From: an uncultured Pseudomonadales bacterium
Lineage (GTDB): Bacteria > Pseudomonadota > Gammaproteobacteria > Pseudomonadales > Azotimanducaceae
DNA length: 64,000 nt
Assembly (NCBI GenBank): GCA_958296405.1
Contig: OY282519.1
Span: forward strand, 1,410,132 to 1,474,131
Reading direction: 5' to 3'
Below are positions 1 through 64,000 of this stretch, piece by piece. The position numbers and the translations under genes were made by a program. The notes beneath the pieces are model-generated. The model was given only the letters and a program-made list of their open reading frames with translations. It did no database searches and was not told the DNA's origin. How positions within the stretch are numbered: the first letter of the stretch is position 1; each line of letters opens with the position of its first letter.

Positions 1-798
1 GTCACCATCACTCAGTCTGGCGAAACGGCGGACAACTTGGCTGCGCACCGCGTTGCCCAGGAAGCCGGCTTCGGGCACACGCTGACGGTGTGCAACGTGC
101 CCACCAGCACCCAAGTGCGCGAATCCGACATCGCGTTGATGACGGAGGCCGGCCCCGAGGTGTGCGTCGCCGCGACCAAAGCGTTCACCACCCAACTCGC
201 CGTGCTGATGATGTTGGTGATCCTGTTGGCGCGCCGCCGCGGATTGAGCGCTGCAAAGGAAAGGGAGCTGGTGGATGCCCTGCGGGCGCTGCCGGACGTG
301 GTGCGCAAGACGCTGGCCCTGGATGCGCGCATCCGCAGCGTGGCGGCCGAGTTCATGCATCGCCACCACGCGCTCTTCCTAGGCCGTGGCGCCCACTATC
401 CGGTGGCGCTGGAAGGCGCCCTGAAGCTGAAGGAAATCTCGTACATCCACGCGGAGGGGTACCCGGCGGGGGAACTGAAGCATGGCCCGCTGGCCTTGGT
501 GGATGAGGACATGCCGGTGGTCGCGGTGGCGCCTGGCGGCGAGTTGGTGAAGAAGGTGCAGAACAATCTGGAGGAGGTGCGGGCGCGGGGCGGCCGGCTC
601 TATGTGTTCGCGGATGCCGAAGCCGGCATCGCCGCCGATGACGGCGTGACGGTGATTGAGGTGCCCAAGACGCACGAACTGCTTTCGCCCATCGTGTATG
701 CCGTGCCGCTGCAGTTGCTGGCTTACCACACAGCAGTGCTGAAGGGCACGGACGTCGATCAGCCGCGCAACTTGGCGAAGTCCGTGACGGTTGAGTAA
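1..798 (+). CDS. glmS: Glutamine-fructose-6-phosphate aminotransferase (C-terminal part)
   Basis: The window opens inside this gene and holds its last 265 codons. GlmS makes glucosamine-6-phosphate from fructose-6-phosphate and glutamine, the first step towards UDP-GlcNAc for peptidoglycan and lipopolysaccharide. The visible part begins at the sugar-phosphate loop of the first SIS domain (TQSGETAD) and carries the whole second SIS domain ([17 protein letters not shown]). It ends in LAKSVTVE, the conserved tail whose lysine is catalytic in the E. coli enzyme. The N-terminal glutaminase domain and part of the first SIS domain lie outside the window. The next gene follows after 14 bases on the same strand. 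The family assignment is certain; the 5' end cannot be judged. Confidence 0.97.
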
Positions 799-812
799 GC
801 GGCGCCCGCGCA

Positions 813-1946
813 GTGATCGCTGACCATTTCGACGCTCCGGTGGATCGGCGCGGCACCGCGAGCACCAAGTGGAGCCGCTATGGGCCAGACGTGCTGCCGT
901 TCTGGGTGGCAGATATGGACTTCAAGGCGCCGCCCGGGCTCCTTGCTGCCGTCGCCGAACGCTTGCGCCACGGGGTGCTGGGCTACACGGACACGCCCGA
1001 GTCAACAAGGGCGGCGTTCATTGGCTGGCTGCGTCGCCGCTACGGTTGGGAGGTCGCCGCGGAGTGGCTGATCTGGCTGCCGGGGGTGGTGCCCGGCATG
1101 AACCTCGCAGGGCGCGTGGCTGGCGGCAACAGCCTGCTCATTCCAACGCCGGTCTATCACCCGTTCTTGGCGGTGCCGAGGCACGCCGGCAAAGCCTCCA
1201 TCACGGTGGCGCTCACGCTGCAGGACGGACGCTGGGTGATGGACATGGAACGGCTTGAAGCCGCGCTGACGCCAGACACGCGTGCGCTGCTGCTCTGCAA
1301 CCCCCAGAACCCGACCGGGCGGATTTACGAACGGAGCGAGCTCATGGCGTTGGCGGAGCTGTGCCGGCGCCGCGGCCTCACGCTGGTGAGCGACGAGATC
1401 CACTGCGAACTCGTGCTCGACCCAACTCGCCGCCACATCCCGGTGGCAACCTTGGCGCCGGGTTTGCCCACGGTCACGCTGTTCAGCCCGAACAAGGCAT
1501 ACAACACGCCGGGCGTCGGTTCGGCGGTGGCGGTCATCCCAGACCCCTCGCTGCGGCTCGCCTTCCGGCGCGCCTTCGGCGGCCTCATTTCCCACATTTC
1601 GCCGCTGGCCTACGCGGCGGGGCAGTGGGCCTACGCGGACGAAACGGACTGGCTGCCGGCCCTGAACGCCTATCTGCGCGGCAATCGCGACCTGCTGCAA
1701 GACACCGTGGCGCGGTTGCCGGGCGTGGTGATGACGCACGTGGAAGGCACCTACCTCGGCTGGATGGACGTGCGCGAACTCGGCTTGGCCGCGCCGGCGG
1801 AACACTTTGAGCGCCACGGTTTGGGCCTCAACGACGGCGCGGCGTTCGGTGCGCCGGGCTTCCTGCGGTTCAACTTCGGCTGTCCGCGAGCAACCCTTGC
1901 GGCGGGCCTGACGCGGCTGGAAGGAGCGGTGCTGGCCGCAGCTTGA
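813..1946 (+). CDS. PatB/MalY-like PLP-dependent C-S lyase (class I/II aminotransferase fold)
   Basis: A 377-residue fold-type I PLP enzyme starting at GTG, 14 bases after glmS. Visible motifs are FWVADMDF near residue 30, typical of the MalY/PatB subgroup, CNPQNPTG around 162-169, SDEIH at 193-197 and the probable PLP lysine K228 in SPNKAYNTPG. Members of this subgroup are mostly cystathionine beta-lyases or cysteine-S-conjugate lyases, so release of a thiol or homocysteine plus pyruvate and ammonia is the best guess; some members act as aminotransferases. The lysine context differs slightly from the common SKTFN form. No substrate can be read from the neighbours, which are glmS and arginine genes. 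Likely cytoplasmic. Confidence 0.85.
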   Translation: MIADHFDAPVDRRGTASTKWSRYGPDVLPFWVADMDFKAPPGLLAAVAERLRHGVLGYTDTPESTRAAFIGWLRRRYGWEVAAEWLIWLPGVVPGMNLAGRVAGGNSLLIPTPVYHPFLAVPRHAGKASITVALTLQDGRWVMDMERLEAALTPDTRALLLCNPQNPTGRIYERSELMALAELCRRRGLTLVSDEIHCELVLDPTRRHIPVATLAPGLPTVTLFSPNKAYNTPGVGSAVAVIPDPSLRLAFRRAFGGLISHISPLAYAAGQWAYADETDWLPALNAYLRGNRDLLQDTVARLPGVVMTHVEGTYLGWMDVRELGLAAPAEHFERHGLGLNDGAAFGAPGFLRFNFGCPRATLAAGLTRLEGAVLAAA

Positions 1947-2008
1947 TCCCGCGCGCGACGCCCGCATCGGCGTTCCGAAGGCCACCCATCCGCCCTGTGC
2001 CGAAGCCC

Positions 2009-2036
2009 TTGAACTGTCTCGAATCTTCCCTATAGT
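2009..2036 (+). promoter_or_regulatory. Sigma70-type promoter for argD-argF
   Basis: TTGAAC (2009-2014) and TATAGT (2031-2036) are separated by 16 bases, in the 172-base gap before argD. The spacing and hexamers fit a housekeeping promoter. The predicted transcript would start near 2043 and carry about 75 bases of leader before the argD ATG. I see no clear ARG box. Confidence 0.55.
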
Positions 2037-2118
2037 TGCCCGTTTGGGCAGCAGCATCGCTGCCCGATTTGTTTGCGGCGCCGGAGAAATGCCGGTGGGA
2101 AGCGAGGAGGTTGTTCAG

Positions 2119-3282
2119 ATGACCGCGATCATGCCCACTTACAAGCGCTTCAACGTGGCGTTCACGCATGGCGACGGGGCGCGGCTTTACGACGCCGCCG
2201 GCAAGGAATACTTGGATGCGCTGTGCGGTCTGGCCGTCACCGGGCTGGGGCATGCGCATCCGCGTGTCACGGACGCCATCTCCAGCCAAGCGGCCAAGCT
2301 CCTGCACACGTCCAACCTCTATGAGATTGGCGGGCAGCAGCGGCTCGCGGAGCGCCTCACTTCGCTCTCCGGCATGGACAACGTCTTCTTCTGCAACTCT
2401 GGGGCGGAAGCCAACGAGGCGGCCATCAAGATCGCCCGGCTTTTTGGCCACTCCAAGGGCGTGGCCGCGCCGACCGTGGTGGTGATGGACAACAGCTTCC
2501 ACGGCCGCACCATGGCGACCCTCACCGCCACCGGCAACCGCAAGGTGCAGGCTGGGTTCGAACCGCTGCTCGGCGGCTTTGCCCGGGTGCCGTTCAACGA
2601 TGCCGAAGCCGTGCGCCGCATCGCAGAGAACGACGATGCGGTGGTGGCGGTGATGGTGGAGCCAATTTTGGGCGAAGGCGGCATCGACATTCCCGACGCT
2701 GGCTACTTGGCGACGCTGCGGGGGCTCTGCGACGAATGTGGCTGGCTCTTGATCTTGGACGAAGTGCAAACTGGCAACGGGCGTTCCGGCCGGTTCTTCT
2801 GCTACCAACACGAAGACATCCTGCCGGATGTCGTCACCACCGCTAAAGGGCTGGGCAACGGCGTGCCCATCGGCGCCTGCCTTGCTCGGGGCGAGGCCGC
2901 CGATGTGCTGGTCGCCGGCACCCACGGCAGCACCTTCGGCGGCAACCCCCTCTCTTGCGCCGCGGCCAACGCGGTGCTCGACGAGCTTGAAGGCGGTTTG
3001 ATGGATCGCGCCGCGGCGCTGGGCGAGCGCATGTTGGGCGCCCTGCGCGAGAGCTTGAGCGGCAACAACCTAGTGAAGGACATTCGCGGCAAGGGGTTGC
3101 TCCTCGCCGTGGAGGCCAACGAGCCGTGTCCGCAAGTGGCGCCGCAGGCGCTGGAGCAAGGTGTGCTGTTGAACGTGACGCAGGACACGATCATCCGCCT
3201 GCTGCCGCCGCTCACTCTTTCAGACGAGGAAGCCGATCAGATCGTGGCGACGGTCGTCGAGCTCGTCCGCGGTCTGGGTTGA
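2119..3282 (+). CDS. argD: Acetylornithine aminotransferase
   Basis: A 387-residue class III PLP aminotransferase that converts N-acetylglutamate semialdehyde and glutamate to N-acetylornithine in arginine synthesis; family members may also act on succinyl-diaminopimelate. Motifs are NSGAEANE (93-100), the DNSFHGRT loop (124-131), LDEVQTG (213-219) and the PLP lysine K243 in TAKGLGNGVP. The frame is open further upstream, but the ATG at 2119 is preferred because GAGGAGG lies 8 bases before it and homology begins at PTYKRFN. The length fits the family. argF starts 3 bases after the stop, so the two genes should be cotranscribed. Confidence 0.96.
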   Translation: MTAIMPTYKRFNVAFTHGDGARLYDAAGKEYLDALCGLAVTGLGHAHPRVTDAISSQAAKLLHTSNLYEIGGQQRLAERLTSLSGMDNVFFCNSGAEANEAAIKIARLFGHSKGVAAPTVVVMDNSFHGRTMATLTATGNRKVQAGFEPLLGGFARVPFNDAEAVRRIAENDDAVVAVMVEPILGEGGIDIPDAGYLATLRGLCDECGWLLILDEVQTGNGRSGRFFCYQHEDILPDVVTTAKGLGNGVPIGACLARGEAADVLVAGTHGSTFGGNPLSCAAANAVLDELEGGLMDRAAALGERMLGALRESLSGNNLVKDIRGKGLLLAVEANEPCPQVAPQALEQGVLLNVTQDTIIRLLPPLTLSDEEADQIVATVVELVRGLG

Positions 3283-3285
3283 GCC

Positions 3286-4194
3286 GTGGACGCGCGCCAT
3301 TTCGTCACGCTCAACGACTTCACCCAAGCCGAGCTCGCCCGGCTCGTCGCCCGCGGCAGCGAACTGAAGCGCCTCCATGCCGAAGGGCGGCCGTGGCGGC
3401 CGCTGGTCGGCAAGACGCTGGCGATGGTGTTCCAGCTGAGCTCCACGCGCACGCGAGTGGCCTTCGAGTCCGGCATGCATCAGCTTGGCGGCCATGCCAT
3501 CTTCCTGAACCCTGTGGATTCGCAGCTCGGCCGCGGCGAACCGGTGGCGGACACCGCCCGCGTGCTGGCGGGAATGGTGGATGCGGTGATGATTCGCGCC
3601 CTGCAGCACGATGTGGTGACGGGGTTCGCCGCCGTCTCGTCGATACCGGTCATCAACGGCATGACAGCGCGCTTTCATCCCTGTCAACTGCTCGCGGACA
3701 TGCAGACGTTTGCGGAGCTGCGCGGGCCGATTCAAGGTCGCGTCGTGGCATTCATCGGTGACGGCCACAACATGTGCCACTCCTACATCAACGCCGCGCG
3801 GCAATTCGGGTTTCGGCTGCGCATCGCCACGCCGCCCACGCACCGGCCTGACGCGGACGTGCTGGCCGCGGCGGATTGCGCTCAGCTGGTGGAGACCCCG
3901 GCGGAAGCGGTGGAGAACGCGGACCTCGTCGTCACGGACGTTTGGTCTTCCCTTGGGCAAGACGATGAGGCCCCAGCGCGCAAGCGCGCTTTTGCCGGCT
4001 ACCAGGTGACGCCGGCGTTGCTGGACGGCGCGAAACCGGAAGCGCTGTTCATGCACTGTTTGCCGGCACACCGCGGCGAGGAGGTGAGCGAAGAGTTGTT
4101 CGACGATCCGCGCTCGGTGGTATTCACCGAAGCGGGCAACCGCCTGCACTCGCAGAAAGCGCTGTTGGAGTTCCTGCTCGGCCCGGAAGCGTAG
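3286..4194 (+). CDS. argF: Ornithine carbamoyltransferase
   Basis: A 302-residue transcarbamylase joining carbamoyl phosphate and ornithine to give citrulline. The family signatures are complete: STRTR (53-57) for carbamoyl phosphate, HPCQ (131-134), TDVW (217-220) and HCLPAHRGEE (257-266), whose Cys and neighbouring residues bind ornithine. It starts at GTG, three bases after argD, so the pair forms an argDF operon. argG, for the next step, lies 40 kb away. Length and motifs argue for the anabolic enzyme; no arginine deiminase genes are nearby. Confidence 0.97.
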   Translation: MDARHFVTLNDFTQAELARLVARGSELKRLHAEGRPWRPLVGKTLAMVFQLSSTRTRVAFESGMHQLGGHAIFLNPVDSQLGRGEPVADTARVLAGMVDAVMIRALQHDVVTGFAAVSSIPVINGMTARFHPCQLLADMQTFAELRGPIQGRVVAFIGDGHNMCHSYINAARQFGFRLRIATPPTHRPDADVLAAADCAQLVETPAEAVENADLVVTDVWSSLGQDDEAPARKRAFAGYQVTPALLDGAKPEALFMHCLPAHRGEEVSEELFDDPRSVVFTEAGNRLHSQKALLEFLLGPEA

Positions 4195-4338
4195 GCGCCG
4201 CCCGTGTGCGGCGATGCCGCGCGGTGCGGGCTGCGCGGCCCGCCGTGAGCTCGCTCCGCCGCCGAGGCATCGGCCAACCCCGCCCCGACCGGCGCTGTTG
4301 TATGCTCGCGGGATTCCCGCCGTGATGGTCGCTCCGCC

Positions 4339-5751
4339 GTGAAAGAACTGCTTGAACTCTCGTTGGTGGACTTGGTGGAGGCGCTGCGCCGCCGCAAGGC
4401 TTCCCCGGTCGAACTGCTGCGCGCCTGCCATGAGCGCATCGATGCCACCCAAGACACGTTGAATGTCGTCGTCGCCGAGCGCGATCGCGAGGAAGCATTG
4501 GATGCGGCCGCCACCGCTGAAGCGCGCATCGCACGCGGCGAAGCGCGGCCCTTGGAAGGCGTGCCCCTCGGCGTGAAGGACTTGGAGAACGTCGCCGGCA
4601 TGGTGACGAGCTTCGGTTCGCGTCTTTATCAACACAACGTCGCGGAGCGGGACGACATCCACGTCGAGCGCCTGCGCTTGGCCGGCGCCATCTCCATCGC
4701 GAAGACGAACGCCCCCGAGTTCGGCCCCATGCCCATCACCAAGAACCTGCTGCACGGCATCACGCGCAGCCCTTGGGACTTGGAGCGCACGCCTGGCGGG
4801 TCTTCAGGCGGTTCGGCGGCGGCCTTGGTCGGCGGCGTGTTGCCGTTGGTGACGGCGAGCGACGGCGGCGGTTCCGTGCGCATTCCGGCGGCGTGGAGCG
4901 GCGCGTTCGGGCATAAACCCACCCAAGGCCGCGTGCCCATCGGGCCAAGCAGCGCATGGGACAGCACGATGATGAGCGTCTATGGCGCCATCACCAGAAC
5001 GGTGGCGGACGCTTGCCTGTACTTGGATCAGGTGGTGGGCCCCAGCCAGCGCGACCCAGCGGCGCTGCCGCATCCTGGCTACTCCTATCTGGAACGTTTG
5101 GAGGAACCGCTGCCGGCCGGGCTGCGCATCGGCTTCGCGCCAGATTTTGGCCGCGTGCTCGTGCAGTCTGAAGTGGCAACGGCGGTGGAGGCGGGCGCGC
5201 GCGTCTTTGCGGAACTCGGTGCCCGCCTCGAGGCGGTGACGGATGGGCCGCCGCCGATGGGCGAGGAGTGGAACGCGCTGGCCGGGTTCGGCATGGCCGG
5301 GCGCCTGCGGGAGGTGTTGCCCGGCAAGGAGGATCACATTCAGCGCTATCTGCTCACAGTGATGGAGGCGGGCCGCGGCATGACGCCGACGCTGTGGGCG
5401 AAGATCAACGAAAGCCGCGCCGCGGTGCGCAACTGGTGCGCGGACACGTTCGACCGCTATGACCTGCTCATCACGCCAACGTTGCCCTACGAGGCGCCAC
5501 CGGCGCGCGGGCCGATGCCGAGCGAGACCGATGGCCGGCCGCAAGATCCGTTTGCAGCCGCGGCGTTCACCCAGCCGTTCAACTTGGGCTGGCAGCCGGC
5601 TGCCACCGTTCCCGTGGGGCTGACCGGCGCAGGGTTGCCCATCGGCATGCAGATCGTGGGCCCCGTCCATCGGGACGACTTGGTGCTGCGCGCGGCGCGC
5701 GCGTTTGAGCGCGAGCGGCCTTGGGCAGATAGCTGGCCGGCTGCGGCCTGA
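4339..5751 (+). CDS. Amidase signature family amidase
   Basis: A 470-residue amidase-signature enzyme starting at GTG. The Lys-cisSer-Ser catalytic triad is visible as K80 (PLGVKDLENV), S155 in TPGGSSGGSA and nucleophile S179 in DGGGSVRIPA. Such enzymes hydrolyse carboxamides to acids and ammonia; GatA, the glutaminase subunit of the tRNA amidotransferase, has the same fold. It is not GatA by context, since no gatB or gatC is next to it, and its C-terminal part (TPTLPYEAPP) looks like generic amidases. No signal peptide. The substrate is unknown. It converges with pgpA, 19 bases between stops. Confidence 0.88.
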   Translation: MKELLELSLVDLVEALRRRKASPVELLRACHERIDATQDTLNVVVAERDREEALDAAATAEARIARGEARPLEGVPLGVKDLENVAGMVTSFGSRLYQHNVAERDDIHVERLRLAGAISIAKTNAPEFGPMPITKNLLHGITRSPWDLERTPGGSSGGSAAALVGGVLPLVTASDGGGSVRIPAAWSGAFGHKPTQGRVPIGPSSAWDSTMMSVYGAITRTVADACLYLDQVVGPSQRDPAALPHPGYSYLERLEEPLPAGLRIGFAPDFGRVLVQSEVATAVEAGARVFAELGARLEAVTDGPPPMGEEWNALAGFGMAGRLREVLPGKEDHIQRYLLTVMEAGRGMTPTLWAKINESRAAVRNWCADTFDRYDLLITPTLPYEAPPARGPMPSETDGRPQDPFAAAAFTQPFNLGWQPAATVPVGLTGAGLPIGMQIVGPVHRDDLVLRAARAFERERPWADSWPAAA

Positions 5752-5770
5752 AGCCCGCCGTCGTCCGCGC

Positions 5771-6322
5771 TCAGCCACCGATGACGCGCACCGCCCACAG
5801 CCCCCCTTGCAGCACGGCGAGGGCTAGAGCGCCGGCGATCAAATCGTCGAGCAGCACGCCGAGCCCGCCTTGCACGCGCTCGCCCCAGGAAACGGGCCAC
5901 GGCTTGGCGATGTCGAAGAGCCGGAACAAGGCGAAGCCAACGGCCAGCGCGGCAAGGCTTTGTGGCATGAACAACAGTGCCACCCACACGCCGCACACCT
6001 CATCGATGACGATGGCGGGGTCGTCGCCCACGCGGCGGCGCGCGCAAAGCCCCGAAAGCAGCAAATGGCTGAATGCGGCGAGCGCGGCGACGGCGCCAAG
6101 TTGAGCCGCGGCCGTAGCGTCGGCAAACGTAAACCACCACACCAGCGCGCCGAGCAGTGCGCCCCAAGTGCCGGGCATCCAAGGCAAGAACCCGGCGCCA
6201 AAGCCGGTCGCCAGCAGCACTGCCGGCGAGCGGGCGTCGCGCAGCGCCAAGCGGTCGCCGGCGAGTTCGGCGGGCGGCTTGTTGCCAGCAGCAGGCGTCG
6301 TGCTGCTCAAGCCGTCCACCAA
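5771..6322 (-). CDS. pgpA: Phosphatidylglycerophosphatase A
   Basis: A 183-residue inner-membrane enzyme that dephosphorylates phosphatidylglycerol phosphate to phosphatidylglycerol. PgpA hallmarks are GFGAGFLPWMPGTWGAL near residue 40, DPAIVIDEVCG (probable catalytic acidic cluster) and LFDIAKPWPV followed by LLDDLIAG. Several hydrophobic spans fit a multi-pass membrane protein. It is the last gene of the minus-strand thiL cluster, 6 bases after the thiL stop. The start is TTG at 6322 or the adjoining GTG at 6319; the first 30 residues are poorly conserved, so the exact start is uncertain. Confidence 0.95.
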   Translation of the reverse strand: MVDGLSSTTPAAGNKPPAELAGDRLALRDARSPAVLLATGFGAGFLPWMPGTWGALLGALVWWFTFADATAAAQLGAVAALAAFSHLLLSGLCARRRVGDDPAIVIDEVCGVWVALLFMPQSLAALAVGFALFRLFDIAKPWPVSWGERVQGGLGVLLDDLIAGALALAVLQGGLWAVRVIGG

Positions 6323-6328
6323 ACGCTG

Positions 6329-7204
6329 TCAGAAATGCCGATACCCTCCCGCGCAATCAGGCGGCGACCATGGCTTGCCATGATGCAGCACGGCGACGCC
6401 GGCGCCCGCCATGATGCGGCCGATGGCTGTGACTGGCTCGGTGGTGGCCGGGGCCTGGTCGGCGGTGAACAGAAGCTCGTAGTCATCGCCGGCGGTGAGC
6501 GCAGCGGCGGGTTCCACGCCGGCCGCGATGGGCACCGCTTCCAGCGCCACTTCGCCGCGCACGCCGCTGGCAGCGCACAGGTGTCCGAGGTCTGCCAGCA
6601 AACCATCGGAGACGTCGATGGCGGCGCTCGCCACGCCGCGTAAGGCGACTCCGAGCGCCAAGCGTGGCGCCACTTCGTAAAACGCCGGCGCGGCGGCCAG
6701 CCGCGCCGCGTAGCCGGCGCCGATGCGGCCCGACACGAACACGGTGTCGCCGGGCGTGGCACCGGAGCGCAGCAGCGCCTTCCCGCACGGGGTGATGCCA
6801 AAGGCGGCGATGGTGATGGAGAGCGGCCCCCGCGCCAAGTTGCCGCCGACGACGGCGACGCAATGGCGGTGCGCGGCCGTTGCCATGCCCTGGGCGAATG
6901 CTTCCACCCAAGCCACCTCTGGCGCCGGCAGCGTCAGCGACACCACGCAGTGCTGCGCTTGCGCGCCCATGGCCGCCAAGTCTGAGAGGTTCACGCCCAA
7001 GGCGCGCTGCGCCACCAAGTCGCCGCGCGCTTCGGCTGGGAAGTGCCGTCCGGCGACTAAGGTATCGGTGGTGACTGCCAGCTCGAAGCCATCCGGCACG
7101 GCCAACAGCGCCGCGTCGTCGCCGGCGCCCAAGCGCACTCCGGGGCCTGTGCCGGCATCGCCCAAGATGGCGATGATGCGCTCGATGAGGTCGAACTCGC
7201 TCAC
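6329..7204 (-). CDS. thiL: Thiamine-monophosphate kinase
   Basis: A 291-residue ATP-dependent kinase converting thiamine monophosphate to the pyrophosphate cofactor. ThiL motifs appear in order: GDDAA (28-32), TTDTLVAGRHF from 45, NLSDLAAMGA (72-81), GGN (120-122), DVSDGL near 195 and GDDYELLF near 235, giving the Mg-ATP binding aspartates. Its ATG overlaps the nusB stop by 4 bases, so translation of the two is probably coupled. The nusB-thiL-pgpA order is standard in Proteobacteria. Confidence 0.97.
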   Translation of the reverse strand: MSEFDLIERIIAILGDAGTGPGVRLGAGDDAALLAVPDGFELAVTTDTLVAGRHFPAEARGDLVAQRALGVNLSDLAAMGAQAQHCVVSLTLPAPEVAWVEAFAQGMATAAHRHCVAVVGGNLARGPLSITIAAFGITPCGKALLRSGATPGDTVFVSGRIGAGYAARLAAAPAFYEVAPRLALGVALRGVASAAIDVSDGLLADLGHLCAASGVRGEVALEAVPIAAGVEPAAALTAGDDYELLFTADQAPATTEPVTAIGRIMAGAGVAVLHHGKPWSPPDCAGGYRHF

Positions 7205-7632
7205 GCGGTTTCGATGTCTCGGAAGTCTCGCGCCACGCGGTCCAGCACGCCGTTGACGTATTTGTAGCTCTCTTCGGCACCGAAGGTCTTGGCGAGGCGG
7301 ATGTACTCGTCGATGACCACGCGATACGGCACGTCCGCCCGCGACCGCAGCTCAAAGGCGCCGGCGCGCAAGATGGCGCGTTCCACTTGGTCAAGCGCCG
7401 TGACCTCGCGGTCCAGATAAGGCGCGAAGGCGGCATCGAGCGCATCCGATGCCTCGATGACGCCGCCCAAGCAGGCACGGAAGAAATCGCGGTCTGCCTT
7501 GTCCAAGGCGCCGTTCGCGGCGAACTGCGTGCCGATGGCCGCTGCCTCCTGGGGCGCCAATTGCCATTGGTAGAGCGCTTGGATCAGCGCCCGCCGGGCA
7601 TGTCGCCGCGCCCAGATGGAAACTCCGCTCAC
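7201..7632 (-). CDS. nusB: Transcription antitermination factor NusB
   Basis: A 143-residue all-helical RNA-binding protein which, with S10 (NusE), binds boxA RNA and supports rRNA antitermination. Sequence marks are the N-terminal ARRHARRALIQALYQWQ helix and the C-terminal VIDEYIRLAKTFG and SYKYVNGVLDRVAR stretches typical of NusB. It overlaps the ribH stop upstream and the thiL start downstream by 4 bases each, so this part of the operon is tightly coupled. Length is normal. Confidence 0.97.
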   Translation of the reverse strand: MSGVSIWARRHARRALIQALYQWQLAPQEAAAIGTQFAANGALDKADRDFFRACLGGVIEASDALDAAFAPYLDREVTALDQVERAILRAGAFELRSRADVPYRVVIDEYIRLAKTFGAEESYKYVNGVLDRVARDFRDIETA

Positions 7633-8135
7633 GTGGGCGGGCGATGCGTCCGCGGCGCCGGCTTGTCCGCCGGCAAGGTCGCCAACACGGTCACCATCTC
7701 CAACGCCGCCAGCGCCGCATCGCCGCCCTTGTCGCCCCGGGCGGGGTCCGCCCGCGCCATCGCTTGTTCGTCTGTGTTGGTGGTGAGCACGCCGAATATC
7801 ATCGGCACGCCGGTTTCGAGAGCGGCGCGCTGCAGGCCGGCGGCACTTTCCCCGGCCACGAAGTCGAAGTGCGGGGTCTCGCCCCGAATGACGGCGCCCA
7901 ATGTGATGACGGCATCCACGGTCGCCGCCACCCGGGCGCCGATGAGCGGCAGCTCGAATGCCCCCGGCGCCCGCAGCACCGCAATGTCCGCTTCGCCCAC
8001 GCCGTGGCGTTTGAGAGTGGCGATGGCGCTCTCAAGCATCGGGTCGACGACGGATTGATTGAAGCGGGCAGCGACGATGGCAAAGCGTTTGCCGCGGCCA
8101 TCCAAGGCTTGTGCGCGAGGCTTTTCGTCCGCCAT
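7629..8135 (-). CDS. ribH: 6,7-dimethyl-8-ribityllumazine synthase
   Basis: A 168-residue lumazine synthase joining 5-amino-6-ribitylaminouracil and 3,4-dihydroxy-2-butanone-4-phosphate, the penultimate riboflavin step; the family forms pentamers or 60-mer shells. Motifs are ARFN (23-26), PGAFELP (57-63) and GETPHFDFV with the catalytic His near 89, followed by GVLTTNT. It begins 24 bases after the ribD stop. In most relatives riboflavin synthase and ribBA sit between ribD and ribH; here they are absent, so the other two activities must be encoded elsewhere or be missing. Confidence 0.97.
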   Translation of the reverse strand: MADEKPRAQALDGRGKRFAIVAARFNQSVVDPMLESAIATLKRHGVGEADIAVLRAPGAFELPLIGARVAATVDAVITLGAVIRGETPHFDFVAGESAAGLQRAALETGVPMIFGVLTTNTDEQAMARADPARGDKGGDAALAALEMVTVLATLPADKPAPRTHRPPT

Positions 8136-8159
8136 GCCGTCGCCTCTTGTGGCGCTGAG

Positions 8160-9227
8160 CTACCGCTCGATGGTGAGGCGCAGATCGTCGCCGAACCGCG
8201 CCACGGCAACGATTTTACCTTTCGTGGCCTGCTCCATGCGCGCCAATGGCAACATGGCGAGCGGTCGGGCGGCGCTGCCCAAGAGTTGTGGCGCAACGTA
8301 GAGGATGAGTTCGTCCCACAAGCCCGCTTCGATGAAGCCACCGACGAGCGTGGGGCCGGCTTCCACCAGCACCTCGTTGCACTCGCGCGCGCCAAGATGG
8401 TCAAGCAGCGCCCCCAAATCCACGCGGTCGCCGAGCTGCCGGTGCAGCGCCACATCCGAACGGTCGCCAGCGCCGCGCCCACACGCGATCAGCGCATCTC
8501 CGCCGGCCAGCACCGCGGCATCCTCCGATACCTCGGCCGCGGCGGACACCACCACGCGCAAAGGCTGGCGGATGCGTCCCTCCACCGCGAACCGCTCATC
8601 GCGCACCGTGAGGCGCGGATCGTCCGCGCGCACGGTGCCGGCGCCGGTGAGCACGGCGCAACTGCGGGCGCGCCAATACTGCACATCGGCGCGCGCTTCG
8701 GCCCCGGTGATCCACTTGCTTTCGCCGCTTGCCATCGCGGTGCGCCCGTCCAAGGAGATGGCGGCTTTCAGGCGCACCCACGGGCGCCCCATGCGCAAGC
8801 GCTTGATCCAGCCGCGGTTGAGCGCGTGGGCTGCCGGCAACTGCGCCGCGGCGACCTCGATGCCGGCTTGGCGCAGCCGCTCGAAGCCTCGACCGCGCAC
8901 CTGCGGGTGCGGGTCTGTCATGGCGGCGACCACGCGGCGGATGCCAGCGTCGATCAAGGCGTCGGCGCAGGGTGGCGTGCGGCCTTGGAAGCAGCACGGT
9001 TCCAAGGAAACGTAAGCCGTGGCGCCAGCGGCGTCGCCGCCGGCATCGGCCAGCGCGTTGGCTTCCGCGTGCGCCTCCCCGCAGCGCACGTGCCAGCCAC
9101 GCCCAAGCGTCTCGCCATCGCGCACCAGCATGCAGCCGACGCGGGGATTGGGCGTGGTGCTGAAGAGGCCATGCTCGCCAAGCTCGATGGCGGCGCCCAA
9201 GTGCGCGAGGTCCGTCGGCGACAGCAC
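8160..9227 (-). CDS. ribD: Bifunctional riboflavin deaminase/reductase
   Basis: A 355-residue fusion of a zinc deaminase (residues about 1-145) and an NADPH reductase (about 146-355) that carries out steps 2 and 3 of the pyrimidine branch of riboflavin synthesis. The zinc site is visible as HAE (53-55) and EPCCFQGRTPPC with C78 and C87; many homologues have Ser-His-His in place of the Cys-Phe pair after EPC. The reductase part shows KAAISLDGRTA and VEAGPTLVGGF. It lies 6 bases after nrdR. Confidence 0.96.
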   Translation of the reverse strand: MLSPTDLAHLGAAIELGEHGLFSTTPNPRVGCMLVRDGETLGRGWHVRCGEAHAEANALADAGGDAAGATAYVSLEPCCFQGRTPPCADALIDAGIRRVVAAMTDPHPQVRGRGFERLRQAGIEVAAAQLPAAHALNRGWIKRLRMGRPWVRLKAAISLDGRTAMASGESKWITGAEARADVQYWRARSCAVLTGAGTVRADDPRLTVRDERFAVEGRIRQPLRVVVSAAAEVSEDAAVLAGGDALIACGRGAGDRSDVALHRQLGDRVDLGALLDHLGARECNEVLVEAGPTLVGGFIEAGLWDELILYVAPQLLGSAARPLAMLPLARMEQATKGKIVAVARFGDDLRLTIER

Positions 9228-9233
9228 CGGGCG

Positions 9234-9692
9234 TCAGCCGTCTTCTGTGTTGAGCTTGCGCACTTCCTCGGAGAACTCGCGCACGTCTTGGAAATCTCGA
9301 TACACGGATGCGAAGCGCACATACGCCACGGCGTCCATGCCGCGCAGTTCGCCCATGACGGCCTCGCCGAGCTGCCGCGACGGCACCTCGCGTTCGCCGG
9401 TGGCGCGGAGCATGTGGCTGATGCGGGTGATGGCGCTCTCCACCGCGTCTGCGTCAACGGGGCGCTTCTCCAGCGCCCGCCGCATGCCGGCGCGGAGCTT
9501 GTCCTCGTTGAACGGTTCCCGCTCGCCGTTGCTCTTAACGATGCGCGGCATCGCCAGCTCCGCCGTCTCGTAGGTGGTGAAGCGGTCTCCGCAGGTGAGG
9601 CATTCCCGTCGCCGTCGCACTTGGCCGCCCTCGGCGACGAGCCGCGAGTCGATCACCTTGGTGTCGTCAGCGCGGCAAAACGGGCAGTGCAT
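9234..9692 (-). CDS. nrdR: Transcriptional repressor NrdR
   Basis: A 152-residue repressor of ribonucleotide reductase genes. The N-terminal zinc ribbon is complete (C3, C6, C31, C34: MHCPFC and CLTCG) and is followed by RFTTYE and an ATP-cone domain beginning [16 protein letters not shown]. It binds ATP/dATP and NrdR boxes in target promoters; no box was noticed in this window. It sits between glyA (1-base gap) and ribD, a conserved place for nrdR in Gammaproteobacteria. Confidence 0.97.
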
Positions 9693-9693
9693 G

Positions 9694-10953
9694 TCAACAG
9701 GTTGCGTAAACGGGGAACGCCCGGCACAGCTCCAACACTCTGCGGCGCACCGATTCGATCATGTTGTCGTTGCCGACGTCAGCGAGCACGTCGCACATCC
9801 AGCCAGTGACGGTGCCGAACTCGGCCTTGCCGAAGCCGCGCCGCGTGCCGGCCGGCGAGCCGATGCGCAAGCCGGAGGTGATGAAGGGCGGGCGCGGATC
9901 GTTCGGCACGGCGTTCTTATTGACGGTGATGTTGGCGCGCCCCAACGCGGCGTCGGCGTCTTTGCCGGTGATGCCGGCATCGATGAGGTCGAGCAGGAAC
10001 AGGTGGTTGTCCGTGCCGTTGGACACCACCCGATGGCCGCGCTCGATGAACTCATCCGCCATCGCCTTGGCGTTGGCGAGCACCCGGCGCTGATAGGCGG
10101 CGAACTCCGGCGTCGCGGCCTCTTTGAAGCACACTGCTTTCGCCGCGATCACATGCATGAGCGGGCCGCCCTGCGAGCCTGGGAAGAGGGCCGAGTTCAA
10201 GCGCTTCTCGATGTCCTTGTTCGCTCGCGCCAAGATGACTCCGCCGCGCGGGCCGGCCAGCGTCTTGTGCGTTGTGGTGGTGGTGACATCTGCGATCTGC
10301 ACCGGATTCGGATACAGGCCGGCGGCGACGAGCCCGGCGACGTGGGCCATGTCCACCACCAAGTAGGCGCCAACGGCATCCGCGATGGCGCGGAAGCGCT
10401 GCCAATCCATGCGCCGGCTATAGGCGGAGAAGCCGGCCATCAGCAACTTGGGCCGGTGTTGCTCGGCGAGCCGCTGTACGGCGTCGTAATCCACGCAGCC
10501 CGTTTCCGCATCGACGCCGTATTGGACGGCGCGGTAGAGCTTGCCGGAGAAGTTCACCGTGGCGCCGTGGGTGAGATGGCCACCGTCTGCCAACCCCATG
10601 CCCAACACGCAATCGCCCGGTTCGAGCAGGGCGAGATACACGGCGGCGTTGGCTTGCGAGCCGGAGTGCGGCTGAACATTGGCGTAGTCTGCACCGAACA
10701 GCGCCTTGACGCGCTCCAAGGCGATGCGCTCGATGCGGTCCACATGCTCGCAGCCGCCGTAGTAGCGCCGCCCAGGGTAGCCCTCGGCATATTTGTTGGT
10801 GAGCACGCTGCCTTGCGCCTCCAACACGCGGCGGCTCACATAGTTCTCAGACGCAATGAGCTCGATGTGCTCTTCCTGACGCCGGTTTTCGGCGGCGATG
10901 GTGCGCCAAACCTCATCGTCAAAGCCGCGTAGGGCATCCGTTCGGGCGAACAT
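9694..10953 (-). CDS. glyA: Serine hydroxymethyltransferase
   Basis: A 419-residue PLP enzyme interconverting serine and glycine with tetrahydrofolate, the main source of one-carbon units. The family lysine is K230 in [14 protein letters not shown]; other marks are ELIASENY near 31-38, [15 protein letters not shown] and [13 protein letters not shown]. It is the first gene of the minus-strand glyA-nrdR-ribD-ribH-nusB-thiL-pgpA run. No strong ribosome-binding site precedes the ATG. A TACAAT element on the minus strand about 30 bases upstream could be its -10 box. Confidence 0.97.
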
Positions 10954-11203
10954 GCCAAGGGATTCGTCTCAGGGAAAGATGCATTGTACTCCGGTAAAAC
11001 GCGCCGACCTTGAGGGATTTTCATGCAGAGCGAGCACCGCCTTCAGCCTCGGGCGCACGGCTCGCAGGGGTTCGGCGCTGGGCGACGGGAAGCGAGCGGC
11101 TCGCAAGGGGCTAGGCGCCGAGCGGCAGCGGGCAGCGGCGACGGCATCGCCTCGGTGCGGCGGGCTACAATGGCCGGGCAAGGTTCGGGGCCACGGAGCG
11201 AGC

Positions 11204-11998
11204 ATGATCGTCGAGCAGATTTGGACAGGCAACGCCTACCGCAACTTCAACTACCTCATCGCCTGCCCGGAGACCGGCGAGGCGCTCGCCATCGACCCCC
11301 TCGACTTCCGCAAATGCCTCGATCGGGCACGGGAACGGGGCTGGGACATCACCCAAGTGCTGAACACCCACGAACATGGCGACCACACGGGTGGCAACGG
11401 GCCGATGATCGAGGCGACCGGCGCCAAGCTCTTGGCCCACGCGAACGCCGGGCCACGCATCGACGGCATTGACGTGGGGCTCGCCGCGGGAGACACCGTC
11501 ACCGTGGGCAAAACGGTAGAGCTGCTGGCCCTCGACACGCCGGGCCACACCATGAGCCATGTTTGCCTGCTCTCGAAGACCGACGCGCCGGCGCTCTTCT
11601 GCGGCGACACGCTGTTCAACGCCGGCGCCGGCAACTGCCACGGCGGGGGGCATCCCGAGGAGCTGTACGACACATTCGTTTCGCAACTCGCCAAGCTGCC
11701 TGAGGCCACCCGCATCTACCCTGGGCACGATTACATCACCAACAACTTGGGCTTCACGCTGGACCGCGAGCCAGACAACGCAGCGGCGCAGCAACTCGCG
11801 AACGAACTGGCCGACACGCATGACCCGGCCAACCCGCTCGTGACGACGCTGGCCCAAGAGCGTGAGATCAACACCTTCTTTCGGCTCGGCAACCCCACCA
11901 TCCTGCGCCGCCTGCGCGAGGCGTTCCCTGAGCTTGGCGAACAGCCATCGCCCAAGGAGGCGTTCATCAAGCTGCGCGAATTGCGCAACAGTTGGTAG
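11204..11998 (+). CDS. gloB: Hydroxyacylglutathione hydrolase (glyoxalase II)
   Basis: A 264-residue metallo-beta-lactamase fold enzyme that hydrolyses S-lactoylglutathione to lactate and glutathione in methylglyoxal detoxification. The binuclear metal site is seen as THEHGDH (55-61), TPGHTMSHV, FCGDTLF and YPGHDY. The C-terminal region (EREINTFFRLGNP) matches the substrate-binding helices of glyoxalase II, which separates it from other fold members. The frame is open 300 bases further upstream, but the ATG at 11204 is preceded by GGAG and begins the homology. A TACAAT at 11166-11171 may be its -10 box. Confidence 0.93.
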   Translation: MIVEQIWTGNAYRNFNYLIACPETGEALAIDPLDFRKCLDRARERGWDITQVLNTHEHGDHTGGNGPMIEATGAKLLAHANAGPRIDGIDVGLAAGDTVTVGKTVELLALDTPGHTMSHVCLLSKTDAPALFCGDTLFNAGAGNCHGGGHPEELYDTFVSQLAKLPEATRIYPGHDYITNNLGFTLDREPDNAAAQQLANELADTHDPANPLVTTLAQEREINTFFRLGNPTILRRLREAFPELGEQPSPKEAFIKLRELRNSW

Positions 11999-12074
11999 CG
12001 GACAAGCGCGGGAACCCGCACGTCTCACCACGGGCCCGGCTGGCGCTCAGCGCGGGTGAGCGCGTGAGTGACGC

Positions 12075-13163
12075 CTAGCGGGCAGCCGCGCTGTCGTTGA
12101 CCTCTTGGTTGGCCGCGTCGGCGTCGGCATTCGCCGGCGCTTTCCGCTGCGCGGGCTTCGATTTGTAGTGGTCTGGGAAGCGCAGCGTCGTTTCGCTCAT
12201 GGCGGCCTGCATCATGCGGCCGCGCTCGCGGTCATAGGTGTGGTAGTCCAAATCTGCCGGAACGCTCACTTTGTCTCCCGCCGGCTCCGTGTCGAATAGG
12301 CTCAAGTAGCCCTGTGGCGCCTCCGTCATGCGCTCCGCATCCACGCCGCTCTTGCCCCAAGGCATGCCGTGGTACACGTTCATCAGCCGCGCAAAGCGCA
12401 GCGGATTCCGCGCCAGCGCCTCATTCGTGGCCGTTTGCCGATACGCCTCTTGGGTTTGCATGTGCGGGCGGTTGTACATGCCGAGCACCATCATGCGCAG
12501 GCCGTCGGTGTCCTTCGGATAGGAGCAGTGCCATGTGTGGTCGCCCCAGATAACCATGGAACCGGCTGGCGCTTCCACCGGATGGGCGTTGTCCAGCCAA
12601 TACTCCGACTCCTCCACGGAGGGCAGGCGCCGCCAGCGGTGGCTGCCGGGCACGAACGCCAAGCCGCCGTCGGCCTTGGAGTAATCCGTCACCAGATAGT
12701 TGAAGTTGGCGCCGAACACCTCGACAGCCATGGTGGGCATCTCGAACTGCGCCCAATCCGCATGGACGCTGGTGCGCGACGGCCCCCGACCCTTCACCCA
12801 AACGTTGCAGAGGCTCAGGATGCAATCCGTGCCCACCATCCATTGGATGAGGCCCAACGCCGCCGGCGTGAGCACCAGTTTCTCGAACACTTGGTCGTCC
12901 CACAGGCAGAAGCGAAGCAGTTCCTGACCGTCCGCGTACACGTCCTGCAATTCCTCCGGCGCACAGCCCTTGCGCCCGCACGCGACGCGAGTGGCCGCTT
13001 CGCGCACTTGGCGATGCAATTCCGGCGGCCCCACCTTCTCCGGCGGAATCACCGTGAAGCCGAACGCTTCGAGTTCAGCGAGGTTCTCCAAGAGATCCAG
13101 TTGCTTCAGTTCGCGGTACAGCGCCGGCGTCGTCTTCGCCGAAGACCAGTCTTGAATCTGCAT
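12075..13163 (-). CDS. Phytanoyl-CoA dioxygenase (PhyH) family protein 1
   Basis: A 362-residue non-haem iron, 2-oxoglutarate-dependent oxygenase of the PhyH family. The iron triad fits H134-x-D136 (SVHADW) and H212 (GDHTWH), with R223 as the likely 2-oxoglutarate anchor. The family hydroxylates very different substrates, from phytanoyl-CoA to ectoine and natural products, so the substrate is unknown. The C-terminal 25 residues are low-complexity (Ala, Asn, Asp). Two related proteins occur at 41078-42046 and 42846-43779. It stands alone, convergent with gloB. Confidence 0.85.
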   Translation of the reverse strand: MQIQDWSSAKTTPALYRELKQLDLLENLAELEAFGFTVIPPEKVGPPELHRQVREAATRVACGRKGCAPEELQDVYADGQELLRFCLWDDQVFEKLVLTPAALGLIQWMVGTDCILSLCNVWVKGRGPSRTSVHADWAQFEMPTMAVEVFGANFNYLVTDYSKADGGLAFVPGSHRWRRLPSVEESEYWLDNAHPVEAPAGSMVIWGDHTWHCSYPKDTDGLRMMVLGMYNRPHMQTQEAYRQTATNEALARNPLRFARLMNVYHGMPWGKSGVDAERMTEAPQGYLSLFDTEPAGDKVSVPADLDYHTYDRERGRMMQAAMSETTLRFPDHYKSKPAQRKAPANADADAANQEVNDSAAAR

Positions 13164-13279
13164 CGTTGCCCCTCGCGGCTACTCGAATCGGAGTGTACCC
13201 CACGCTTGGGCGAAGGCGAGTCGAACGATGGCGGGGCGTTACCATGCCCGCTTTCGGCGGCTCCACAGGGGAGGCCACC

Positions 13280-14018
13280 TTGATCGACCTCTACTACTGG
13301 CCCACCCCGAACGGCTGGAAGGCCACGATCATGCTGGAGGAGTGCGGCCTGAAGTACCGCTTGATCCCCGTGGACATCGGCCGCGGCGACCAGTTCAAGC
13401 CGGAGTTCCTGCGCATCAGCCCAAACAACCAGATGCCGGCGATCGTGGATCACCATCCTTTGGGAGGTGGCGAACCGTTGGCCATCTTCGAGTCCAGCGC
13501 GATTCTCGAGTACTTGGCTGACAAGACCGGCAAGTTCCTGCCCTTGGACGTGGCGGCGCGATACAAGGCGTTGCAGTGGGTGCATTGGCAAGCGGCGAAC
13601 TTGGGGCCGATGATGGCCAATACCAACCACTTCAAGAACGACGCCCGCAACATCGTTGATGATCCGAAGATGCTCGCTTATGGGGAGAAGCGCTTCGTCG
13701 GTGAGGTGGACCGGCTCTCCGGCGTAATGGACGCCCAGCTTTCCGCCAATGAATACCTGGCGGGCGCGGAGTACAGCATTGCCGACATCAGCAGCTGGCC
13801 ATGGGCGATGCTCATCGGCCGCATGCTGGGCGAAGAGATGTGGGAGAACTGCCCGCACCTGAAGCGTTGGGTGGATCAGCTGCGCGCCCGTCCAGCCGTG
13901 GACCGGGGTTTCCGCGCCCATCGCGAATGGGGCCAGCGCGAACTCACCGAAGCAGAGGAGAAGGCGCACCGCGAGCTGCTCCTCAACCAAGACAGCGGGA
14001 AGATGCAGGCGGTGCGCA
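13280..14018 (+). repeat. Direct repeat of GST coding sequence, copy 1
   Basis: About 740 bases that match 18855-19593 on the same strand, encoding GST sequences about 90% identical. Similarity also runs some 35 bases upstream of both TTG codons (a shared GGCGTTA-x-CATGCC stretch). In copy 1 the match decays shortly after the codons for NQDSGK, where the GT-D-like domain begins. Confidence 0.85.
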
Positions 14019-15004
14019 AAGCCGCAGCCCAGACGGTCGCAAAGCGCCAAGCGGACACCCGGCGCAAGGTCGAACTTGCCGACACAGAGGCTCGGCTCAA
14101 CGCGTTCGAGGTTTTCTTGGAAGTGAAGCGACGGATGGATCAGGGAACGCCGTGTTCCGCGGTTCGCCTTGGCGACGGCGAAGGTATTGTCCTCGGCTAT
14201 CCGGAGTTTACGAATCGACGCGATGTGGATGAGTACCTGCTGAGATGGATTCGGACAAAGGATGTCGCGGAGGCGGACGTCCGCCAGCTCGTCGATGCGC
14301 TGAGGGCTGCGGTGAAAGATGCAGACATCGTGGGCCTGCCGCGCCCAAAGCAGATGGTCTATCGCAGTTACCAAGCAGTGTCCCAAGCCATCGAGGCGTT
14401 CAACCTGCGAAGCGCGTCCACGTTAGTGACCCATGCGGCTCTCCATCGGCTATTGCAGTATGCGCTGCTCTATCGTCCGCTGCTTCAGGGTGCGCGCTTC
14501 CTGGGCTTGATTTCCTGTCGGGACATTGCCGAAGACCTGCAAGCGTTGTTCGGCATCCGCGCAACCCGCTGGTATGGCGTGCGCGGCGAAGACGTGACGC
14601 ACTTCACCGACTTCGACATCGACCAGCCCGGCCCAATAGAGACCATGCACTATCCCGACGGCTACCGCCAACTATACGAAGAGCTCACCGTTCCGTTCCC
14701 GGGCGCGTTGTTCCTCGTGGGTGCCGGGGCCTTCGGCAAGATCTATTGCCATTGGATTAAGCAGCGAGGCGGAGTGGCCATCGATATCGGCTCGTTGTTT
14801 GATTCTTGGGCCGGTGTCGGCCGCATCGGCCGTGGGCTTGGCGTTCACGCCTTCAGCTTGGCCGTGTATGGAGAGATGCCAAGCATTCGCCGCGACGAGG
14901 CCATTCAACGCTACAACGACCTATTGCAGCGCCTTGGTTTGGACGACATCTCGCCGGCGCCGACCGACGCCGCCTACATCAAGGAGCTTCCGGAAAGCTG
15001 GTAG
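13280..15004 (+). CDS. GST fused to a GT-D-like glycosyltransferase domain
   Basis: A 574-residue chimera. Residues 1 to about 246 are a glutathione S-transferase of the YfcG/Nu type: TPNGWKATIMLEE at the start, QMPAIVD with the cis-proline and FESSAIL for the glutathione gamma-glutamyl group. About 217 of the first 241 residues match the stand-alone GST at 18855. From about residue 260 a different domain follows, with VRLGDGEGIVLGYPEF, DIVGLPRP, GLISCRD and VGAGAFGKIYCHWIKQRGG. These resemble the GT-D fold (DUF1792-type) proteins found in glycosylation loci. TTG at 13280 is preferred over the ATG at 13244: GGGAGG lies 8 bases upstream, and in the paralogue the equivalent ATG is out of frame. 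Domain assignment of the C-terminal part is by recalled motif pattern only. Confidence 0.8.
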   Translation: MIDLYYWPTPNGWKATIMLEECGLKYRLIPVDIGRGDQFKPEFLRISPNNQMPAIVDHHPLGGGEPLAIFESSAILEYLADKTGKFLPLDVAARYKALQWVHWQAANLGPMMANTNHFKNDARNIVDDPKMLAYGEKRFVGEVDRLSGVMDAQLSANEYLAGAEYSIADISSWPWAMLIGRMLGEEMWENCPHLKRWVDQLRARPAVDRGFRAHREWGQRELTEAEEKAHRELLLNQDSGKMQAVRKAAAQTVAKRQADTRRKVELADTEARLNAFEVFLEVKRRMDQGTPCSAVRLGDGEGIVLGYPEFTNRRDVDEYLLRWIRTKDVAEADVRQLVDALRAAVKDADIVGLPRPKQMVYRSYQAVSQAIEAFNLRSASTLVTHAALHRLLQYALLYRPLLQGARFLGLISCRDIAEDLQALFGIRATRWYGVRGEDVTHFTDFDIDQPGPIETMHYPDGYRQLYEELTVPFPGALFLVGAGAFGKIYCHWIKQRGGVAIDIGSLFDSWAGVGRIGRGLGVHAFSLAVYGEMPSIRRDEAIQRYNDLLQRLGLDDISPAPTDAAYIKELPESW

Positions 15005-15891
15005 CGGTGCGAAGTCTTGCCGACGCCACCTTTGTTGTTGAAAGCGGCGATGCTTTTTGTTGTTGAAAGCGGCGATGCTTTTCGTGTGCGAGGGTCGCGC
15101 CGCGCTCGCACCGTCACCGTCACAAGCTCTGGCAGGAAGCCGAACTCTGGGGGCGGGTTGCCGTTGTCCGTGAGCGACTGCTTGGCTAAGGGAATGCCAA
15201 GCCCAAAACGCTGCGCGAAGCCAAGGTTCGCCATGATGCCCGCGAGCAGTGGGTTGCGGTAGTCGGCATCGCCATCACTAACGGCCTCTGGCGTCATGCG
15301 CCCGTACAAGCCGCCGGGGTTGGTGATTTCCACCCGGTCGGCGTACCAGTGGATGCGCACTGGCGCGTATGTGCCCTCGTAACTTCGATGCATGATGGCG
15401 TTGTGCGCTAGCTGCCGCAGGGCGTCCAGCGGATAGTCCGGGTAGCGCCGTTCTCGCATCGATCCTGTCACTTGGATGGCCACCGTGACATTCAGGGCAA
15501 GCAGGTCGTCTAGCTGGTGGATGACGTCGTCCAAGCGGCCGGCGAGGCGCCGTTCGATGACGATGGGCGCCGTCACTTCGCGGCCGGCTAGGCGCAGAAA
15601 CTGAACCGAGGCGCCTGGAACGAATGCTTGGGGATCGTTCGTGAATGCGATGAGCGCCGCCCAAGTGGGAACGCCGGCATGGGCCAATCTCAGGGAGGCG
15701 AGCTGGTCCTGCAACGCTTGGGCGTCGCGGCTCAACGCCTCGCGGTCGATGGCGCTTGGCAGGTAGCGGTCGCGAAGAAAGTCGGTGTCTAGCGCGGCGA
15801 GGTCCGTCCCCGTGGCAGGTCTGGAGTCGAAGGGCAGGTGGCTGGCCCACTCCTTGAACTTCACCAAACCGGACTCGAGGTCGCTCATCAT
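14974..15891 (-). pseudogene. Truncated HATPase-type ATP-binding protein with ParA Walker A remnant
   Basis: An open frame of 305 codons that looks like debris of two genes. Its main part matches the middle and C-terminal part of RecG-like ATP-binding regulators (AlbA_2 plus HATPase_c_4 family): LRQLAHNAIMHRSY, ITNPGGLYG, DYRNPLLAGIM and NGNPPPEF. The usual N-terminal AlbA_2 DNA-binding domain of about 110 residues is missing. The last codons read KSIAAFNNKGGVGKTS, the first strand and Walker A loop of a ParA-type ATPase, and then run antisense into the end of the GST-GT-D gene. A 25-base tandem duplication sits at this junction. Probably non-functional; a truncated but expressed protein cannot be excluded. 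Confidence 0.7.
15031..15082. repeat. 25-base tandem duplication in the ParA remnant
   Basis: Two copies with period 25 (15031-15057 and 15056-15082), each containing GTTGTTGAAAGCGGCGATGC. They lie over the start of the ParA-like remnant on the minus strand. As 25 is not a multiple of three, the duplication changes the reading frame. It is not a CRISPR unit: there are only two copies and no spacer. Confidence 0.85.
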
Positions 15892-16072
15892 GACAGCAAT
15901 CTCTGCATCCGCCCTTGCTCACTGCAATTCGGCCTGAACGACGAGGCACCGCGGCGCAAGCGGGCCGCGATGGTCTGCATGCAAAGGCGACGCAACGGCG
16001 CGATGCGCAGCTATTCGGCCGCCAAGCCGTGCTTGGTGCCTAGGAACGGACACTCCTCGTCCCAAGCCCCCA

Positions 16073-18301
16073 TCAAGCCCGCACCGGCAGTGTGCGGTGG
16101 CGGTTCCCGGTCGCGGCGAACACGGCGTTCATGAACGCCGGCGGCACTGGCGGCACGCCTGGTTCGCCCACGCCGGCGGGCAGCGCGTCCGAAGCCACCA
16201 ATTCTACCGTGATGTCTGGGCTTTCGCCCATGCGCAGCACTGGATAGCCGTCGAAGTTGTCCTGCTGCACCCGCCCGTCGCGCATGGTGATTTCGCCGCG
16301 CATGGCGATGGAGAGGCCAAACACCACCGCGCCTTCCATCTGCGCCCGGCAGGTGTCTGGATTGATGTAGGTGCCGCAATCGAGCACTACATGGACACGT
16401 TCCGCATTGATGGCGCCGGCGTCTTCCTGCACCTCCACCACCGCAGCCACATAGGAGCGGAAGCTGTGGTGGACGGCGAATCCCAAGGAGCGTCCTGCGG
16501 CCCGGGCGGCGTTCCAATCGGATGCGTCGCGGGCGCGCTCGATCACATGCCGCAGCCGCCCCAAGTCCAGCGCGTGGCCTTCTGGCGGCTGCGTTCCGGG
16601 CACTTCCAACGCGCCGGATTCGCCCAACAATGCGAGCCGGTAGGCGATCGGGTCTTGCCCTGCGGCGGCCGCCAGTTCGTCGATGAACACGTTGCTGGAG
16701 AACGAGTGGAAGATGTTGCACACGCTGCGCAGCCAACCGATGCGCACACCCGGCTCGATGCCGGCGTACTCAAAGCGCTGATTCGGCACGCGAAACGGCA
16801 AGTTGGAGAAGCCCATCTCCAGCTCCCACCCCGCCGGCGCCACCGCCGCCTTGTTGAACGTGGTTTGGATGGAAGGGAACGCCGTGCGTTGCAGCCACGC
16901 CGTCGGGCGGCCTTCGGCATCCAGCTTCGCCTTGTGGTATTGGGCGCTGGCGGCATGGTAGTAGTCGTGCTGGATGTCGTCCTCGCGCCGCCAGGTGACG
17001 CGAATGGGCCGCGCCAGGCGTTTCGAGAGCTCCACCGCTTCAAGCACGAAGTCCGGCTTGGATTTACGCCCGAACGCGCCGCCGAGCAGCGTGACGCGCA
17101 CCGTCACTTGGGCCGGGTCCAGCCCAAGCTGCTGCGCCACCAAGCCCCGCGTGGATTGTGGATCCTGCACCGGCGCCCAGACCTCGCAGCCGGCTGCCGT
17201 GACGTTCGCCAGCGCACAGGGTGGTTCCATCGGCGCGTGGGACAGAAAGGCCGTCTCGTAGAGCGCCTCGACGTCTTGGCCGTCCGCGGCGAACGACGCT
17301 TCCACGTCGCCTTGGTCGAACATGCGCTCGCCATCGGCGCGCACCAACTCGCGCAACTGCCCGGCAAGGGTCGTGCTGTCGAAGCCGTCATGGGGGCTCT
17401 CGCCCCACTCCACCTGCAACGCATCAGCGATCTTGATGGCCGTCCAAGTGCGGTCCGCGATCACCGCAACGCCGCCTAGGGGCTGGAACGTGCCGCCCAA
17501 CCCCACGCCATCCAACGTCTCCACGCCGATGAGCCCAGGTTGCGCCGGCGGCTCGGTGAAACTCGCAACCTTGGCGCCCAGCACTGGCGGGCGCACGATC
17601 ACGGCATGCGCCATGTTCGGCAGCGTCACGTCCATGCCGAAGGCGGCCTGGCCATCCACCACATCGTTCGCGTCCACATGCACCTGCGCTTTGCCGATGT
17701 AGCGATAGTCCGCCCGGCTCTTGAGCGGCGGGTTCGCCGGCACCGGCAAGTCGGCGGCAGCCGGAACCAACTGCGCGTAGCCGAGCTTGCGGCCGGATGG
17801 CTGGTGGCGCACGGCGTGTTCCGCGGCGCCACATTCGGCGGCGGGCACGCCCCATTCCTGGGCGGCGGCCTCGCACAGCATCTCGCGCGCCGCGGCGCCG
17901 GCTTGGCGCAACGTGTCGAAGAGCAGGCGAATGCTCTGTGAACCATCCGTGTTCTGGTCTCCGTACACCGGGTCTCCAACGGCTTGCGCGACGGTGACCG
18001 CGCTCCAATCGGCCTCCAGCTCATCAGCGACGATCTGCGCCAGCGCGGTGCGCACGCCTTGCCCCATTTCGGAACGGCTGGCGGTGATCGTCACGCCGCC
18101 GTCGCCGTCGATGGCGAGGAAGACATTGGGCGCGAGGGTGGCTTGCGGGTCGCGGTTGGCACCGGCCGCGGCGCCGAGCACTGGCGTCGCCGCGCCGAGC
18201 ACGAGCGCCGTGCTGCCCTGCATGAAGCGCCGCCGCGACAGGTTTGCGGGCGCACCTCGGCCATGGGTGGCAGTGAAGGCTTGGATTTGAGGACGGATCA
18301 T
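16073..18301 (-). CDS. Molybdopterin-binding large subunit of an IorB-type oxidoreductase
   Basis: A 742-residue molybdenum hydroxylase large subunit resembling isoquinoline 1-oxidoreductase beta. It opens with a twin-arginine signal (SRRRFMQG then a hydrophobic stretch ending VLGAAA), so the complex should be exported folded. Cofactor motifs include [12 protein letters not shown] and, near the end, [13 protein letters not shown], whose glutamate position is the usual catalytic base. It forms the complex with the 2Fe-2S subunit upstream; the genes overlap by 4 bases (ATGA). No cytochrome subunit is adjacent, so the electron acceptor is unknown. Such enzymes hydroxylate N-heterocycles or aldehydes; the substrate cannot be named. 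Confidence 0.88.
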
Positions 18302-18753
18302 GCTGCACCCTCCGCAACTTGCTTGATCGCCGCGCGGATGCGCCCGTAGGTGCCGCAGCGGCAGATGTTGCCGGACATGGCCGCGTCGATGTCGGCGTCC
18401 GTGGGCGTCGGGTTGCCGTCCAGCAACGCCGCGGCGGACATGAGTTGCCCCGCTTGGCAATAGCCGCACTGCGGCACGTTGTTCACCACCCACGCTTCAA
18501 CCAAGGCCGGATGGCTTTCTCGCAAGCCTTCGATGGTGGCGATGGCCTTGCCTTGGACGGCGCTGATGGGCATTTGGCAGGAGCGCGTGGCCACGCCTTC
18601 CACCCGCACCGTGCAGGCGCCGCAGAGCGCCCGCCCGCAGCCGAACTTGGTGCCGGTGAGGCCAAGGTCGTCCCGCAGCGCCCACAGGAGCGGCGTGTCT
18701 TCCGGGGCTTCCAGCCGCCGCCGCGAGCCATTCACCATCAATTCCACAGCCAT
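18298..18753 (-). CDS. 2Fe-2S subunit of an IorA-type oxidoreductase
   Basis: A 151-residue small subunit with two 2Fe-2S clusters. The plant-type cluster is bound by C39, C44, C47 and C59 ([11 protein letters not shown]), the second by C96, C99, C131 and C133 (QCGYC and NICRC). It passes electrons from the molybdenum site of the partner subunit. It has no signal of its own, so it is probably carried across the membrane with the Tat-tagged large subunit. The frame is open 9 codons upstream of the chosen ATG at 18753, which begins the homology. It is divergent from the GST at 18855, with about 100 bases between. Confidence 0.92.
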
Positions 18754-18854
18754 GCGCTTTGCCACTCCCCACGCCGTCAATCGCGGCCAAGGTTACTCCA
18801 ATGGCGGCGAGGCGTTAACATGCCTGCCTTCGACGACCCCGCAAGGAGCCCACG

Positions 18855-19593
18855 TTGATCGACCTCTACTACTGGCCCACCCCGAATGGCTGGAAGGCCA
18901 CCATCATGCTTGAAGAGTGCCGCTTGGATTACCGCGCGATCCCCGTGGACATCGGCGGTGGCGATCAGTTCAAGCCCGATTTCCTGCGCATCAGCCCGAA
19001 CAATCGGATGCCGGCGATGGTGGACGACGAGCCGTTGGGCGGCGGCGCACCATTGGCCATCTTCGAATCGGGCGCGATTCTGGAGTACCTGGCGGAAAAG
19101 ACAGGCAAGTTCCTGCCCAAGGATGTGGCCGGGCGCTACCGCGTCTTGCAGTGGGTGCATTGGCAAATGGCGAACTTGGGGCCGATGATGGGCAACGCCA
19201 ACCACTTCAAGAACTACGCCCGCAACATCGTTGACGACCCGAAAATGCTGGCCTATGGGGAAAAGCGCTTCGTCGGCGAGGTGGACCGGCTCTCCGGCGT
19301 GATGGATGCGCAGCTTTCCGCCAATGAATACTTGGCCGGCGCGGAGTACAGCATTGCGGACATCATCAGCTGGCCGTGGGCGGTGCTCATCGGCCGCATG
19401 CTCGGCGAAGAGATGTGGGAGAACTGCCCGCACCTGAAGCGTTGGGTGGATCAATTGCGCGCCCGTCCTGCCGTGGACCGGGGCTTCCGCGCCCATCGTG
19501 AATGGGGCCAGCGCGAACTCACCGAAGCGGAAGAGAAAGCGCGCCGCGAGCTGCTGTTCAACCAAGACAGCGGGAAGGTGCGCGCAGCGCGCG
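18855..19593 (+). repeat. Direct repeat of GST coding sequence, copy 2
   Basis: Partner of 13280-14018. The two copies are in the same orientation and about 4.8 kb apart; recombination between them would delete the HATPase remnant and the IorAB genes. This copy keeps the normal GST C-terminus. Confidence 0.85.
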
Positions 19594-19619
19594 AAGAGGC
19601 GGCCCGGGCGGCTTCCTAG
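18855..19619 (+). CDS. Glutathione S-transferase (YfcG/Nu type)
   Basis: A 254-residue cytosolic-type GST with N-terminal thioredoxin fold and C-terminal helical domain. Motifs are TPNGWKATIMLEE, RMPAMVD with the cis-proline, and FESGAIL. Homologues such as YfcG have disulfide reductase or peroxidase activity with glutathione. The start must be TTG at 18855: GGAG lies 9 bases upstream, and the ATG further upstream is in a frame that ends at this very TTG (cgTTGa). It is the intact paralogue of the GST half of the fusion at 13280. The following phosphatase gene starts 11 bases after its stop. Confidence 0.92.
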   Translation: MIDLYYWPTPNGWKATIMLEECRLDYRAIPVDIGGGDQFKPDFLRISPNNRMPAMVDDEPLGGGAPLAIFESGAILEYLAEKTGKFLPKDVAGRYRVLQWVHWQMANLGPMMGNANHFKNYARNIVDDPKMLAYGEKRFVGEVDRLSGVMDAQLSANEYLAGAEYSIADIISWPWAVLIGRMLGEEMWENCPHLKRWVDQLRARPAVDRGFRAHREWGQRELTEAEEKARRELLFNQDSGKVRAAREEAARAAS

Positions 19620-19630
19620 CGAGCAACTTT

Positions 19631-20296
19631 GTGAAGGAGTATCGCCAGGGCACTTTCTCGCGGCCGCCCGGCGCCACCGAGATATTGCTGGTTCGCCACG
19701 GCGAGTCTCGCGCGGCGACGAAGGAAGCGCCGTTCCCGCTGGTGGACGGCCACGGCGACCCGGAGTTGCGCGAAAACGGCCACGCGCAAGCCGCGCGTGT
19801 GGGCGAACGGCTGAAACGCTTACCCATCGCCGCCGTGTATGTGACCAACCTGCGGCGCACGGCACAGACCGCGGCGCCGTTATGTGCCCACTTGAACAAG
19901 ACGCCCATCGTCGAGGCGGACTTGCGCGAGGTGTTCCTCGGCGAGTGGGAGGGTGGGCTGATGCGCATCAAGGCGGCGGAGAATCACCCATTGATGGCGC
20001 AAGCGCGGGCGGAGCAGCGCTGGGACGTGATCCCCGGCGCGGAATCCAACGCGGCATTGACGGCGCGCCTCATCCCGGCATTGCGGCGCATCGCCGGACG
20101 CCACCCGGACGCGCTGGTCGTCGCCGTGGCTCATGGCGGCGTGATTGGCCACATCCTCGCCCATGCCACGGGCGCCGAACCGTTTGCCTTCGCGGGCGCG
20201 GCCAACGCATCCATCAGCCACATCGTGATGACGCCAGAGCGCATCATCGTGCGCCGGTTCAACGACGCCGCGCATCTGGAGGGCTTGGAGGGTTGA
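19631..20296 (+). CDS. Histidine phosphatase family protein
   Basis: A 221-residue member of the phosphoglycerate mutase-like (branch 2) superfamily. The phosphohistidine loop is LLVRHGES (RHGE at 22-25); further family marks are TNLRRTAQTA, the acidic E in REVFLGEWEG and the second histidine in AVAHGGVIGH. It could act on sugar phosphates, nucleotides or protein phosphates, and the sequence does not say which. The frame is open back into the GST gene; GTG at 19631 is the first start after the GST stop and gives a normal N-terminus, but the ribosome-binding site is weak and coupling to the GST is likely. Confidence 0.87.
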   Translation: MKEYRQGTFSRPPGATEILLVRHGESRAATKEAPFPLVDGHGDPELRENGHAQAARVGERLKRLPIAAVYVTNLRRTAQTAAPLCAHLNKTPIVEADLREVFLGEWEGGLMRIKAAENHPLMAQARAEQRWDVIPGAESNAALTARLIPALRRIAGRHPDALVVAVAHGGVIGHILAHATGAEPFAFAGAANASISHIVMTPERIIVRRFNDAAHLEGLEG

Positions 20297-20336
20297 GGGC
20301 GCCGCGATTCGGCAGGCGCTTGAGAGGCTTTGGCGC

Positions 20337-21443
20337 TCAGTCGTCAACCAATCGCCAATCGATGTCCAAGCTCGTGCCGCCGGCGCAGACGGATAGCAGC
20401 CGCCCAGACGTTTGCGTGCCAAAGATGGCGGAGGCAGCGCAAGCGCCCCCATCCTCATAGCGCAGTTGGATGAAGCCGGAGCGGGGGCCGATGGGCGTGT
20501 ACTGGTAGGTTCCGCTGCGGCTGACGCTGGCGGACACGCGCTCCGTGAAGCCACCGTCGGAGAATCGCACCGAGTAGCCGGAGGCGCCTTGCGCCCGCAC
20601 CACCTTGCCGGCAGTGCGCGCCTTGAAGTCTTCGGCGTTGGCGGGCGCAAGGGCGGCAGGCGCCGTCGAAAGGTTGGTGAGGTGCCCGGTGGCGGCTTGC
20701 AGCAGGCTCATCACCTTGAGCGGCTTTTCGGCGTACACATGGAGTTCCCATTTGCCCTGCCCATCACCCAAGGCGCCGCGCAAGCCAGTGCCGCCAGCTT
20801 CCAACGTTTGGGCAGACAGGGTGCGCGCCGCGTTGGCGGCAAGGTCGAACACGACGGTGGCGGAAGGCGCGCCGTCGTCCGCCCGGCCACGCACCGTGAC
20901 GCGCTGGGGCTGCGGGTTGGGGTTGATGATGCGCAGCCGGCTCACTTGGCGGGTGTTGCTGGCCGGGTTGAATATCCGCGCCGGATAAACCTCAAGGCCT
21001 TGGGCATCGTCCCGCTGGCCGGGCACCGTGTCGTGGATGCTGGTGAGGAACCCATCGCTCGTGCGCACGAAGGCGAGCGCAATGAGGTTGAGCTCCGTGG
21101 AGAGTTCGAGCCGCCAATCTCCTTGGCCGGCACCGGTGGCGCCCGACAGCCCCTTGGACTCGTTGCCGCGCTCAAGGTCGTTCGAGTTGAACTGGCGCAC
21201 GCCGTAGCCATCGATTGCCAGATCGAGGGGGTCGAACCGCCGCCCGGCATCATCCCAAGCGTCAATGGACACTGTGCCCCGCGTGGCCGAGGCGTTCAAG
21301 ATGCGGACGAAGCCCTGCCCGCCCTCATTGGCCGCACTGAGGAACAACGGGATGGTGTACAAGTTCTCGCCGTGAGCGGCGGTGCCAATCACGGCGGCGA
21401 CGCACGGCAGCAGGCGGCCTAGGAGACGGCGCATGGACATCAT
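20337..21443 (-). CDS. Secreted protein with two internal repeats, function unknown
   Basis: About 368 residues. A signal peptide is clear (MRRLLGRLLPCVAAVIGTAAHG before ENLYTIPLF). The mature part has two tandem units of roughly 110 residues. Each runs from a VRILN or LRIIN strand through a segment rich in D and G to GDWRLEL or GKWELHV, then a hydrophobic strand and DGFLTSIHDT or TGHLTNLSTA. A third region at the C-terminus holds two cysteines and ends WRLVDD. I do not recognise a catalytic motif; similar repeats occur in predicted surface proteins of marine Gammaproteobacteria (from memory). The start is uncertain among ATGs at 21482, 21443 and 21434; 21443 or 21434 places the signal peptide best. 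Confidence 0.7.
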   Translation of the reverse strand: MMSMRRLLGRLLPCVAAVIGTAAHGENLYTIPLFLSAANEGGQGFVRILNASATRGTVSIDAWDDAGRRFDPLDLAIDGYGVRQFNSNDLERGNESKGLSGATGAGQGDWRLELSTELNLIALAFVRTSDGFLTSIHDTVPGQRDDAQGLEVYPARIFNPASNTRQVSRLRIINPNPQPQRVTVRGRADDGAPSATVVFDLAANAARTLSAQTLEAGGTGLRGALGDGQGKWELHVYAEKPLKVMSLLQAATGHLTNLSTAPAALAPANAEDFKARTAGKVVRAQGASGYSVRFSDGGFTERVSASVSRSGTYQYTPIGPRSGFIQLRYEDGGACAASAIFGTQTSGRLLSVCAGGTSLDIDWRLVDD

Positions 21444-21484
21444 GCCGCCGCGGCGTTGCGCGATGTCGTCCTTCATGGGCATGG

Positions 21485-22330
21485 TCACGCTGGCACGCCC
21501 AACTCCCGCAGCGCTGCAAACGCTTCCTGCATCTTGGCCAGATGGGCATTGCCTTGCAAGTTGCCGCCCAAGGTTCTCAAGCAGAGGTGCGTGAGGCCCG
21601 CCGCCTGCCAGCCCCGCACGCGGTCTCGCCACTCCGCTTCCCGCGGGCCCACAACGGCGACCCCGGCTTCCGTGCCGATGTCGGCTGGGTTGCGGCCCGC
21701 TGCCTTGGCCGCCGCTTCAATGTCCGCCTTCACGGCGGGGAATTGCTCCGGCGAGCACAACACGAACCATCCGTTCGCTTGGCGGCCGATGCGCTGCCGG
21801 ATGCGCGCCGCCGGTACCGCGCGGGCGCCAATCCAGATGGGAATGGGCCGCTGCACCGGCAATGGCGCCAGCCCCGCGCCCTGCACCGTCTCCCAGCGCC
21901 CGGCGAAATCCACGGTCTCCCGCGTCCACAGCGCCTGCAACAAGCTGATTTGCTCCTCGCAGCGGGCGCCGCGGGTGCCGAAGTCCATGCCAAGGGCCGC
22001 ATATTCCTCGCGGCTGCCCCCCACGCCGATGCCGAGCCGCATGCGACCGCCCGTGAAGATGTCGAGTTCCGCAACCTGCTTGGCCAGCAGCACCGTTTGG
22101 CGCGCCGGGGCCACGATCACAGAAGGCACCAGTTCGATGTTCTCCGTGGCCGCGGCCACGTAGGCCAGCAGCATCATCGGCTCGTGCAAATCTCCACTGC
22201 CGGGGCGCAGCACCTGATCCGGCACTCGCAGATGTGTGTAGCCGAGTTCATCCGCTGCTTGAGCAAACGCCTTGATGGCGCCCAAGTCGTTGCCAAGCTC
22301 CCGCACCGGCAGTGATATGCCTATCCTCAT
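21485..22330 (-). CDS. LLM class flavin-dependent oxidoreductase
   Basis: A 281-residue bacterial luciferase-like monooxygenase (TIM barrel). It starts MRIGISLPV, continues with the YTHLRVPDQ and LAKQVAELDIFTGGRM stretches and LGIGVGGSREEY, as in F420- or FMN-dependent members. The family uses a reduced flavin for oxygenation or hydride transfer; cofactor and substrate cannot be fixed here. It is divergent from the SDR gene at 22413, with 82 bases between, and both may belong to one catabolic set with the following CoA-transferases. Confidence 0.85.
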   Translation of the reverse strand: MRIGISLPVRELGNDLGAIKAFAQAADELGYTHLRVPDQVLRPGSGDLHEPMMLLAYVAAATENIELVPSVIVAPARQTVLLAKQVAELDIFTGGRMRLGIGVGGSREEYAALGMDFGTRGARCEEQISLLQALWTRETVDFAGRWETVQGAGLAPLPVQRPIPIWIGARAVPAARIRQRIGRQANGWFVLCSPEQFPAVKADIEAAAKAAGRNPADIGTEAGVAVVGPREAEWRDRVRGWQAAGLTHLCLRTLGGNLQGNAHLAKMQEAFAALRELGVPA

Positions 22331-22412
22331 CCAAGCCTCCCGTGGCGTCTTGTAGAATCGCGCCGCGCAGTTTTCGGCGAAACCGCCGAGGCGTCAAGCG
22401 GAAGGGGGAGCC

Positions 22413-23216
22413 GTGCAGGACTTGTTTCGGATTCAGGGCAAGATCGCCCTAGTGACCGGGGGTTCCCGCGGCATCGGCGAGATGATCGCGGCGGGGTTCC
22501 TAGCCAGTGGCGCCAAGGTGTACATCAGCTCCCGCAAGGCGGACGCTTGCGCTGCCGCGGTGGAGCGGCTCACGGGTGCCTATGGCGGCGAGTGCGTGGC
22601 GCTGCCGGCGGACCTTTCCAAAGTCTCGGGCTGCAATGCATTGGCCGCGGCCCTCGGCGAGCGGGAGGAGCGCCTGCACATCCTCGTGAACAACGCCGGC
22701 GCCGCTTGGGGCGCTCCGTTGGGCGAGTTTCCGGAAAACGGCTGGGACAAAGTGATGAACACCAACCTCAAGGCGCCGTTCTTCCTCACCCAGAGGCTCT
22801 TGCCGATGTTGCGGGCGGCGGCGAGCGCGGAGGACCCGGCGCGGGTGATTAACGTGGGGTCTGTGGATGGCATCAAGACGCCGGTGTTCGACAACTTTCC
22901 CTACGGCCCTTCCAAGGCCGGCCTGCATCACCTCACGCGGGTGCTCGCCGCCCACCTCGTGAAGCAACACATCATCGTGAACGCCATCGCTCCCGGCCCG
23001 TTCCCCACTTGGATGCTGAGTTTGGGCGTCGGCTTCGGCGGCGCCACGGAAGGGGAGGCGGCGGATTGGGACCTAGTGGGCAAGCAGAACCCACGCGGCC
23101 GCGTCGGCACGATGGAAGACATCGCCGGGTTGGCGATTTTCTTGAGTTCACGCGCCGGCGCCTTCACGGTGGGGGAAACCATCACCTGTGATGGCGGCGC
23201 GGTCGCCGCCTCCTAG
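22413..23216 (+). CDS. Short-chain dehydrogenase/reductase 1
   Basis: A 267-residue classical SDR. The NAD(P)-binding TGGSRGIG, the NNAGA motif, the catalytic Ser in NVGSVDG and the YGPSK catalytic Tyr-Lys pair are all present, and the C-terminus ITCDGGAVA is typical of FabG-like enzymes. It starts at GTG with a purine-rich AAGGGGG just before. It stands ahead of two CaiB/BaiF genes in the same direction (23-base gap), so it may act on a hydroxyacyl or ketoacyl intermediate of the same pathway; this is inference. Confidence 0.9.
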   Translation: MQDLFRIQGKIALVTGGSRGIGEMIAAGFLASGAKVYISSRKADACAAAVERLTGAYGGECVALPADLSKVSGCNALAAALGEREERLHILVNNAGAAWGAPLGEFPENGWDKVMNTNLKAPFFLTQRLLPMLRAAASAEDPARVINVGSVDGIKTPVFDNFPYGPSKAGLHHLTRVLAAHLVKQHIIVNAIAPGPFPTWMLSLGVGFGGATEGEAADWDLVGKQNPRGRVGTMEDIAGLAIFLSSRAGAFTVGETITCDGGAVAAS

Positions 23217-23239
23217 GCGCCGGAACGGCGAGATTCCCC

Positions 23240-24418
23240 GTGGCTGATTCAGCCGGCCCGCTAAGCGGCGTCCGCATCGTCGACTTCACAGACGAACGCG
23301 CCATCTACGGCGCCAAGCTCCTCGCAGACCTCGGCGCGGACGTTGTGCGCCCGGAACCGCTGGAAGGCGACCCGCTGCGCCGACGCGGCCCCCATGTCGA
23401 GGCGGATGGCGGCGGTTCGTTGTGGCATGCGTTCTTCGCCTCGTCGCGGCGGTTCTTCGCCGTGGACCCGCAAGCGGCGCAAGGTGCTGCGCAACTCGAA
23501 CGCTTGGTCAACCGGGCGGACATCGTGCTCGCCTGCGATGGCGCCTTCGGCGTGGCCGAGGCGGGATTGAGCGAAGCCTTGGAGCATCGGCCAGAGCTTG
23601 TGGTGGTGGAGGTGTCGTCCTTCGGCGCCGACGGCCCGTGGCGCAGCTACCTGGCGCCAGACTTGGTTGCCGGCGCCCTGGGCGGCGCAGTCGCCACCAC
23701 GGGTGATGCCGACACGCCGCCCCTGAAGGCATTCGGCGAGCTCAACTTCATGGTGTCTGGCGCCTACGCGGCCATCGCCGCTTTGGCTGCCTTGCACTGT
23801 GCCCGGGAGACCGGCGTTGGGCAGCGCGTGCATGTCTCGGTGCATGAGTGCATCGCGTCCTGCCTGGAGCAGGTGTTCATGTGGTACTGGTATCAGCACA
23901 ACATCGCGGTGGCGCGCGGCCCAGTGCTGGAGCGGCGCGGCAGCCGCCACTGGACCAATGCTTACGAAGTGATGGCGGCTGACAACGGCAGCGTGATGGT
24001 GACGCCGGCGCCGGATTTCGATGTGCAACTTGCATGGCTGCTTGAGCATGGGGTGGGCGCAGCGCTGTTGGACCCCGCCTTGCAAGCGCCAGAGAATCGC
24101 TCCGAACTGATTGCGCGGATGATGGAGGTGCTGCGGGAGTGGGTGGCGACGCAAGATGCCGAAGCGGTGTTTCACGGGGCGCAGGCGAAGCACCTGCCCT
24201 ATGGCTTGGTGTCGGGGGTGGAAGAGGTCGCAGACAACCCGCAACTGGCTGCGCGGGAATGGTGGGCCGAATACCTAGGTTTGTCCGCGCCGCACGCGCG
24301 CGGCCCAGGGGCGCCGTACCACTTCGGGGAGACGCCGTGGGCTCTCGGCCGCTATGGTGACATTGAAGCGGACACCGCGGCGCTGCTCCAAGAGATTGGC
24401 TGGGAGGGCGCAGCGTGA
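23240..24418 (+). CDS. CaiB/BaiF family CoA-transferase-like protein without the catalytic Asp
   Basis: A 392-residue class III CoA-transferase homologue starting at GTG. The N-terminus (GVRIVDFTDERAIYGAKLLADLGADVV) has the family Rossmann start, and the large and small domains are both present. Aligned by eye to the next gene, the place of the catalytic aspartate (YNDHQAG, D160 there) reads LNFMVSG, with Phe170. The protein may therefore be the non-catalytic partner in a two-subunit transferase. Its stop overlaps the start of the next gene by 4 bases (GTGA), which supports a heteromeric pair. Confidence 0.85.
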   Translation: MADSAGPLSGVRIVDFTDERAIYGAKLLADLGADVVRPEPLEGDPLRRRGPHVEADGGGSLWHAFFASSRRFFAVDPQAAQGAAQLERLVNRADIVLACDGAFGVAEAGLSEALEHRPELVVVEVSSFGADGPWRSYLAPDLVAGALGGAVATTGDADTPPLKAFGELNFMVSGAYAAIAALAALHCARETGVGQRVHVSVHECIASCLEQVFMWYWYQHNIAVARGPVLERRGSRHWTNAYEVMAADNGSVMVTPAPDFDVQLAWLLEHGVGAALLDPALQAPENRSELIARMMEVLREWVATQDAEAVFHGAQAKHLPYGLVSGVEEVADNPQLAAREWWAEYLGLSAPHARGPGAPYHFGETPWALGRYGDIEADTAALLQEIGWEGAA

Positions 24419-25623
24419 GGCCCTTGGACGGCGTGAAAGTGCTCGATTTCACGCATGTCTTGGCGGGGCCTTTCGCCACCCGCACCTTGGCGGACATGGG
24501 CGCGGACGTGGTGAAGGTCGGCACCGCTGAGCGCTCTGGCAGCAACGCGCCGGGCACTCCGTACTACCTCATGTGGAACCGCAACAAGCGCTCGCTGGCG
24601 CTGGATGTGTCCACGGATGGCGGGCGGGCGATCTGTCGCCGGCTGTGCGAAACAGCGGACGTGGTAATCGACAACTTCTCCGCCGGCGTGCTCGATCGTT
24701 GGGGCGTGGGCTATGCAGCCACTCAAGCCGCCAATCCGGGCGTCATCTACGTGCAGATGTCCGGCATGGGCGGCGATGGCCCTTGGTCGAAGTTCGTCAC
24801 CTATGCGCCCACGATTCACGCGCTGGCTGGCCTGACGCGCCTGACCGGCGTGCCGGGGCGTGAGGACATCGGCATGGGCTTCTCCTACAACGACCATCAA
24901 GCGGGGCTGCACGCGGCGGTGGCCGTGTTGGCGGCGCTGGCTGCCCGTCGGCGCACGGGCCGAGGCCAGCGTGTTGACCTATCCCAATTCGAGGTGGGCG
25001 TGAATCTGCTTGGCCCCGCGCTGTTGGACTACTTCGTGAATGGCCGCGCGGCCGCGCCGACGGGCAACAAGCTGCCTTACGACTTGGCCGCCCCGCACGG
25101 CTGTTTCCCCTGCGCGGGCGCTGCCTCCGCTGCGATCGCGGACGAACGTTGGGTGGCCATCGCCTGCATGACGGACGCGCATTGGCAAGGGCTGCGGCGC
25201 GCGATGGGTGATCCTGAGTGGGCGCGCGCCGCGGCGTTCTCGAACGCAGCGAGACGCGCCGCTGCGGCGGATGAGCTGGAGCGCCGCGTGGCCGCTTGGA
25301 CGCGGGGGCTGGCCGCCGAGGAAGTGATGGCGCGGTGTCAGCGGGAAGGCGCGCCGGCTGGCGTCGTGCAAACCGGCGTTGATCTTGCGGAACGAGACCC
25401 GCAGCTCGCCCATGCGGATTTTCTGATGGAGTTCGCAGACCCGCATCCCAACGTCGGCCGCACGTTCGCGGATCGCCTGCCGATTCGTTTCGAGTGCACG
25501 CCCTGCGACCGCTACGAGCGCGTGCGCGACATCGGCGAAGACAACGCTGCGGTGCTGTCAGACTGGCTGGGGATGGATGCGGACGCGGTGCAGCGCGGCG
25601 AGCGGGACGGCACCTTTAGGTAG
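24415..25623 (+). CDS. CaiB/BaiF family CoA-transferase
   Basis: A 402-residue class III CoA-transferase, moving CoA between carboxylic acids through an aspartyl-CoA thioester. It starts PLDGVKVLDFTHVLAGPFA, and has the family WNRNKRSLALD and the catalytic D160 in SYNDHQAG. The C-terminal CDRYERVRDIGEDN is also typical. It starts by a 4-base overlap with the preceding homologue, in an apparent SDR-CaiB-CaiB operon. Substrates may be carnitine-, formyl-, succinyl- or bile-acid-like; nothing here decides. Confidence 0.92.
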   Translation: MRPLDGVKVLDFTHVLAGPFATRTLADMGADVVKVGTAERSGSNAPGTPYYLMWNRNKRSLALDVSTDGGRAICRRLCETADVVIDNFSAGVLDRWGVGYAATQAANPGVIYVQMSGMGGDGPWSKFVTYAPTIHALAGLTRLTGVPGREDIGMGFSYNDHQAGLHAAVAVLAALAARRRTGRGQRVDLSQFEVGVNLLGPALLDYFVNGRAAAPTGNKLPYDLAAPHGCFPCAGAASAAIADERWVAIACMTDAHWQGLRRAMGDPEWARAAAFSNAARRAAAADELERRVAAWTRGLAAEEVMARCQREGAPAGVVQTGVDLAERDPQLAHADFLMEFADPHPNVGRTFADRLPIRFECTPCDRYERVRDIGEDNAAVLSDWLGMDADAVQRGERDGTFR

Positions 25624-25750
25624 AGGCAACGGCGGCGTGGCGGCGTAGCGACGTGCCCAAGCGGTGCGGCTTGGCGCATGGTCTGTCGTGGCGAGAGCAC
25701 GCCGGGCAAGCTGCTTCGCGCCGCATCGATGTCGGCTTGGTCCGGGTCGA

Positions 25751-26512
25751 TCAACCCCTTCCCGAGAACGGCATCTTCGTTGCCATCACCGTCATGAAGA
25801 GGACATTGGCGTCGAGGGGCAGGTTCGCCATGTAGGTGACGGCCTTGGCGACGTTCTCCGCGTTCATAGTGGGTTCGGGGGCGGTGGAACCGTCCGCTTG
25901 CAGCACGCCTTCGTCCATTCGCGCCGTCATCGCGGTGAGCGCGTTGCCGATGTCGATTTGGCCGCAGGCGATGTCATGGGGCCGACCGTCCAGCGCGGTG
26001 GCCTTGGTGAGGCCAGTCATGCCGTGTTTGGTTGCGGTGTACGGGGCCGAGTTGGGGCGCGGTGTATGCGCCGAGATGGAGCCATTGTTGATGATGCGCC
26101 CGCCGTGCGGCGACTGCGCCTTCATCATGCGAAACGCATGTTGGGTACACAAGAAAGCGCCCGTGAGGTTCACGTCCACCACAGCGCGCCACTTGTCGAG
26201 GGCGAGCTCTTCAAGCGGCACCGGCGCGGCGCCACGGCCGGCGTTGTTGAACAATACGTCCAAGCGGCCAAATCGCGCCTTCGTTGCGGCGAACAGGTTG
26301 GCGATGGCATCCGCATCGCGCACATCCGTGCGCACCACCAAGGCGCGCTCCCCAGCGCCAGACTCGTCCGCAGCTTCCTGCAGCAGCACCTCGCGTCGCC
26401 CCGCCAAAGCCACCGCGTAGCCCTCGCGCAGCAGCGCCAGCGCGGACGCCCTGCCAACGCCAGTGCCCGCCCCCGTGACGATGGCCACGCGCAGGCGTTC
26501 CGGTGATGCCAT
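25751..26512 (-). CDS. Short-chain dehydrogenase/reductase 2
   Basis: A 253-residue classical SDR with [10 protein letters not shown] for the dinucleotide, NNAG, NGSISAH with the catalytic serine and YTATK. The C-terminus ([19 protein letters not shown]) is like SDRs that act on sugars or diketides, but specificity is open. The frame is open 11 codons upstream; ATG at 26512 is preferred because AAGGGGGG lies about 6 bases before it. It faces the CaiB operon with a 127-base gap in which I see no gene. Confidence 0.9.
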
Positions 26513-26564
26513 GCCGTTCCCCCCTTGTGGCCGGGATGCTAGCACGCAGCCCTCGGCGTCTTGG

Positions 26565-27737
26565 CTAGGCGCGGCTGAACTCCGCCAAGCCTAGATCGGC
26601 CTCAAGGCGGCCGGCGGCGACTGCGCGCACGCGCTCGGCGAGGCGGTAGGAGTGCTTGCCGGCATGCACCATGATCGCTTCGTCGAGCGCCAAATCCTTG
26701 ATGGCCACACCGATGGAGCGGGTGACCTTCGGCGCCGTAGTGCGCTTGATCTCGATCCCTACTCGCTTCACCCCGCGAGCGATCAGCAGATCGAGTTCCG
26801 CGCCGCCGTGAGTCGCCCAGAAATGCGCTTCGTCGTCGCGCAGGCTCAATCCGTCGATGATGGATTCCAGCATGAGGCCCTCCCAAGATGCGCCGCACTT
26901 CGGGTGCGAGTTCAGCGACTGCATGTCTTCGAGGCCGAGCAAGCTGTGCAGCACGCCGCTGTCCCGCAAGTAAATCTTGGGCGCCTTCACTTGGCGTTTG
27001 GCGATGTTGGCGTGCCAAGGCTGCAACTGGCGCACTACCAAAGCGCTGCTGAGGATGTCCAAGTAGTTGCGCACGGTGGTGTCCGCCACGCCGAAAGAGC
27101 GGGCGAACTCGGAGGCGTTCCAAACCTGCCCATGCCAATGGCCAAGCATCGTCCAGAACCGACGCATGGCGGTGGCTGGCACGCGCACGCCGAGTTCCGG
27201 CAGGTCTCGCTCGAGGAAAGTGCGCACGAAGCCATCCAACCAAGTGAACGCGCGGGCGTTGCCGGAGGCGAGGAAGGCGCTGGGGAAGCCACCGCGCAGC
27301 CAACGGCGGCTCAATGCGTCGCCAACCTCGTTCAGCCGAAGCCCGCCCAAGCCGTAGTAGTTAATGCGCCCGGCTAGGGATTCGGACGATTGCCGGATCA
27401 AGCTGGGCGACGCGCTGCCCAGCACTAGGAACGTCGCCCTGCGCGGCTGCCTATCCGCCAGCACCCGCAGCACGGGGAACAAGCCTGGGCGACGCTGGAT
27501 CTCATCGATCACCACCAAGCCAGATAACTCGTCCAGCACGAGCATGGGGTCTTCAAGCAGGCGGTTGAGATCTGCCGGATGCTCCAGGTCGAACCGGTGC
27601 GTGGCACCGGCGTAGACCTCCGCCACTTGCTGCGCGAGGGTTGTCTTGCCGATCTGCCGAGGCCCGAGGATCGCCACCACCGGGAAGGCATCCAAGCGTT
27701 CAAGGACGGCGCGGATGTGCTCGGAACGGACAATCAT
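26565..27737 (-). CDS. DUF4143 family AAA ATPase 1
   Basis: A 390-residue P-loop ATPase with a C-terminal DUF4143 region. Walker A is GPRQIGKTT (25-33) and Walker B VVIDEIQ; residues from about 190 carry a winged-helix-like segment, and near the C-terminus AELDLLI followed by GIEIKR fits a PD-(D/E)XK nuclease-like core. The family is common and mobile in bacteria and archaea, and its role is not established. ATG at 27737 begins the homology; an in-frame ATG at 27785 lies inside a 37-base palindrome. A second member is at 28405. Confidence 0.88.
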
Positions 27738-27750
27738 CGACCGGACGCTA

Positions 27751-27787
27751 CCATGAAATCTCGGTGGTAGCCACAGAGATTTCATGG
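27751..27787. promoter_or_regulatory. Large near-perfect palindrome at the start of DUF4143 ATPase 1
   Basis: Arms of 17 bases with one mismatch: CCATGAAATCTCGGTGG (27751-27767) and CCACAGAGATTTCATGG (27771-27787), around a 3-base loop TAG. It is centred 32 bases upstream of the ATG at 27737 and contains an alternative in-frame ATG of the same gene. It could be a protein operator or an RNA hairpin over the translation start. A similar element precedes the other DUF4143 gene. Confidence 0.85.
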
Positions 27788-27922
27788 AAAAAGAGATGTC
27801 GGATAGGCCACCCGCTTCCCCTCACATACAGCCCGCACAAGTACTTGGTACGCTGGGCGGAGGCGCTATTGCGATGAACGTGAGGAAGGGCATCGCTTGC
27901 CGCCAGCTTGGGAGGATCGCGC

Positions 27923-28288
27923 ATGCACGCGGCCATCGCTGACAAGAAGGACGAACTGGCGGAACTCTGCCGCCGCCATGATGTGGTGCGCCTCGAAGTC
28001 TTTGGTTCGGCGGCCCGCGGCGCGGATTTCGATCCGCAAACCAGCGACGCCGACTTCCTTGTGAAGTTCAGACTCGACGACGGCCGTGCGACGCTCCGAC
28101 AGTACTTCGACTTCGCCGAGGCGTTGCGTCAGACCTTGGGGCGTCCTGTCGATCTGATCGAGTCAGGCGTGGTCAAGAACCCGTATCTGCGCGCGGCCAT
28201 CGATCGGTCACGCGAACTCATCTATGCGTCCTGCCCCCCCCCCCCCGTGCGTCCCTCGCGCCATGCTAGGCGGCTAGCGTGTGACTGA
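27923..28288 (+). CDS. MNT-type nucleotidyltransferase domain protein
   Basis: A 121-residue minimal nucleotidyltransferase. GSAARG (28-33) and SDADFLV (two aspartates, 42 and 44) are the metal- and nucleotide-binding motifs. Such proteins usually pair with a HEPN protein as MNT-HEPN toxin-antitoxin systems, in which the MNT protein modifies the HEPN toxin; no HEPN gene follows here. ATG at 27923 has GGGAGG 7 bases upstream. The conserved part ends about SRELIYAS, after which a run of 13 C enters the frame, so the last 13 residues may be wrong or variable. It lies between two DUF4143 ATPases. Confidence 0.85.
   Translation: MHAAIADKKDELAELCRRHDVVRLEVFGSAARGADFDPQTSDADFLVKFRLDDGRATLRQYFDFAEALRQTLGRPVDLIESGVVKNPYLRAAIDRSRELIYASCPPPPVRPSRHARRLACD
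28234..28246 (+). repeat. Homopolymer of 13 C at the 3' end of the MNT gene
   Basis: An uninterrupted C13 tract inside the last codons of the MNT gene. Loss of one or two C would give other short C-terminal tails with stops within about 12 codons. It may be a slippage-prone (phase-variable) tract or a sequencing or assembly artefact. Confidence 0.9.
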
Positions 28289-28343
28289 TGCGCTTCTCCA
28301 GCGCGGCCCGCCGCCAAATTGAGAAGTTGATATCGCCCATTTA

Positions 28344-28384
28344 GTGGCCGGAAATCGTCCACACAGTGGTTGATTTCCTGCCAC
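28344..28384. promoter_or_regulatory. Large imperfect palindrome at the start of DUF4143 ATPase 2
   Basis: Arms of 19 bases with three mismatches: GTGGCCGGAAATCGTCCAC (28344-28362) and GTGGTTGATTTCCTGCCAC (28366-28384), around the loop ACA. It is centred 41 bases before the ATG at 28405 and contains an alternative in-frame GTG at 28366. Its layout matches the palindrome at 27751: GAAATC in the left arm, an inner CCAC/GTGG pair and a 3-base loop. Confidence 0.82.
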
Positions 28385-28404
28385 TTGATGGTACGATTCC
28401 GGCC

Positions 28405-29655
28405 ATGATTCATCGCCATGCCGCCCGACAACTGCGCGATGCCCTAGACGACACTCCGGTCGTCTACCTGCAAGGCGCTCGCCAAACTGGCAAGAGCACC
28501 TTGGCGAAAGGCCTTGCAGAACGGGGCTTTGCGTCCTACTCCACCTTGGATACGGCGGCGGTTCTAGCCGCGGCCACCGCCGATCCGGACGGCTTTGTGG
28601 CTGGCCTTCCCCGCCCGGCAGTGATCGACGAGGTGCAACGCGCACCGGCGTTGGCGCTGGCCATCAAGGCCGCGGTCGATGCGGACCGCCGCGCTGGCCA
28701 GTTCCTCCTCACTGGATCCGCCGGCGTTTTGTCGCTGCCGGGCCTTGTGGACTCGTTGGCCGGGCGGATGGAACTGCACACCCTCTGGCCGCTCTCCCAA
28801 GGAGAGATCGATGGCACCGAGGAGACTTTCATAGAGCGCCTCTTTGCCGAAGAGCTTCCCACGCCCGTTGCCGCTGCCAAGAACACCGAGGACGACGTGA
28901 TCGAGCGCATCTGCGCGGGCGGATATCCAGAGGCCCGCGCCCGCCGCGCTGGGCGGCGGCGGGATGCATGGTTCAGCTCTTACACAGACGCCATCCTGCA
29001 GCGAGACGTGCGCGAGCTGGCGAACATCGACCGGCTGCTGGACATGCCGCGCCTGCTCGCGCTGCTCGCTTCGCGCACCGGGCAGTTGATCAACCAAGCA
29101 AGCGTCGCACGTGCCATTGGATTGCCGCAAAGCACGCTGAAACGATATGTGGCGTTGCTGGAAACGACGTTTCTGGTCCATCGCCTGCCGGCGTGGTTCA
29201 CGAGCATGGGCAACCGGCTGACCAAGGCCCCCAAGCTGATGCTGGTGGATACCGGGCTGCTTGCGCATCTTCTCGGCGTGAACGCGGCTGGCCTGCGCCG
29301 CGACCGGACGCTGCTCGGGCATGTGTTGGAGAACTTCGTGGCGATGGAGGTGACGAAACAGCTGAGCTGGCGCGAGCGCCGTTGCCTGCTGTTCCACTTC
29401 CGCACCGAGGGCGGCGCTGAGGTTGATTTGGTGCTTGAAGACAGCGTTGGCCGGGTGGTGGGGGTGGAAGTGAAGTGCTCCGCCACGTTGCGCCCGCGTG
29501 ATTTCGCTGGGTTGAAGGCGCTGGCGTCTATCGCCGGCGATCGGTTCGTGCGTGGCGTGGTGGTCTATCTAGGCCAAGAGGTGGTGCCGTTCGGTCAAGC
29601 CTTGCACGGATTGCCAGTCACGCAAGTGTGGGCGGGAAACGCGACGCTGCCTTAG
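28405..29655 (+). CDS. DUF4143 family AAA ATPase 2
   Basis: A 416-residue homologue of the ATPase at 26565, though clearly diverged. Walker A is GARQTGKST (24-32) and Walker B AVIDEVQ; then LLTGSAGVLSLPG, an SYTDAILQRDVRELA helix, a winged-helix-like segment (QASVARAIGLPQSTLKRY) and a C-terminal AEVDLVLED...VEVKCS that fits a PD-(D/E)XK nuclease-like core. ATG at 28405 begins the homology. The function is unknown. With the MNT gene and the other ATPase it makes a compact accessory island. Confidence 0.9.
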   Translation: MIHRHAARQLRDALDDTPVVYLQGARQTGKSTLAKGLAERGFASYSTLDTAAVLAAATADPDGFVAGLPRPAVIDEVQRAPALALAIKAAVDADRRAGQFLLTGSAGVLSLPGLVDSLAGRMELHTLWPLSQGEIDGTEETFIERLFAEELPTPVAAAKNTEDDVIERICAGGYPEARARRAGRRRDAWFSSYTDAILQRDVRELANIDRLLDMPRLLALLASRTGQLINQASVARAIGLPQSTLKRYVALLETTFLVHRLPAWFTSMGNRLTKAPKLMLVDTGLLAHLLGVNAAGLRRDRTLLGHVLENFVAMEVTKQLSWRERRCLLFHFRTEGGAEVDLVLEDSVGRVVGVEVKCSATLRPRDFAGLKALASIAGDRFVRGVVVYLGQEVVPFGQALHGLPVTQVWAGNATLP

Positions 29656-29710
29656 ATCCCTGCACCCATGACGAGGCATGGCCGGCGAGCCTAGGCCGTC
29701 GCTCACCCCT

Positions 29711-30580
29711 TCATGCCGGCACGCCGAGGAACCGCGCGATGGCGTCGGCGCAGGCGTCGATCTGATCGTGATGCGTCCAATGCCCGGCGTCTTCGATCTC
29801 CCGCAGGGTGGCGTTCTGGAAGTGGCGCAGGCTGTCGTTTTGGCCGATGCGATGCGGATAGCCTTGGCGTGAGTTGATGATGAGCACCGGGCACTCAATG
29901 CGCTGCCAGAGGGTGACCATGTCTTCGTCCGAGATGTCGTAAGGGCGCGGGGCGCGGGTGTAGTTGTCGAACTTCCAAGTGAAGGTGCCGTCTTCATTTT
30001 GATTGCTGCCGTGGATGGTGAGATGGCGCGCCTGCTCCGGCGAGAGATGCGGATTGGTGTCCTGCATCCGCTGGTAGGCGTCTTCCAAAGTGGGATAGCG
30101 GCGCGGCGAGCGGCCAGCGAAGGCATGGTTCGCGTCAATCGAGCCGCGCAGGCGGTCGCTCGGCGATCCGGCCCGGCGCGGGTAGATCCCTACTCCCTCA
30201 ATGATGACGAGCGCCTTCACCGCCTCTGGGAATGCCCCGGCGTAGATGGATGCGATGGTGCCGCCGAGCGAGTGCGCCACCATGGTGACGGGCGTTAGAC
30301 GTCGCTGGCGCACGAGCTGGGCAATGTCCTGCACATACTCCAAGTACGCATAGGAGCTGCCCAACGTCCATTCCGAGTCGCCGTGACCGCGCAAGTCCGG
30401 CGCCACGACGTGGTAATGGCGGCGCAGGAATTGCGCCAGCCAATCCCATGAGTGGCAGTGATCGTGGATGCCGTGTACCAGCAGCATATCCGCAGCGTCT
30501 TCGTTGCCCCAATCCAGATAGTGCAGCCGCAGACGCTGGGAGAAGTAGCTGTGGGAGGTGGGATTGTCGCGTTGGCTCAT
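29711..30580 (-). CDS. Alpha/beta hydrolase
   Basis: A 289-residue alpha/beta-hydrolase fold enzyme. The oxyanion segment is LLVHGIHDHCHSWD, the nucleophile elbow VAHSLGGT and the catalytic histidine is in DAGHWTHHDQ. No signal peptide is seen with the chosen ATG at 30580; the open frame runs much further upstream but overlaps the divergent promoter region. The family includes esterases, haloalkane dehalogenases and C-C bond hydrolases. It is divergent from the DUF3604 gene. Confidence 0.85.
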   Translation of the reverse strand: MSQRDNPTSHSYFSQRLRLHYLDWGNEDAADMLLVHGIHDHCHSWDWLAQFLRRHYHVVAPDLRGHGDSEWTLGSSYAYLEYVQDIAQLVRQRRLTPVTMVAHSLGGTIASIYAGAFPEAVKALVIIEGVGIYPRRAGSPSDRLRGSIDANHAFAGRSPRRYPTLEDAYQRMQDTNPHLSPEQARHLTIHGSNQNEDGTFTWKFDNYTRAPRPYDISDEDMVTLWQRIECPVLIINSRQGYPHRIGQNDSLRHFQNATLREIEDAGHWTHHDQIDACADAIARFLGVPA

Positions 30581-30642
30581 CGCATCGCTCGATTCGGCTG
30601 AGTGGATTCTATTCGCCCCGCGCCCGGGACGAAGCGGCCATG

Positions 30643-30665
30643 CCTTGCCGTCTGCCACGGCAAGG
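30643..30665. repeat. Hairpin in the divergent hydrolase/DUF3604 gap
   Basis: A perfect 9-base stem, CCTTGCCGT and ACGGCAAGG, around CTGCC. It has no T-run, so it is not a classical terminator. It lies 120 bases before the DUF3604 start in a 204-base gap between divergent genes, where an operator would be expected. Confidence 0.5.
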
Positions 30666-30784
30666 GCCATCCGCTCGGTGCCACAAGCATCGCGACGACA
30701 GACACCCCGCACCCTACCCAAGAACCTCGCTCCCCTGTTAAGGTTTGCACGCTTCTCAAGCATCTTTGGCAGGAGGAACGAGCC

Positions 30785-32725
30785 ATGCCCCGCGTTGCGC
30801 CGGTGATTCTGAGCGGTTTGTTTGGAGCGTTGGTGGCGGGATGCTCCCAGCCTGAGGCGCCGGCTGGGGACGATGCGCCGCCGGCGCCGGCCGCGGCCGC
30901 GCCAGAGGAAGTCACCGCGCCGGCACCGGGTCCCGAGGCGAGGCGGGCGTTGTTTGGCGATCTGCATGTTCACACGCGGTATTCCTACGATGCCTTTGTG
31001 TTCGGCACCCGCGCGGATCCAGATGCCGCCTACGAGTTTGCGAGAGGCAACGCCATCCAACATCCTGCCGGCTTCGAGATGCAGCTCGATCAACCGTTAG
31101 ACTTCTTGGGCGTCAGCGACCATGCCAACTACTTGGGCATGTTGCCCGCCATGACGGATGCCGAGTCCCCAGCCTATAACCACCCAGCGGCGGAAACCGT
31201 CCGCACCGCGCAGACGGCGGATGAACGCCGCGGCGTGTTCCGCGCCTTGCAGCCCTATGTGCGCTTCATCAAGGATTCAGACCCGGCCATACGCGATCAC
31301 CTCGACATGAACATCGTCCGTTCCGCTTGGAGCGAGATCATCGCCAGCGCCAACCGGCACAACGATCCGCACAACTTCACCGCATTCATCGCCTATGAGT
31401 ACACCTCCGCCGGCGCTGGCGGCGTGTATGAGAACCTGCATCGCAACGTCGTCTTCCGCGGTGGGGAAGGGCCAGAAGCGCCATTTTCGCGGCTCGATTC
31501 CTACAACCCGGAAGACCTGTGGGACAAGATGGACGAGTGGCGCGCGGCCGGCATCGATTCGATGGCCATTCCGCACAACACCAACGGCTCCGGCGGGCGC
31601 ATGTTCGAGTTCACCAACTTCGACGGCACGGCCGACATCGACGACGCTTACGCCGAGCAACGCGCCCGCAACGAAACCACCGTGGAGATGACGCAGACCA
31701 AGGGCACGTCGGAGACGCATCCCGCGCTCTCGCCGAACGACGAGTGGGCGGATTTCGAGATCATGCCGTATCGCGTTTCCACGCAGATTGAGAGCGAGCC
31801 GCCCGGAAGCTACGCCCGCGACGCGCTGTTGCGGGGCCTCGCCATTGCCAACGGGGGCGTGGCGAACCCATACAAGTTCGGCTTCATCGGCGCGAGCGAC
31901 ACTCATGTGGCGGCCGGTGCCTTCAAAGAAGAGGCGTATTGGGATGCTGCCGGCCTCACCCAAACCGAATCGGCGCGGCGCGGCTCCGTGCCGCTTACAG
32001 CGCCGGACGACGATGTGGAAACGGTGGATGACGGCACCGGTCGGCGCTATCTCGTCAACACGGCCACCACCCACGGCGCGAGCGGCTTGGCTGCGGTGTG
32101 GGCGGATGCGAACACGCGGGAAGCCATTTTTGACGCCATGCGCCGCCGCGAAACCTTCGCCACCTCCGGCCCGCGCATCCGGCTGCGTTTCTTCGGCGGG
32201 GATTTGGCGCAGCTCGATCTCTCTGGCGAAGCCGAAGCCACGGTCGCTCAGGCCTATGCCCGCGGCGTGCCGATGGGTGGAGACTTGCCGAGCGCCGGCG
32301 CCGCGCCGAGCTTCCTCGTTTGGGCGTTGGCGGATGCCGCTTCGGCGCCACTGCAGCGGGTGCAAATCGTCAAGGGCTGGCTCGAAGGCGGCGAGCCGCA
32401 GGAGCGCGTCTATGACGTTGCCTGCTCGGACGGTTTGGCGGTGGACGGCGACAGCCATCGGTGTCCAGACAACGGCGCCGCCGTGGACATCGAAACGTGC
32501 GCGCTCGTTGGAGACACGGGCGCCGCTGCGTTGAACGCCATCTGGACAGACCCAGACTTCGATGCGGCCGAACGCGCCTTCTACTATGTGCGTGCGTTGG
32601 AGAACCCGTCTTGCCGCTGGTCCACATGGGATGCCATCCGCGCCGGCGCGGCGCCACGCGAGGACATTCCGGCCACCATCCAAGAGCGCGCTTGGTCTTC
32701 GCCCATCTGGCACACGCCGCAGTAG
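30785..32725 (+). CDS. DUF3604 domain lipoprotein
   Basis: A 646-residue protein with a lipoprotein signal: a hydrophobic N-terminus ends in LVAGC with the lipobox cysteine at 20, followed by a Pro/Ala-rich linker to about 55. The DUF3604 domain follows, with FGDLHVHTRYSYDA and SDHANYLG, metal-binding motifs of the PHP/amidohydrolase-like type, and GASDTHVA further on. Members are predicted hydrolases with no settled substrate. AGGAGG before the ATG at 30785 supports this start. It would sit in the outer or inner membrane facing the periplasm. Confidence 0.88.
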   Translation: MPRVAPVILSGLFGALVAGCSQPEAPAGDDAPPAPAAAAPEEVTAPAPGPEARRALFGDLHVHTRYSYDAFVFGTRADPDAAYEFARGNAIQHPAGFEMQLDQPLDFLGVSDHANYLGMLPAMTDAESPAYNHPAAETVRTAQTADERRGVFRALQPYVRFIKDSDPAIRDHLDMNIVRSAWSEIIASANRHNDPHNFTAFIAYEYTSAGAGGVYENLHRNVVFRGGEGPEAPFSRLDSYNPEDLWDKMDEWRAAGIDSMAIPHNTNGSGGRMFEFTNFDGTADIDDAYAEQRARNETTVEMTQTKGTSETHPALSPNDEWADFEIMPYRVSTQIESEPPGSYARDALLRGLAIANGGVANPYKFGFIGASDTHVAAGAFKEEAYWDAAGLTQTESARRGSVPLTAPDDDVETVDDGTGRRYLVNTATTHGASGLAAVWADANTREAIFDAMRRRETFATSGPRIRLRFFGGDLAQLDLSGEAEATVAQAYARGVPMGGDLPSAGAAPSFLVWALADAASAPLQRVQIVKGWLEGGEPQERVYDVACSDGLAVDGDSHRCPDNGAAVDIETCALVGDTGAAALNAIWTDPDFDAAERAFYYVRALENPSCRWSTWDAIRAGAAPREDIPATIQERAWSSPIWHTPQ

Positions 32726-32784
32726 TTGCCGCGCCAGCAGCGTGTTAGGGGCCGCGCCAGCTCGCCGAGGAGTGAGCGGCGCGG

Positions 32785-33555
32785 CTAGCGCAGTGCCGGT
32801 GCCAGTTCGATCTCAAAGAGGCGCGGCCAACGCTTGCCGGTGACGAAGAGCCGATTGGTTGCGCGGTCGTAGGCGATGCCGTTCAGCACGTCCGTTTCGG
32901 GCCGGCGGAAGACGACCGGCAGGATGCCGCTCAAGTCCAGCCACGCTGTCACGATGCCGGTGGCTGGGTCGATGATGGCGATGCGGTTTGAGGCCCAGAC
33001 ATTGGCAAAGAGCCGGCCGCGGACAAACTCCAACTCATTGAGCCCCTTCACCGGCGCTGCGCCGTCGCGCACCTGAACGCGCTTTGTCTCGGCTAGGGTT
33101 ACAGGATGCAGCCAGCGCAGGAACGCGGTGCCGTCGCTCATCGCCAACTGGCCTTCGTGCGCCGCCAAACCCCAGCCTTCACCCTCATAGCGAAACTCCC
33201 CAGCGGGGGCGAAGTCGTCCAATGCATGGATGAAGCCCATGCCGGCGCGCCAAGTGAGCTGCAGCAAGCGCTCCCCGACGATGGCCAGCCCTTCGCCGAA
33301 AAGGTGCTGCGGCAACGCCCGCTCGCGCAGCACGCGGCCTGTCTCCAAGTCCACTTCCCGCAGCGCTGAATGGCCATAGCGGCCGACGCTTTCGAACAAC
33401 CGCCCCTTGTGGAAGGCAAGACCTTGGGTGAACGCTTGGGCATCGTGCGGGAAACTCGCCACCACGCGGAAGCCAAGCACCGGCGGCGTTGGGTGCGCTG
33501 ACCATGCAGCGAGCGCGCCGGCCAGTGCCGCGCAAACCGCAAGTTGCCCTCGCAT
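32785..33555 (-). CDS. Glutaminyl-peptide cyclotransferase (glutamine cyclotransferase)
   Basis: About 256 residues with an N-terminal signal peptide (MRGQLAVCAALAGALAAWS), hence periplasmic. The rest is the five-bladed propeller of bacterial/plant-type glutaminyl cyclase: FTQGLAFHKGRLFES, GEGWGLAAHEGQLAMSDG, LNELEFVRGRLFANVW and DVLNGIAYDRATNRLFVTGK. The enzyme turns N-terminal glutamine into pyroglutamate. An ATG at 33564 is an equally possible start, giving three more residues. It is divergent from the CaiB gene at 33683. Confidence 0.9.
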   Translation of the reverse strand: MRGQLAVCAALAGALAAWSAHPTPPVLGFRVVASFPHDAQAFTQGLAFHKGRLFESVGRYGHSALREVDLETGRVLRERALPQHLFGEGLAIVGERLLQLTWRAGMGFIHALDDFAPAGEFRYEGEGWGLAAHEGQLAMSDGTAFLRWLHPVTLAETKRVQVRDGAAPVKGLNELEFVRGRLFANVWASNRIAIIDPATGIVTAWLDLSGILPVVFRRPETDVLNGIAYDRATNRLFVTGKRWPRLFEIELAPALR

Positions 33556-33682
33556 GGCATCCATCCTATGTCCTGCGCCGTGTGCGCCGCGGCGTTCGAT
33601 GATAGCCAAGCAGCCCGGCGCCGCAGCGGCCGGCACCCCCTGTGATAGGCTGCTGAAGCTGTCGAAGCAGCCAAGTGCGCCC

Positions 33683-34867
33683 ATGGCAGATTTGCTCGCC
33701 GGCATCCGCGTGATCGACTTCACCCACGTTCATGCCGGCCCGCTTTGCACATACCAACTCGCGCTCATGGGCGCCGATGTCATCAAATTGGAAGCGCCGG
33801 ACGGGGGCGATCAGATGCGCGGCATGGGGCCGCAGCTTGAACCGGGGATGACGCCGGGTTTCCTCGGCCAGAACGCGAACAAACGCTCCATCGCTGTGAA
33901 CGTCAAGGCGCCGGCTGGGCTCGCCATCACGCTGCGTCTCATCGAGACGGCGGATGTCGTGGTGCTGAACATGCGCCCCGGCGTGGCAGACCGTCTGGGC
34001 ATCGGCTACCAAGCCGCCAAGGAGCGCAATCCCGCCATTGTCTATTGCGCCATCTCCGGCTACGGCCAATCTGGCCCGGAGAGCGACCGGCCGGCATTCG
34101 ACCATCTCATCCAGGGCGAGTCCGGCATGTTCATGGCCACCGGCATGGAAGATCAGCCCTGTCGCGTGGGCTTCGCCGTGGCGGACAGCGGCACTGCGGT
34201 GATCGCCAGCTCCGCCATCGGCGCAGCGCTGTTCCGGCGCGAGCGAACGGGTGCCGGGGCCTTCATCGATGTCTCGATGCTCGAATCCAGCATGGCGTTG
34301 ATGGGTCTCAACTACTACGGCTTCTTCGCCACTGGCCGCACCGGCCGCCGCGTGGGGCCCAATCCATTGGCAGACTCCGGCTCTTCAGGCACGTTTGCCA
34401 CCACCGATGGCCTGCTCATGGTGAACGCGAACAACCGCCGCTTGTTCGAGCGGTTGGCGCGCGCCGTGGGCCGGGCAGACCTCATCGAGGATGCGCGCTT
34501 CGCCACGCCGGCCGCCGCCCACACACACCGCGCTGCGTTGCGCGCCGAGTTCGCCGCAGTGTTCGCCACCTGCTCGGCGGAGCACTGGGATGGCGTCCTG
34601 CGGGCGGCAGGCGTGCCAGCGGGCCGCGCCAAGGCGCCGCCGGAGGTCGTGCAGCACCCGCAGCTCGCGCATCGGCAAAGCCTCGCCACGTTGCCGGATG
34701 TGCCTGGCGTCGGCGCGTTGACGTTCCTGTCTGGCGGTTTCACCGTGGATGCCGCACCCACAACCCCGGAACGCCCGCCGCCGCGCCTTGGCGAACACAC
34801 GGACGAGATTCTCGACGAGCTCGATGAGGACGCCGCGCAGTTGCGGCGCGAGGGCGTGGTGGCTTGA
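33683..34867 (+). CDS. CaiB/BaiF family CoA-transferase
   Basis: A 394-residue class III CoA-transferase with the family start (LAGIRVIDFTHVHAGPLCTY), NKRSIAVNVK and catalytic D168 in FAVADSGTAV. ATG at 33683 begins the homology although the frame is open upstream. Its stop overlaps the TTG start of the TcuA-like gene (TTGA), so the two should be translated together. It could load CoA on to the acid handled by the dehydrogenase, but the acid is unknown. Confidence 0.92.
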   Translation: MADLLAGIRVIDFTHVHAGPLCTYQLALMGADVIKLEAPDGGDQMRGMGPQLEPGMTPGFLGQNANKRSIAVNVKAPAGLAITLRLIETADVVVLNMRPGVADRLGIGYQAAKERNPAIVYCAISGYGQSGPESDRPAFDHLIQGESGMFMATGMEDQPCRVGFAVADSGTAVIASSAIGAALFRRERTGAGAFIDVSMLESSMALMGLNYYGFFATGRTGRRVGPNPLADSGSSGTFATTDGLLMVNANNRRLFERLARAVGRADLIEDARFATPAAAHTHRAALRAEFAAVFATCSAEHWDGVLRAAGVPAGRAKAPPEVVQHPQLAHRQSLATLPDVPGVGALTFLSGGFTVDAAPTTPERPPPRLGEHTDEILDELDEDAAQLRREGVVA

Positions 34868-36336
34868 GCCGCGTGATCGTCGTCGGCGGCGGCAACGCGG
34901 CGCTCTGCGCGGCCATCGCGGCGCGTGAGCAGGGCGCGGAGGTGTTGCTCTTGGAGCGCGCTCCCTTCGAGCATCGCGGCGGCAATTCCCGCTTCACCGC
35001 CGGGGGCATGCGCATCGCCTACGATGGCGTCGAGGACATTCGCGCCCTCATGCCAGATTTGAGCGAACAGGAACTCGCCCGGACGGATTTCGGTGCCTAC
35101 AGCCGCGATGCCTTCTACGACGACATGGGCCGGGTGACGCAGTTCCGCACAGACCCAAGCCTTGCCGGCAAGCTCATCGACGAGAGCCTCGACACGTTGC
35201 GCTGGATGGCCGGGCACGGCGTGCGCTTCATGCCGATGTACGGGCGTCAATCTTTCGAGCGGGATGGCAAGGCGCGCTTCTGGGGCGGCCTCACGGTGGA
35301 GGCATGGGGCGGCGGCCCGGGCTTGGTGGATGGCCTGACGGACATTGCCCAGCGCCGCGGCGTGACGCTGCGCTACGCGGCTCGGGCGCAAGCGCTCAAC
35401 CTCGAGGGCGGGCGCGTCAACGGTGTGCGCGTCAACGACGAGACTGTGCCGGCAGACGCCGTGGTGCTTGCCTGCGGCGGCTTTGAGGCGAACGCGGCAT
35501 GGCGCGCGCAGTATCTGGGCGCCGGGTGGGAGCTCGCCAAGGTGCGTGGCACGCGCTTCAACACGGGCGATGGCCTGCGCATGGCCCTCGCCGCGGGGGC
35601 CGCAAGCCGCGGCAACTGGTCCGGCTGCCACGCGGTGGCGTGGGACATGAACGCGCCAGACTTCGGCGATCTCTCCGTGGGCGACAACTTCCAAAAGCAC
35701 TCCTATCCGCTGGGCGTGATGCTGAACGCCGAAGGGCGGCGGTTCGTGGATGAAGGCGCGGACTTCCGCAACTACACCTACGCGAAATATGGCCGCGAAG
35801 TGCTGCGCCAAACAGGCCAGTTCGCTTGGCAAGTGTTCGATGCCAAGGTGGCGCCGTTGCTGCGCGACGAGTACCGCATCAAGCGGGTGACGAAGGTGAC
35901 GGCAGACAGCTTGGAGGCGCTGGTGGCGAAGCTCGATGGGGTGGACGCCGCACGGGCGCTCGCCACGCTCACGGAGTTCAATGCCGCAGTGCAGACGGGG
36001 ACGCCGTTCAACCCGGCCATCCGCGATGGCCGCGCCGCCACCGGCATCAACCCTCCAAAGTCCAACTGGGCGAACGCACTGGACACGCCGCCGTTCGTCG
36101 CCTATGGCGTCACCTGCGGTATCACCTTCACATTCGGCGGCTTGCACGTGGATGACGAAGCCCGCGTCATCGGCGAAGACGGCGCGCCGGTGCCGTCGCT
36201 ATACGCCGCCGGCGAATTGGTCGGCGGCCTGTTCTACTTCAACTATCCGGGCGGCACCGGCCTCACCTCAGGCGCGGTGTTCGGCCGCGCCGCCGGCAGC
36301 AACGCGGCGGCGGCGCCGCCGCCGTCATCGCGCTAG
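34864..36336 (+). CDS. tcuA: FAD-dependent tricarballylate dehydrogenase-like protein
   Basis: A 490-residue flavoprotein of the succinate dehydrogenase/fumarate reductase flavoprotein family. The FAD-binding VIVVGGGNAALCAAIAA is at the start, and FMPMYGRQSF, FWGGLTVEAWGGGPGLVDGL and FNYPGGTGLTSGAVFGR match TcuA, which oxidises tricarballylate to cis-aconitate in Salmonella. The partner electron-transfer protein TcuB is not adjacent. The start is TTG at 34864, overlapping the preceding CoA-transferase stop. The substrate may differ from tricarballylate in this context; the symbol reflects the closest recognised family. Confidence 0.8.
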   Translation: MSRVIVVGGGNAALCAAIAAREQGAEVLLLERAPFEHRGGNSRFTAGGMRIAYDGVEDIRALMPDLSEQELARTDFGAYSRDAFYDDMGRVTQFRTDPSLAGKLIDESLDTLRWMAGHGVRFMPMYGRQSFERDGKARFWGGLTVEAWGGGPGLVDGLTDIAQRRGVTLRYAARAQALNLEGGRVNGVRVNDETVPADAVVLACGGFEANAAWRAQYLGAGWELAKVRGTRFNTGDGLRMALAAGAASRGNWSGCHAVAWDMNAPDFGDLSVGDNFQKHSYPLGVMLNAEGRRFVDEGADFRNYTYAKYGREVLRQTGQFAWQVFDAKVAPLLRDEYRIKRVTKVTADSLEALVAKLDGVDAARALATLTEFNAAVQTGTPFNPAIRDGRAATGINPPKSNWANALDTPPFVAYGVTCGITFTFGGLHVDDEARVIGEDGAPVPSLYAAGELVGGLFYFNYPGGTGLTSGAVFGRAAGSNAAAAPPPSSR

Positions 36337-36445
36337 CAGGCGAGTGGAAGTGTCCGGGAGCTTGGAAGGGATTGAAGGCGCCGGATTCGGGATGATTTCC
36401 GAAAAGCAGTAGCCAACTTGCCCTTGAGCAGCCGGGCCTCTGAGC

Positions 36446-36925
36446 ATGGCATCTGACGAAAGCACAGAATCGACCAGCAAGGCGAAGAACGTTCCCCAGG
36501 AGTTGGCAGACCAAAACATCGTCGAACTCGTCGAAAGTCTCCCTGCAGAGAAGCGGCTCGAGCTCGTCAGGCTCTTGGAGTTCAGCGTCGAGGCCAGCTT
36601 CTCTGGGCCTTTGCCGCCCCCGGAACACTTCGCAAAGTACGACGAGATACTGCCCGACGCCGCCAACCGCATCATGACGCTGGCCGAGAATGAGCAGAAG
36701 ATACGAGCCGACCGCCAGGCTGGCGTCTTAGCCAACGACCGAACAAGAGTAAACAGAGCAACGTTGATGGGCTTGTCGCTGATTGCGGTTGCCCTCGTTG
36801 CAACGTATCTCGGTCAACCTGCGATAGCCTTGCCGTTGGGGCTAGTGGGCACACTGGCAGCGTGGTCTCGGCAGGTCATGGACTGGCTAGATCGACGCCA
36901 AACCGGCAAAGACCCTGCTGACTGA
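36446..36925 (+). CDS. DUF2335 family membrane protein
   Basis: A 159-residue protein with a charged N-terminal half and two hydrophobic segments near the end (about 105-123 and 127-142). GPLPPPEHFAKYDEILPDAA followed by RIMTLAENEQKIRADR is the DUF2335 signature. The family is small, of unknown function and often found on accessory DNA. GC content appears lower than in its neighbours, which would fit acquisition. The 109 bases before it hold no gene. Confidence 0.75.
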   Translation: MASDESTESTSKAKNVPQELADQNIVELVESLPAEKRLELVRLLEFSVEASFSGPLPPPEHFAKYDEILPDAANRIMTLAENEQKIRADRQAGVLANDRTRVNRATLMGLSLIAVALVATYLGQPAIALPLGLVGTLAAWSRQVMDWLDRRQTGKDPAD

Positions 36926-37170
36926 TTTGCTTGACATCTGCACCGCATCGGCCGGCACATACGCGCCACCATCGGGCGTTCGCGGGCCGACAACGCGGAC
37001 TACCTGCCACGCTTCGGCCTAGAGCGCGTCGCCACTACCACGCCACCCGGTGTCGCTGAATTGCCGCGCTCGGGCGACACCGCGGCCTGTGCAGCGGCGC
37101 CGGTCACTGTCCGGTCGCCGCTAGGCCACCCGGTTGCCGCCATTGACCCCGGAGCGCGCCCCGTCGCGCC

Positions 37171-38442
37171 TCAAACCGCGGCCAAGGCCTGCTCCAAGTC
37201 TTCCACGATGTCGTCGATGTGCTCGATGCCGATGGAGAGGCGGATCAAGTCTGGCGTCACCCCGCCTGCCGCCTGCTCCGCTTCGGTGAGCTGGCGGTGG
37301 GTGGTGGAAGCTGGATGGCATGCCAAAGACTTGGCATCGCCGATGTTCACCAGCCGCTTGAAGAGCTTGAGCGCGTCATGGAACTTCACGCCGGCGTCAA
37401 AGCCGCCCTTCACGCCGAACGTGAGGATGGCGGAGGCCCGCCCGCCCATGTAGCGCTGCGCCAGATCGTGGTAGCGGTCTCCCGGCAGCCCGGCGTAGCT
37501 CACCCACTCCACCTTCGGGTGGTCTTGCAGGTAGCGAGCGGCGGTCAGCGCGTTGTCGCAGTGGCGCTCCATCCGGAGATTGAGCGTCTCCATGCCCTGC
37601 ATCACGAGGAACGCGTTGAACGGCGAGATGGCGGCGCCGGTCTGCCGCAGCAGCACCGTGCGGGTGCGCCCGATGTACGCGGCGGGGCCAAGCGCCTCGG
37701 CGTACACCACACCGTGGTAGCTCGGTTCCGGGGTCGTGAACATGGGATAGCGTTCGGCGTGCTCGGCCCAAGGGAACTTGCCGCCATCCACCAGCACGCC
37801 GCCCAAGGAATTGCCGTGGCCGCCCATGTACTTGGTCAGGGAGTGCAGCACGATGTCGAAGCCGTGGTCGATGGGCTTTAGGAGCGCCGGCGTGGCAACG
37901 GTGTTGTCCACGATGGTCGCCACGCCCTTGGAGCGCGCCATGTCGGCCACCGCCGCGAGATCGACGATGTTGCCGGCCGGGTTGCCGATGCTTTCGCAGA
38001 ACACCGCCTTGGTGTTGGGGTCGATGAGTTTGTCCAAGTCTTCCGGGGTGTCCCCCGTGGCGAAGCGAGACTCGATGCCCAGTTTCGGTAAAGTGTGCGC
38101 GAACAGCGAGTAGGTGCCGCCGTAGAGCTGCGGCACGCTGACGATGTTGTCTCCGGCTTCGGCGAGATTGAGGACGGAGTAGGTCACCGCGGCGCTGCCG
38201 CCAGACAGCGCCAGCGAGCCGACGCCGTGCTCCATCTCCGTCACGCGCTGTTCCAGCACCGCTTGGGTGGGGTTCATGATGCGCGTGTAGATATTGCCTG
38301 GCACCGCTAGGTTGAAGAGGTCTGCCGCGTGCTGCGCATCGTCGAACTCGTAGGCGACGGTTTGGTAGATGGGCACGGCGACGGAGTGGGTGGTGGGGTC
38401 GGTCTCGTAGCCGCCGTGAATGGCGATGGTTTCGTCTTTCAT
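37171..38442 (-). CDS. metY: O-acetylhomoserine sulfhydrylase
   Basis: A 423-residue Cys/Met metabolism PLP enzyme that makes homocysteine from O-acetylhomoserine and sulfide (direct sulfhydrylation). The PLP lysine is K204 in LHSLTKYMGGHG; IYTRIMNPTQAVLEQR and the C-terminal LIRLSIGIEHIDDIVEDL are typical, and the 423-residue length separates it from shorter MetB/MetC enzymes. It is divergent from msrA. The 245-base gap to the DUF2335 gene shows no gene I can recognise. Confidence 0.95.
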   Translation of the reverse strand: MKDETIAIHGGYETDPTTHSVAVPIYQTVAYEFDDAQHAADLFNLAVPGNIYTRIMNPTQAVLEQRVTEMEHGVGSLALSGGSAAVTYSVLNLAEAGDNIVSVPQLYGGTYSLFAHTLPKLGIESRFATGDTPEDLDKLIDPNTKAVFCESIGNPAGNIVDLAAVADMARSKGVATIVDNTVATPALLKPIDHGFDIVLHSLTKYMGGHGNSLGGVLVDGGKFPWAEHAERYPMFTTPEPSYHGVVYAEALGPAAYIGRTRTVLLRQTGAAISPFNAFLVMQGMETLNLRMERHCDNALTAARYLQDHPKVEWVSYAGLPGDRYHDLAQRYMGGRASAILTFGVKGGFDAGVKFHDALKLFKRLVNIGDAKSLACHPASTTHRQLTEAEQAAGGVTPDLIRLSIGIEHIDDIVEDLEQALAAV

Positions 38443-38538
38443 CCCGAAGGGCTCTCAAGGGTTTGTGCAAGGAAGGCAAGAATATCGCGCCGCCGTGTGC
38501 CTAAAGGAGCGTTGGCCGATGAAAAGTGGGCATATGGA

Positions 38539-38544
38539 TATAAT
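38539..38544 (+). promoter_or_regulatory. Possible -10 box for msrA
   Basis: A perfect TATAAT lies 36 bases before the msrA ATG, in the 138-base gap shared with the divergent metY. No good -35 is placed at 17 bases; TTGGCC at 38512 is 21 bases away, which is long. Confidence 0.35.
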
Positions 38545-38580
38545 GGCAAGCCCACGCCGCGGGTTGGCGAACAGGTGCCT

Positions 38581-39234
38581 ATGCGCAAGATCATCACGTT
38601 GCTGGCCGTCGTCGCCGCGGTGCCGGCAGCCGCCGCCGAGGCCGTGTTCGCGGGCGGCTGCTTCTGGTGCATGGAGCCGCCGTACGACAAGCTCGATGGC
38701 GTCACCGAAACCATCTCCGGCTACACCGGCGGCCACACCGACGCACCCACTTACGAAGCAGTCACCGCCGGCGGCACTGGCCACTTCGAGGCGGTGCGCG
38801 TCACCTACGATGCCGAGCGCGTCTCCTTTGTGGAACTGGCGGACGTGTTCTGGCGCAACATCGACCCATTCGACGATGGCGGCCAATTCTGTGATCGCGG
38901 GCCCAGTTATCGCGCCGCCATCTTCTACGCCAGCGAGGCGGAGCGCGAAGTGGCCGCGGCCGCCAAGGCCGACATCGAGGCGCGTTTCGAGCGCAAGGTG
39001 GCCACCAGCGTGTTGCCGGCGGCCAGCTTCCACCCTGCCGAGGGCTACCACCAGAACTACTACCAGAACAACCCGTTGCGCTATCGCTACTATCGGTTTT
39101 CCTGTCGTCGGGACGCGCGTTTGGATGCCGTTTGGGGGACGGAGCGGGAACAGGCGCCGCGGCTGGCGGACACGCCGGGCGAAGGCGATGATCCGAATGC
39201 CAACGCGCCCGCAACCGCGCCGCCGCCAGGCTGA
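38581..39234 (+). CDS. msrA: Peptide methionine sulfoxide reductase A, exported
   Basis: A 217-residue MsrA that reduces the S-epimer of methionine sulfoxide. The catalytic cysteine is C27 in FAGGCFWCMEP; GYTGGHTDAPTYEAV and YHQNYYQNNPLRY complete the family pattern. A hydrophobic leader (MRKIITLLAVVAAVPAAAAEA) precedes the domain, so the protein should be periplasmic, unlike the cytoplasmic E. coli enzyme. The C-terminal 40 residues are a Pro/Ala-rich tail. ATG at 38581 is the start that gives the signal peptide. Confidence 0.93.
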   Translation: MRKIITLLAVVAAVPAAAAEAVFAGGCFWCMEPPYDKLDGVTETISGYTGGHTDAPTYEAVTAGGTGHFEAVRVTYDAERVSFVELADVFWRNIDPFDDGGQFCDRGPSYRAAIFYASEAEREVAAAAKADIEARFERKVATSVLPAASFHPAEGYHQNYYQNNPLRYRYYRFSCRRDARLDAVWGTEREQAPRLADTPGEGDDPNANAPATAPPPG

Positions 39235-39326
39235 TCGCCTTCATGCTCGCCGGCGGCTGATGCAGCGAGCGCTCCCAATGGGCTGGCAACCGCCCGTCCC
39301 CGGCGCTTGGCGCTGAGGCAGTTGGT

Positions 39327-40850
39327 GTGACGCGGCCGGCCGGCGCCATCGCCTGTGGCCATGCCGTCACCGCGGCCGCGGCGCGTCAAGCACTGCTCGA
39401 AGGCGGCAACGCCTTCGATGCCGTCACCGCCGCGCATTGCGCCGCCTGCGTGGCGGAACCGGTGCTCGCTTCCCTCGGCGGTGGCGGTTTCCTGCTCGCG
39501 CAACCTGCGCAGGGCGCCGCCGTGGTGTACGACTTTTTTGTGCAGACGCCCACTGCGCGGTGCGCCGCAGAGCGCCTCGAGTTCTATCCGGTGGAGGTGG
39601 ATTTCGGCGGCGTGTATCAAGAGTTCCATGTCGGCATGGGCGCTGCTGCAACACCGGGCGCCGTGCGCGGCATCTTCGAGATACACGAAGACCTGTGCCG
39701 TCTGCCGTTGCCGCGTTTGCTGGCGCCGGCGATCGCCGCAGCCCGCCAGGGCGTCGCCATCACCCCCTTGCAGCGCTACATGATGCATGTCATCGCGCCC
39801 ATCTACACCGCCACCGAGGAGGCGCGGCGCACCTATGCCGGCGGTGGTGAGACCATGCCAGAAGCCGGCGATGTGTTGCGCCAGCCAGATCTTGCGGACA
39901 CCTTCGAGGCGCTTGGCCGCGAAGGCGCGGAGCTCTTCTACCGCGGCGAACTGGCACAGCGCATCGTAGCGGCGTCCGCGCAGCATGGCGGCCAACTCGG
40001 CGCCGCAGACCTTGCCCGCTACCGCGTGGAACGCCGGCAGCCGTTGGCGGTGACATATCGGGGCGCGGCAGTGCTCACCAACCCGCCGCCATCGGCCGGT
40101 GGCGCCCTGATCGCCTTCGCGCTGCGGGCGCTCGAAGCCGGCGGTGAGGCGGAAGGCACGGCGCGGGCGGTGCGCGTGGCCGAAGCCATGCGGGCGGCCA
40201 ATGCGGCACGGGCGGAGTTCGCGCCGGATGAGTTGTTGAGCGCGGCCTTGGCGGAAGGCATCGACGGCGCAACCCTGCGCTTCAGTCGCGGCACCACCCA
40301 CATCAGCGTCATCGACGGCGATGGCAACTTGGCCGCCATGACGCTCTCCAACGGCGAAGGCTGCGGCCGCTTGGCGCCCGGCACCGGGGTGATGCTCAAC
40401 AACATGCTCGGCGAGGCGGATTTGAGCCCGTATGGCTGGCATCGCTGGTGCCCGGACACGCGCGTGGCCTCCATGATGGCGCCCACCAGCGTCGCCTTCG
40501 GCGAACAGCGTTTCGCCTTGGGTTCTGGCGGCTCCAATCGCATTCGCTCCGCCATCCTGCAAACCGTCGAACGGCTCGTCGGCGGCATGGCGGCGGCGGA
40601 CGCGGTGGCGGCGCCGCGCATTCATGTGGAGGGCGATCTGTTGAGCATCGAAGGTGGGATGTCGGCGCCGGTGGCCGAAGCGCTCGCCCAAGCCTTCCCG
40701 AACGTGCAGCGCTGGCCCGGCAAGAACCTCTTCTTCGGCGGCGTGCATGTGGCCGGTGTTCGGCACGGTGCGAGCGCAGCGGAAAACCGCCGCGAGTTCA
40801 TCGCCGTCGGCGATGCGCGCCGGGGCGGCGAAGGCGTTGTGCTGCCGTAG
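39327..40850 (+). CDS. Gamma-glutamyltransferase family protein
   Basis: A 507-residue Ntn-hydrolase of the gamma-glutamyltransferase family. The proenzyme should cleave itself before T323 in SRGTTHISVID, giving a large and a small subunit. GGNAFDAVTAA and SLGGGGFLL near the N-terminus and NNMLGEADLSPYG and GSGGSNRIRSA in the small subunit fit the family. No signal peptide is seen with the GTG start at 39327, so it may be cytoplasmic, unlike classical periplasmic Ggt. It could act on glutathione or on gamma-glutamyl amides. Confidence 0.88.
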   Translation: MTRPAGAIACGHAVTAAAARQALLEGGNAFDAVTAAHCAACVAEPVLASLGGGGFLLAQPAQGAAVVYDFFVQTPTARCAAERLEFYPVEVDFGGVYQEFHVGMGAAATPGAVRGIFEIHEDLCRLPLPRLLAPAIAAARQGVAITPLQRYMMHVIAPIYTATEEARRTYAGGGETMPEAGDVLRQPDLADTFEALGREGAELFYRGELAQRIVAASAQHGGQLGAADLARYRVERRQPLAVTYRGAAVLTNPPPSAGGALIAFALRALEAGGEAEGTARAVRVAEAMRAANAARAEFAPDELLSAALAEGIDGATLRFSRGTTHISVIDGDGNLAAMTLSNGEGCGRLAPGTGVMLNNMLGEADLSPYGWHRWCPDTRVASMMAPTSVAFGEQRFALGSGGSNRIRSAILQTVERLVGGMAAADAVAAPRIHVEGDLLSIEGGMSAPVAEALAQAFPNVQRWPGKNLFFGGVHVAGVRHGASAAENRREFIAVGDARRGGEGVVLP

Positions 40851-41077
40851 CCCCGGGCGGGGAAAAGAGGCGGGAAGGAGAAGAGCGGGCGCGAGAACGG
40901 GGACGCGGGACTGGGAAGAGCGAGCGGGCGCAGGCGGCAGCGGGCCGCTGCCAAAAGTCGCCCGTCACGCCGTTTGCGCTTAGACTCTAGCGACGAGTGA
41001 GGCCGCAGCTTGGCAAATGACGGCACAGTTGCTGCGCCGGCCTCGCCTTCGCTATGCGTGCCGGAGGATGTGTGAGC

Positions 41078-42046
41078 ATGACCGACGAAAACGGTGCCGG
41101 CGACGCCAATCTCGCCAGCGCATGGGAGGAAATCCGCCGCTTGCGCCTCGACGCCCATGTGGCGGATTTGGACGCCCACGGCTACACGGTGATTGCGCCG
41201 GAAGTCGCCTGCCCCGATGGGTTGGCGGAGCGCCTGCTCGAAGCAGCGCTCAATGTCGGCGAGCGGCGCAACGGCGTGCGGCCAGACTTGGCCGGCGGCA
41301 CGACCCATGCAGGCTTCAAGGGCCGCTTCGCTGCGTTCTCCGGCCCCGATGGCGATTCGCCCATTGGCGATCTGATGCAATCCATCCTGTTCGAGGATCG
41401 AGTGTTCGAGGAAGCGTTGATGAACCCGGTGCTGCTGGCGATGGCGACGTATCTCTGCGGCTACAGCGTGGTGTTGTCGAGCATGGGCTGCTTCATGAAG
41501 GGCCCCAACGTCTCGACCTTCACGCTGCATACGGATACGCCCCTGCCGGCGCCGCTGCCACCGCAGGCGCTCGTCTGCAATCTCACCTATGTGCTGACAG
41601 ACTTCAACCGCGAGAACGGTTCCACGGCCTTTGTGCAAGGCAGCCACAAGTGGTGCCGCAGCCCCATCGGCCAGGAGGGGGTGGTGGGCGAGGGCGGCAA
41701 TCCCGCCGCGGTGCCGGTGGAATGCAAGGCCGGCTCGCTGTTGGTTTGGCATGGCAACACTTGGCATGGCGCGTTCAACCGCACAGCGCCCGGCTTGCGT
41801 GTGAGCTTGCCGGTGTACATGGCGCGGCCATACATCCGCACCCAAGAAGGGCTGGTTGGGAAGATTCCGCAGGACATGCTGGATCGCAACCCGCCCAGAT
41901 TCGCCATCCTCACGCAGCAGGGGATCATGTACGGCTACGAGAGCCAGGAAGATTCGTTTGCCCGCGCGGAGCGCGCCGCGAAGTACATCGCCGCTTACTC
42001 GAAGTCCGCGCTCGGGCCGCTGGCACAACAGGGGCTCTATAGCTGA
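41078..42046 (+). CDS. Phytanoyl-CoA dioxygenase (PhyH) family protein 2
   Basis: A 322-residue Fe(II)/2-oxoglutarate oxygenase. The iron ligands fit H151-x-D153 (TLHTDTP) and H230 (GNTWHG), with R241 for 2-oxoglutarate. It resembles the protein at 12075 in layout: an N-terminal VADLDAHGYTVI, an RENGSTAFVQGSHKW strand pair and a C-terminal RNPPRFAILT segment. The substrate is unknown. ATG at 41078 follows GGAGG by 11 bases; an in-frame GTG at 41072 is possible. The exported pcm gene starts 7 bases downstream. The 227 bases upstream hold GA-rich sequence and a GC-rich hairpin near 40936-40952 but no gene. Confidence 0.86.
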   Translation: MTDENGAGDANLASAWEEIRRLRLDAHVADLDAHGYTVIAPEVACPDGLAERLLEAALNVGERRNGVRPDLAGGTTHAGFKGRFAAFSGPDGDSPIGDLMQSILFEDRVFEEALMNPVLLAMATYLCGYSVVLSSMGCFMKGPNVSTFTLHTDTPLPAPLPPQALVCNLTYVLTDFNRENGSTAFVQGSHKWCRSPIGQEGVVGEGGNPAAVPVECKAGSLLVWHGNTWHGAFNRTAPGLRVSLPVYMARPYIRTQEGLVGKIPQDMLDRNPPRFAILTQQGIMYGYESQEDSFARAERAAKYIAAYSKSALGPLAQQGLYS

Positions 42047-42053
42047 GGCGACC

Positions 42054-42761
42054 ATGCGTCGTGCCGCGGCAACCACACTGGCGGCGGCGCTCTGCGCGTC
42101 GGCAGCCGGGCAGATGACCATGCACGGGATGCTGGACGCCATCCGCGAGGACACCCGCCGCACCACCAGCCACACCCGCGTGGCTGCCATCGACGAGCCG
42201 GTGATGGCGGCGATGGCCGCGGTGCCGCGCGCGCAGTTCGTGCCGGGCGTGGCGCGGCTTGCGGCGTACGTCAACCGGCCGCAGCCCATCGGCCACGGTC
42301 AGACCATCTCACAGCCGTTCATCGTTGCCTTGATGACGCATCTGATGGACGTGGCCCCGGGCGACCGCGTGCTGGAAATCGGCACCGGCTCCGGCTACCA
42401 GGCAGCGGTGTTGGCAGAGCTGGTGGACACCGTCCACACCATCGAGATCATCCCAGAGCTAGCCGCCAGCGCGGCCGAGCGCCTGCGCGCATTGGGCTAC
42501 GCGAACGTGCAGGTGCGGGCTGGCGATGGCTGGTACGGCTGGCCAGAGGCGGCGCCCTTCGATGCCATCATGGTCACCGCGGTGGGTGAGGACGTGCCGG
42601 AAAACTTGGTGCGGCAACTGAAGCCCAACGGGCGCTTGGTGTTGCCTGTCGGCACAGACTGGGAGCAGAACTTGGCGGTGGTCACCAAGGATGCGGCTGG
42701 CAACATCGACATGCGCCATGTGCTGCCGGTGCGCTTCGTGCCACTCACCGGAGACCACTAG
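42054..42761 (+). CDS. pcm: Protein-L-isoaspartate O-methyltransferase, probably exported
   Basis: A 235-residue SAM-dependent methyltransferase that repairs isoaspartyl residues. RAQFVPG, GHGQTISQP and the SAM site VLEIGTGSGYQAAVLAEL are characteristic. The first 20 residues (MRRAAATTLAAALCASAAGQ) look like a signal peptide, which is unusual because SAM is cytoplasmic; some Gammaproteobacteria do carry such forms. A later in-frame ATG (MTMHGML) could give a cytoplasmic enzyme. It is 7 bases from the PhyH gene, probably in one transcript. Confidence 0.9.
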   Translation: MRRAAATTLAAALCASAAGQMTMHGMLDAIREDTRRTTSHTRVAAIDEPVMAAMAAVPRAQFVPGVARLAAYVNRPQPIGHGQTISQPFIVALMTHLMDVAPGDRVLEIGTGSGYQAAVLAELVDTVHTIEIIPELAASAAERLRALGYANVQVRAGDGWYGWPEAAPFDAIMVTAVGEDVPENLVRQLKPNGRLVLPVGTDWEQNLAVVTKDAAGNIDMRHVLPVRFVPLTGDH

Positions 42762-42845
42762 CCGCCTGCCATGCGGTGGAGCGGGAAGCGCGCGACCCGC
42801 TCCCAACCGGAGACCACTGACGCCGCCGCTACGCCGGGCCGCGCT

Positions 42846-43779
42846 TCACTCGAACTGCGAACCGGTGAGCGCTTGCCCGCCACGCCCGAAGAACGTCGGC
42901 CCGTCTTGGAGCCACGGGTTCTGGCAGGTCAGCCCCATCAGCGTGGCAAAGCGCGCTGGGTTGCGGGCAAATCATCGCCGGCGTGGTGGTGGCCCAATAC
43001 AGCTCTTGCGCCTGAATGTGCTCGCGCACATGGGGCAGCACCAGCGTCACCCGTTCGCCGTCCGCGGTGCGCGGCGCCGCTCCGTGCCAGAGGCTGCCAT
43101 GCCAAACGATCACCGAGCCTTTCGGCAATTCCAGCAGCTTCACCTCGTCGTGGTCGTGCGCCATCACGAGGTCCGGCGGCACCGGGCGGCTGAAGCGATG
43201 GCTGCCTGGCCACACGCAGACGGCGCCATTCTCGCGGGTGTAGTCCGTGGTCACCCAAGTGACGTTGCAGTACTGCGCCATGCGCGGCCACGGCGACGGC
43301 AACTTGTTGCTGTGATCCGCGTGCAGCGGCAAGGCACCGGCGGCGCGGTCCTTGATGAGGCCGGTGGATTGGCTGAGCTTGGCGCGATAACCGAGCAGAT
43401 ATGTCACCAACGCCAACGGCGCCGGCGCCATTAACGCCTCTTCGAAGATCGGGTCTTGCGGCAAGAGGTGAAAGAGCGTCTTGCCGAGGCCAGACGCCGG
43501 CCCCAAGTCTGCCGAGGCGTCGATTTTGGCCAAGCGCAAGATGGTCTCCCGCAGCCGGTCGAAGAACGCCAGCGGCCTCGCCTTGCCGGGCTCCAGCACC
43601 GCATAGCCGTTCGTCTCAAGGTCTGCAATGTGGGCTTTCAGCCCAAGGCGGCTGATCTCCTCGTGCAGGCGGCTCCTGGCGGCGTCACCCACCGGCAGCG
43701 GCTCGTCGTCGAGCCTTGCCGCCGCCACCGTCCTGAGATCGTTGAGTTCCGTGGCGAGCCGCGTCGCGTCAATGGCCAC
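42846..43779 (-). CDS. Phytanoyl-CoA dioxygenase (PhyH) family protein 3, frameshifted near the end
   Basis: A PhyH-type oxygenase with H153-x-D155 (PLHADH), H232 (GSLWHG) and R243. As read, the frame from 43779 runs to 42829 and its last 46 residues are unlike the family. Removing one base from the AAA run at 42969-42971 restores RNPARFATLMGLTCQNPW and a stop at 42846, giving a 310-residue protein that ends like its paralogues. The break comes after all catalytic residues, so the shifted product might still fold. Either a recent mutation or a sequencing error. Confidence 0.85.
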
Positions 43780-43866
43780 TGTTGCCTCCGTGGGCGGCGC
43801 CCGATGTTGCTCGCAAAGGGCTTGAAGGCCGCTGCCGGCGCCGCCGTTTCGCAGCAGCCAACCTAC

Positions 43867-44889
43867 CTATCGCAACCACGCTCCGCGGGCCATGACCTCT
43901 TCCGCGATTTGCACGGCGTTGGTGGCGGCGCCCTTGCGCAGATTGTCGCAAACCGCCCACAGGGCGATGCCGTTCGGCAGCGCGGTGTCTGCCCGGATGC
44001 GGCCGACGAACACATCGTCGCGGCCGGCGCAGTCAATGGGCATGGGATAGCCGGCGTTCGCTGGCTCATCCACCACGGTGACGCCGGCATAGCCGCGCAA
44101 TGCGGCGCGGGCTTGCTGCGCGCCGATGGGTGTCTCGAACTCGATGTTGAGAGCGGTGCTGTGGCACAGGCGCACCGGCACGCGCACACAGGTGGCGGAT
44201 ACCGCGAGGTCCGGATCGTCTAGGATCTTGCGGGCTTCGTTCAGCATCTTGGTCTCTTCGGAGTAATACCCGTTGTCCTGCAGCGAGCCTATGTGCGGCA
44301 GCAGGTTGAAGGCGATTGGGTGCGGATACTGCTCGGGCGGCGGCGCGTCGCCACCCGCCGCGCTGGCCTGCACCTGCTCTTCGAGTTCCGTCAACGCCGC
44401 GGCGCCGGTGCCGGTGACGGATTGATAGGTTGCTGCGATGACGCGCCGCGGCCGCGCTACTTGGCGCAGGGCGTCCAACACCATCACCACCGGCGTGGTG
44501 GCGCAGTTGGGAATGGAGAGGATGCCCTTGTGTTCAGCCACCGCGCCGGCGTTGATCTCCGGCACCACCAGCGGCACCTCGGTGTCCATGCGCCACACGC
44601 CGCTGTCGTCCACCACCACGCAGCCTTGCGCGCGGGCGGCCGCGCCGATGTCGCGGCTGATGGCGTCCGTGGCGGAGATGAAGGCGATGTCGCAGTCTGC
44701 GAACAGGCCCGGCTGCGTGGCTTCCACCGCGATCTGCTCGCCGTTGAAGGGCAGCCGCTTGCCCACCGAGCGCGGCGACGCGGTGAGGCGCAAGCTGGCC
44801 AGCGGAAAGTTCCGCTGCGCCAACACGTCCAGCGCGATGGCGCCGACAGCGCCCGTCGCCCCGACGATGGCAACTCTAGGATGGGCCAT
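43867..44889 (-). CDS. asd: Aspartate-semialdehyde dehydrogenase
   Basis: A 340-residue NADPH enzyme reducing aspartyl phosphate to aspartate semialdehyde, the branch point for Lys, Met, Thr and diaminopimelate. The NADP loop is VGATGAVG (9-16) and the catalytic cysteine C129 in SIPNCATTP; the C-terminal half holds VRVPVRLCHS with the substrate-binding residues. It groups with the shorter ASADH type by length and motif. It stands alone between the frameshifted PhyH gene and argG. Confidence 0.96.
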   Translation of the reverse strand: MAHPRVAIVGATGAVGAIALDVLAQRNFPLASLRLTASPRSVGKRLPFNGEQIAVEATQPGLFADCDIAFISATDAISRDIGAAARAQGCVVVDDSGVWRMDTEVPLVVPEINAGAVAEHKGILSIPNCATTPVVMVLDALRQVARPRRVIAATYQSVTGTGAAALTELEEQVQASAAGGDAPPPEQYPHPIAFNLLPHIGSLQDNGYYSEETKMLNEARKILDDPDLAVSATCVRVPVRLCHSTALNIEFETPIGAQQARAALRGYAGVTVVDEPANAGYPMPIDCAGRDDVFVGRIRADTALPNGIALWAVCDNLRKGAATNAVQIAEEVMARGAWLR

Positions 44890-44973
44890 GATGGTTCGCC
44901 GCGAATGGGAAACGCGGCGAATTATAGGCCGTTGCGTGTTCCTGCCGTCGGCGCCGACGGCCAGCCGCGCTGC

Positions 44974-46200
44974 TCAGCCCAACCGCCGCCCGCGCTTGGC
45001 GCCCAAGCGCAGCCGCAAGGCATTGAGCCGAATGAAGCCCTCCGCGTCGCGCTGATCGTAGGCGCCGCGGTCGTCCTCAAAGGTGACGACATCGCTGTCG
45101 TACAAGCTGTCCGTTGCCGACGCGCGCCCCACCACAGACACCGCTCCCTTGTACAGCTTCAGCCGCACGGTGCCGTTCACGGGCGCTTGGGAGGCGTCGA
45201 TGAGGGCCTGCAGCGCCTGGCGCTCTGGCGACCACCAATAGCCGTTGTAGATGAGCTTGGCGTAGCGCGGCATCAGTTCGTCCTTGAGGTGCATCACCTC
45301 GCGGTCCAAAGTGATGGATTCCATGGCCCGATGCCCCTTGAGCAAGATGGTGCCGCCCGGCGTCTCGTAGCAGCCGCGGGATTTCATGCCCACATAGCGG
45401 TTCTCCACGATGTCGCTGCGCCCGACGCCGTGGGCGCCGCCGAGCACGTTCAAGCGCCTGAGCGCCTCGGCCGGGGCAACGCGCTCGCCGTCCAAGGCTG
45501 TCAGGTCGCCGCGCTCATAGGCCAACTCGACGAACGCCGGTTGGTCTGGCGCGTCCTCCGGCGCGACGGTCCAGCGCCAAATGGATTCGTCTGGGGGGGT
45601 TGCTGGGTCTTCCAGCGGGCCGCCTTCGTAGGAGATGTGCAATAGGTTGGCGTCCATCGAGTACGGCGACTCGGCGCCACGCTGGAAATCCACCGGGATT
45701 TGCCGTTTCGCGCAGTAATCGAGCAGCGCCTCCCGCGACGTGAGGTCCCATTCGCGCCACGGGGCGATGACGCCGAGGTCTGGCGCGAGGGCATACACGC
45801 CCAGCTCGAAGCGCACTTGGTCGTTGCCTTTGCCGGTGGCGCCGTGGGAGATGGCGGCGGCGCCGGTTGCCGCGGCAATCTCCACCAAGCGCTTGGCGAT
45901 GAGGGGGCGGGCGATGCTGGTGCCCAGCAGGTACTCGCCTTCATAGATGGCATTGGCGCGGAACATCGGAAACACATAGTCCGCGACGAAGGTGGCCGTG
46001 AGATCCTCGATGTGAATCTCGCGCACGCCCAACGCCTGCGCTTTCTCGCGGGCGGGTTCCACCTCTTCGCCTTGGCCGATGTCGGCGGTGAAGGTGACCA
46101 CCTCGGCGTCGTAGGCGTCTTGCAGCCAGCGACAAATGACGGACGTGTCGAGGCCGCCCGAATAGGCGAGCACGATCTTGCTGCCACGATACGCTTTCAC
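44974..46200 (-). CDS. argG: Argininosuccinate synthase
   Basis: A 408-residue ATP-dependent ligase joining citrulline and aspartate. The ATP pyrophosphatase loop is AYSGGLDTS (12-20); [16 protein letters not shown] and [12 protein letters not shown] are the citrulline- and aspartate-binding stretches. The frame is open upstream; GTG at 46200 is chosen because GAGG lies 7 bases before it and the protein then begins as homologues do. It works with argD and argF of this window. The following argG-rnt-grxD neighbourhood resembles Pseudomonas. Confidence 0.97.
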
Positions 46201-46328
46201 TGCATCGCCTCGCTTGCCTGTTGAACCCGTTGCGCCGGCGCATGATAGCCGAGGCGTGGGCGGACGCTGGCCCAAATGCGTCGCCATGAGTCGGGTATGC
46301 TGTGCAAGCGCGCTTGGCGGGGAGAGCC

Positions 46329-46991
46329 ATGGGCTGGATGAAATCGCGGTTTCGCGGCTTCCTGCCGCTGGTGGTGGATCTCGAAACGGGTGGCTTCGAC
46401 AAGGACGCTCATGGCCTGCTGCAGATCGGCGCCGCCAGCCTCTGCTGGACGAACGACGAACTCGAAATCGAGGAACTGGCCACGTGGAACGTCGTGCCGC
46501 ATCCAGACACCCGCGTCGAGGCCGCGTCGCTGCAACTGACGGGCATCGATCTCGACGATCCTGAACGTCTTGCCGAGCCCGAGGAAGCGGCGCTGCGCGA
46601 GCTGTTTCGCTTCGTGCGCAAGGCAGTGCGCCGCCACAGTTGCCGCCGCGCCGTGCTCACCGGACACAACGCGCACTTTGACCATGGCTTCGTGGCGAGC
46701 GCCGCGGTGCGCAATGGCGTGAAGCGCAGCCCGTTTCATCCCTTCACCGTGATCGACACGGCGTCGCTCGCGGCGGTGGCATACGGCCACACGGTGTTGA
46801 GCGAGGCCTGCCAACGCGCTGGCCTCGGCTTCGAAGGCGCCCGCGCGCACGCCGCCGCTTACGACGTGGAGGCTGCCGCGCGGCTCTTCTGCGCCATCGT
46901 GAATGAGTGGGACGCCCTGAAGCTGACCGGCGGCGCAGGCGCCAGCGCCGAAACCTCCTTTGGCGTTCTAGACGGCGCTCCGAAAAGCTGA
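46329..46991 (+). CDS. rnt: Ribonuclease T
   Basis: A 220-residue DEDD exonuclease that trims the 3' ends of tRNA and stable RNA. DEDD motifs are [12 protein letters not shown] (D17, E19), [12 protein letters not shown] and [22 protein letters not shown] matches the conserved RNase T start, and RNase T is mainly a gammaproteobacterial enzyme, supporting the taxonomic call. ATG at 46329 has GGAG just upstream. It is divergent from argG. Confidence 0.93.
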
Positions 46992-47058
46992 GTGAGACAG
47001 TGAGCGCTTTAACGCGCGGTATCGGTGCGCGGGGCCGCGCCGGCGCGACCTTGGGAGC

Positions 47059-47421
47059 TTAACGCCGATCGGTCTCCGCCGAGGGAGCGTCGGCGTCGGC
47101 GCGCGCCGCGGCCTCTTTGATGAGCGTTTCCAACTCGCCGGCGTGGTGCATTTCGGTGACGATGTCGCAGCCGCCAACCAGTTCGCCTTCCACATAGAGC
47201 TGCGGGAAAGTCGGCCACTGCGCGTATTGCGGCAGCGTCGCCCGGATCTCCGGATGGCTCAGGATGTCCACGTAAGCGAAGCGCTCGCCGCATGACATGA
47301 GGCACTGCACCGTTTGCGCTGAAAAGCCGCATTGCGGCGCTTGGGGCGAGCCCTTCATGTAGAGCAGGATGGGGTTGTCCGCAATCTGCCCCTTGATCGT
47401 GTCTAGCGCTTCTTGGCTCAT
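47059..47421 (-). CDS. grxD: Monothiol glutaredoxin
   Basis: A 120-residue Grx4-type protein that carries 2Fe-2S clusters with glutathione and works with BolA proteins. The active site is CGFS with C31, followed by WPTFPQLYVEGELVGGCDI, the glutathione-binding region. Length and pattern match GrxD, with a short Asp/Ala-rich tail. It converges with rnt. Confidence 0.96.
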   Translation of the reverse strand: MSQEALDTIKGQIADNPILLYMKGSPQAPQCGFSAQTVQCLMSCGERFAYVDILSHPEIRATLPQYAQWPTFPQLYVEGELVGGCDIVTEMHHAGELETLIKEAAARADADAPSAETDRR

Positions 47422-47614
47422 CTCGCTGTTGCTTCCAGTCGCCTTCCCAATGCGGCAATTCTAGCACTGCATTCAAGTGGGTCGCGCCAGTCGCCAAGAG
47501 CAAGCGGCGTGCCTGCCGGCGCGGTCGCCCTCGGCTTGGACTAAGACGTTTCGATTCGAGAACCCCGCAAATCCGAAGACCAGAAAAAAAGTCGAGAAAT
47601 CGAGGCGGAATATC

Positions 47615-47643
47615 TTGCATAAATACACAAATACACATATGAT
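47615..47643 (+). promoter_or_regulatory. Sigma70-type promoter for the PcfJ-like gene
   Basis: TTGCAT (47615-47620) and TATGAT (47638-47643) with exactly 17 bases between, in an AT-rich patch that contrasts with the GC-rich surroundings. The start codon at 47680 lies 37 bases after the -10 box. The rest of the 258-base gap from grxD shows no gene. Confidence 0.65.
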
Positions 47644-47679
47644 GATCACCCTTCAACATCGAACGCCAAAGGAGTGAAC

Positions 47680-48741
47680 ATGCCAAGACCGACCTTTCAT
47701 CAACCGTCGCCACGCGGCCGGCCTTCACCGGCACCCAAGGTGTCGAGGCTGCTCGCGCAAATCGCCTCGGCGATCGCCGAGGCATGCGTCCCGGATGCCT
47801 TGAAGGAGCGCTTGCCGAAGGCCCTGCATTGCGCCGTCAATCGCTTTCTCGAAGTCCCGGAGCGCCGCCGCAGCCGCGCCGCCATCGTTGCGGCGAACAG
47901 GCTGGTTCGGCGGACGCTGCGTCGGGTCGAACTCGCCATTGGCCACGTCGACGGGCATCCCGACGGCGATGTCCGCCGCCAAGCGGTGCGGTTCCTGCGC
48001 GCCTGCCAGAGCCTCTCGTTCGATGTCATCGTCAAGCGGTCCCGCAGGTTCCGGGGTCTCTTGAACAAGGCTGGCCATCGCCGCAAAGAACGGGCGCTGC
48101 GGGCGGCCGCATGGCGGGGCCACGTGGACGAGGACTGCGAGCTCGTGAAAGTGGTGACGGTCGATCACCTGCGCTCCGTGGGACGCGCGCTCGATCTATG
48201 CGTTGCGCATTGCGATGAGTTCGGGCGCTCCTACCACAGCGCCCTCAGAACCGGCGCGAGCAGCTACTACGTGCTCCAGGAGGAAGGCAAGCCGCGCTGG
48301 CTCATGCAGGTGAACGGCGAATTGGGCGAAGTGGAGGAGATCAAGGGTGGCTCTGCCGGCCCGGTGTCGTTCGACCAGCGGCAAGGGCTCCGCATCCTTC
48401 GCATGGTGCATGCGCACGCCGACGACATCTGCGCGTTCGCGAGCGTTGGCGCCTTCAGCCCCTATGTCGCCATGGCGAAGCGCGTCCGGCGGAAGTCCGT
48501 GCTGGCTGGGCATCGCTACACGGTTGACGCCTTTCCCGACGAGGCGGCAATCGCCATTCGACAGTCGCGCCGGCCAGGACAGTCGCCTTGGTCGCTATTC
48601 ACACGGCAGTCGGCCGATGGCGGCCACCTAGGCTGTTGGCGCGAAGCGTATGAGTACGGCATGTCCGAGGGCGAGCTCGTCGACCTGCTGTTGGCTGATG
48701 CCGATCTCGCACAGGCGCTCCGCCGGCTATTCGTGGACTAG
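47680..48741 (+). CDS. PcfJ-like protein, function unknown
   Basis: A 353-residue basic protein. The middle part (about 165-245) reads LRSVGRALDLCVAH, then SYHSALRTG, SSYYVLQEEGKPRWLMQV and VEEIKGG. This Gly-x-x-(L/M)-x-x-CV plus beta-strand pattern resembles PcfJ-like proteins known from conjugative plasmids and phages; their function is not established. The N-terminus is Arg- and Pro-rich. ATG at 47680 is preceded by AAAGGAG, 6 bases away; GTG at 47674 is in frame but overlaps that site. It is the first gene of an accessory-looking set with small DNA-binding proteins and ParA. Confidence 0.6.
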   Translation: MPRPTFHQPSPRGRPSPAPKVSRLLAQIASAIAEACVPDALKERLPKALHCAVNRFLEVPERRRSRAAIVAANRLVRRTLRRVELAIGHVDGHPDGDVRRQAVRFLRACQSLSFDVIVKRSRRFRGLLNKAGHRRKERALRAAAWRGHVDEDCELVKVVTVDHLRSVGRALDLCVAHCDEFGRSYHSALRTGASSYYVLQEEGKPRWLMQVNGELGEVEEIKGGSAGPVSFDQRQGLRILRMVHAHADDICAFASVGAFSPYVAMAKRVRRKSVLAGHRYTVDAFPDEAAIAIRQSRRPGQSPWSLFTRQSADGGHLGCWREAYEYGMSEGELVDLLLADADLAQALRRLFVD

Positions 48742-48784
48742 ATCAACGGAATCGGCGCCCGCGGGCGCCACGATGAGGAAGCAT

Positions 48785-48976
48785 ATGATGGCTAGGAAAG
48801 GGATAAACTCGGCGCGGCGGGAGAAGGAGCGGTTCGTCTCAGACAAGGAGCGGCGCGAGATCGCCCGCAACTTGGAGTTGGACGTGAAGCGATTTGTTGA
48901 CGATGGGGGCGAGATTGTGCGTGTCGCGCGCAGACGGCGGCCTGCCAAGCAGACAATCCATGCCAACAAGAGATGA
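48785..48976 (+). CDS. Small basic protein, function unknown
   Basis: A 63-residue protein rich in Arg and Lys, with SDKERREIARNLELDV and FVDDGGEIVRV in the middle. The pattern of a charged helix followed by GG-x-I-x-x-V recalls small putative transcription regulators, but I do not recognise a family. GAGGA lies 5-6 bases before the ATG at 48785. Its end overlaps the start of the ribbon-helix-helix gene by 17 bases. Confidence 0.55.
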   Translation: MMARKGINSARREKERFVSDKERREIARNLELDVKRFVDDGGEIVRVARRRRPAKQTIHANKR

Positions 48977-49250
48977 CCGTGAAGCGGCCGCCGTCCCGTC
49001 ACCGGGGCGGCGGCGCACCGTCATCGACCTGCGGGCGAATCCGCCGGCCATCAAGCGCTTGAGCGTGAATCTGGAGGCGGCGCTGCACACCCGATTCAAA
49101 ACCGCATGCAGCGCGACGAACCGCAAGATGATGGCGGAGATGGTGGCTTTCGTGGAGCGCCGCACGGAAGAGCTGGAGGCCGAGGCCGAGGCTCGAAAGC
49201 AGTTTGCCGGCGCTGGGTCGCGCCGCGAGTTCACCGACGGCGCCAACTGA
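48960..49250 (+). CDS. Ribbon-helix-helix DNA-binding protein, ParG-like
   Basis: A 96-residue protein with a disordered charged N-terminus and a ribbon-helix-helix segment at about 35-70: KRLSVNLEAALHTRFKTAC then RKMMAEMVAFVERR. ParG-type centromere-binding proteins have this layout, a flexible N-terminal tail plus RHH, and act with a ParA ATPase; a ParA gene follows after 160 bases. It may instead be an antitoxin or a local repressor. It overlaps the small gene before it. Confidence 0.65.
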   Translation: MPTRDDREAAAVPSPGRRRTVIDLRANPPAIKRLSVNLEAALHTRFKTACSATNRKMMAEMVAFVERRTEELEAEAEARKQFAGAGSRREFTDGAN

Positions 49251-49343
49251 GGCCAGCCGGCCACCCGGCGCCCTTCAGCCGGCGTCACCGCCAAACGCAA
49301 CAGATTGACGCCGCGGCGAAACACAACAGCAACAAAATCAAAG

Positions 49344-49385
49344 TGGTTTGGGGAGGCCGATCGGCGTATGGTTGGCCACAAACCA
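49344..49385. promoter_or_regulatory. Nested inverted repeats between the RHH and parA genes
   Basis: TGGTTTG (49344-49350) and CAAACCA (49379-49385) flank a perfect 10-base palindrome GCCGATCGGC (49356-49365). It ends 25 bases before the parA start. It could be the operator or centromere-like site of the RHH protein; short palindromes also arise by chance in GC-rich DNA. Confidence 0.4.
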
Positions 49386-49410
49386 TGCACAGCGAAGCAG
49401 TGGCGGAATG

Positions 49411-50217
49411 ATGCGACCTTTGCGGATACTGATCGTCAACGCCAAGGGCGGCTGCGGAAAGACCACAATCGCCACCAATCTCGCCGTCGCCTATGCCCGC
49501 CAAGGATTGGGCGTCGCGCTTGTGGATCAAGATTCCCAAGGCTCCGCCGAGGCATGGGCGCACCAGCGCGAAGCGAGCCTCGCCAAAGTGGAGTTCGTCG
49601 CGCAACGCCGCGCCACCATGTATCAAACCCAAGCGTGGCGCGATCGGCTGCCGCATGGCGTGGAGCGCGCCGTCATCGATGCGGCGTCGGTGGCGACGGA
49701 ACGGAACCTCGACGATTACTTCCGCGAGAGCGACGCGTTTTTGGTGCCCATGCTGCCATCGCCAATCGACATTCGCGCCGGCGGCAAGTTCATCGACAGC
49801 TTGTTGAACCATCGCTCTTATCGGTCTCACCCAGTGCCCATCGGCGTGTTGGCGAACCGGGTGGTGAAGCGCGCCGTCGCCTATGACCGGCTAACGCGCT
49901 TTCTCGAGCGCTTGCCCGTGCCCACTGTGGCGACCTTCGCAGACAGCCAGCTCTATCTGCATGCGGCGGAGGTTGGCGCCGGCATTCTGGATTTTCCGCA
50001 CGACAGCCGCTTCGCGGCGGAACGCGGCGAGTGGAGTGCGCTGCTGCGTTGGTTGGAAGCGGCGCTGGCGGACAAGAGCGCACCGCCCGCCCGCCCATCG
50101 GCGCAAGCCGGCAAGGCTGCTGCCGCTGAGCGCGCGCGCAGCACCCCCGCGCCGATGGCGCCGCGGCGCGCCCCGCTGCTCGCCGCCCGCGAGGTCGAGC
50201 CGGCGGTGGGGGCGTAA
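49411..50217 (+). CDS. ParA family ATPase
   Basis: A 268-residue deviant Walker ATPase: NAKGGCGKTT near the N-terminus and VALVDQDSQGSAEAW as the Walker A' region. It belongs to the ParA/MinD group that moves plasmids, chromosomes or protein clusters over the nucleoid. No parB gene is next to it; the partner may be the RHH protein upstream. Orphan ParA proteins with the GGCGKTT loop are also common chromosomal genes in Gammaproteobacteria, so plasmid origin is not certain. The C-terminal 50 residues are an Ala/Pro-rich tail. ATG 49411 is chosen over 49408 because of GGCGGA spacing. Confidence 0.85.
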   Translation: MRPLRILIVNAKGGCGKTTIATNLAVAYARQGLGVALVDQDSQGSAEAWAHQREASLAKVEFVAQRRATMYQTQAWRDRLPHGVERAVIDAASVATERNLDDYFRESDAFLVPMLPSPIDIRAGGKFIDSLLNHRSYRSHPVPIGVLANRVVKRAVAYDRLTRFLERLPVPTVATFADSQLYLHAAEVGAGILDFPHDSRFAAERGEWSALLRWLEAALADKSAPPARPSAQAGKAAAAERARSTPAPMAPRRAPLLAAREVEPAVGA

Positions 50218-50389
50218 CCGCCCCCAAAACGTCGCGCGCCATCCCGCTGCCTCGCGTTTCTTCCTCTCGTTTCTGCGGCCCTTGGCTCTGCGCCAAGCCG
50301 CGGCTGCGTGTGAGCCTCGCCCACCGCCCGGCTTCGCTCATTTCCCGCTTGCTATAGTGCCGGCAACACCGCACTGAGGAGCGTCGCCC

Positions 50390-51349
50390 ATGGGCCGCGA
50401 TTGGCATGCCCCCGTCCGCTACCCAGACTTGGATGTGCGGGTGCTGGATCCGCGCTTTCGGAAGTATGTGCTTGGCAGCGCCGCCATTGAACGCCTCTAC
50501 ACTGGCTGCCGCTGGGCGGAAGGGCCTGTTTGGTTCGGCGACAGCCGCCAATTGCTGTGGAGCGATATCCCCAACGACCGCATCCTCCGTTGGGACGAAG
50601 ACAGCGGCGCCGTGAGCGTTTACCGCAGCCCGGCGAACAACGCCAATGGCAACACGCGCGATCGCCAAGGTCGTCTTGTCACTTGCGAACACGACTCCCG
50701 GCGCGTCACCCGCACCGAGCACGACGGCACCATCACGGTGCTTGCGGATGCCTGCGACGGTAAGCGCCTGAACGCGCCCAACGACGTCGTCGTGCATCCA
50801 GATGGCGGCGTCTGGTTCACCGACCCTGGCTATGGCATCCACGGCAACTACGAGGGCCACAAGGCGCCGTTCGAGCTGCCGGAGCGCACCTATCGCATCG
50901 ATCCCGGCACGCAGCGCGTCACAGTGGCGGAGGAGACTCTCCTGAAGCCCAATGGCCTCGCGTTCTCGCCAGACTGCAAGACGCTCTACATCGTGGACAC
51001 GGGGGCGTCCCACAAACGTGGGCACCCGCGCACGATCTCGGCGTTCGACGTCGTGGAAGGCAAAACGTTGGCTGCGCCGCGCATCTTCTGCGACATGGGC
51101 AAGGGCGGCTCAGACGGCATTCGGGTGGACATGGACGGCAACGTCTGGGCCGCTGCCGGCTGGGGCGGCGAAGGCTATGACGGCGTTCATGTGTTCGCGC
51201 CGGACGGCGCGCAAATCGGTGCCATCCTCTTGCCGGAGCCGGCGTCCAACGTCTGCTTCGGCGGCGTGAAGCGCAATCGCCTGTTCATCTCGGCGTCCCA
51301 ATCCCTGTATTCGCTGTATGTCGAAACGCAGGGAATGGCCTACGTCTAG
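50390..51349 (+). CDS. SMP-30/gluconolactonase family protein
   Basis: A 319-residue six-bladed beta-propeller of the SMP-30/Gnl/LRE family. Metal ligands can be placed at E44 (WAEGPVW), the Asn of LNAPNDVVVHPDG and the Asp of GGSDGIRVDMDGN. GNTRDRQGRLVTCEH and KPNGLAFSPD are also typical. Members are lactonases of sugar acids or organophosphate hydrolases. No signal peptide. It lies just upstream of the str operon, where rpoC is found in many bacteria. Confidence 0.9.
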   Translation: MGRDWHAPVRYPDLDVRVLDPRFRKYVLGSAAIERLYTGCRWAEGPVWFGDSRQLLWSDIPNDRILRWDEDSGAVSVYRSPANNANGNTRDRQGRLVTCEHDSRRVTRTEHDGTITVLADACDGKRLNAPNDVVVHPDGGVWFTDPGYGIHGNYEGHKAPFELPERTYRIDPGTQRVTVAEETLLKPNGLAFSPDCKTLYIVDTGASHKRGHPRTISAFDVVEGKTLAAPRIFCDMGKGGSDGIRVDMDGNVWAAAGWGGEGYDGVHVFAPDGAQIGAILLPEPASNVCFGGVKRNRLFISASQSLYSLYVETQGMAYV

Positions 51350-51458
51350 GCCGTTTGGCGCCGCGTGGCGAGCGCCGCGCAGCGAAGGGACCGAACAGAT
51401 GGCGCGCCGGGAGAAGCGGACAGATCAGTTTGCTATCGACAGAACCCGGCACCACTCC

Positions 51459-51487
51459 TTGCTACGCGCATTTCCCCCCTATAGAAT
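51459..51487 (+). promoter_or_regulatory. Promoter of the str operon (rpsL-rpsG-fusA)
   Basis: TTGCTA (51459-51464) and TAGAAT (51482-51487) with 17 bases between; an overlapping TATAGA (51480) gives 15. The transcript would have a leader of about 85 bases before rpsL. Its presence fits with rpsL being the first gene of the operon here, since no rpoBC lies upstream. Confidence 0.55.
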
Positions 51488-51580
51488 CGCCCCCCTTTCC
51501 CGACGGGTGCGCGGCTTGGCGGCGCATCCTTAAGGCTCGCCCCGCGGCGCATTGCCGGGCGGCGCAGGTGTGGAGACCAC

Positions 51581-51952
51581 ATGGCCACCATCGGTCAGCT
51601 AGTGCGCAAGCCGCGCAAGCGGCGCGTGCGCAAGAACATCGTCCCGGCGCTGCAGGGGTCGCCGCAGAAGCGCGGCGTCTGCACGCGGGTGTACACCACA
51701 ACGCCCAAGAAGCCCAACTCCGCGCTGCGGAAGGTGTGTCGGGTGCGGCTCACCAACGGCTACGAGGTGAACTCCTACATCGGCGGCGAAGGCCACAACC
51801 TGCAGGAACACTCGGTGGTGCTCATTCGCGGTGGGCGTGTGCGAGATTTGCCGGGTGTGCGCTACCACACCATTCGCGGCAAGCTCGATGCGTCTGGCGT
51901 GGCGGATCGGCGCGGCGCCCGTTCCAAGTACGGCGCCAAGCGGCCGAAGTAG
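51581..51952 (+). CDS. rpsL: 30S ribosomal protein S12
   Basis: A 123-residue S12, decoding-centre protein of the small subunit. [14 protein letters not shown] carries the normal K43, but the second streptomycin-associated site reads [13 protein letters not shown], with Arg at residue 88 where E. coli and most bacteria have Lys. The aspartate that is beta-methylthiolated in many bacteria (D89) is kept. It is followed by rpsG and fusA in the usual order. Confidence 0.98.
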
Positions 51953-52019
51953 GAATCCAAACGGCATCCGAGTAAGGCTGCCCGCGCGTGGCAGACTCAC
52001 CTGAAGGAGAGGAGCGCAA

Positions 52020-52490
52020 ATGCCGAGGCGAAGAGTCGTCGCGAAGCGGGAGATCATCCCGGACCCGAAATACCACAATCAGACGGTGACGAAATTCGTC
52101 AACCATGTGATGGTGAGCGGCAAGAAGGCCGTCGCGGAGCGCATTGTCTATGGGGCGCTCACCCGCATCGAACAACGCGAGAAGGGTGACCCGGTGGGAA
52201 CCTTCGAGAAGGCGTTGGAAGCCGTGGCGCCGTTCGTCGAAGTGAAGTCGCGGCGCGTTGGCGGCGCCACCTATCAGGTGCCGGTGGAAGTGCGCGCCTC
52301 GCGGCGTCAGGCGCTTGCCATGCGCTGGCTGGTGGACAGCGCTCGCGGGCGCGGCGAGAAGTCCATGGCGGCGCGCTTGGCCGGCGAATTGATGGACGCC
52401 GCGGAAGGCCGCGGCGGCGCGGTGCGCAAGCGCGAAGACACGCACCGCATGGCGGACGCGAACCGGGCGTTCTCCCACTACCGCTTCTAG
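52020..52490 (+). CDS. rpsG: 30S ribosomal protein S7
   Basis: A 156-residue S7, which binds the head of 16S rRNA at the E site and is the autogenous repressor of the str operon in E. coli. [39 protein letters not shown] and the C-terminal [19 protein letters not shown] are typical. GAAGGAGAGGAG stands just before the ATG. It lies 67 bases after rpsL. Confidence 0.98.
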
Positions 52491-52573
52491 AAACTCCCTG
52501 CGCGCGATGTGGGTGCGCGCGGCATGACGCCGCGCGGACTGCCTGCGCGATGCGCGATGAAGGAAATGCAAGG

Positions 52574-54673
52574 ATGGCTCGCAGCACACCCATTGGACGA
52601 TATCGCAACATCGGCATCGTCGCGCATGTGGACGCCGGCAAGACGACCACCTCTGAACGGGTGCTCTTCTACACGGGTCTCTCCCACAAAATCGGCGAGG
52701 TGCATGATGGCGCCGCGGTGATGGACTGGATGGAGCAGGAGCAGGAACGGGGCATCACCATCACTTCCGCTGCCACCACCTGCTTTTGGGCTGGCACCAA
52801 AGGCCAGTTCGACGAACACCGCATCAACATCATCGACACCCCAGGCCATGTGGACTTCACCATTGAGGTGGAGCGCTCCCTGCGCGTTTTGGATGGCGCC
52901 TTGGTGGTTTTCTGCGGCACGTCTGGCGTGGAGCCACAATCTGAGACGGTGTGGCGCCAAGCGAACCGCTACGAGGTGCCGCGGGTGGTCTTCGTCAACA
53001 AGATGGATCGCGCCGGCGCGGATTTCCTGCGCGTCGTCGGGCAGATCAAGGAACGGCTCGCGGCCACGCCGGTGCCGGTGCAATTGCCTTGGGGCGCGGA
53101 GGATGCCTTCAAGGGCGTCATCGACTTGGTGACGATGAAGGCGATCACTTGGACGGACGAAGACTTGGGCGCCGCGGCCCACGAGGAGGCCATCCCGGAA
53201 CACCTCGCCGAGGCAGCGGAGCGTTTGCGCGAGCACATGGTGGAAGCCGCGGCGGAGGCCACCGAGGAGTTGATGGATCGCTATCTGGAGGATGGCGACC
53301 TATCGCCCGAGGACATTCGCCAAGGCCTGCGCATTCGCACGCTGGACAACGAAATCGTGCCGGCGCTTTGCGGTTCGGCGTTCAAGAACAAGGGTGTGCA
53401 GCCGATGCTGGACGCGGTGGTGGATTTCCTGCCGGCGCCCACGGAAGTGAAGGCCATCGAGGGCGTGTTGGAAGACGATGCCACCGTGGCGCGCTGCACG
53501 TCGGACGACGACGAGCCGTTCGCCGCGCTCGCGTTCAAGATCGCGACGGATCCGTTCGTCGGCACGCTCACCTTCTTCCGCGTCTACTCCGGCGTGCTCG
53601 CGTCTGGCGACCGGGTGCTGAACTCGGTGAGGGGCAAGCGCGAGCGCGTAGGGCGCATGGTGCAAATGCATGCCAACAGCCGCAACGAAATCCAAGAGGT
53701 GCGCGCCGGCGACATCGCCGCCGCCATTGGCCTGAAGGACATCACCACTGGCGACACCCTCTGCGATGTGCGCCGCGCCATCACCTTGGAGCGCATGGAG
53801 TTTCCGGAGCCGGTGATCAGCGTGGCGGTGGAGCCGAAGTCCGTGGCAGACCAAGAGCGCATGTCCACCGCGTTGGGCAAGCTCGCGCAGGAAGATCCGT
53901 CGTTCCGCGTCTCCGCAGACGCCGAGTCCGGGCAGACGATCATCGCCGGCATGGGCGAACTGCACTTGGAAGTGCTGGTAGACCGGATGAAGCGCGAGTT
54001 CAGCGTGGAAGCGGCCATTGGCAAGCCGCAGGTGGCGTATCGGGAAACCATCCGCAAATCTGTGGAATCCGAGGGACGGTTCGTGCGGCAAACCGGCGGG
54101 CGCGGCCAATATGGCCATGTCTGGTTGCGCTTGGAGCCCTTTGACGCTGCGGTGGATGGCGCCGCCTATGAGTTCGCGGACGAGATTGTCGGCGGAGCGG
54201 TGCCGAAGGAGTACATCCCGGCGGTGGAACGGGGCATCGCCGGGCAGATGGAGAACGGCGTGCTCGCCGGCTATCCGCTCATCGGCGTCCGCGCCACGCT
54301 GTACGATGGCTCGTTCCATGAAGTGGATTCTTCCGAAATCGCCTTCAAGGTGGCCGGCGCCACGGCGCTGAAGGAGGGTGCCCTGCGCGCCAACCCAGTG
54401 CTGCTTGAGCCGATCATGAGCGTGGAGGTGGTCACGCCGGCGGACTACATGGGGCAGGTGGTGGGCGACCTGAACCGCCGCCGCGGCATCATCGAGAGCT
54501 TGGACGAGAACCCGTCCGGCAAGATCGTGCGCTGCTTCGTGCCGTTGGGCGAGATGTTCGGCTACGCGACAGACTTGCGTTCCGCCACCCAAGGCCGCGC
54601 CACATTCACGATGGAGTTCGCGCGGTATGACGAAGTGCCACGCAGCGTCGCCGCGCACATCTTGAACCGGTAG
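52574..54673 (+). CDS. fusA: Elongation factor G
   Basis: A 699-residue translocation GTPase. The G motifs are AHVDAGKTT (G1), the switch-region [17 protein letters not shown] (G3) and NKMDRAGAD (G4); domains II to V follow, ending in [13 protein letters not shown]. The frame is open 8 codons upstream, but ATG at 52574 starts the conserved [15 protein letters not shown] and has GAAGGA 9 bases before it. tuf, which usually follows, is not here. Confidence 0.97.
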
Positions 54674-55042
54674 CGCAGCGCAAAGGGCCGCTCCGGAACG
54701 GCGCACTTGGTTCGCCGCGCCGCGCCGGACGGCTGCGAGCAAGGCCGTTCGTGGGGGCGAAAGAGACGGGGGACGTGGAGGAACGAAAGGCCGCGAAAAA
54801 AAGATGCCGCGCATCGTTGCGTAACGGAAACGGGCTTACTACAATGCTCGGTTCCTTGCGGCGGCAAGGCGGGTGCCCTTGGGTGGCCGTCCGGTTGTCG
54901 CGGCTGGTGAGAGAGTTCCGCCACATCGACAGCGTGAAAACGCTAGCAGGAGTACATCACGGCCGAGCGGGCGCCCAGTGCGCGCGAGGCCACCTTGCGC
55001 CGCCGGCGTCGCTGGCGGGGTTGGGTCGCTTGAGGAAAGGGT
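54674..55042 (+). promoter_or_regulatory. 369-base gap between fusA and rpsJ with the S10 operon promoter
   Basis: TTGCGT (54817-54822) and TACAAT (54840-54845), 17 bases apart, make a good housekeeping promoter. The transcript would have a leader of nearly 190 bases before rpsJ, long enough for the L4-type control known from the E. coli S10 operon, though I see no obvious E. coli-like hairpin. The upstream part is purine-rich. No open frame resembles tuf or any other protein. Confidence 0.6.
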
Positions 55043-55357
55043 TTGAGCCAGAGTCAGCGCATTCGCATACGCCTGAAGGCGTTCGATCATCGGTTGATCG
55101 ACGTCTCGACGGAAGAGATCGTCGAAACGGCGAAACGCACGGGCGCCCAAGTGCTCGGCCCCATTCCTTTGCCCACGCGCAAGGAACGCTACACCGTGCT
55201 CATTTCGCCCCATGTGGACAAGGACGCACGGGACCAGTACGAGATTCGCACGCACAAGCGGCTCTTGGACATCGTCGACCCGACGGAGAAAACCGTTGAT
55301 GCGTTGATGAAACTCGATCTCGCCGCCGGTGTGGAGGTGCAGATCAGCTTGAATTGA
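55043..55357 (+). CDS. rpsJ: 30S ribosomal protein S10 (NusE)
   Basis: A 104-residue S10, also the NusE partner of NusB in antitermination. [35 protein letters not shown] and [13 protein letters not shown] are conserved. The start is TTG at 55043, 7 bases after GAGG, as no ATG is available at the right place. It opens the S10 operon; a hairpin separates it from rplC. Confidence 0.97.
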
Positions 55358-55371
55358 GGTGCAGAACATGG

Positions 55372-55401
55372 AACGCCGCCTGAACTTGAAGGCGGCGTTT
55401 T
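55372..55401 (+). terminator. Terminator-like hairpin between rpsJ and rplC
   Basis: AACGCCGCC (55372-55380) pairs perfectly with GGCGGCGTT (55391-55399) around a 10-base loop, followed by TT and then C. With the last stem bases this makes a TTTT run. It has the form of a weak intrinsic terminator or attenuator, 15 bases after the rpsJ stop and about 150 before rplC. Confidence 0.6.
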
Positions 55402-55548
55402 CGTAAACGGGCAGCGTCGCAGATGGTGGCAGCCCGCTTTGAAGGGCGGGATGCGCATCGGCAGCAAGGGAAGCGGATGCGGCCCGGTGGCGTGAAAGAG
55501 GCAACGAACGGCGCGCGGGCGCCGAGGAAAGAGGCCGAGGAACAACGA

Positions 55549-56199
55549 GTGGCGATTGGCGTCGTTGGCAAAAAAAGCGGCATGACGCGGGTGTTCACCG
55601 AGGCGGGGCGATCCATTCCCGTCACGGTCATCGCGGTGTCGCCGAATCGCGTGACGCAGGTGAAAACCCGCGCCGCGGACGGCTATGGCGCCTTGCAGGT
55701 GACGGCCGGCGAAGCGCGGCGCAATCGGCTGACGAAGCCGTTGGCCGGGCATTACATGAAAGCCAAGACGCCAGCCGGACGGGGCCTGTGGGAGTTCCGC
55801 ATCGGCGATGACGATGCGCCGGAAGTCGGCGCCGAACTCAGCGCAGACCAGTTCGAGGCTGGCCAGAAGGTGGACGTCACTGGCATTTCCAAGGGCAAGG
55901 GCTTTGCTGGCGGCATCAAGCGCTGGAACTTCGGCGCCCAAGGTTGGTCGCACGGCAATTCCCGAGCGCACCGAGCGCCGGGCTCCATCGGCCAATGCCA
56001 AACGCCCGGGCGCGTGTTCAAGGGCAAGAAGATGGCCGGCCACATGGGCGCGGAGCGCGTCACCACGCAGAATCTGACGGTGGTGAAGGTGGATGCGGAG
56101 CGCAACCTGTTGCTCATTGGCGGCGCAGTGCCGGGTCCGGCCGGCGGCGATGTGGTGGTGAAGCCGGCCGTCAAGGCGGCTGGCGGCGCCGGGAATTGA
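55549..56199 (+). CDS. rplC: 50S ribosomal protein L3
   Basis: A 216-residue L3 that helps form the peptidyl transferase centre. [17 protein letters not shown] near the start and [32 protein letters not shown] and [10 protein letters not shown] are family marks. The frame is open 42 codons upstream without similarity; GTG at 55549, 8 bases after GAGG, begins the homology. The rplD start is close behind. Confidence 0.97.
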
Positions 56200-56210
56200 T
56201 GAGGCGGGCG

Positions 56211-56822
56211 ATGCAACTCCCTTTGCATGATGGCAGCGGCAACGTCGAAGTGGCGGATGGCGCGTTTGCGCGGCAGTTCAACGCAGCCCTCGTGCATCAG
56301 GTCGTCACCGCCTACCTCGCCAAAGGCCACGGCGGCACCCGCGCCCAGCGCACCCGCGCCCAGGTGCGCGGTGGCGGCCGCAAGCCTTATCGGCAGAAGG
56401 GCACCAACCGGGCGCGCGCCGGCACCCGCAGCAGCCCGCTGTGGCGTGGCGGTGGGCACATGTTCGCGGCGCAGCCGCATGAGCGTTCAGACAATGTGAA
56501 GGTGAACCGCAAGATGTATCGCGGCGCCATGTGCTGCATCCTGTCTGAGCTGATTCGGCAGGATCGCCTGGTCGCCGCCACCGCCTTTGCCGTCGAAACC
56601 CCGAAGACCCAATCCCTCGCCGCCCAACTCACCGCCCTGAAACTCCCCAACGTCCTCATCGTAAGCGGGGAGATCGACGCAAACCTCAAACTCTCCGCCC
56701 GCAATCTCCGCAACGTGGACGTGTGCGACGCAAACGGCGTGAATCCGGTGAGCCTCTTGAGCCACGAGAAGGTGCTGGTCACCGTGGCGGCGTTGAAGGA
56801 TCTCGAGGCGGCCCTCGCATGA
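56211..56822 (+). CDS. rplD: 50S ribosomal protein L4
   Basis: A 203-residue L4, which in E. coli also represses the S10 operon. The exit-tunnel loop is [20 protein letters not shown], followed by [14 protein letters not shown] at 56211 has GAGGCGGG before it; an in-frame ATG at 56199 overlaps the rplC stop and would add four residues. Its last base pairs overlap the rplW start (ATGA). Confidence 0.97.
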
Positions 56823-57115
56823 ACGAAGACCGCCTGTACGCCGTGTTGGTGGAGCCGCATGTCACCGAAAAGGCTTCGATATTGGGCGACGCGAGCAACC
56901 GATACACCTTCAAGGTGGCGAAGGACGCCAAGAAGCGCGAGATCAAAGCCGCGGTGGAGCAGATCTTCGGCGTCGACGTGGTCAACGTGACCACGCTGAA
57001 TCAACGCGGCAAGACGCGGCGGACAGTGCGCGGCGTGACACGCCGGCGCAACTGGAAGAAGGCGTACGTGCGCATCGCCGAAGGCCAAGACATCGACTTT
57101 GCGGTGGAGCGTTGA
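56819..57115 (+). CDS. rplW: 50S ribosomal protein L23
   Basis: A 98-residue L23, at the mouth of the exit tunnel and docking site for trigger factor and [15 protein letters not shown] and [19 protein letters not shown] are typical, with the extended loop ending [11 protein letters not shown]. The start overlaps the rplD stop by 4 bases. Confidence 0.97.
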
Positions 57116-57117
57116 CG

Positions 57118-57945
57118 ATGCCGGCGTTGAAGACCAAACCCACCTCCCCAGGGCGCCGCTTCGTCGTCAAGGTGGTCGATCCGGCGCTGCACAAGGGCGG
57201 CGCTTACAAGCCGCTGTTGGAGCCGAACCCCAAGAGTGGCGGCCGCAACGCGAATGGCCGCATCACCACGCGGCATCGCGGCGGTGGCCACAAGCGCTTC
57301 TATCGCCGCGTGGACTTCCGTCGCGAGAAAGATGGCATCAAGGCGGTGGTGGAGCGCTTGGAGTACGACCCGAACCGGAGCGCTAACTTGGCCCTAGTCA
57401 AGTACGAAGATGGTGAGCGCCGCTACATCTTGGCGCCGCGCGGGGTGGCCGCCGGCACCGAACTCATGTCGGGCGCGAGCGCGCCGATTAGGCCGGGCAA
57501 TGCCTTGGCGCTGCGCAACATACCGCTTGGCAGCGTCGTGCATTGCGTGGAACTGAAGCCGCGCAAGGGCGGGCAGTTGGCGCGCGGCGCCGGCACTTCC
57601 GCGCAGTTGGTGGCGCGGGAGGGCACATACGCCACGCTCAGGCTGCGCTCCGGCGAGATGCGCCGCGTGCTGGCCGAATGTCGGGCGACGCTTGGCGAAG
57701 TGGGCAACAACGAACACAACCTGCGCTCCCTCGGCAAGGCCGGGGCAGCGCGTTGGCGCGGGCGCCGCCCAACGGTGCGCGGCGTCGCCATGAACCCGGT
57801 CGATCACCCGCACGGCGGCGGCGAAGGCAAGTCTTCCGGCGGCCGCCATCCGGTGACGCCGTGGGGCGTGCCCACCAAGGGCCACAAGACGCGCGCCAAC
57901 AAGCGCACTGACGCGCTCATCGTGCGGCGGCGGGGCCGGAAATAG
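57118..57945 (+). CDS. rplB: 50S ribosomal protein L2
   Basis: A 275-residue L2, needed for subunit joining and the peptidyl transferase centre. [36 protein letters not shown] and [13 protein letters not shown], whose His is the conserved functional one, are present. ATG at 57118 is chosen, 2 bases after the rplW stop; TTG at 57112 is in frame but overlaps rplW. Confidence 0.97.
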
Positions 57946-58033
57946 CGCCGCCACATGAGCGAGCGAGGGGACGAGGCAACACGGATGCAACACACGCAAC
58001 GACAGGAGCGGAACATGCGCGAGGAGCCGGGCC

Positions 58034-58309
58034 ATGCCTAGGTCGCTGCGCAAAGGCCCATTTGTAGACCTGCACTTGGCGAAGAAGGTCACCGCGGCAC
58101 AGGAAAGCGGAGACCGGCGCCCCATCCGCACTTGGTCGCGCCGATCAATGGTCTCGCCAGACATGGTGGGGCTGACGCTCGCCATCCATAACGGGCGCCA
58201 GCATGTGCCGGTGTTTGTCACGGAAGACATGGTTGGCCACAAGCTTGGCGAGTTCGCGCCGACGCGCACGTTCCGCGGCCACGCGGCAGACCGCAAGGCG
58301 AGGCGCTGA
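58034..58309 (+). CDS. rpsS: 30S ribosomal protein S19
   Basis: A 91-residue S19 of the 30S head, forming a complex with S13. [30 protein letters not shown] and [22 protein letters not shown] cover the family pattern. The 88-base gap from rplB holds no gene. Confidence 0.97.
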
Positions 58310-58313
58310 GGCG

Positions 58314-58652
58314 ATGCGAGCGATGGCAAAAGCCAAGACGCTGCGCATTTCGCCGCAAAAGGCGCGGCTGGTGGCGGATCAGGTGCGCGGCAAGTCGGTG
58401 GAAGAGGCGCAGGACATCCTTCGCTTTAGCTGCCACAAGGGCGCCACGTTGATTTCCAAGGTGCTCGAATCCGCCATCGCCAACGCGGAGGAGAACGAAG
58501 GCGCGGACATTGACGAACTGCGGGTGGGCGAGATTTTCGTGGATCCGGGCATCACCATGAAGCGCATGCGCCCGCGCGCCCGCGGCCGGGCAGATCGGCT
58601 GCTGAAGCGCACCAGCCACATCACCGTGGCGGTGACGGACGGAGCGCCCTGA
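58314..58652 (+). CDS. rplV: 50S ribosomal protein L22
   Basis: A 112-residue L22, lining the exit tunnel; its beta-hairpin tip is a macrolide-resistance site. [17 protein letters not shown] and [19 protein letters not shown] are conserved. Two starts are possible, ATG at 58314 or 58323; GAGG is closer than usual to the first and 11 bases from the second. Confidence 0.95.
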
Positions 58653-58686
58653 AGAGCCCTCGGAGCGGATACGGGAACTAAGCAGA

Positions 58687-59346
58687 ATGGGTCAAAAGGT
58701 CAATCCAACAGGCTTGCGCCTGGGCGTCGTCGCCAAGCACCGCTCCCTGTGGTATGCGGAGCGCAAGGGCTACTCCGCCTATCTCTTGAACGATTTGGAA
58801 GTGCGCGAGTATCTGCGCAAGCGGCTCGCGCAAGCGTCCGTCAGCCGCATCGACATCGAACGCCCGGCGCAAACGGCGCGGGTCACCATCTACACGGCGC
58901 GCCCTGGCATCGTCATCGGCAAGAAGGGCGAAGACGTGGAGCGTTTGCGCAGAGAGTTAGTCAAGCGCATGGCGGTGCCGGTCCACATCAATGTGGAGGA
59001 AGTGCGCAAGCCCGAAGTTGATGCGCTGTTGGTGGCGCAGAATGTTGCCCAACAGCTAGAGCGCCGTGTGCAGTTCCGGCGCGCCATGCGGCGCGTCATC
59101 CAGAACGCCATGCGGTTGGGGGCGAAGGGCATCAAGGTGCGCGTCGCTGGGCGCTTGGGGGGGGCGGAAATCGCCCGTTCAGAGGTGTACCACGAAGGGC
59201 GCGTGCCGCTGCACACCCTGCGCGCAGACATCGACTACGCCACCGCCCAAGCGAAGACGACCTACGGGATCATCGGCATCAAGGTGTGGATCTTCAAGGG
59301 CGAGATCATCGCCGGCGAGGAGGAAGCCGAAGCGCTGGCGCGCTGA
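58687..59346 (+). CDS. rpsC: 30S ribosomal protein S3
   Basis: A 219-residue S3 with N-terminal KH domain ([15 protein letters not shown], a GXXG loop) and C-terminal domain ([20 protein letters not shown]). It lines the mRNA entry channel. [13 protein letters not shown] is the family start. Length is slightly below E. coli S3 (233), with a shorter tail. Confidence 0.97.
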
Positions 59347-59364
59347 CGGCCGAGCGGAGCGACG

Positions 59365-59778
59365 ATGCTACAGCCCAAGAGAACCAGATTCAGGAAGCAG
59401 CAGAAGGGCCGCAACCGCGGGCTTGCCGGTCGCGGCAACCGCGTGAACTTCGGCGAGTACGGCTTGAAGGCGACCACCCGCGGACGCATGACGGCGCGGC
59501 AGATCGAGGCGGCGCGGCGCGCCATGACGCGCCATGCCCGGCGCGGCGGCAAGGTGTGGATTCGCGTCTTTCCAGACAAGCCCATCACCAAGAAACCCTT
59601 GGAAGTGCGCCAAGGCAAGGGCAAGGGCAGCGTCGAGTACTGGGTGGCGCAAATCAAGCCTGGCCGGGTGCTTTATGAAATGGAAGGCGTGTCGGAAGAG
59701 GTGGCGCGGCGCGCCTTCGCCCTGGCGTCGGCGAAGCTCCCCTTCGCCACCGCCATGGTCACCCGGTCGGCGATGTGA
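59365..59778 (+). CDS. rplP: 50S ribosomal protein L16
   Basis: A 137-residue L16 near the A site. [34 protein letters not shown] and [16 protein letters not shown] are conserved; R81 in the E. coli protein, which is hydroxylated by RoxA, corresponds to the arginine in this last stretch region. It ends 2 bases before rpmC. Confidence 0.97.
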
Positions 59779-59780
59779 CG

Positions 59781-59972
59781 ATGAAGGCTTCTGAACTCCG
59801 AGACATGAGCGTGGACGAGCTCAACCAAGCGTTGACGCGGTTGCGTCGGGAGCAGTTCAACCTGCGCATGCAGCGCGGCAGCGAGCATTTGCCCCAGACG
59901 CACCTCCTGAAGGTGGCGCGGCGCGACCTTGCGCGCGTCAAGACGATATTGCGGGAGAAGGCGAATGGCTGA
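59781..59972 (+). CDS. rpmC: 50S ribosomal protein L29
   Basis: A 63-residue two-helix L29. [18 protein letters not shown] and [12 protein letters not shown] match the family. ATG at 59781 is preferred over the in-frame GTG at 59775, which overlaps the rplP stop. Its end overlaps the rpsQ start by 8 bases. Confidence 0.96.
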
Positions 59973-60231
59973 CTCGAATCCGCGCGCCTTGTCCGGCGCG
60001 GTGATTTCCAACCGCGCGGACAAGACCATCACGGTGCTCGTGGAGCGCAGCGTCAAGCATCCGATCTACGGCAAGATCATTCGCCGTCGCTCGAAGATCC
60101 ACGCGCACGACGAGCACAACGAGTGCCAGATCGGCGATCTGGTCACCGTGGTGGAGACGCGCCCGATCTCGAAGCTCAAGTCGTGGCGCCTGCAGCAGGT
60201 CAACAACCGCCAACCCGCTGCGGACGGCTGA
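59965..60231 (+). CDS. rpsQ: 30S ribosomal protein S17
   Basis: An 88-residue OB-fold S17. [38 protein letters not shown] and [20 protein letters not shown] are typical. ATG at 59965 lies within the end of rpmC in another frame, so translation is probably coupled. Confidence 0.96.
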
Positions 60232-60232
60232 C

Positions 60233-60601
60233 ATGATCCAAGCGGAAACCATGCTCGACATCGCCGACAACAGCGGGGCGCGGCGGGTGCAGTGCATCAA
60301 GGTGCTCGGTGGCTCCAAGCGCCGCTATGCCGGCGTCGGTGACATCATCAAAGTGGCCGTGAAGGAAGCGATGCCGCGCGGCCGGGTGCGCAAGGGGCAG
60401 GTGATGGATGCCGTGGTGGTGCGCACCCGCAAGGGCGTGCGCCGCCCAGACGGCTCGGTCATCCGCTTCGACCGCAACGCCGCCGTGCTGCTGACGCCGC
60501 AGATGCAGCCAGTCGGCACGCGCATCTTCGGGCCGGTGACGCGGGAGCTGCGCGCCGGCAACTTCATGCGCATCGTGTCCTTGGCGCCTGAGGTGTTGTG
60601 A
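60233..60601 (+). CDS. rplN: 50S ribosomal protein L14
   Basis: A 122-residue L14 forming inter-subunit bridges. [37 protein letters not shown] and [13 protein letters not shown] are conserved, and the length is exactly normal. It starts 1 base after rpsQ. Confidence 0.98.
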
Positions 60602-60617
60602 GGTAGCGGGGTCGGCG

Positions 60618-60935
60618 ATGCGCAAGATCAGAGCAGAAGACGAAGTGATCGTCATCGCGGGACGCGACAAGGGCAAGCGTGGCGAAGTGCTGCGCGTGCT
60701 GGACAACGAGCGCTTGTTGGTGGGCGGCGTCAACATCGTGAAGAAGCACCAGCGCGGCGATCCGAACCGCAACCAGCCGGGTGGCATTGTGGAGAAGGAG
60801 GCGCCGATCCATGTCTCCAACGTGGCCATCTACAACGATGCCACCGGCAAGGCAGACCGGGTTGGCGTGCGCGTGGAGGACGGCAAGCGCGTGCGCTTTT
60901 TCAAGTCTGACGGCGTTTTGATCGACGCCGGCTGA
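60618..60935 (+). CDS. rplX: 50S ribosomal protein L24
   Basis: A 105-residue L24, an assembly initiator of the large subunit. The KOW motif is visible as [18 protein letters not shown] near residues 9-26; NIVKKHQR and [16 protein letters not shown] follow. Confidence 0.97.
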
Positions 60936-60958
60936 GTGGGCAGACGAGGCAAGCAACG

Positions 60959-61498
60959 ATGAGCGGGCTAAAGGAGCGCTACCGGGATGAGATCCGCGAG
61001 GAGCTCATGTCCCAGCTTGGCTGCAAGAACCCGATGCAGGTGCCGCGGCTCGTGAAGGTGACGTTGAACATGGGCGTCGGCGAAGCAGTGGCAGACCGCA
61101 AGATCATGGACAACGCCGTGTCGGATTTGACGCTCGTCGCTGGGCAGAAAGCCATCGTCACCAAGGCCAGAAAGAGCGAGGCGGCGTTCAAGATTCGCGC
61201 CGGCTGGCCGGTTGGCTGCAAGGTGACATTGCGGCGCACCCGCATGTACGACTTCTTGGATCGGCTGATCGGCATCGCCATCCCCCGCATTCGGGATTTC
61301 CGCGGCTTGAATCCGCGCGCCTTCGATGGCCGCGGCAATTACTCGATGGGCGTGGCGGAGCAGATCGTCTTTCCGGAAATCGATTACGACAAGATCGACG
61401 CCGTGCGCGGCTTGGACGTCGCCATCACCACGTCGGCGGCCACGGACGACGAAGGGTTGGCGCTGCTGCGCGCCTGCAAGTTCCCGTTCAGGAGTTGA
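60959..61498 (+). CDS. rplE: 50S ribosomal protein L5
   Basis: A 179-residue L5 that binds 5S r[40 protein letters not shown] and [19 protein letters not shown] are conserved. Length equals that of E. coli L5. Confidence 0.98.
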
Positions 61499-61532
61499 GC
61501 GCCGCGCACGCGCCGCAACGAGGAGAACACAC

Positions 61533-61838
61533 TTGGCCAAGGTTTCAATGACAGAACGCGAGAAGAAGCGCGAACAGGTGGTGGCCCGGCATGCCGCCAA
61601 GCGCCGTGCGTTGAAGGCCGTCATCGCCGATCGCGGCGCATCGGACGACGAGCGCTGGGATGCGCAGACGGCGCTGCAGAAGTTGCCCCGCAACGCGAGC
61701 CCGGTGCGCTTGCGCCGCCGTTGCGGCCAGACGGGCCGCCCGCGCGGCGTGTATCGGAAGTTCGGCTTGGGCCGCAACAAGCTGCGGGAAGCGGCCATGC
61801 GCGGCGATGTGCCCGGCCTCGTGAAGGCAAGCTGGTAG
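61533..61838 (+). CDS. rpsN: 30S ribosomal protein S14 (zinc-independent form)
   Basis: A 101-residue S14 of the long form without zinc cysteines. [39 protein letters not shown] and [14 protein letters not shown] are typical. The start is TTG at 61533 with AGGAG 7 bases upstream; the next ATG, five codons in, would cut the conserved AKVS. Confidence 0.96.
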
Positions 61839-61849
61839 GGAAGCCCCGC

Positions 61850-62242
61850 ATGACCATGCAAGACCCTGTGGCAGACCTTTTGACGCGCATCCGCAACGCG
61901 CAAGCGGCGCGGCATGCGCAGGTCACGATGGCGAGCTCGAAGCTCAAGGTCGCCATCTGCGAGGTGCTGCGCAAAGAAGGCTACTTGGGCGGATTCTCGG
62001 TGGAGGCGGGGGCCAAGCCTTTGCTCACCATCGAACTCCAATACCCAGGCGGCGCCCCCGCCATCGAGGAGTTGAAGCGGGTGAGCCGGCCGGGGCTCCG
62101 TATCTATAAGCAAAGCAGGGAACTGCCCCGGGTGCGGAGCGGCTTAGGCGTGGCCATCGTCAGCACGGCCAACGGCCTGTTGACCGATCGCGCCGCGCGC
62201 CGCGCCGGCGTCGGCGGCGAAGTGCTCTGCACGGTGTTCTAG
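61850..62242 (+). CDS. rpsH: 30S ribosomal protein S8
   Basis: A 130-residue S8, the autogenous regulator of the spc operon in E. coli. [38 protein letters not shown] and the C-terminal GGEVLCTVF are conserved. ATG at 61850 begins the homology. Confidence 0.98.
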
Positions 62243-62251
62243 GACGCAGCG

Positions 62252-62785
62252 ATGTCCCGAATAGCGAAAAGCCCAGTCGAGTTGCCTAGCGGCGTGGATG
62301 CCGAGTTGGCGACGGGCGACGTGGTGGTGAAGGGCCCCAAAGGCAGCCTCAAGTTGCTGTTGACGGGTGAGGTGAACATCGAGCGCACGGACGACGGCCT
62401 CACCTTCGCCGCCGCCAATGGCGACCGTCGCTGCCGCGCCATGGCCGGCACGGTGCGCGCTTTGGTACACAACATGGTCATCGGCGTGAGCCAAGGCTTC
62501 GAGCGACGGCTGCAGTTGGTGGGCGTCGGCTACCGCGCGCAGGCCAAGGGCGGCGCGCTCACCATGCAACTCGGCTTTTCGCACCCCATCGAGTACCAGT
62601 TGCCGGAGGGCGTGGAAGCGCAGACGCCGACGCAGACGGAAGTAGTGCTGACTGGCCTCGACAAACAGCGCGTCGGCCAAGCCGCCGCGGAGATCCGCGC
62701 CTTCCGCCCGCCGGAGCCCTACAAGGGCAAGGGCGTGCGCTACGCGGACGAGTGGGTGCGGCGCAAGGAAGCGAAGAAGAAGTAG
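62252..62785 (+). CDS. rplF: 50S ribosomal protein L6
   Basis: A 177-residue L6 with two similar domains, close to the factor-binding site. [33 protein letters not shown] and the signature [20 protein letters not shown] are present; length equals E. coli L6. Confidence 0.98.
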
Positions 62786-62860
62786 CGGCCCAGTGCGCTG
62801 CAAGAGAAGCAAGCGCGGCGCAAGAGAGCGGTACAAGGGAAAAGTGGCGCAAGGGAAACA

Positions 62861-63214
62861 ATGGCTCAACAGAAGAAACGGCTACGTTTGCGGCGCGCCA
62901 AGCGCAGCCGCATGAAGATGCGCGAAATCGGCGCCACGCGGCTGACGGTGTTCCGTTCGCCGCGGCACATGTACGCGCAACTGATTTCGGCGGACGGCGG
63001 CAAGGTGCTGGCGCAGGCGTCCACTTTGGATGCGTCGCTGCGTGGCGGCGCCACCGGCAACGCGAAAGCGGCCGCGGCGGTGGGCGCGCTCATCGCCGAA
63101 CGGGCGCAAGCGGCGGGGGTGTCGAAGGTCGGGTTCGATCGCTCCGGATACAAGTTCCACGGGCGGGTGAAGGCATTGGCGGACGCCGCCCGCGCCGGCG
63201 GTTTGGAGTTTTAG
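62861..63214 (+). CDS. rplR: 50S ribosomal protein L18
   Basis: A 117-residue L18, a 5S rRNA-binding protein. [34 protein letters not shown] and the C-terminal [20 protein letters not shown] match the family. The 75-base gap from rplF is GA-rich and holds no gene. Confidence 0.97.
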
Positions 63215-63218
63215 CGCG

Positions 63219-63722
63219 ATGGCGTATTCCGAGGAAATCAGGGAAGAAGGGCTTGTCGAGAAGCTGGTGGACGTGAACCGCGTCGCCAAGGTGGTGAAAG
63301 GCGGGCGCATCTTCGGCTTCAGGGCGCTCACCGTGGTCGGCAACGGCAATGGCCGGGTGGGTTTCGGCCGCGGCAAGGCGCGGGAAGTGCCGGTCGCCAT
63401 CCAGAAGGCGATGGAGGCGGCGCGCCGCGACATGGTCGAGGTGGAGCTGAACGGCAGCACCATCTGGTATGCGGTGCGGGTGCGCCACGGCGCCTCGATG
63501 GTGTACATGCAGCCGGCCTCCGAGGGCACCGGCATCATCGCCGGCGGCCCCATGCGCGCCGTGCTGGAAGCGGCCGGCGTCCATGACGTTCTGGCGAAGT
63601 GCTACGGCTCCACGAACCGGGTGAATGTGGTGCGCGCCACGTTCAAGGCGCTCGCCAACATGCGCTCGCCAGAGATGGTGGCCAGCCGCCGCGGCAAGAC
63701 GGTGGCGGAGCTCACGGCGTGA
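63219..63722 (+). CDS. rpsE: 30S ribosomal protein S5
   Basis: A 167-residue S5 important for decoding accuracy. [37 protein letters not shown] and [20 protein letters not shown] are conserved. ATG at 63219 lies 4 bases after rplR, with GGAG 10 bases upstream. Confidence 0.98.
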
Positions 63723-63755
63723 GCGCGCGCTGCCGCCACGAACAGGATGCAGACG

Positions 63756-64000
63756 ATGGGAACGGACAACCTTGAGCCGGGCGAGCGGGAAGCGGACGCC
63801 GGCGCGGAGCGGCTCATGCTCACCGTCAAGCTCGTAAGAAGCGCGCACGGCCGCTTGAAGCGGCATCGGGCGTGCGTCGCCGGCCTTGGCCTGCGGCGCA
63901 TCGGCCATGTGGTGCAGGTGGAGGACACGCCGGCCGTGCGCGGCATGATCGCCAAGGTGGGCTACCTGCTGCAGGTTGAACCCGCCGCGGAGCATGGAGG
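63756..64000 (+). CDS. rpmD: 50S ribosomal protein L30 (runs off the window)
   Basis: At least 81 codons reach the window end without a stop. [40 protein letters not shown] and [13 protein letters not shown] are clearly L30. About 22 residues ([15 protein letters not shown] and on) precede the usual start, so the protein has an acidic N-terminal extension; an in-frame ATG at 63816 (MLTVKL) could be the true start instead. ATG at 63747 is also in frame. rplO is expected next. Confidence 0.88.

Follow-up and report, generated by a model that had tools for sequence, protein, structure and literature searches.

Two species of uncultured Pseudomonadales bacteria share an in-frame fusion of a Nu-class glutathione S-transferase and a GT-D-like domain

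Here, we analyzed a 64,000-nucleotide stretch (the window) of the genome of an uncultured Pseudomonadales bacterium (G000; a single contig of 3,825,434 bases), which carries a gene joining a glutathione S-transferase (GST) to a GT-D-like domain and, downstream of it, a lone GST gene (Table 1). Translation of the frame at 13280-15004 yields 574 codons with zero stops, and the Pfam profiles GST_N, GST_C and GT-D-like (PF22882) each score above their cut-offs in this single protein, the two GST profiles spanning residues 4-205 and PF22882 beginning at residue 274. The lone gene encodes GST domains only, as judged by Pfam, and its product is 87% identical to the fused GST over 254 codons, compared to the 90% or so quoted in the initial annotation. 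That annotation had also described the in-frame join, in agreement with the open frame, the domain content and the second genome presented below, and the motifs LGDGEG and GLISCRD, which we place at residues 296 (RLGDGEG) and 410 (LISCRD), along with GAGAFGK at residue 481. DNA similarity between the fused and lone GSTs runs from about 13209, some 70 bases before the start, to 14036, and ends two codons short of the stop of the paralogue. The similarity to GT-D-like genes begins at about 14075-14100, which leaves a linker of approximately 13-20 residues with a source traced to neither parent.

The TTG at 13280 is the likely start codon, given that an ATG, GTG or TTG occupies this position in all 13 aligned GSTs (9 relatives, 2 fused and 2 lone copies) and that GGGGAGG directly precedes it. 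An in-frame ATG at 13244 is a possible alternative, and examination of the upstream stretch revealed no promoter-like site 5′ of the start.

Table 1. Features of the fusion locus and of the related lone gene in the window
Feature	Positions	Strand	Basis and remarks
GST-GT-D-like fusion gene	13280..15004	+	574 residues, start TTG; open frame, counterpart in G008, both halves constrained
Upstream stretch apparently copied along with the GST	13209..13279	+	GGGGAGG before TTG; shares 43 of its first 60 bases with 18785-18844 (5′ of the lone GST)
Nu-class GST half, residues 1-252	13280..14035	+	Pfam, NCBIfam, YfcG alignment, 87% identity to paralogue
Linker, residues 253-265	14036..14074	+	Alignable to neither parent
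GT-D-like domain, residues 266-574	14075..15001	+	PF22882 at 62.1 bits, fold match to 4phr/4pfx, alignment
Probable parental gene: lone Nu-class GST of 254 residues	18855..19619	+	Pfam; downstream neighbor shared in G001, G003 and G007

The same architecture, which the initial annotation had suggested seeking in related genomes, is present in another uncultured Pseudomonadales bacterium (OY282379.1; hereinafter G008). A whole-protein search of 58 genomes, including that of the window, yielded an open, stop-free match in G008 over residues 1-574 with 90% identity, the sole other full-length match among the matches listed. The junction DNA is nearly identical in the two genomes, and the frame, for which a break at the join had been considered, is intact across it in G008. 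Given that the same frame recurs in a second genome, chance or misassembly is very unlikely to be the source of the join: the gene is a genuine in-frame fusion of a Nu-class GST and a GT-D-like domain, carried by two species and evolving under constraint, and represents a new combination of known domains.

Of 206 genomes from the family, 7 matched the GT-D half, and 2 of these (G000 and G008) contain the fused frame. A tblastn search with the lone GST (E ≤ 1e-4) found no GST at the loci around the GT-D matches in G003, G007, G225, G216 and G026, the fetched loci of G216 and G026, where the GT-D matches are weak, being only ~3 kb long. In G225 (L049:9319-10194), the GT-D-like gene is broken up across more than one reading frame and adjoins a gene that, by eye, reads as a PhyH-type dioxygenase. 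On a broader scale, a phylum sample of 398 genomes contained 8 with PF22882 (3 above the cut-off), and an order sample of 390 contained 6, where the 2 above the cut-off are the two fusion species; in a class sample of 369 genomes, 2 were matched by a profile of the GT-D-like subfamily. A GST domain was absent from all 6 candidate GT-D-like frames scanned, and one weak GT-D-like match, to a phosphoglucose isomerase, was false. A scan of named genomes with two peptide patterns recovered 7 loci, among which a GST (E ≤ 1e-4) is present only in L051 of G008, joined to the GT-D-like domain. Searches of open-licence PMC papers (titles and beginnings of abstracts) turned up no description of a GST/GT-D-like protein, and nothing was found in the open-licence PMC literature on natural GST domain fusions or on an architecture combining a GST with a glycosyltransferase domain.

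Nu-class GSTs bind two glutathiones or one GSSG molecule and display disulfide reductase or lyase activity. In the fusion protein, GST_N and GST_C score 49.3 and 31.6 bits (cut-offs 20.9 and 20.7, respectively), and the fusions of both species carry the TPN motif at residues 9-11 and the FES triplet; the Thr-Pro-Asn motif activates the glutathione thiol in this class (PMC5892560, excerpt). YfcG and YghU of Escherichia coli and NaGSTNu of Novosphingobium share GST_N/GST_C and TPN with the fusion, for which the best PDB matches are 4l8e and YfcG (3gx0), but their chains, of ~215-293 residues, lack the GT-D-like domain that the fusion carries, and the scores against the YfcG (NF010579, 209.9 bits) and YghU (NF008731, 152.5 bits) equivalog profiles are below the respective cut-offs of 332 and 325. 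The contacts of NaGSTNu with glutathione-1 also include Gln, Lys, Ile, Glu and Ser (PMC5892560, excerpt). As mapped by motif and not by structure, Q38, E71 and S72 are retained in the fusions; residue 51, an Arg in the 12 other GSTs and a Gln in the window fusion (R51Q), sits at the contact lysine; and G73S in the fused GST of G000 lies next to another contact. Altogether, 9 of 141 otherwise invariant GST sites are changed in the fused copy of G000, compared to 2 of 134 in that of G008; for the lone copies, the counts are 1 of 133 and 0 of 132. The distant GSTs of G022 and G023 have 7 of 139 changed each, and the nine changes are notable for a short branch but not unheard of. Relative-rate comparisons with seven outgroups assign 13-18 amino acid changes to the G000 side versus 4-6 to the G008 side, and, by this measure, the GST half is evolving faster in G000 than in G008. 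That only two invariant sites are changed in G008 suggests that, in this species, the GST half still does something specific.

Glycosyltransferases of the GT-D type transfer sugar from a nucleotide sugar. The second half of the fusion protein matches PF22882 far above the gathering cut-off of 27 bits, with the best stretch covering positions 2-130 of the 210-position profile plus a second stretch, and the D-G-E of RLGDGEG is present in all 8 aligned proteins. In DUF1792, Asp-X-Glu holds Mn (PMC6493773, excerpt), and the Asp-X-Glu within RLGDGEG appears to be this GT-D Mn motif. Among the 68 residues that are invariant in 8 lone GT-D-like proteins, 67 are kept in G000 and 65 in G008, RLGDGEG included. 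Modeled alone, the GT-D half reaches a pLDDT of 67 and a pTM of 0.75, which speaks moderately for an independently folding domain, and a fold search matches it to the DUF1792/GT-D entries 4phr/4pfx, with Foldseek TM-scores to GT-D entries of only 0.36-0.42. The Z-score alone does not separate TagA/GT-E from GT-D (10.9 vs 11.3); the sequence family and Asp-X-Glu favor GT-D. A full-length model built from 9 sequences (pLDDT 48.4) was set aside as uninformative on the arrangement of the halves. It is the fold search alone that succeeded against known structures, as the profile of the GT-D half produced no credible match to PDB sequences (best E 0.35); the Pfam GT-D family PF08759 had no matches in the genome of the window at E up to 1, and the NCBIfam model GT-D_rel (NF040628) scored 50 bits, below its curated cut-off of 75. 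Together, the fold, motif and family point to a metal-dependent nucleotide-sugar transferase, so that the glycosyltransferase of the initial annotation stands as a prediction and not as an observed activity.

In the known systems, the GT-D partner is different. The DUF1792/GT-D glucosyltransferase domain of dGT1 from Streptococcus parasanguinis, 15-18% identical to the GT-D half over the aligned part, is paired with a GT-A-type glycosyltransferase rather than with a GST. PF22882 proteins with N-terminal TPR belong to the same Pfam family and likewise possess an N-terminal extension, but the partner is TPR, not GST, and their Pfam scores are lower, at 31-45 bits; TPR matches were obtained for 3 GT-D-like proteins of 2 genomes, one of them above the TPR cut-off. 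The lone GT-D-like gene of the window genome (G000:C1:2633449-2634432) encodes a protein that is 59-61% identical to the fused half over the domain but lacks a GST and occupies a separate tree branch. This gene adjoins a sulfotransferase gene, and the lone GT-D-like gene of Aestuariibacter lies near a family-2 glycosyltransferase gene; in the Pfam scan of such neighbors, which left out G003 and G007, two neighbors of a Gemmatimonadetes GT-D-like gene had no Pfam family.

The downstream neighbor of the lone GST is the same in G001, G003 and G007 as in the window, and G007 has kept the gene order, from a PhyH dioxygenase through other genes to a xanthine-dehydrogenase-like gene and the GST. Thus, the most likely original is the lone GST, with the fused GST being a copy set between the PhyH and xanthine-dehydrogenase-like genes. 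A tree of 13 GSTs groups the four copies from G000 and G008, fused and lone, in a single clade (support 1.000), within which the two fused copies pair at 0.935 when the whole length is used. In trees of two parts of the gene, the fused pair is split, with the fused copy of G008 grouping with the lone copies (0.891 and 0.627), and in local blocks the fused and lone GSTs of G008 show few or no silent differences; both observations are likely explained by gene conversion between the copies. Judging from these comparisons, the fusion is older than the split of the G000 and G008 species and younger than their split from the other sampled members of the genus. Therefore, of the earlier claim of a recent fusion at the end of the repeat with the second GST, the in-frame event and the duplication of the neighboring GST hold, but the very recent date does not. 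Between G000 and G008, dS is 0.05-0.12 in nine neighboring genes, 0.19-0.23 in the lone copies, and 0.16 and 0.36 in the GT-D part and GST residues 1-212 of the fusion, respectively, a spread that is not accounted for by a single clean vertical history.

With respect to the GT-D half, recent copying from the genome's own lone GT-D-like gene was rejected on the divergence between the two (dS ~1.1 at 61% identity). The two fused proteins form a fully supported pair in a tree of 10 GT-D-like proteins, where a Gemmatimonadetes protein is placed close to those of the genus (support 56-68), a weakly supported hint of transfer of a GT-D-like gene between lineages. A GT-D-like protein encoded in a Gemmatimonadetes metagenome-assembled genome (L055:5533-6396) is 54% identical to the fused one, and the isolate name of this genome is from the series (jk18x...) to which those of G003 and G007 also belong, perhaps reflecting transfer between co-living bacteria. 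A phage origin of the GT-D half was rejected, with no matches in 50,697 phage records (E ≤ 0.01), as was a plasmid source of the whole fusion: among the 1087 matching plasmid records, none covers over 80% of the query, and in the 15 listed the match lies at the GST end, extending over query residues 1-288 at the widest.

The two fusions differ by 146 substitutions over 1722 bases, with no indel and 56 changed residues. When these substitutions were placed at random (2000 trials; a plain model without mutation context), 99 amino acid changes resulted on average and 77 at the lowest, with a mean of 2.7 stops and zero stops in 6.4% of the trials. The dN/dS ratio is 0.126 in GST residues 1-212 (p 9e-15) and 0.32 in the GT-D part (p 9e-6); it is not clearly different from 1 in the GST tail, residues 213-252 (0.37, p 0.14), or in residues 253-271 around the linker (0.165, p 0.17, few sites), 18 of 19 of which are identical between the species. 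For comparison, the lone GST has a ratio of 0.053, the lone GT-D-like gene one of 0.19 and the nine neighbors 0.03-0.15; the stronger constraint on the lone GST is as expected if this copy has retained the old function.

We favor, with about even confidence in the scenario as a whole, the following account. In the common ancestor of the sister species, a Nu-class GST gene with its upstream start region would have been copied from its original site into the space next to a PhyH-type dioxygenase gene, ahead of a GT-D-like gene, and the two frames would have merged a few codons short of the stop of the GST, an origin that synteny, the tree and the shared junction support. The product would be a single polypeptide, with the two recognizable domains tethered by a short linker. 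Going by their families, the GST half is expected to dimerize in the manner usual for GSTs and to bind glutathione, and the GT-D half to catalyze metal-dependent nucleotide-sugar transfer. The GST half might then serve mainly as an N-terminal expression and dimerization module that pairs two GT-D active sites, with selection acting on sugar transfer, at a weak guess to a cell-surface glycan, while the lone GST would continue the ancestral redox work.

An unlikely alternative is that the chimera is an accidental passenger, expressed but of little import and slowly decaying, with the GST half loosening in G000. The excess of changed invariant sites in G000, the higher dN/dS of the GT-D part compared to the lone GT-D-like gene, and the dS of the fusion above that of its neighbors, indicative of a history that is not simple, are compatible with this possibility, but amino acid changes are far fewer than under random placement, and neither species has a stop or a frameshift. 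Slightly less probable still is a true bifunctional enzyme, in which the handling of glutathione or a glutathione conjugate by the GST is chemically coupled to sugar transfer by the GT-D half; a small molecule or protein might, for instance, first be deglutathionylated and then glycosylated. The TPN motif and FES triplet in both species, the constraint on both halves and the ability of Nu-class GSTs to act as glutathione lyases in vitro (PMC5892560, excerpt) fit such a coupling; R51Q and G73S at or beside motif-mapped glutathione contacts in G000 do not, and no gene linking the two chemistries was recognized among the neighbors. More doubtful again is a new class of glutathione-linked glycosyltransferase, with the GST presenting or stripping glutathione-bound acceptors for the GT-D half, or sensing redox state to switch sugar transfer. 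It is also improbable, a shade more so, that the GT-D half is additionally or mainly produced from an internal start near codon 242, with the GST part as a leader: an in-frame ATG is available at 14003 in the window and a GTG in G008, but the start codon thus differs between the species, the GST frame is free of stops, and no well-spaced ribosome-binding site was seen by eye in both. Finally, misassembly or sequencing error at the join, although invited by two similar GSTs 5.6 kb apart (84% over a 300-base repeat), is very unlikely given the same join in the single-contig genome of the other species with its substitutions spread along the gene.

GSTs are seldom combined with other domains, few such cases being reported in a survey of >13,000 sequences (PMC3995644, excerpt), and in the gene described here, one is fused to an enzyme of another kind. 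The probable parental gene is available, as are the junction from two species and the fusion-free gene order of a relative, so that one can date and dissect how a two-domain enzyme came into being. Cooperation between the halves, if it occurs, would link glutathione chemistry to glycosylation.

The end of the fusion gene is overlapped by a gene on the opposite strand (14974-15891, minus) with a HATPase_c_4 domain (Pfam). Its C-terminus contains AFNNKGGVGKT, which resembles a ParA Walker A motif, next to a short repeat at ~15030-15080, and the gene looks like the remains of two genes. Only a short piece resembling it is found in G008, where genes for a DUF6946 protein and a PIN-domain protein (L039:9300-11762) replace those of the window downstream of the fusion, and this spot may be an insertion hotspot. 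Genes for PhyH-like dioxygenases are numerous in the genus, with 17 to 57 matches per genome (E ≤ 0.001) in 9 genomes (G000-G008).
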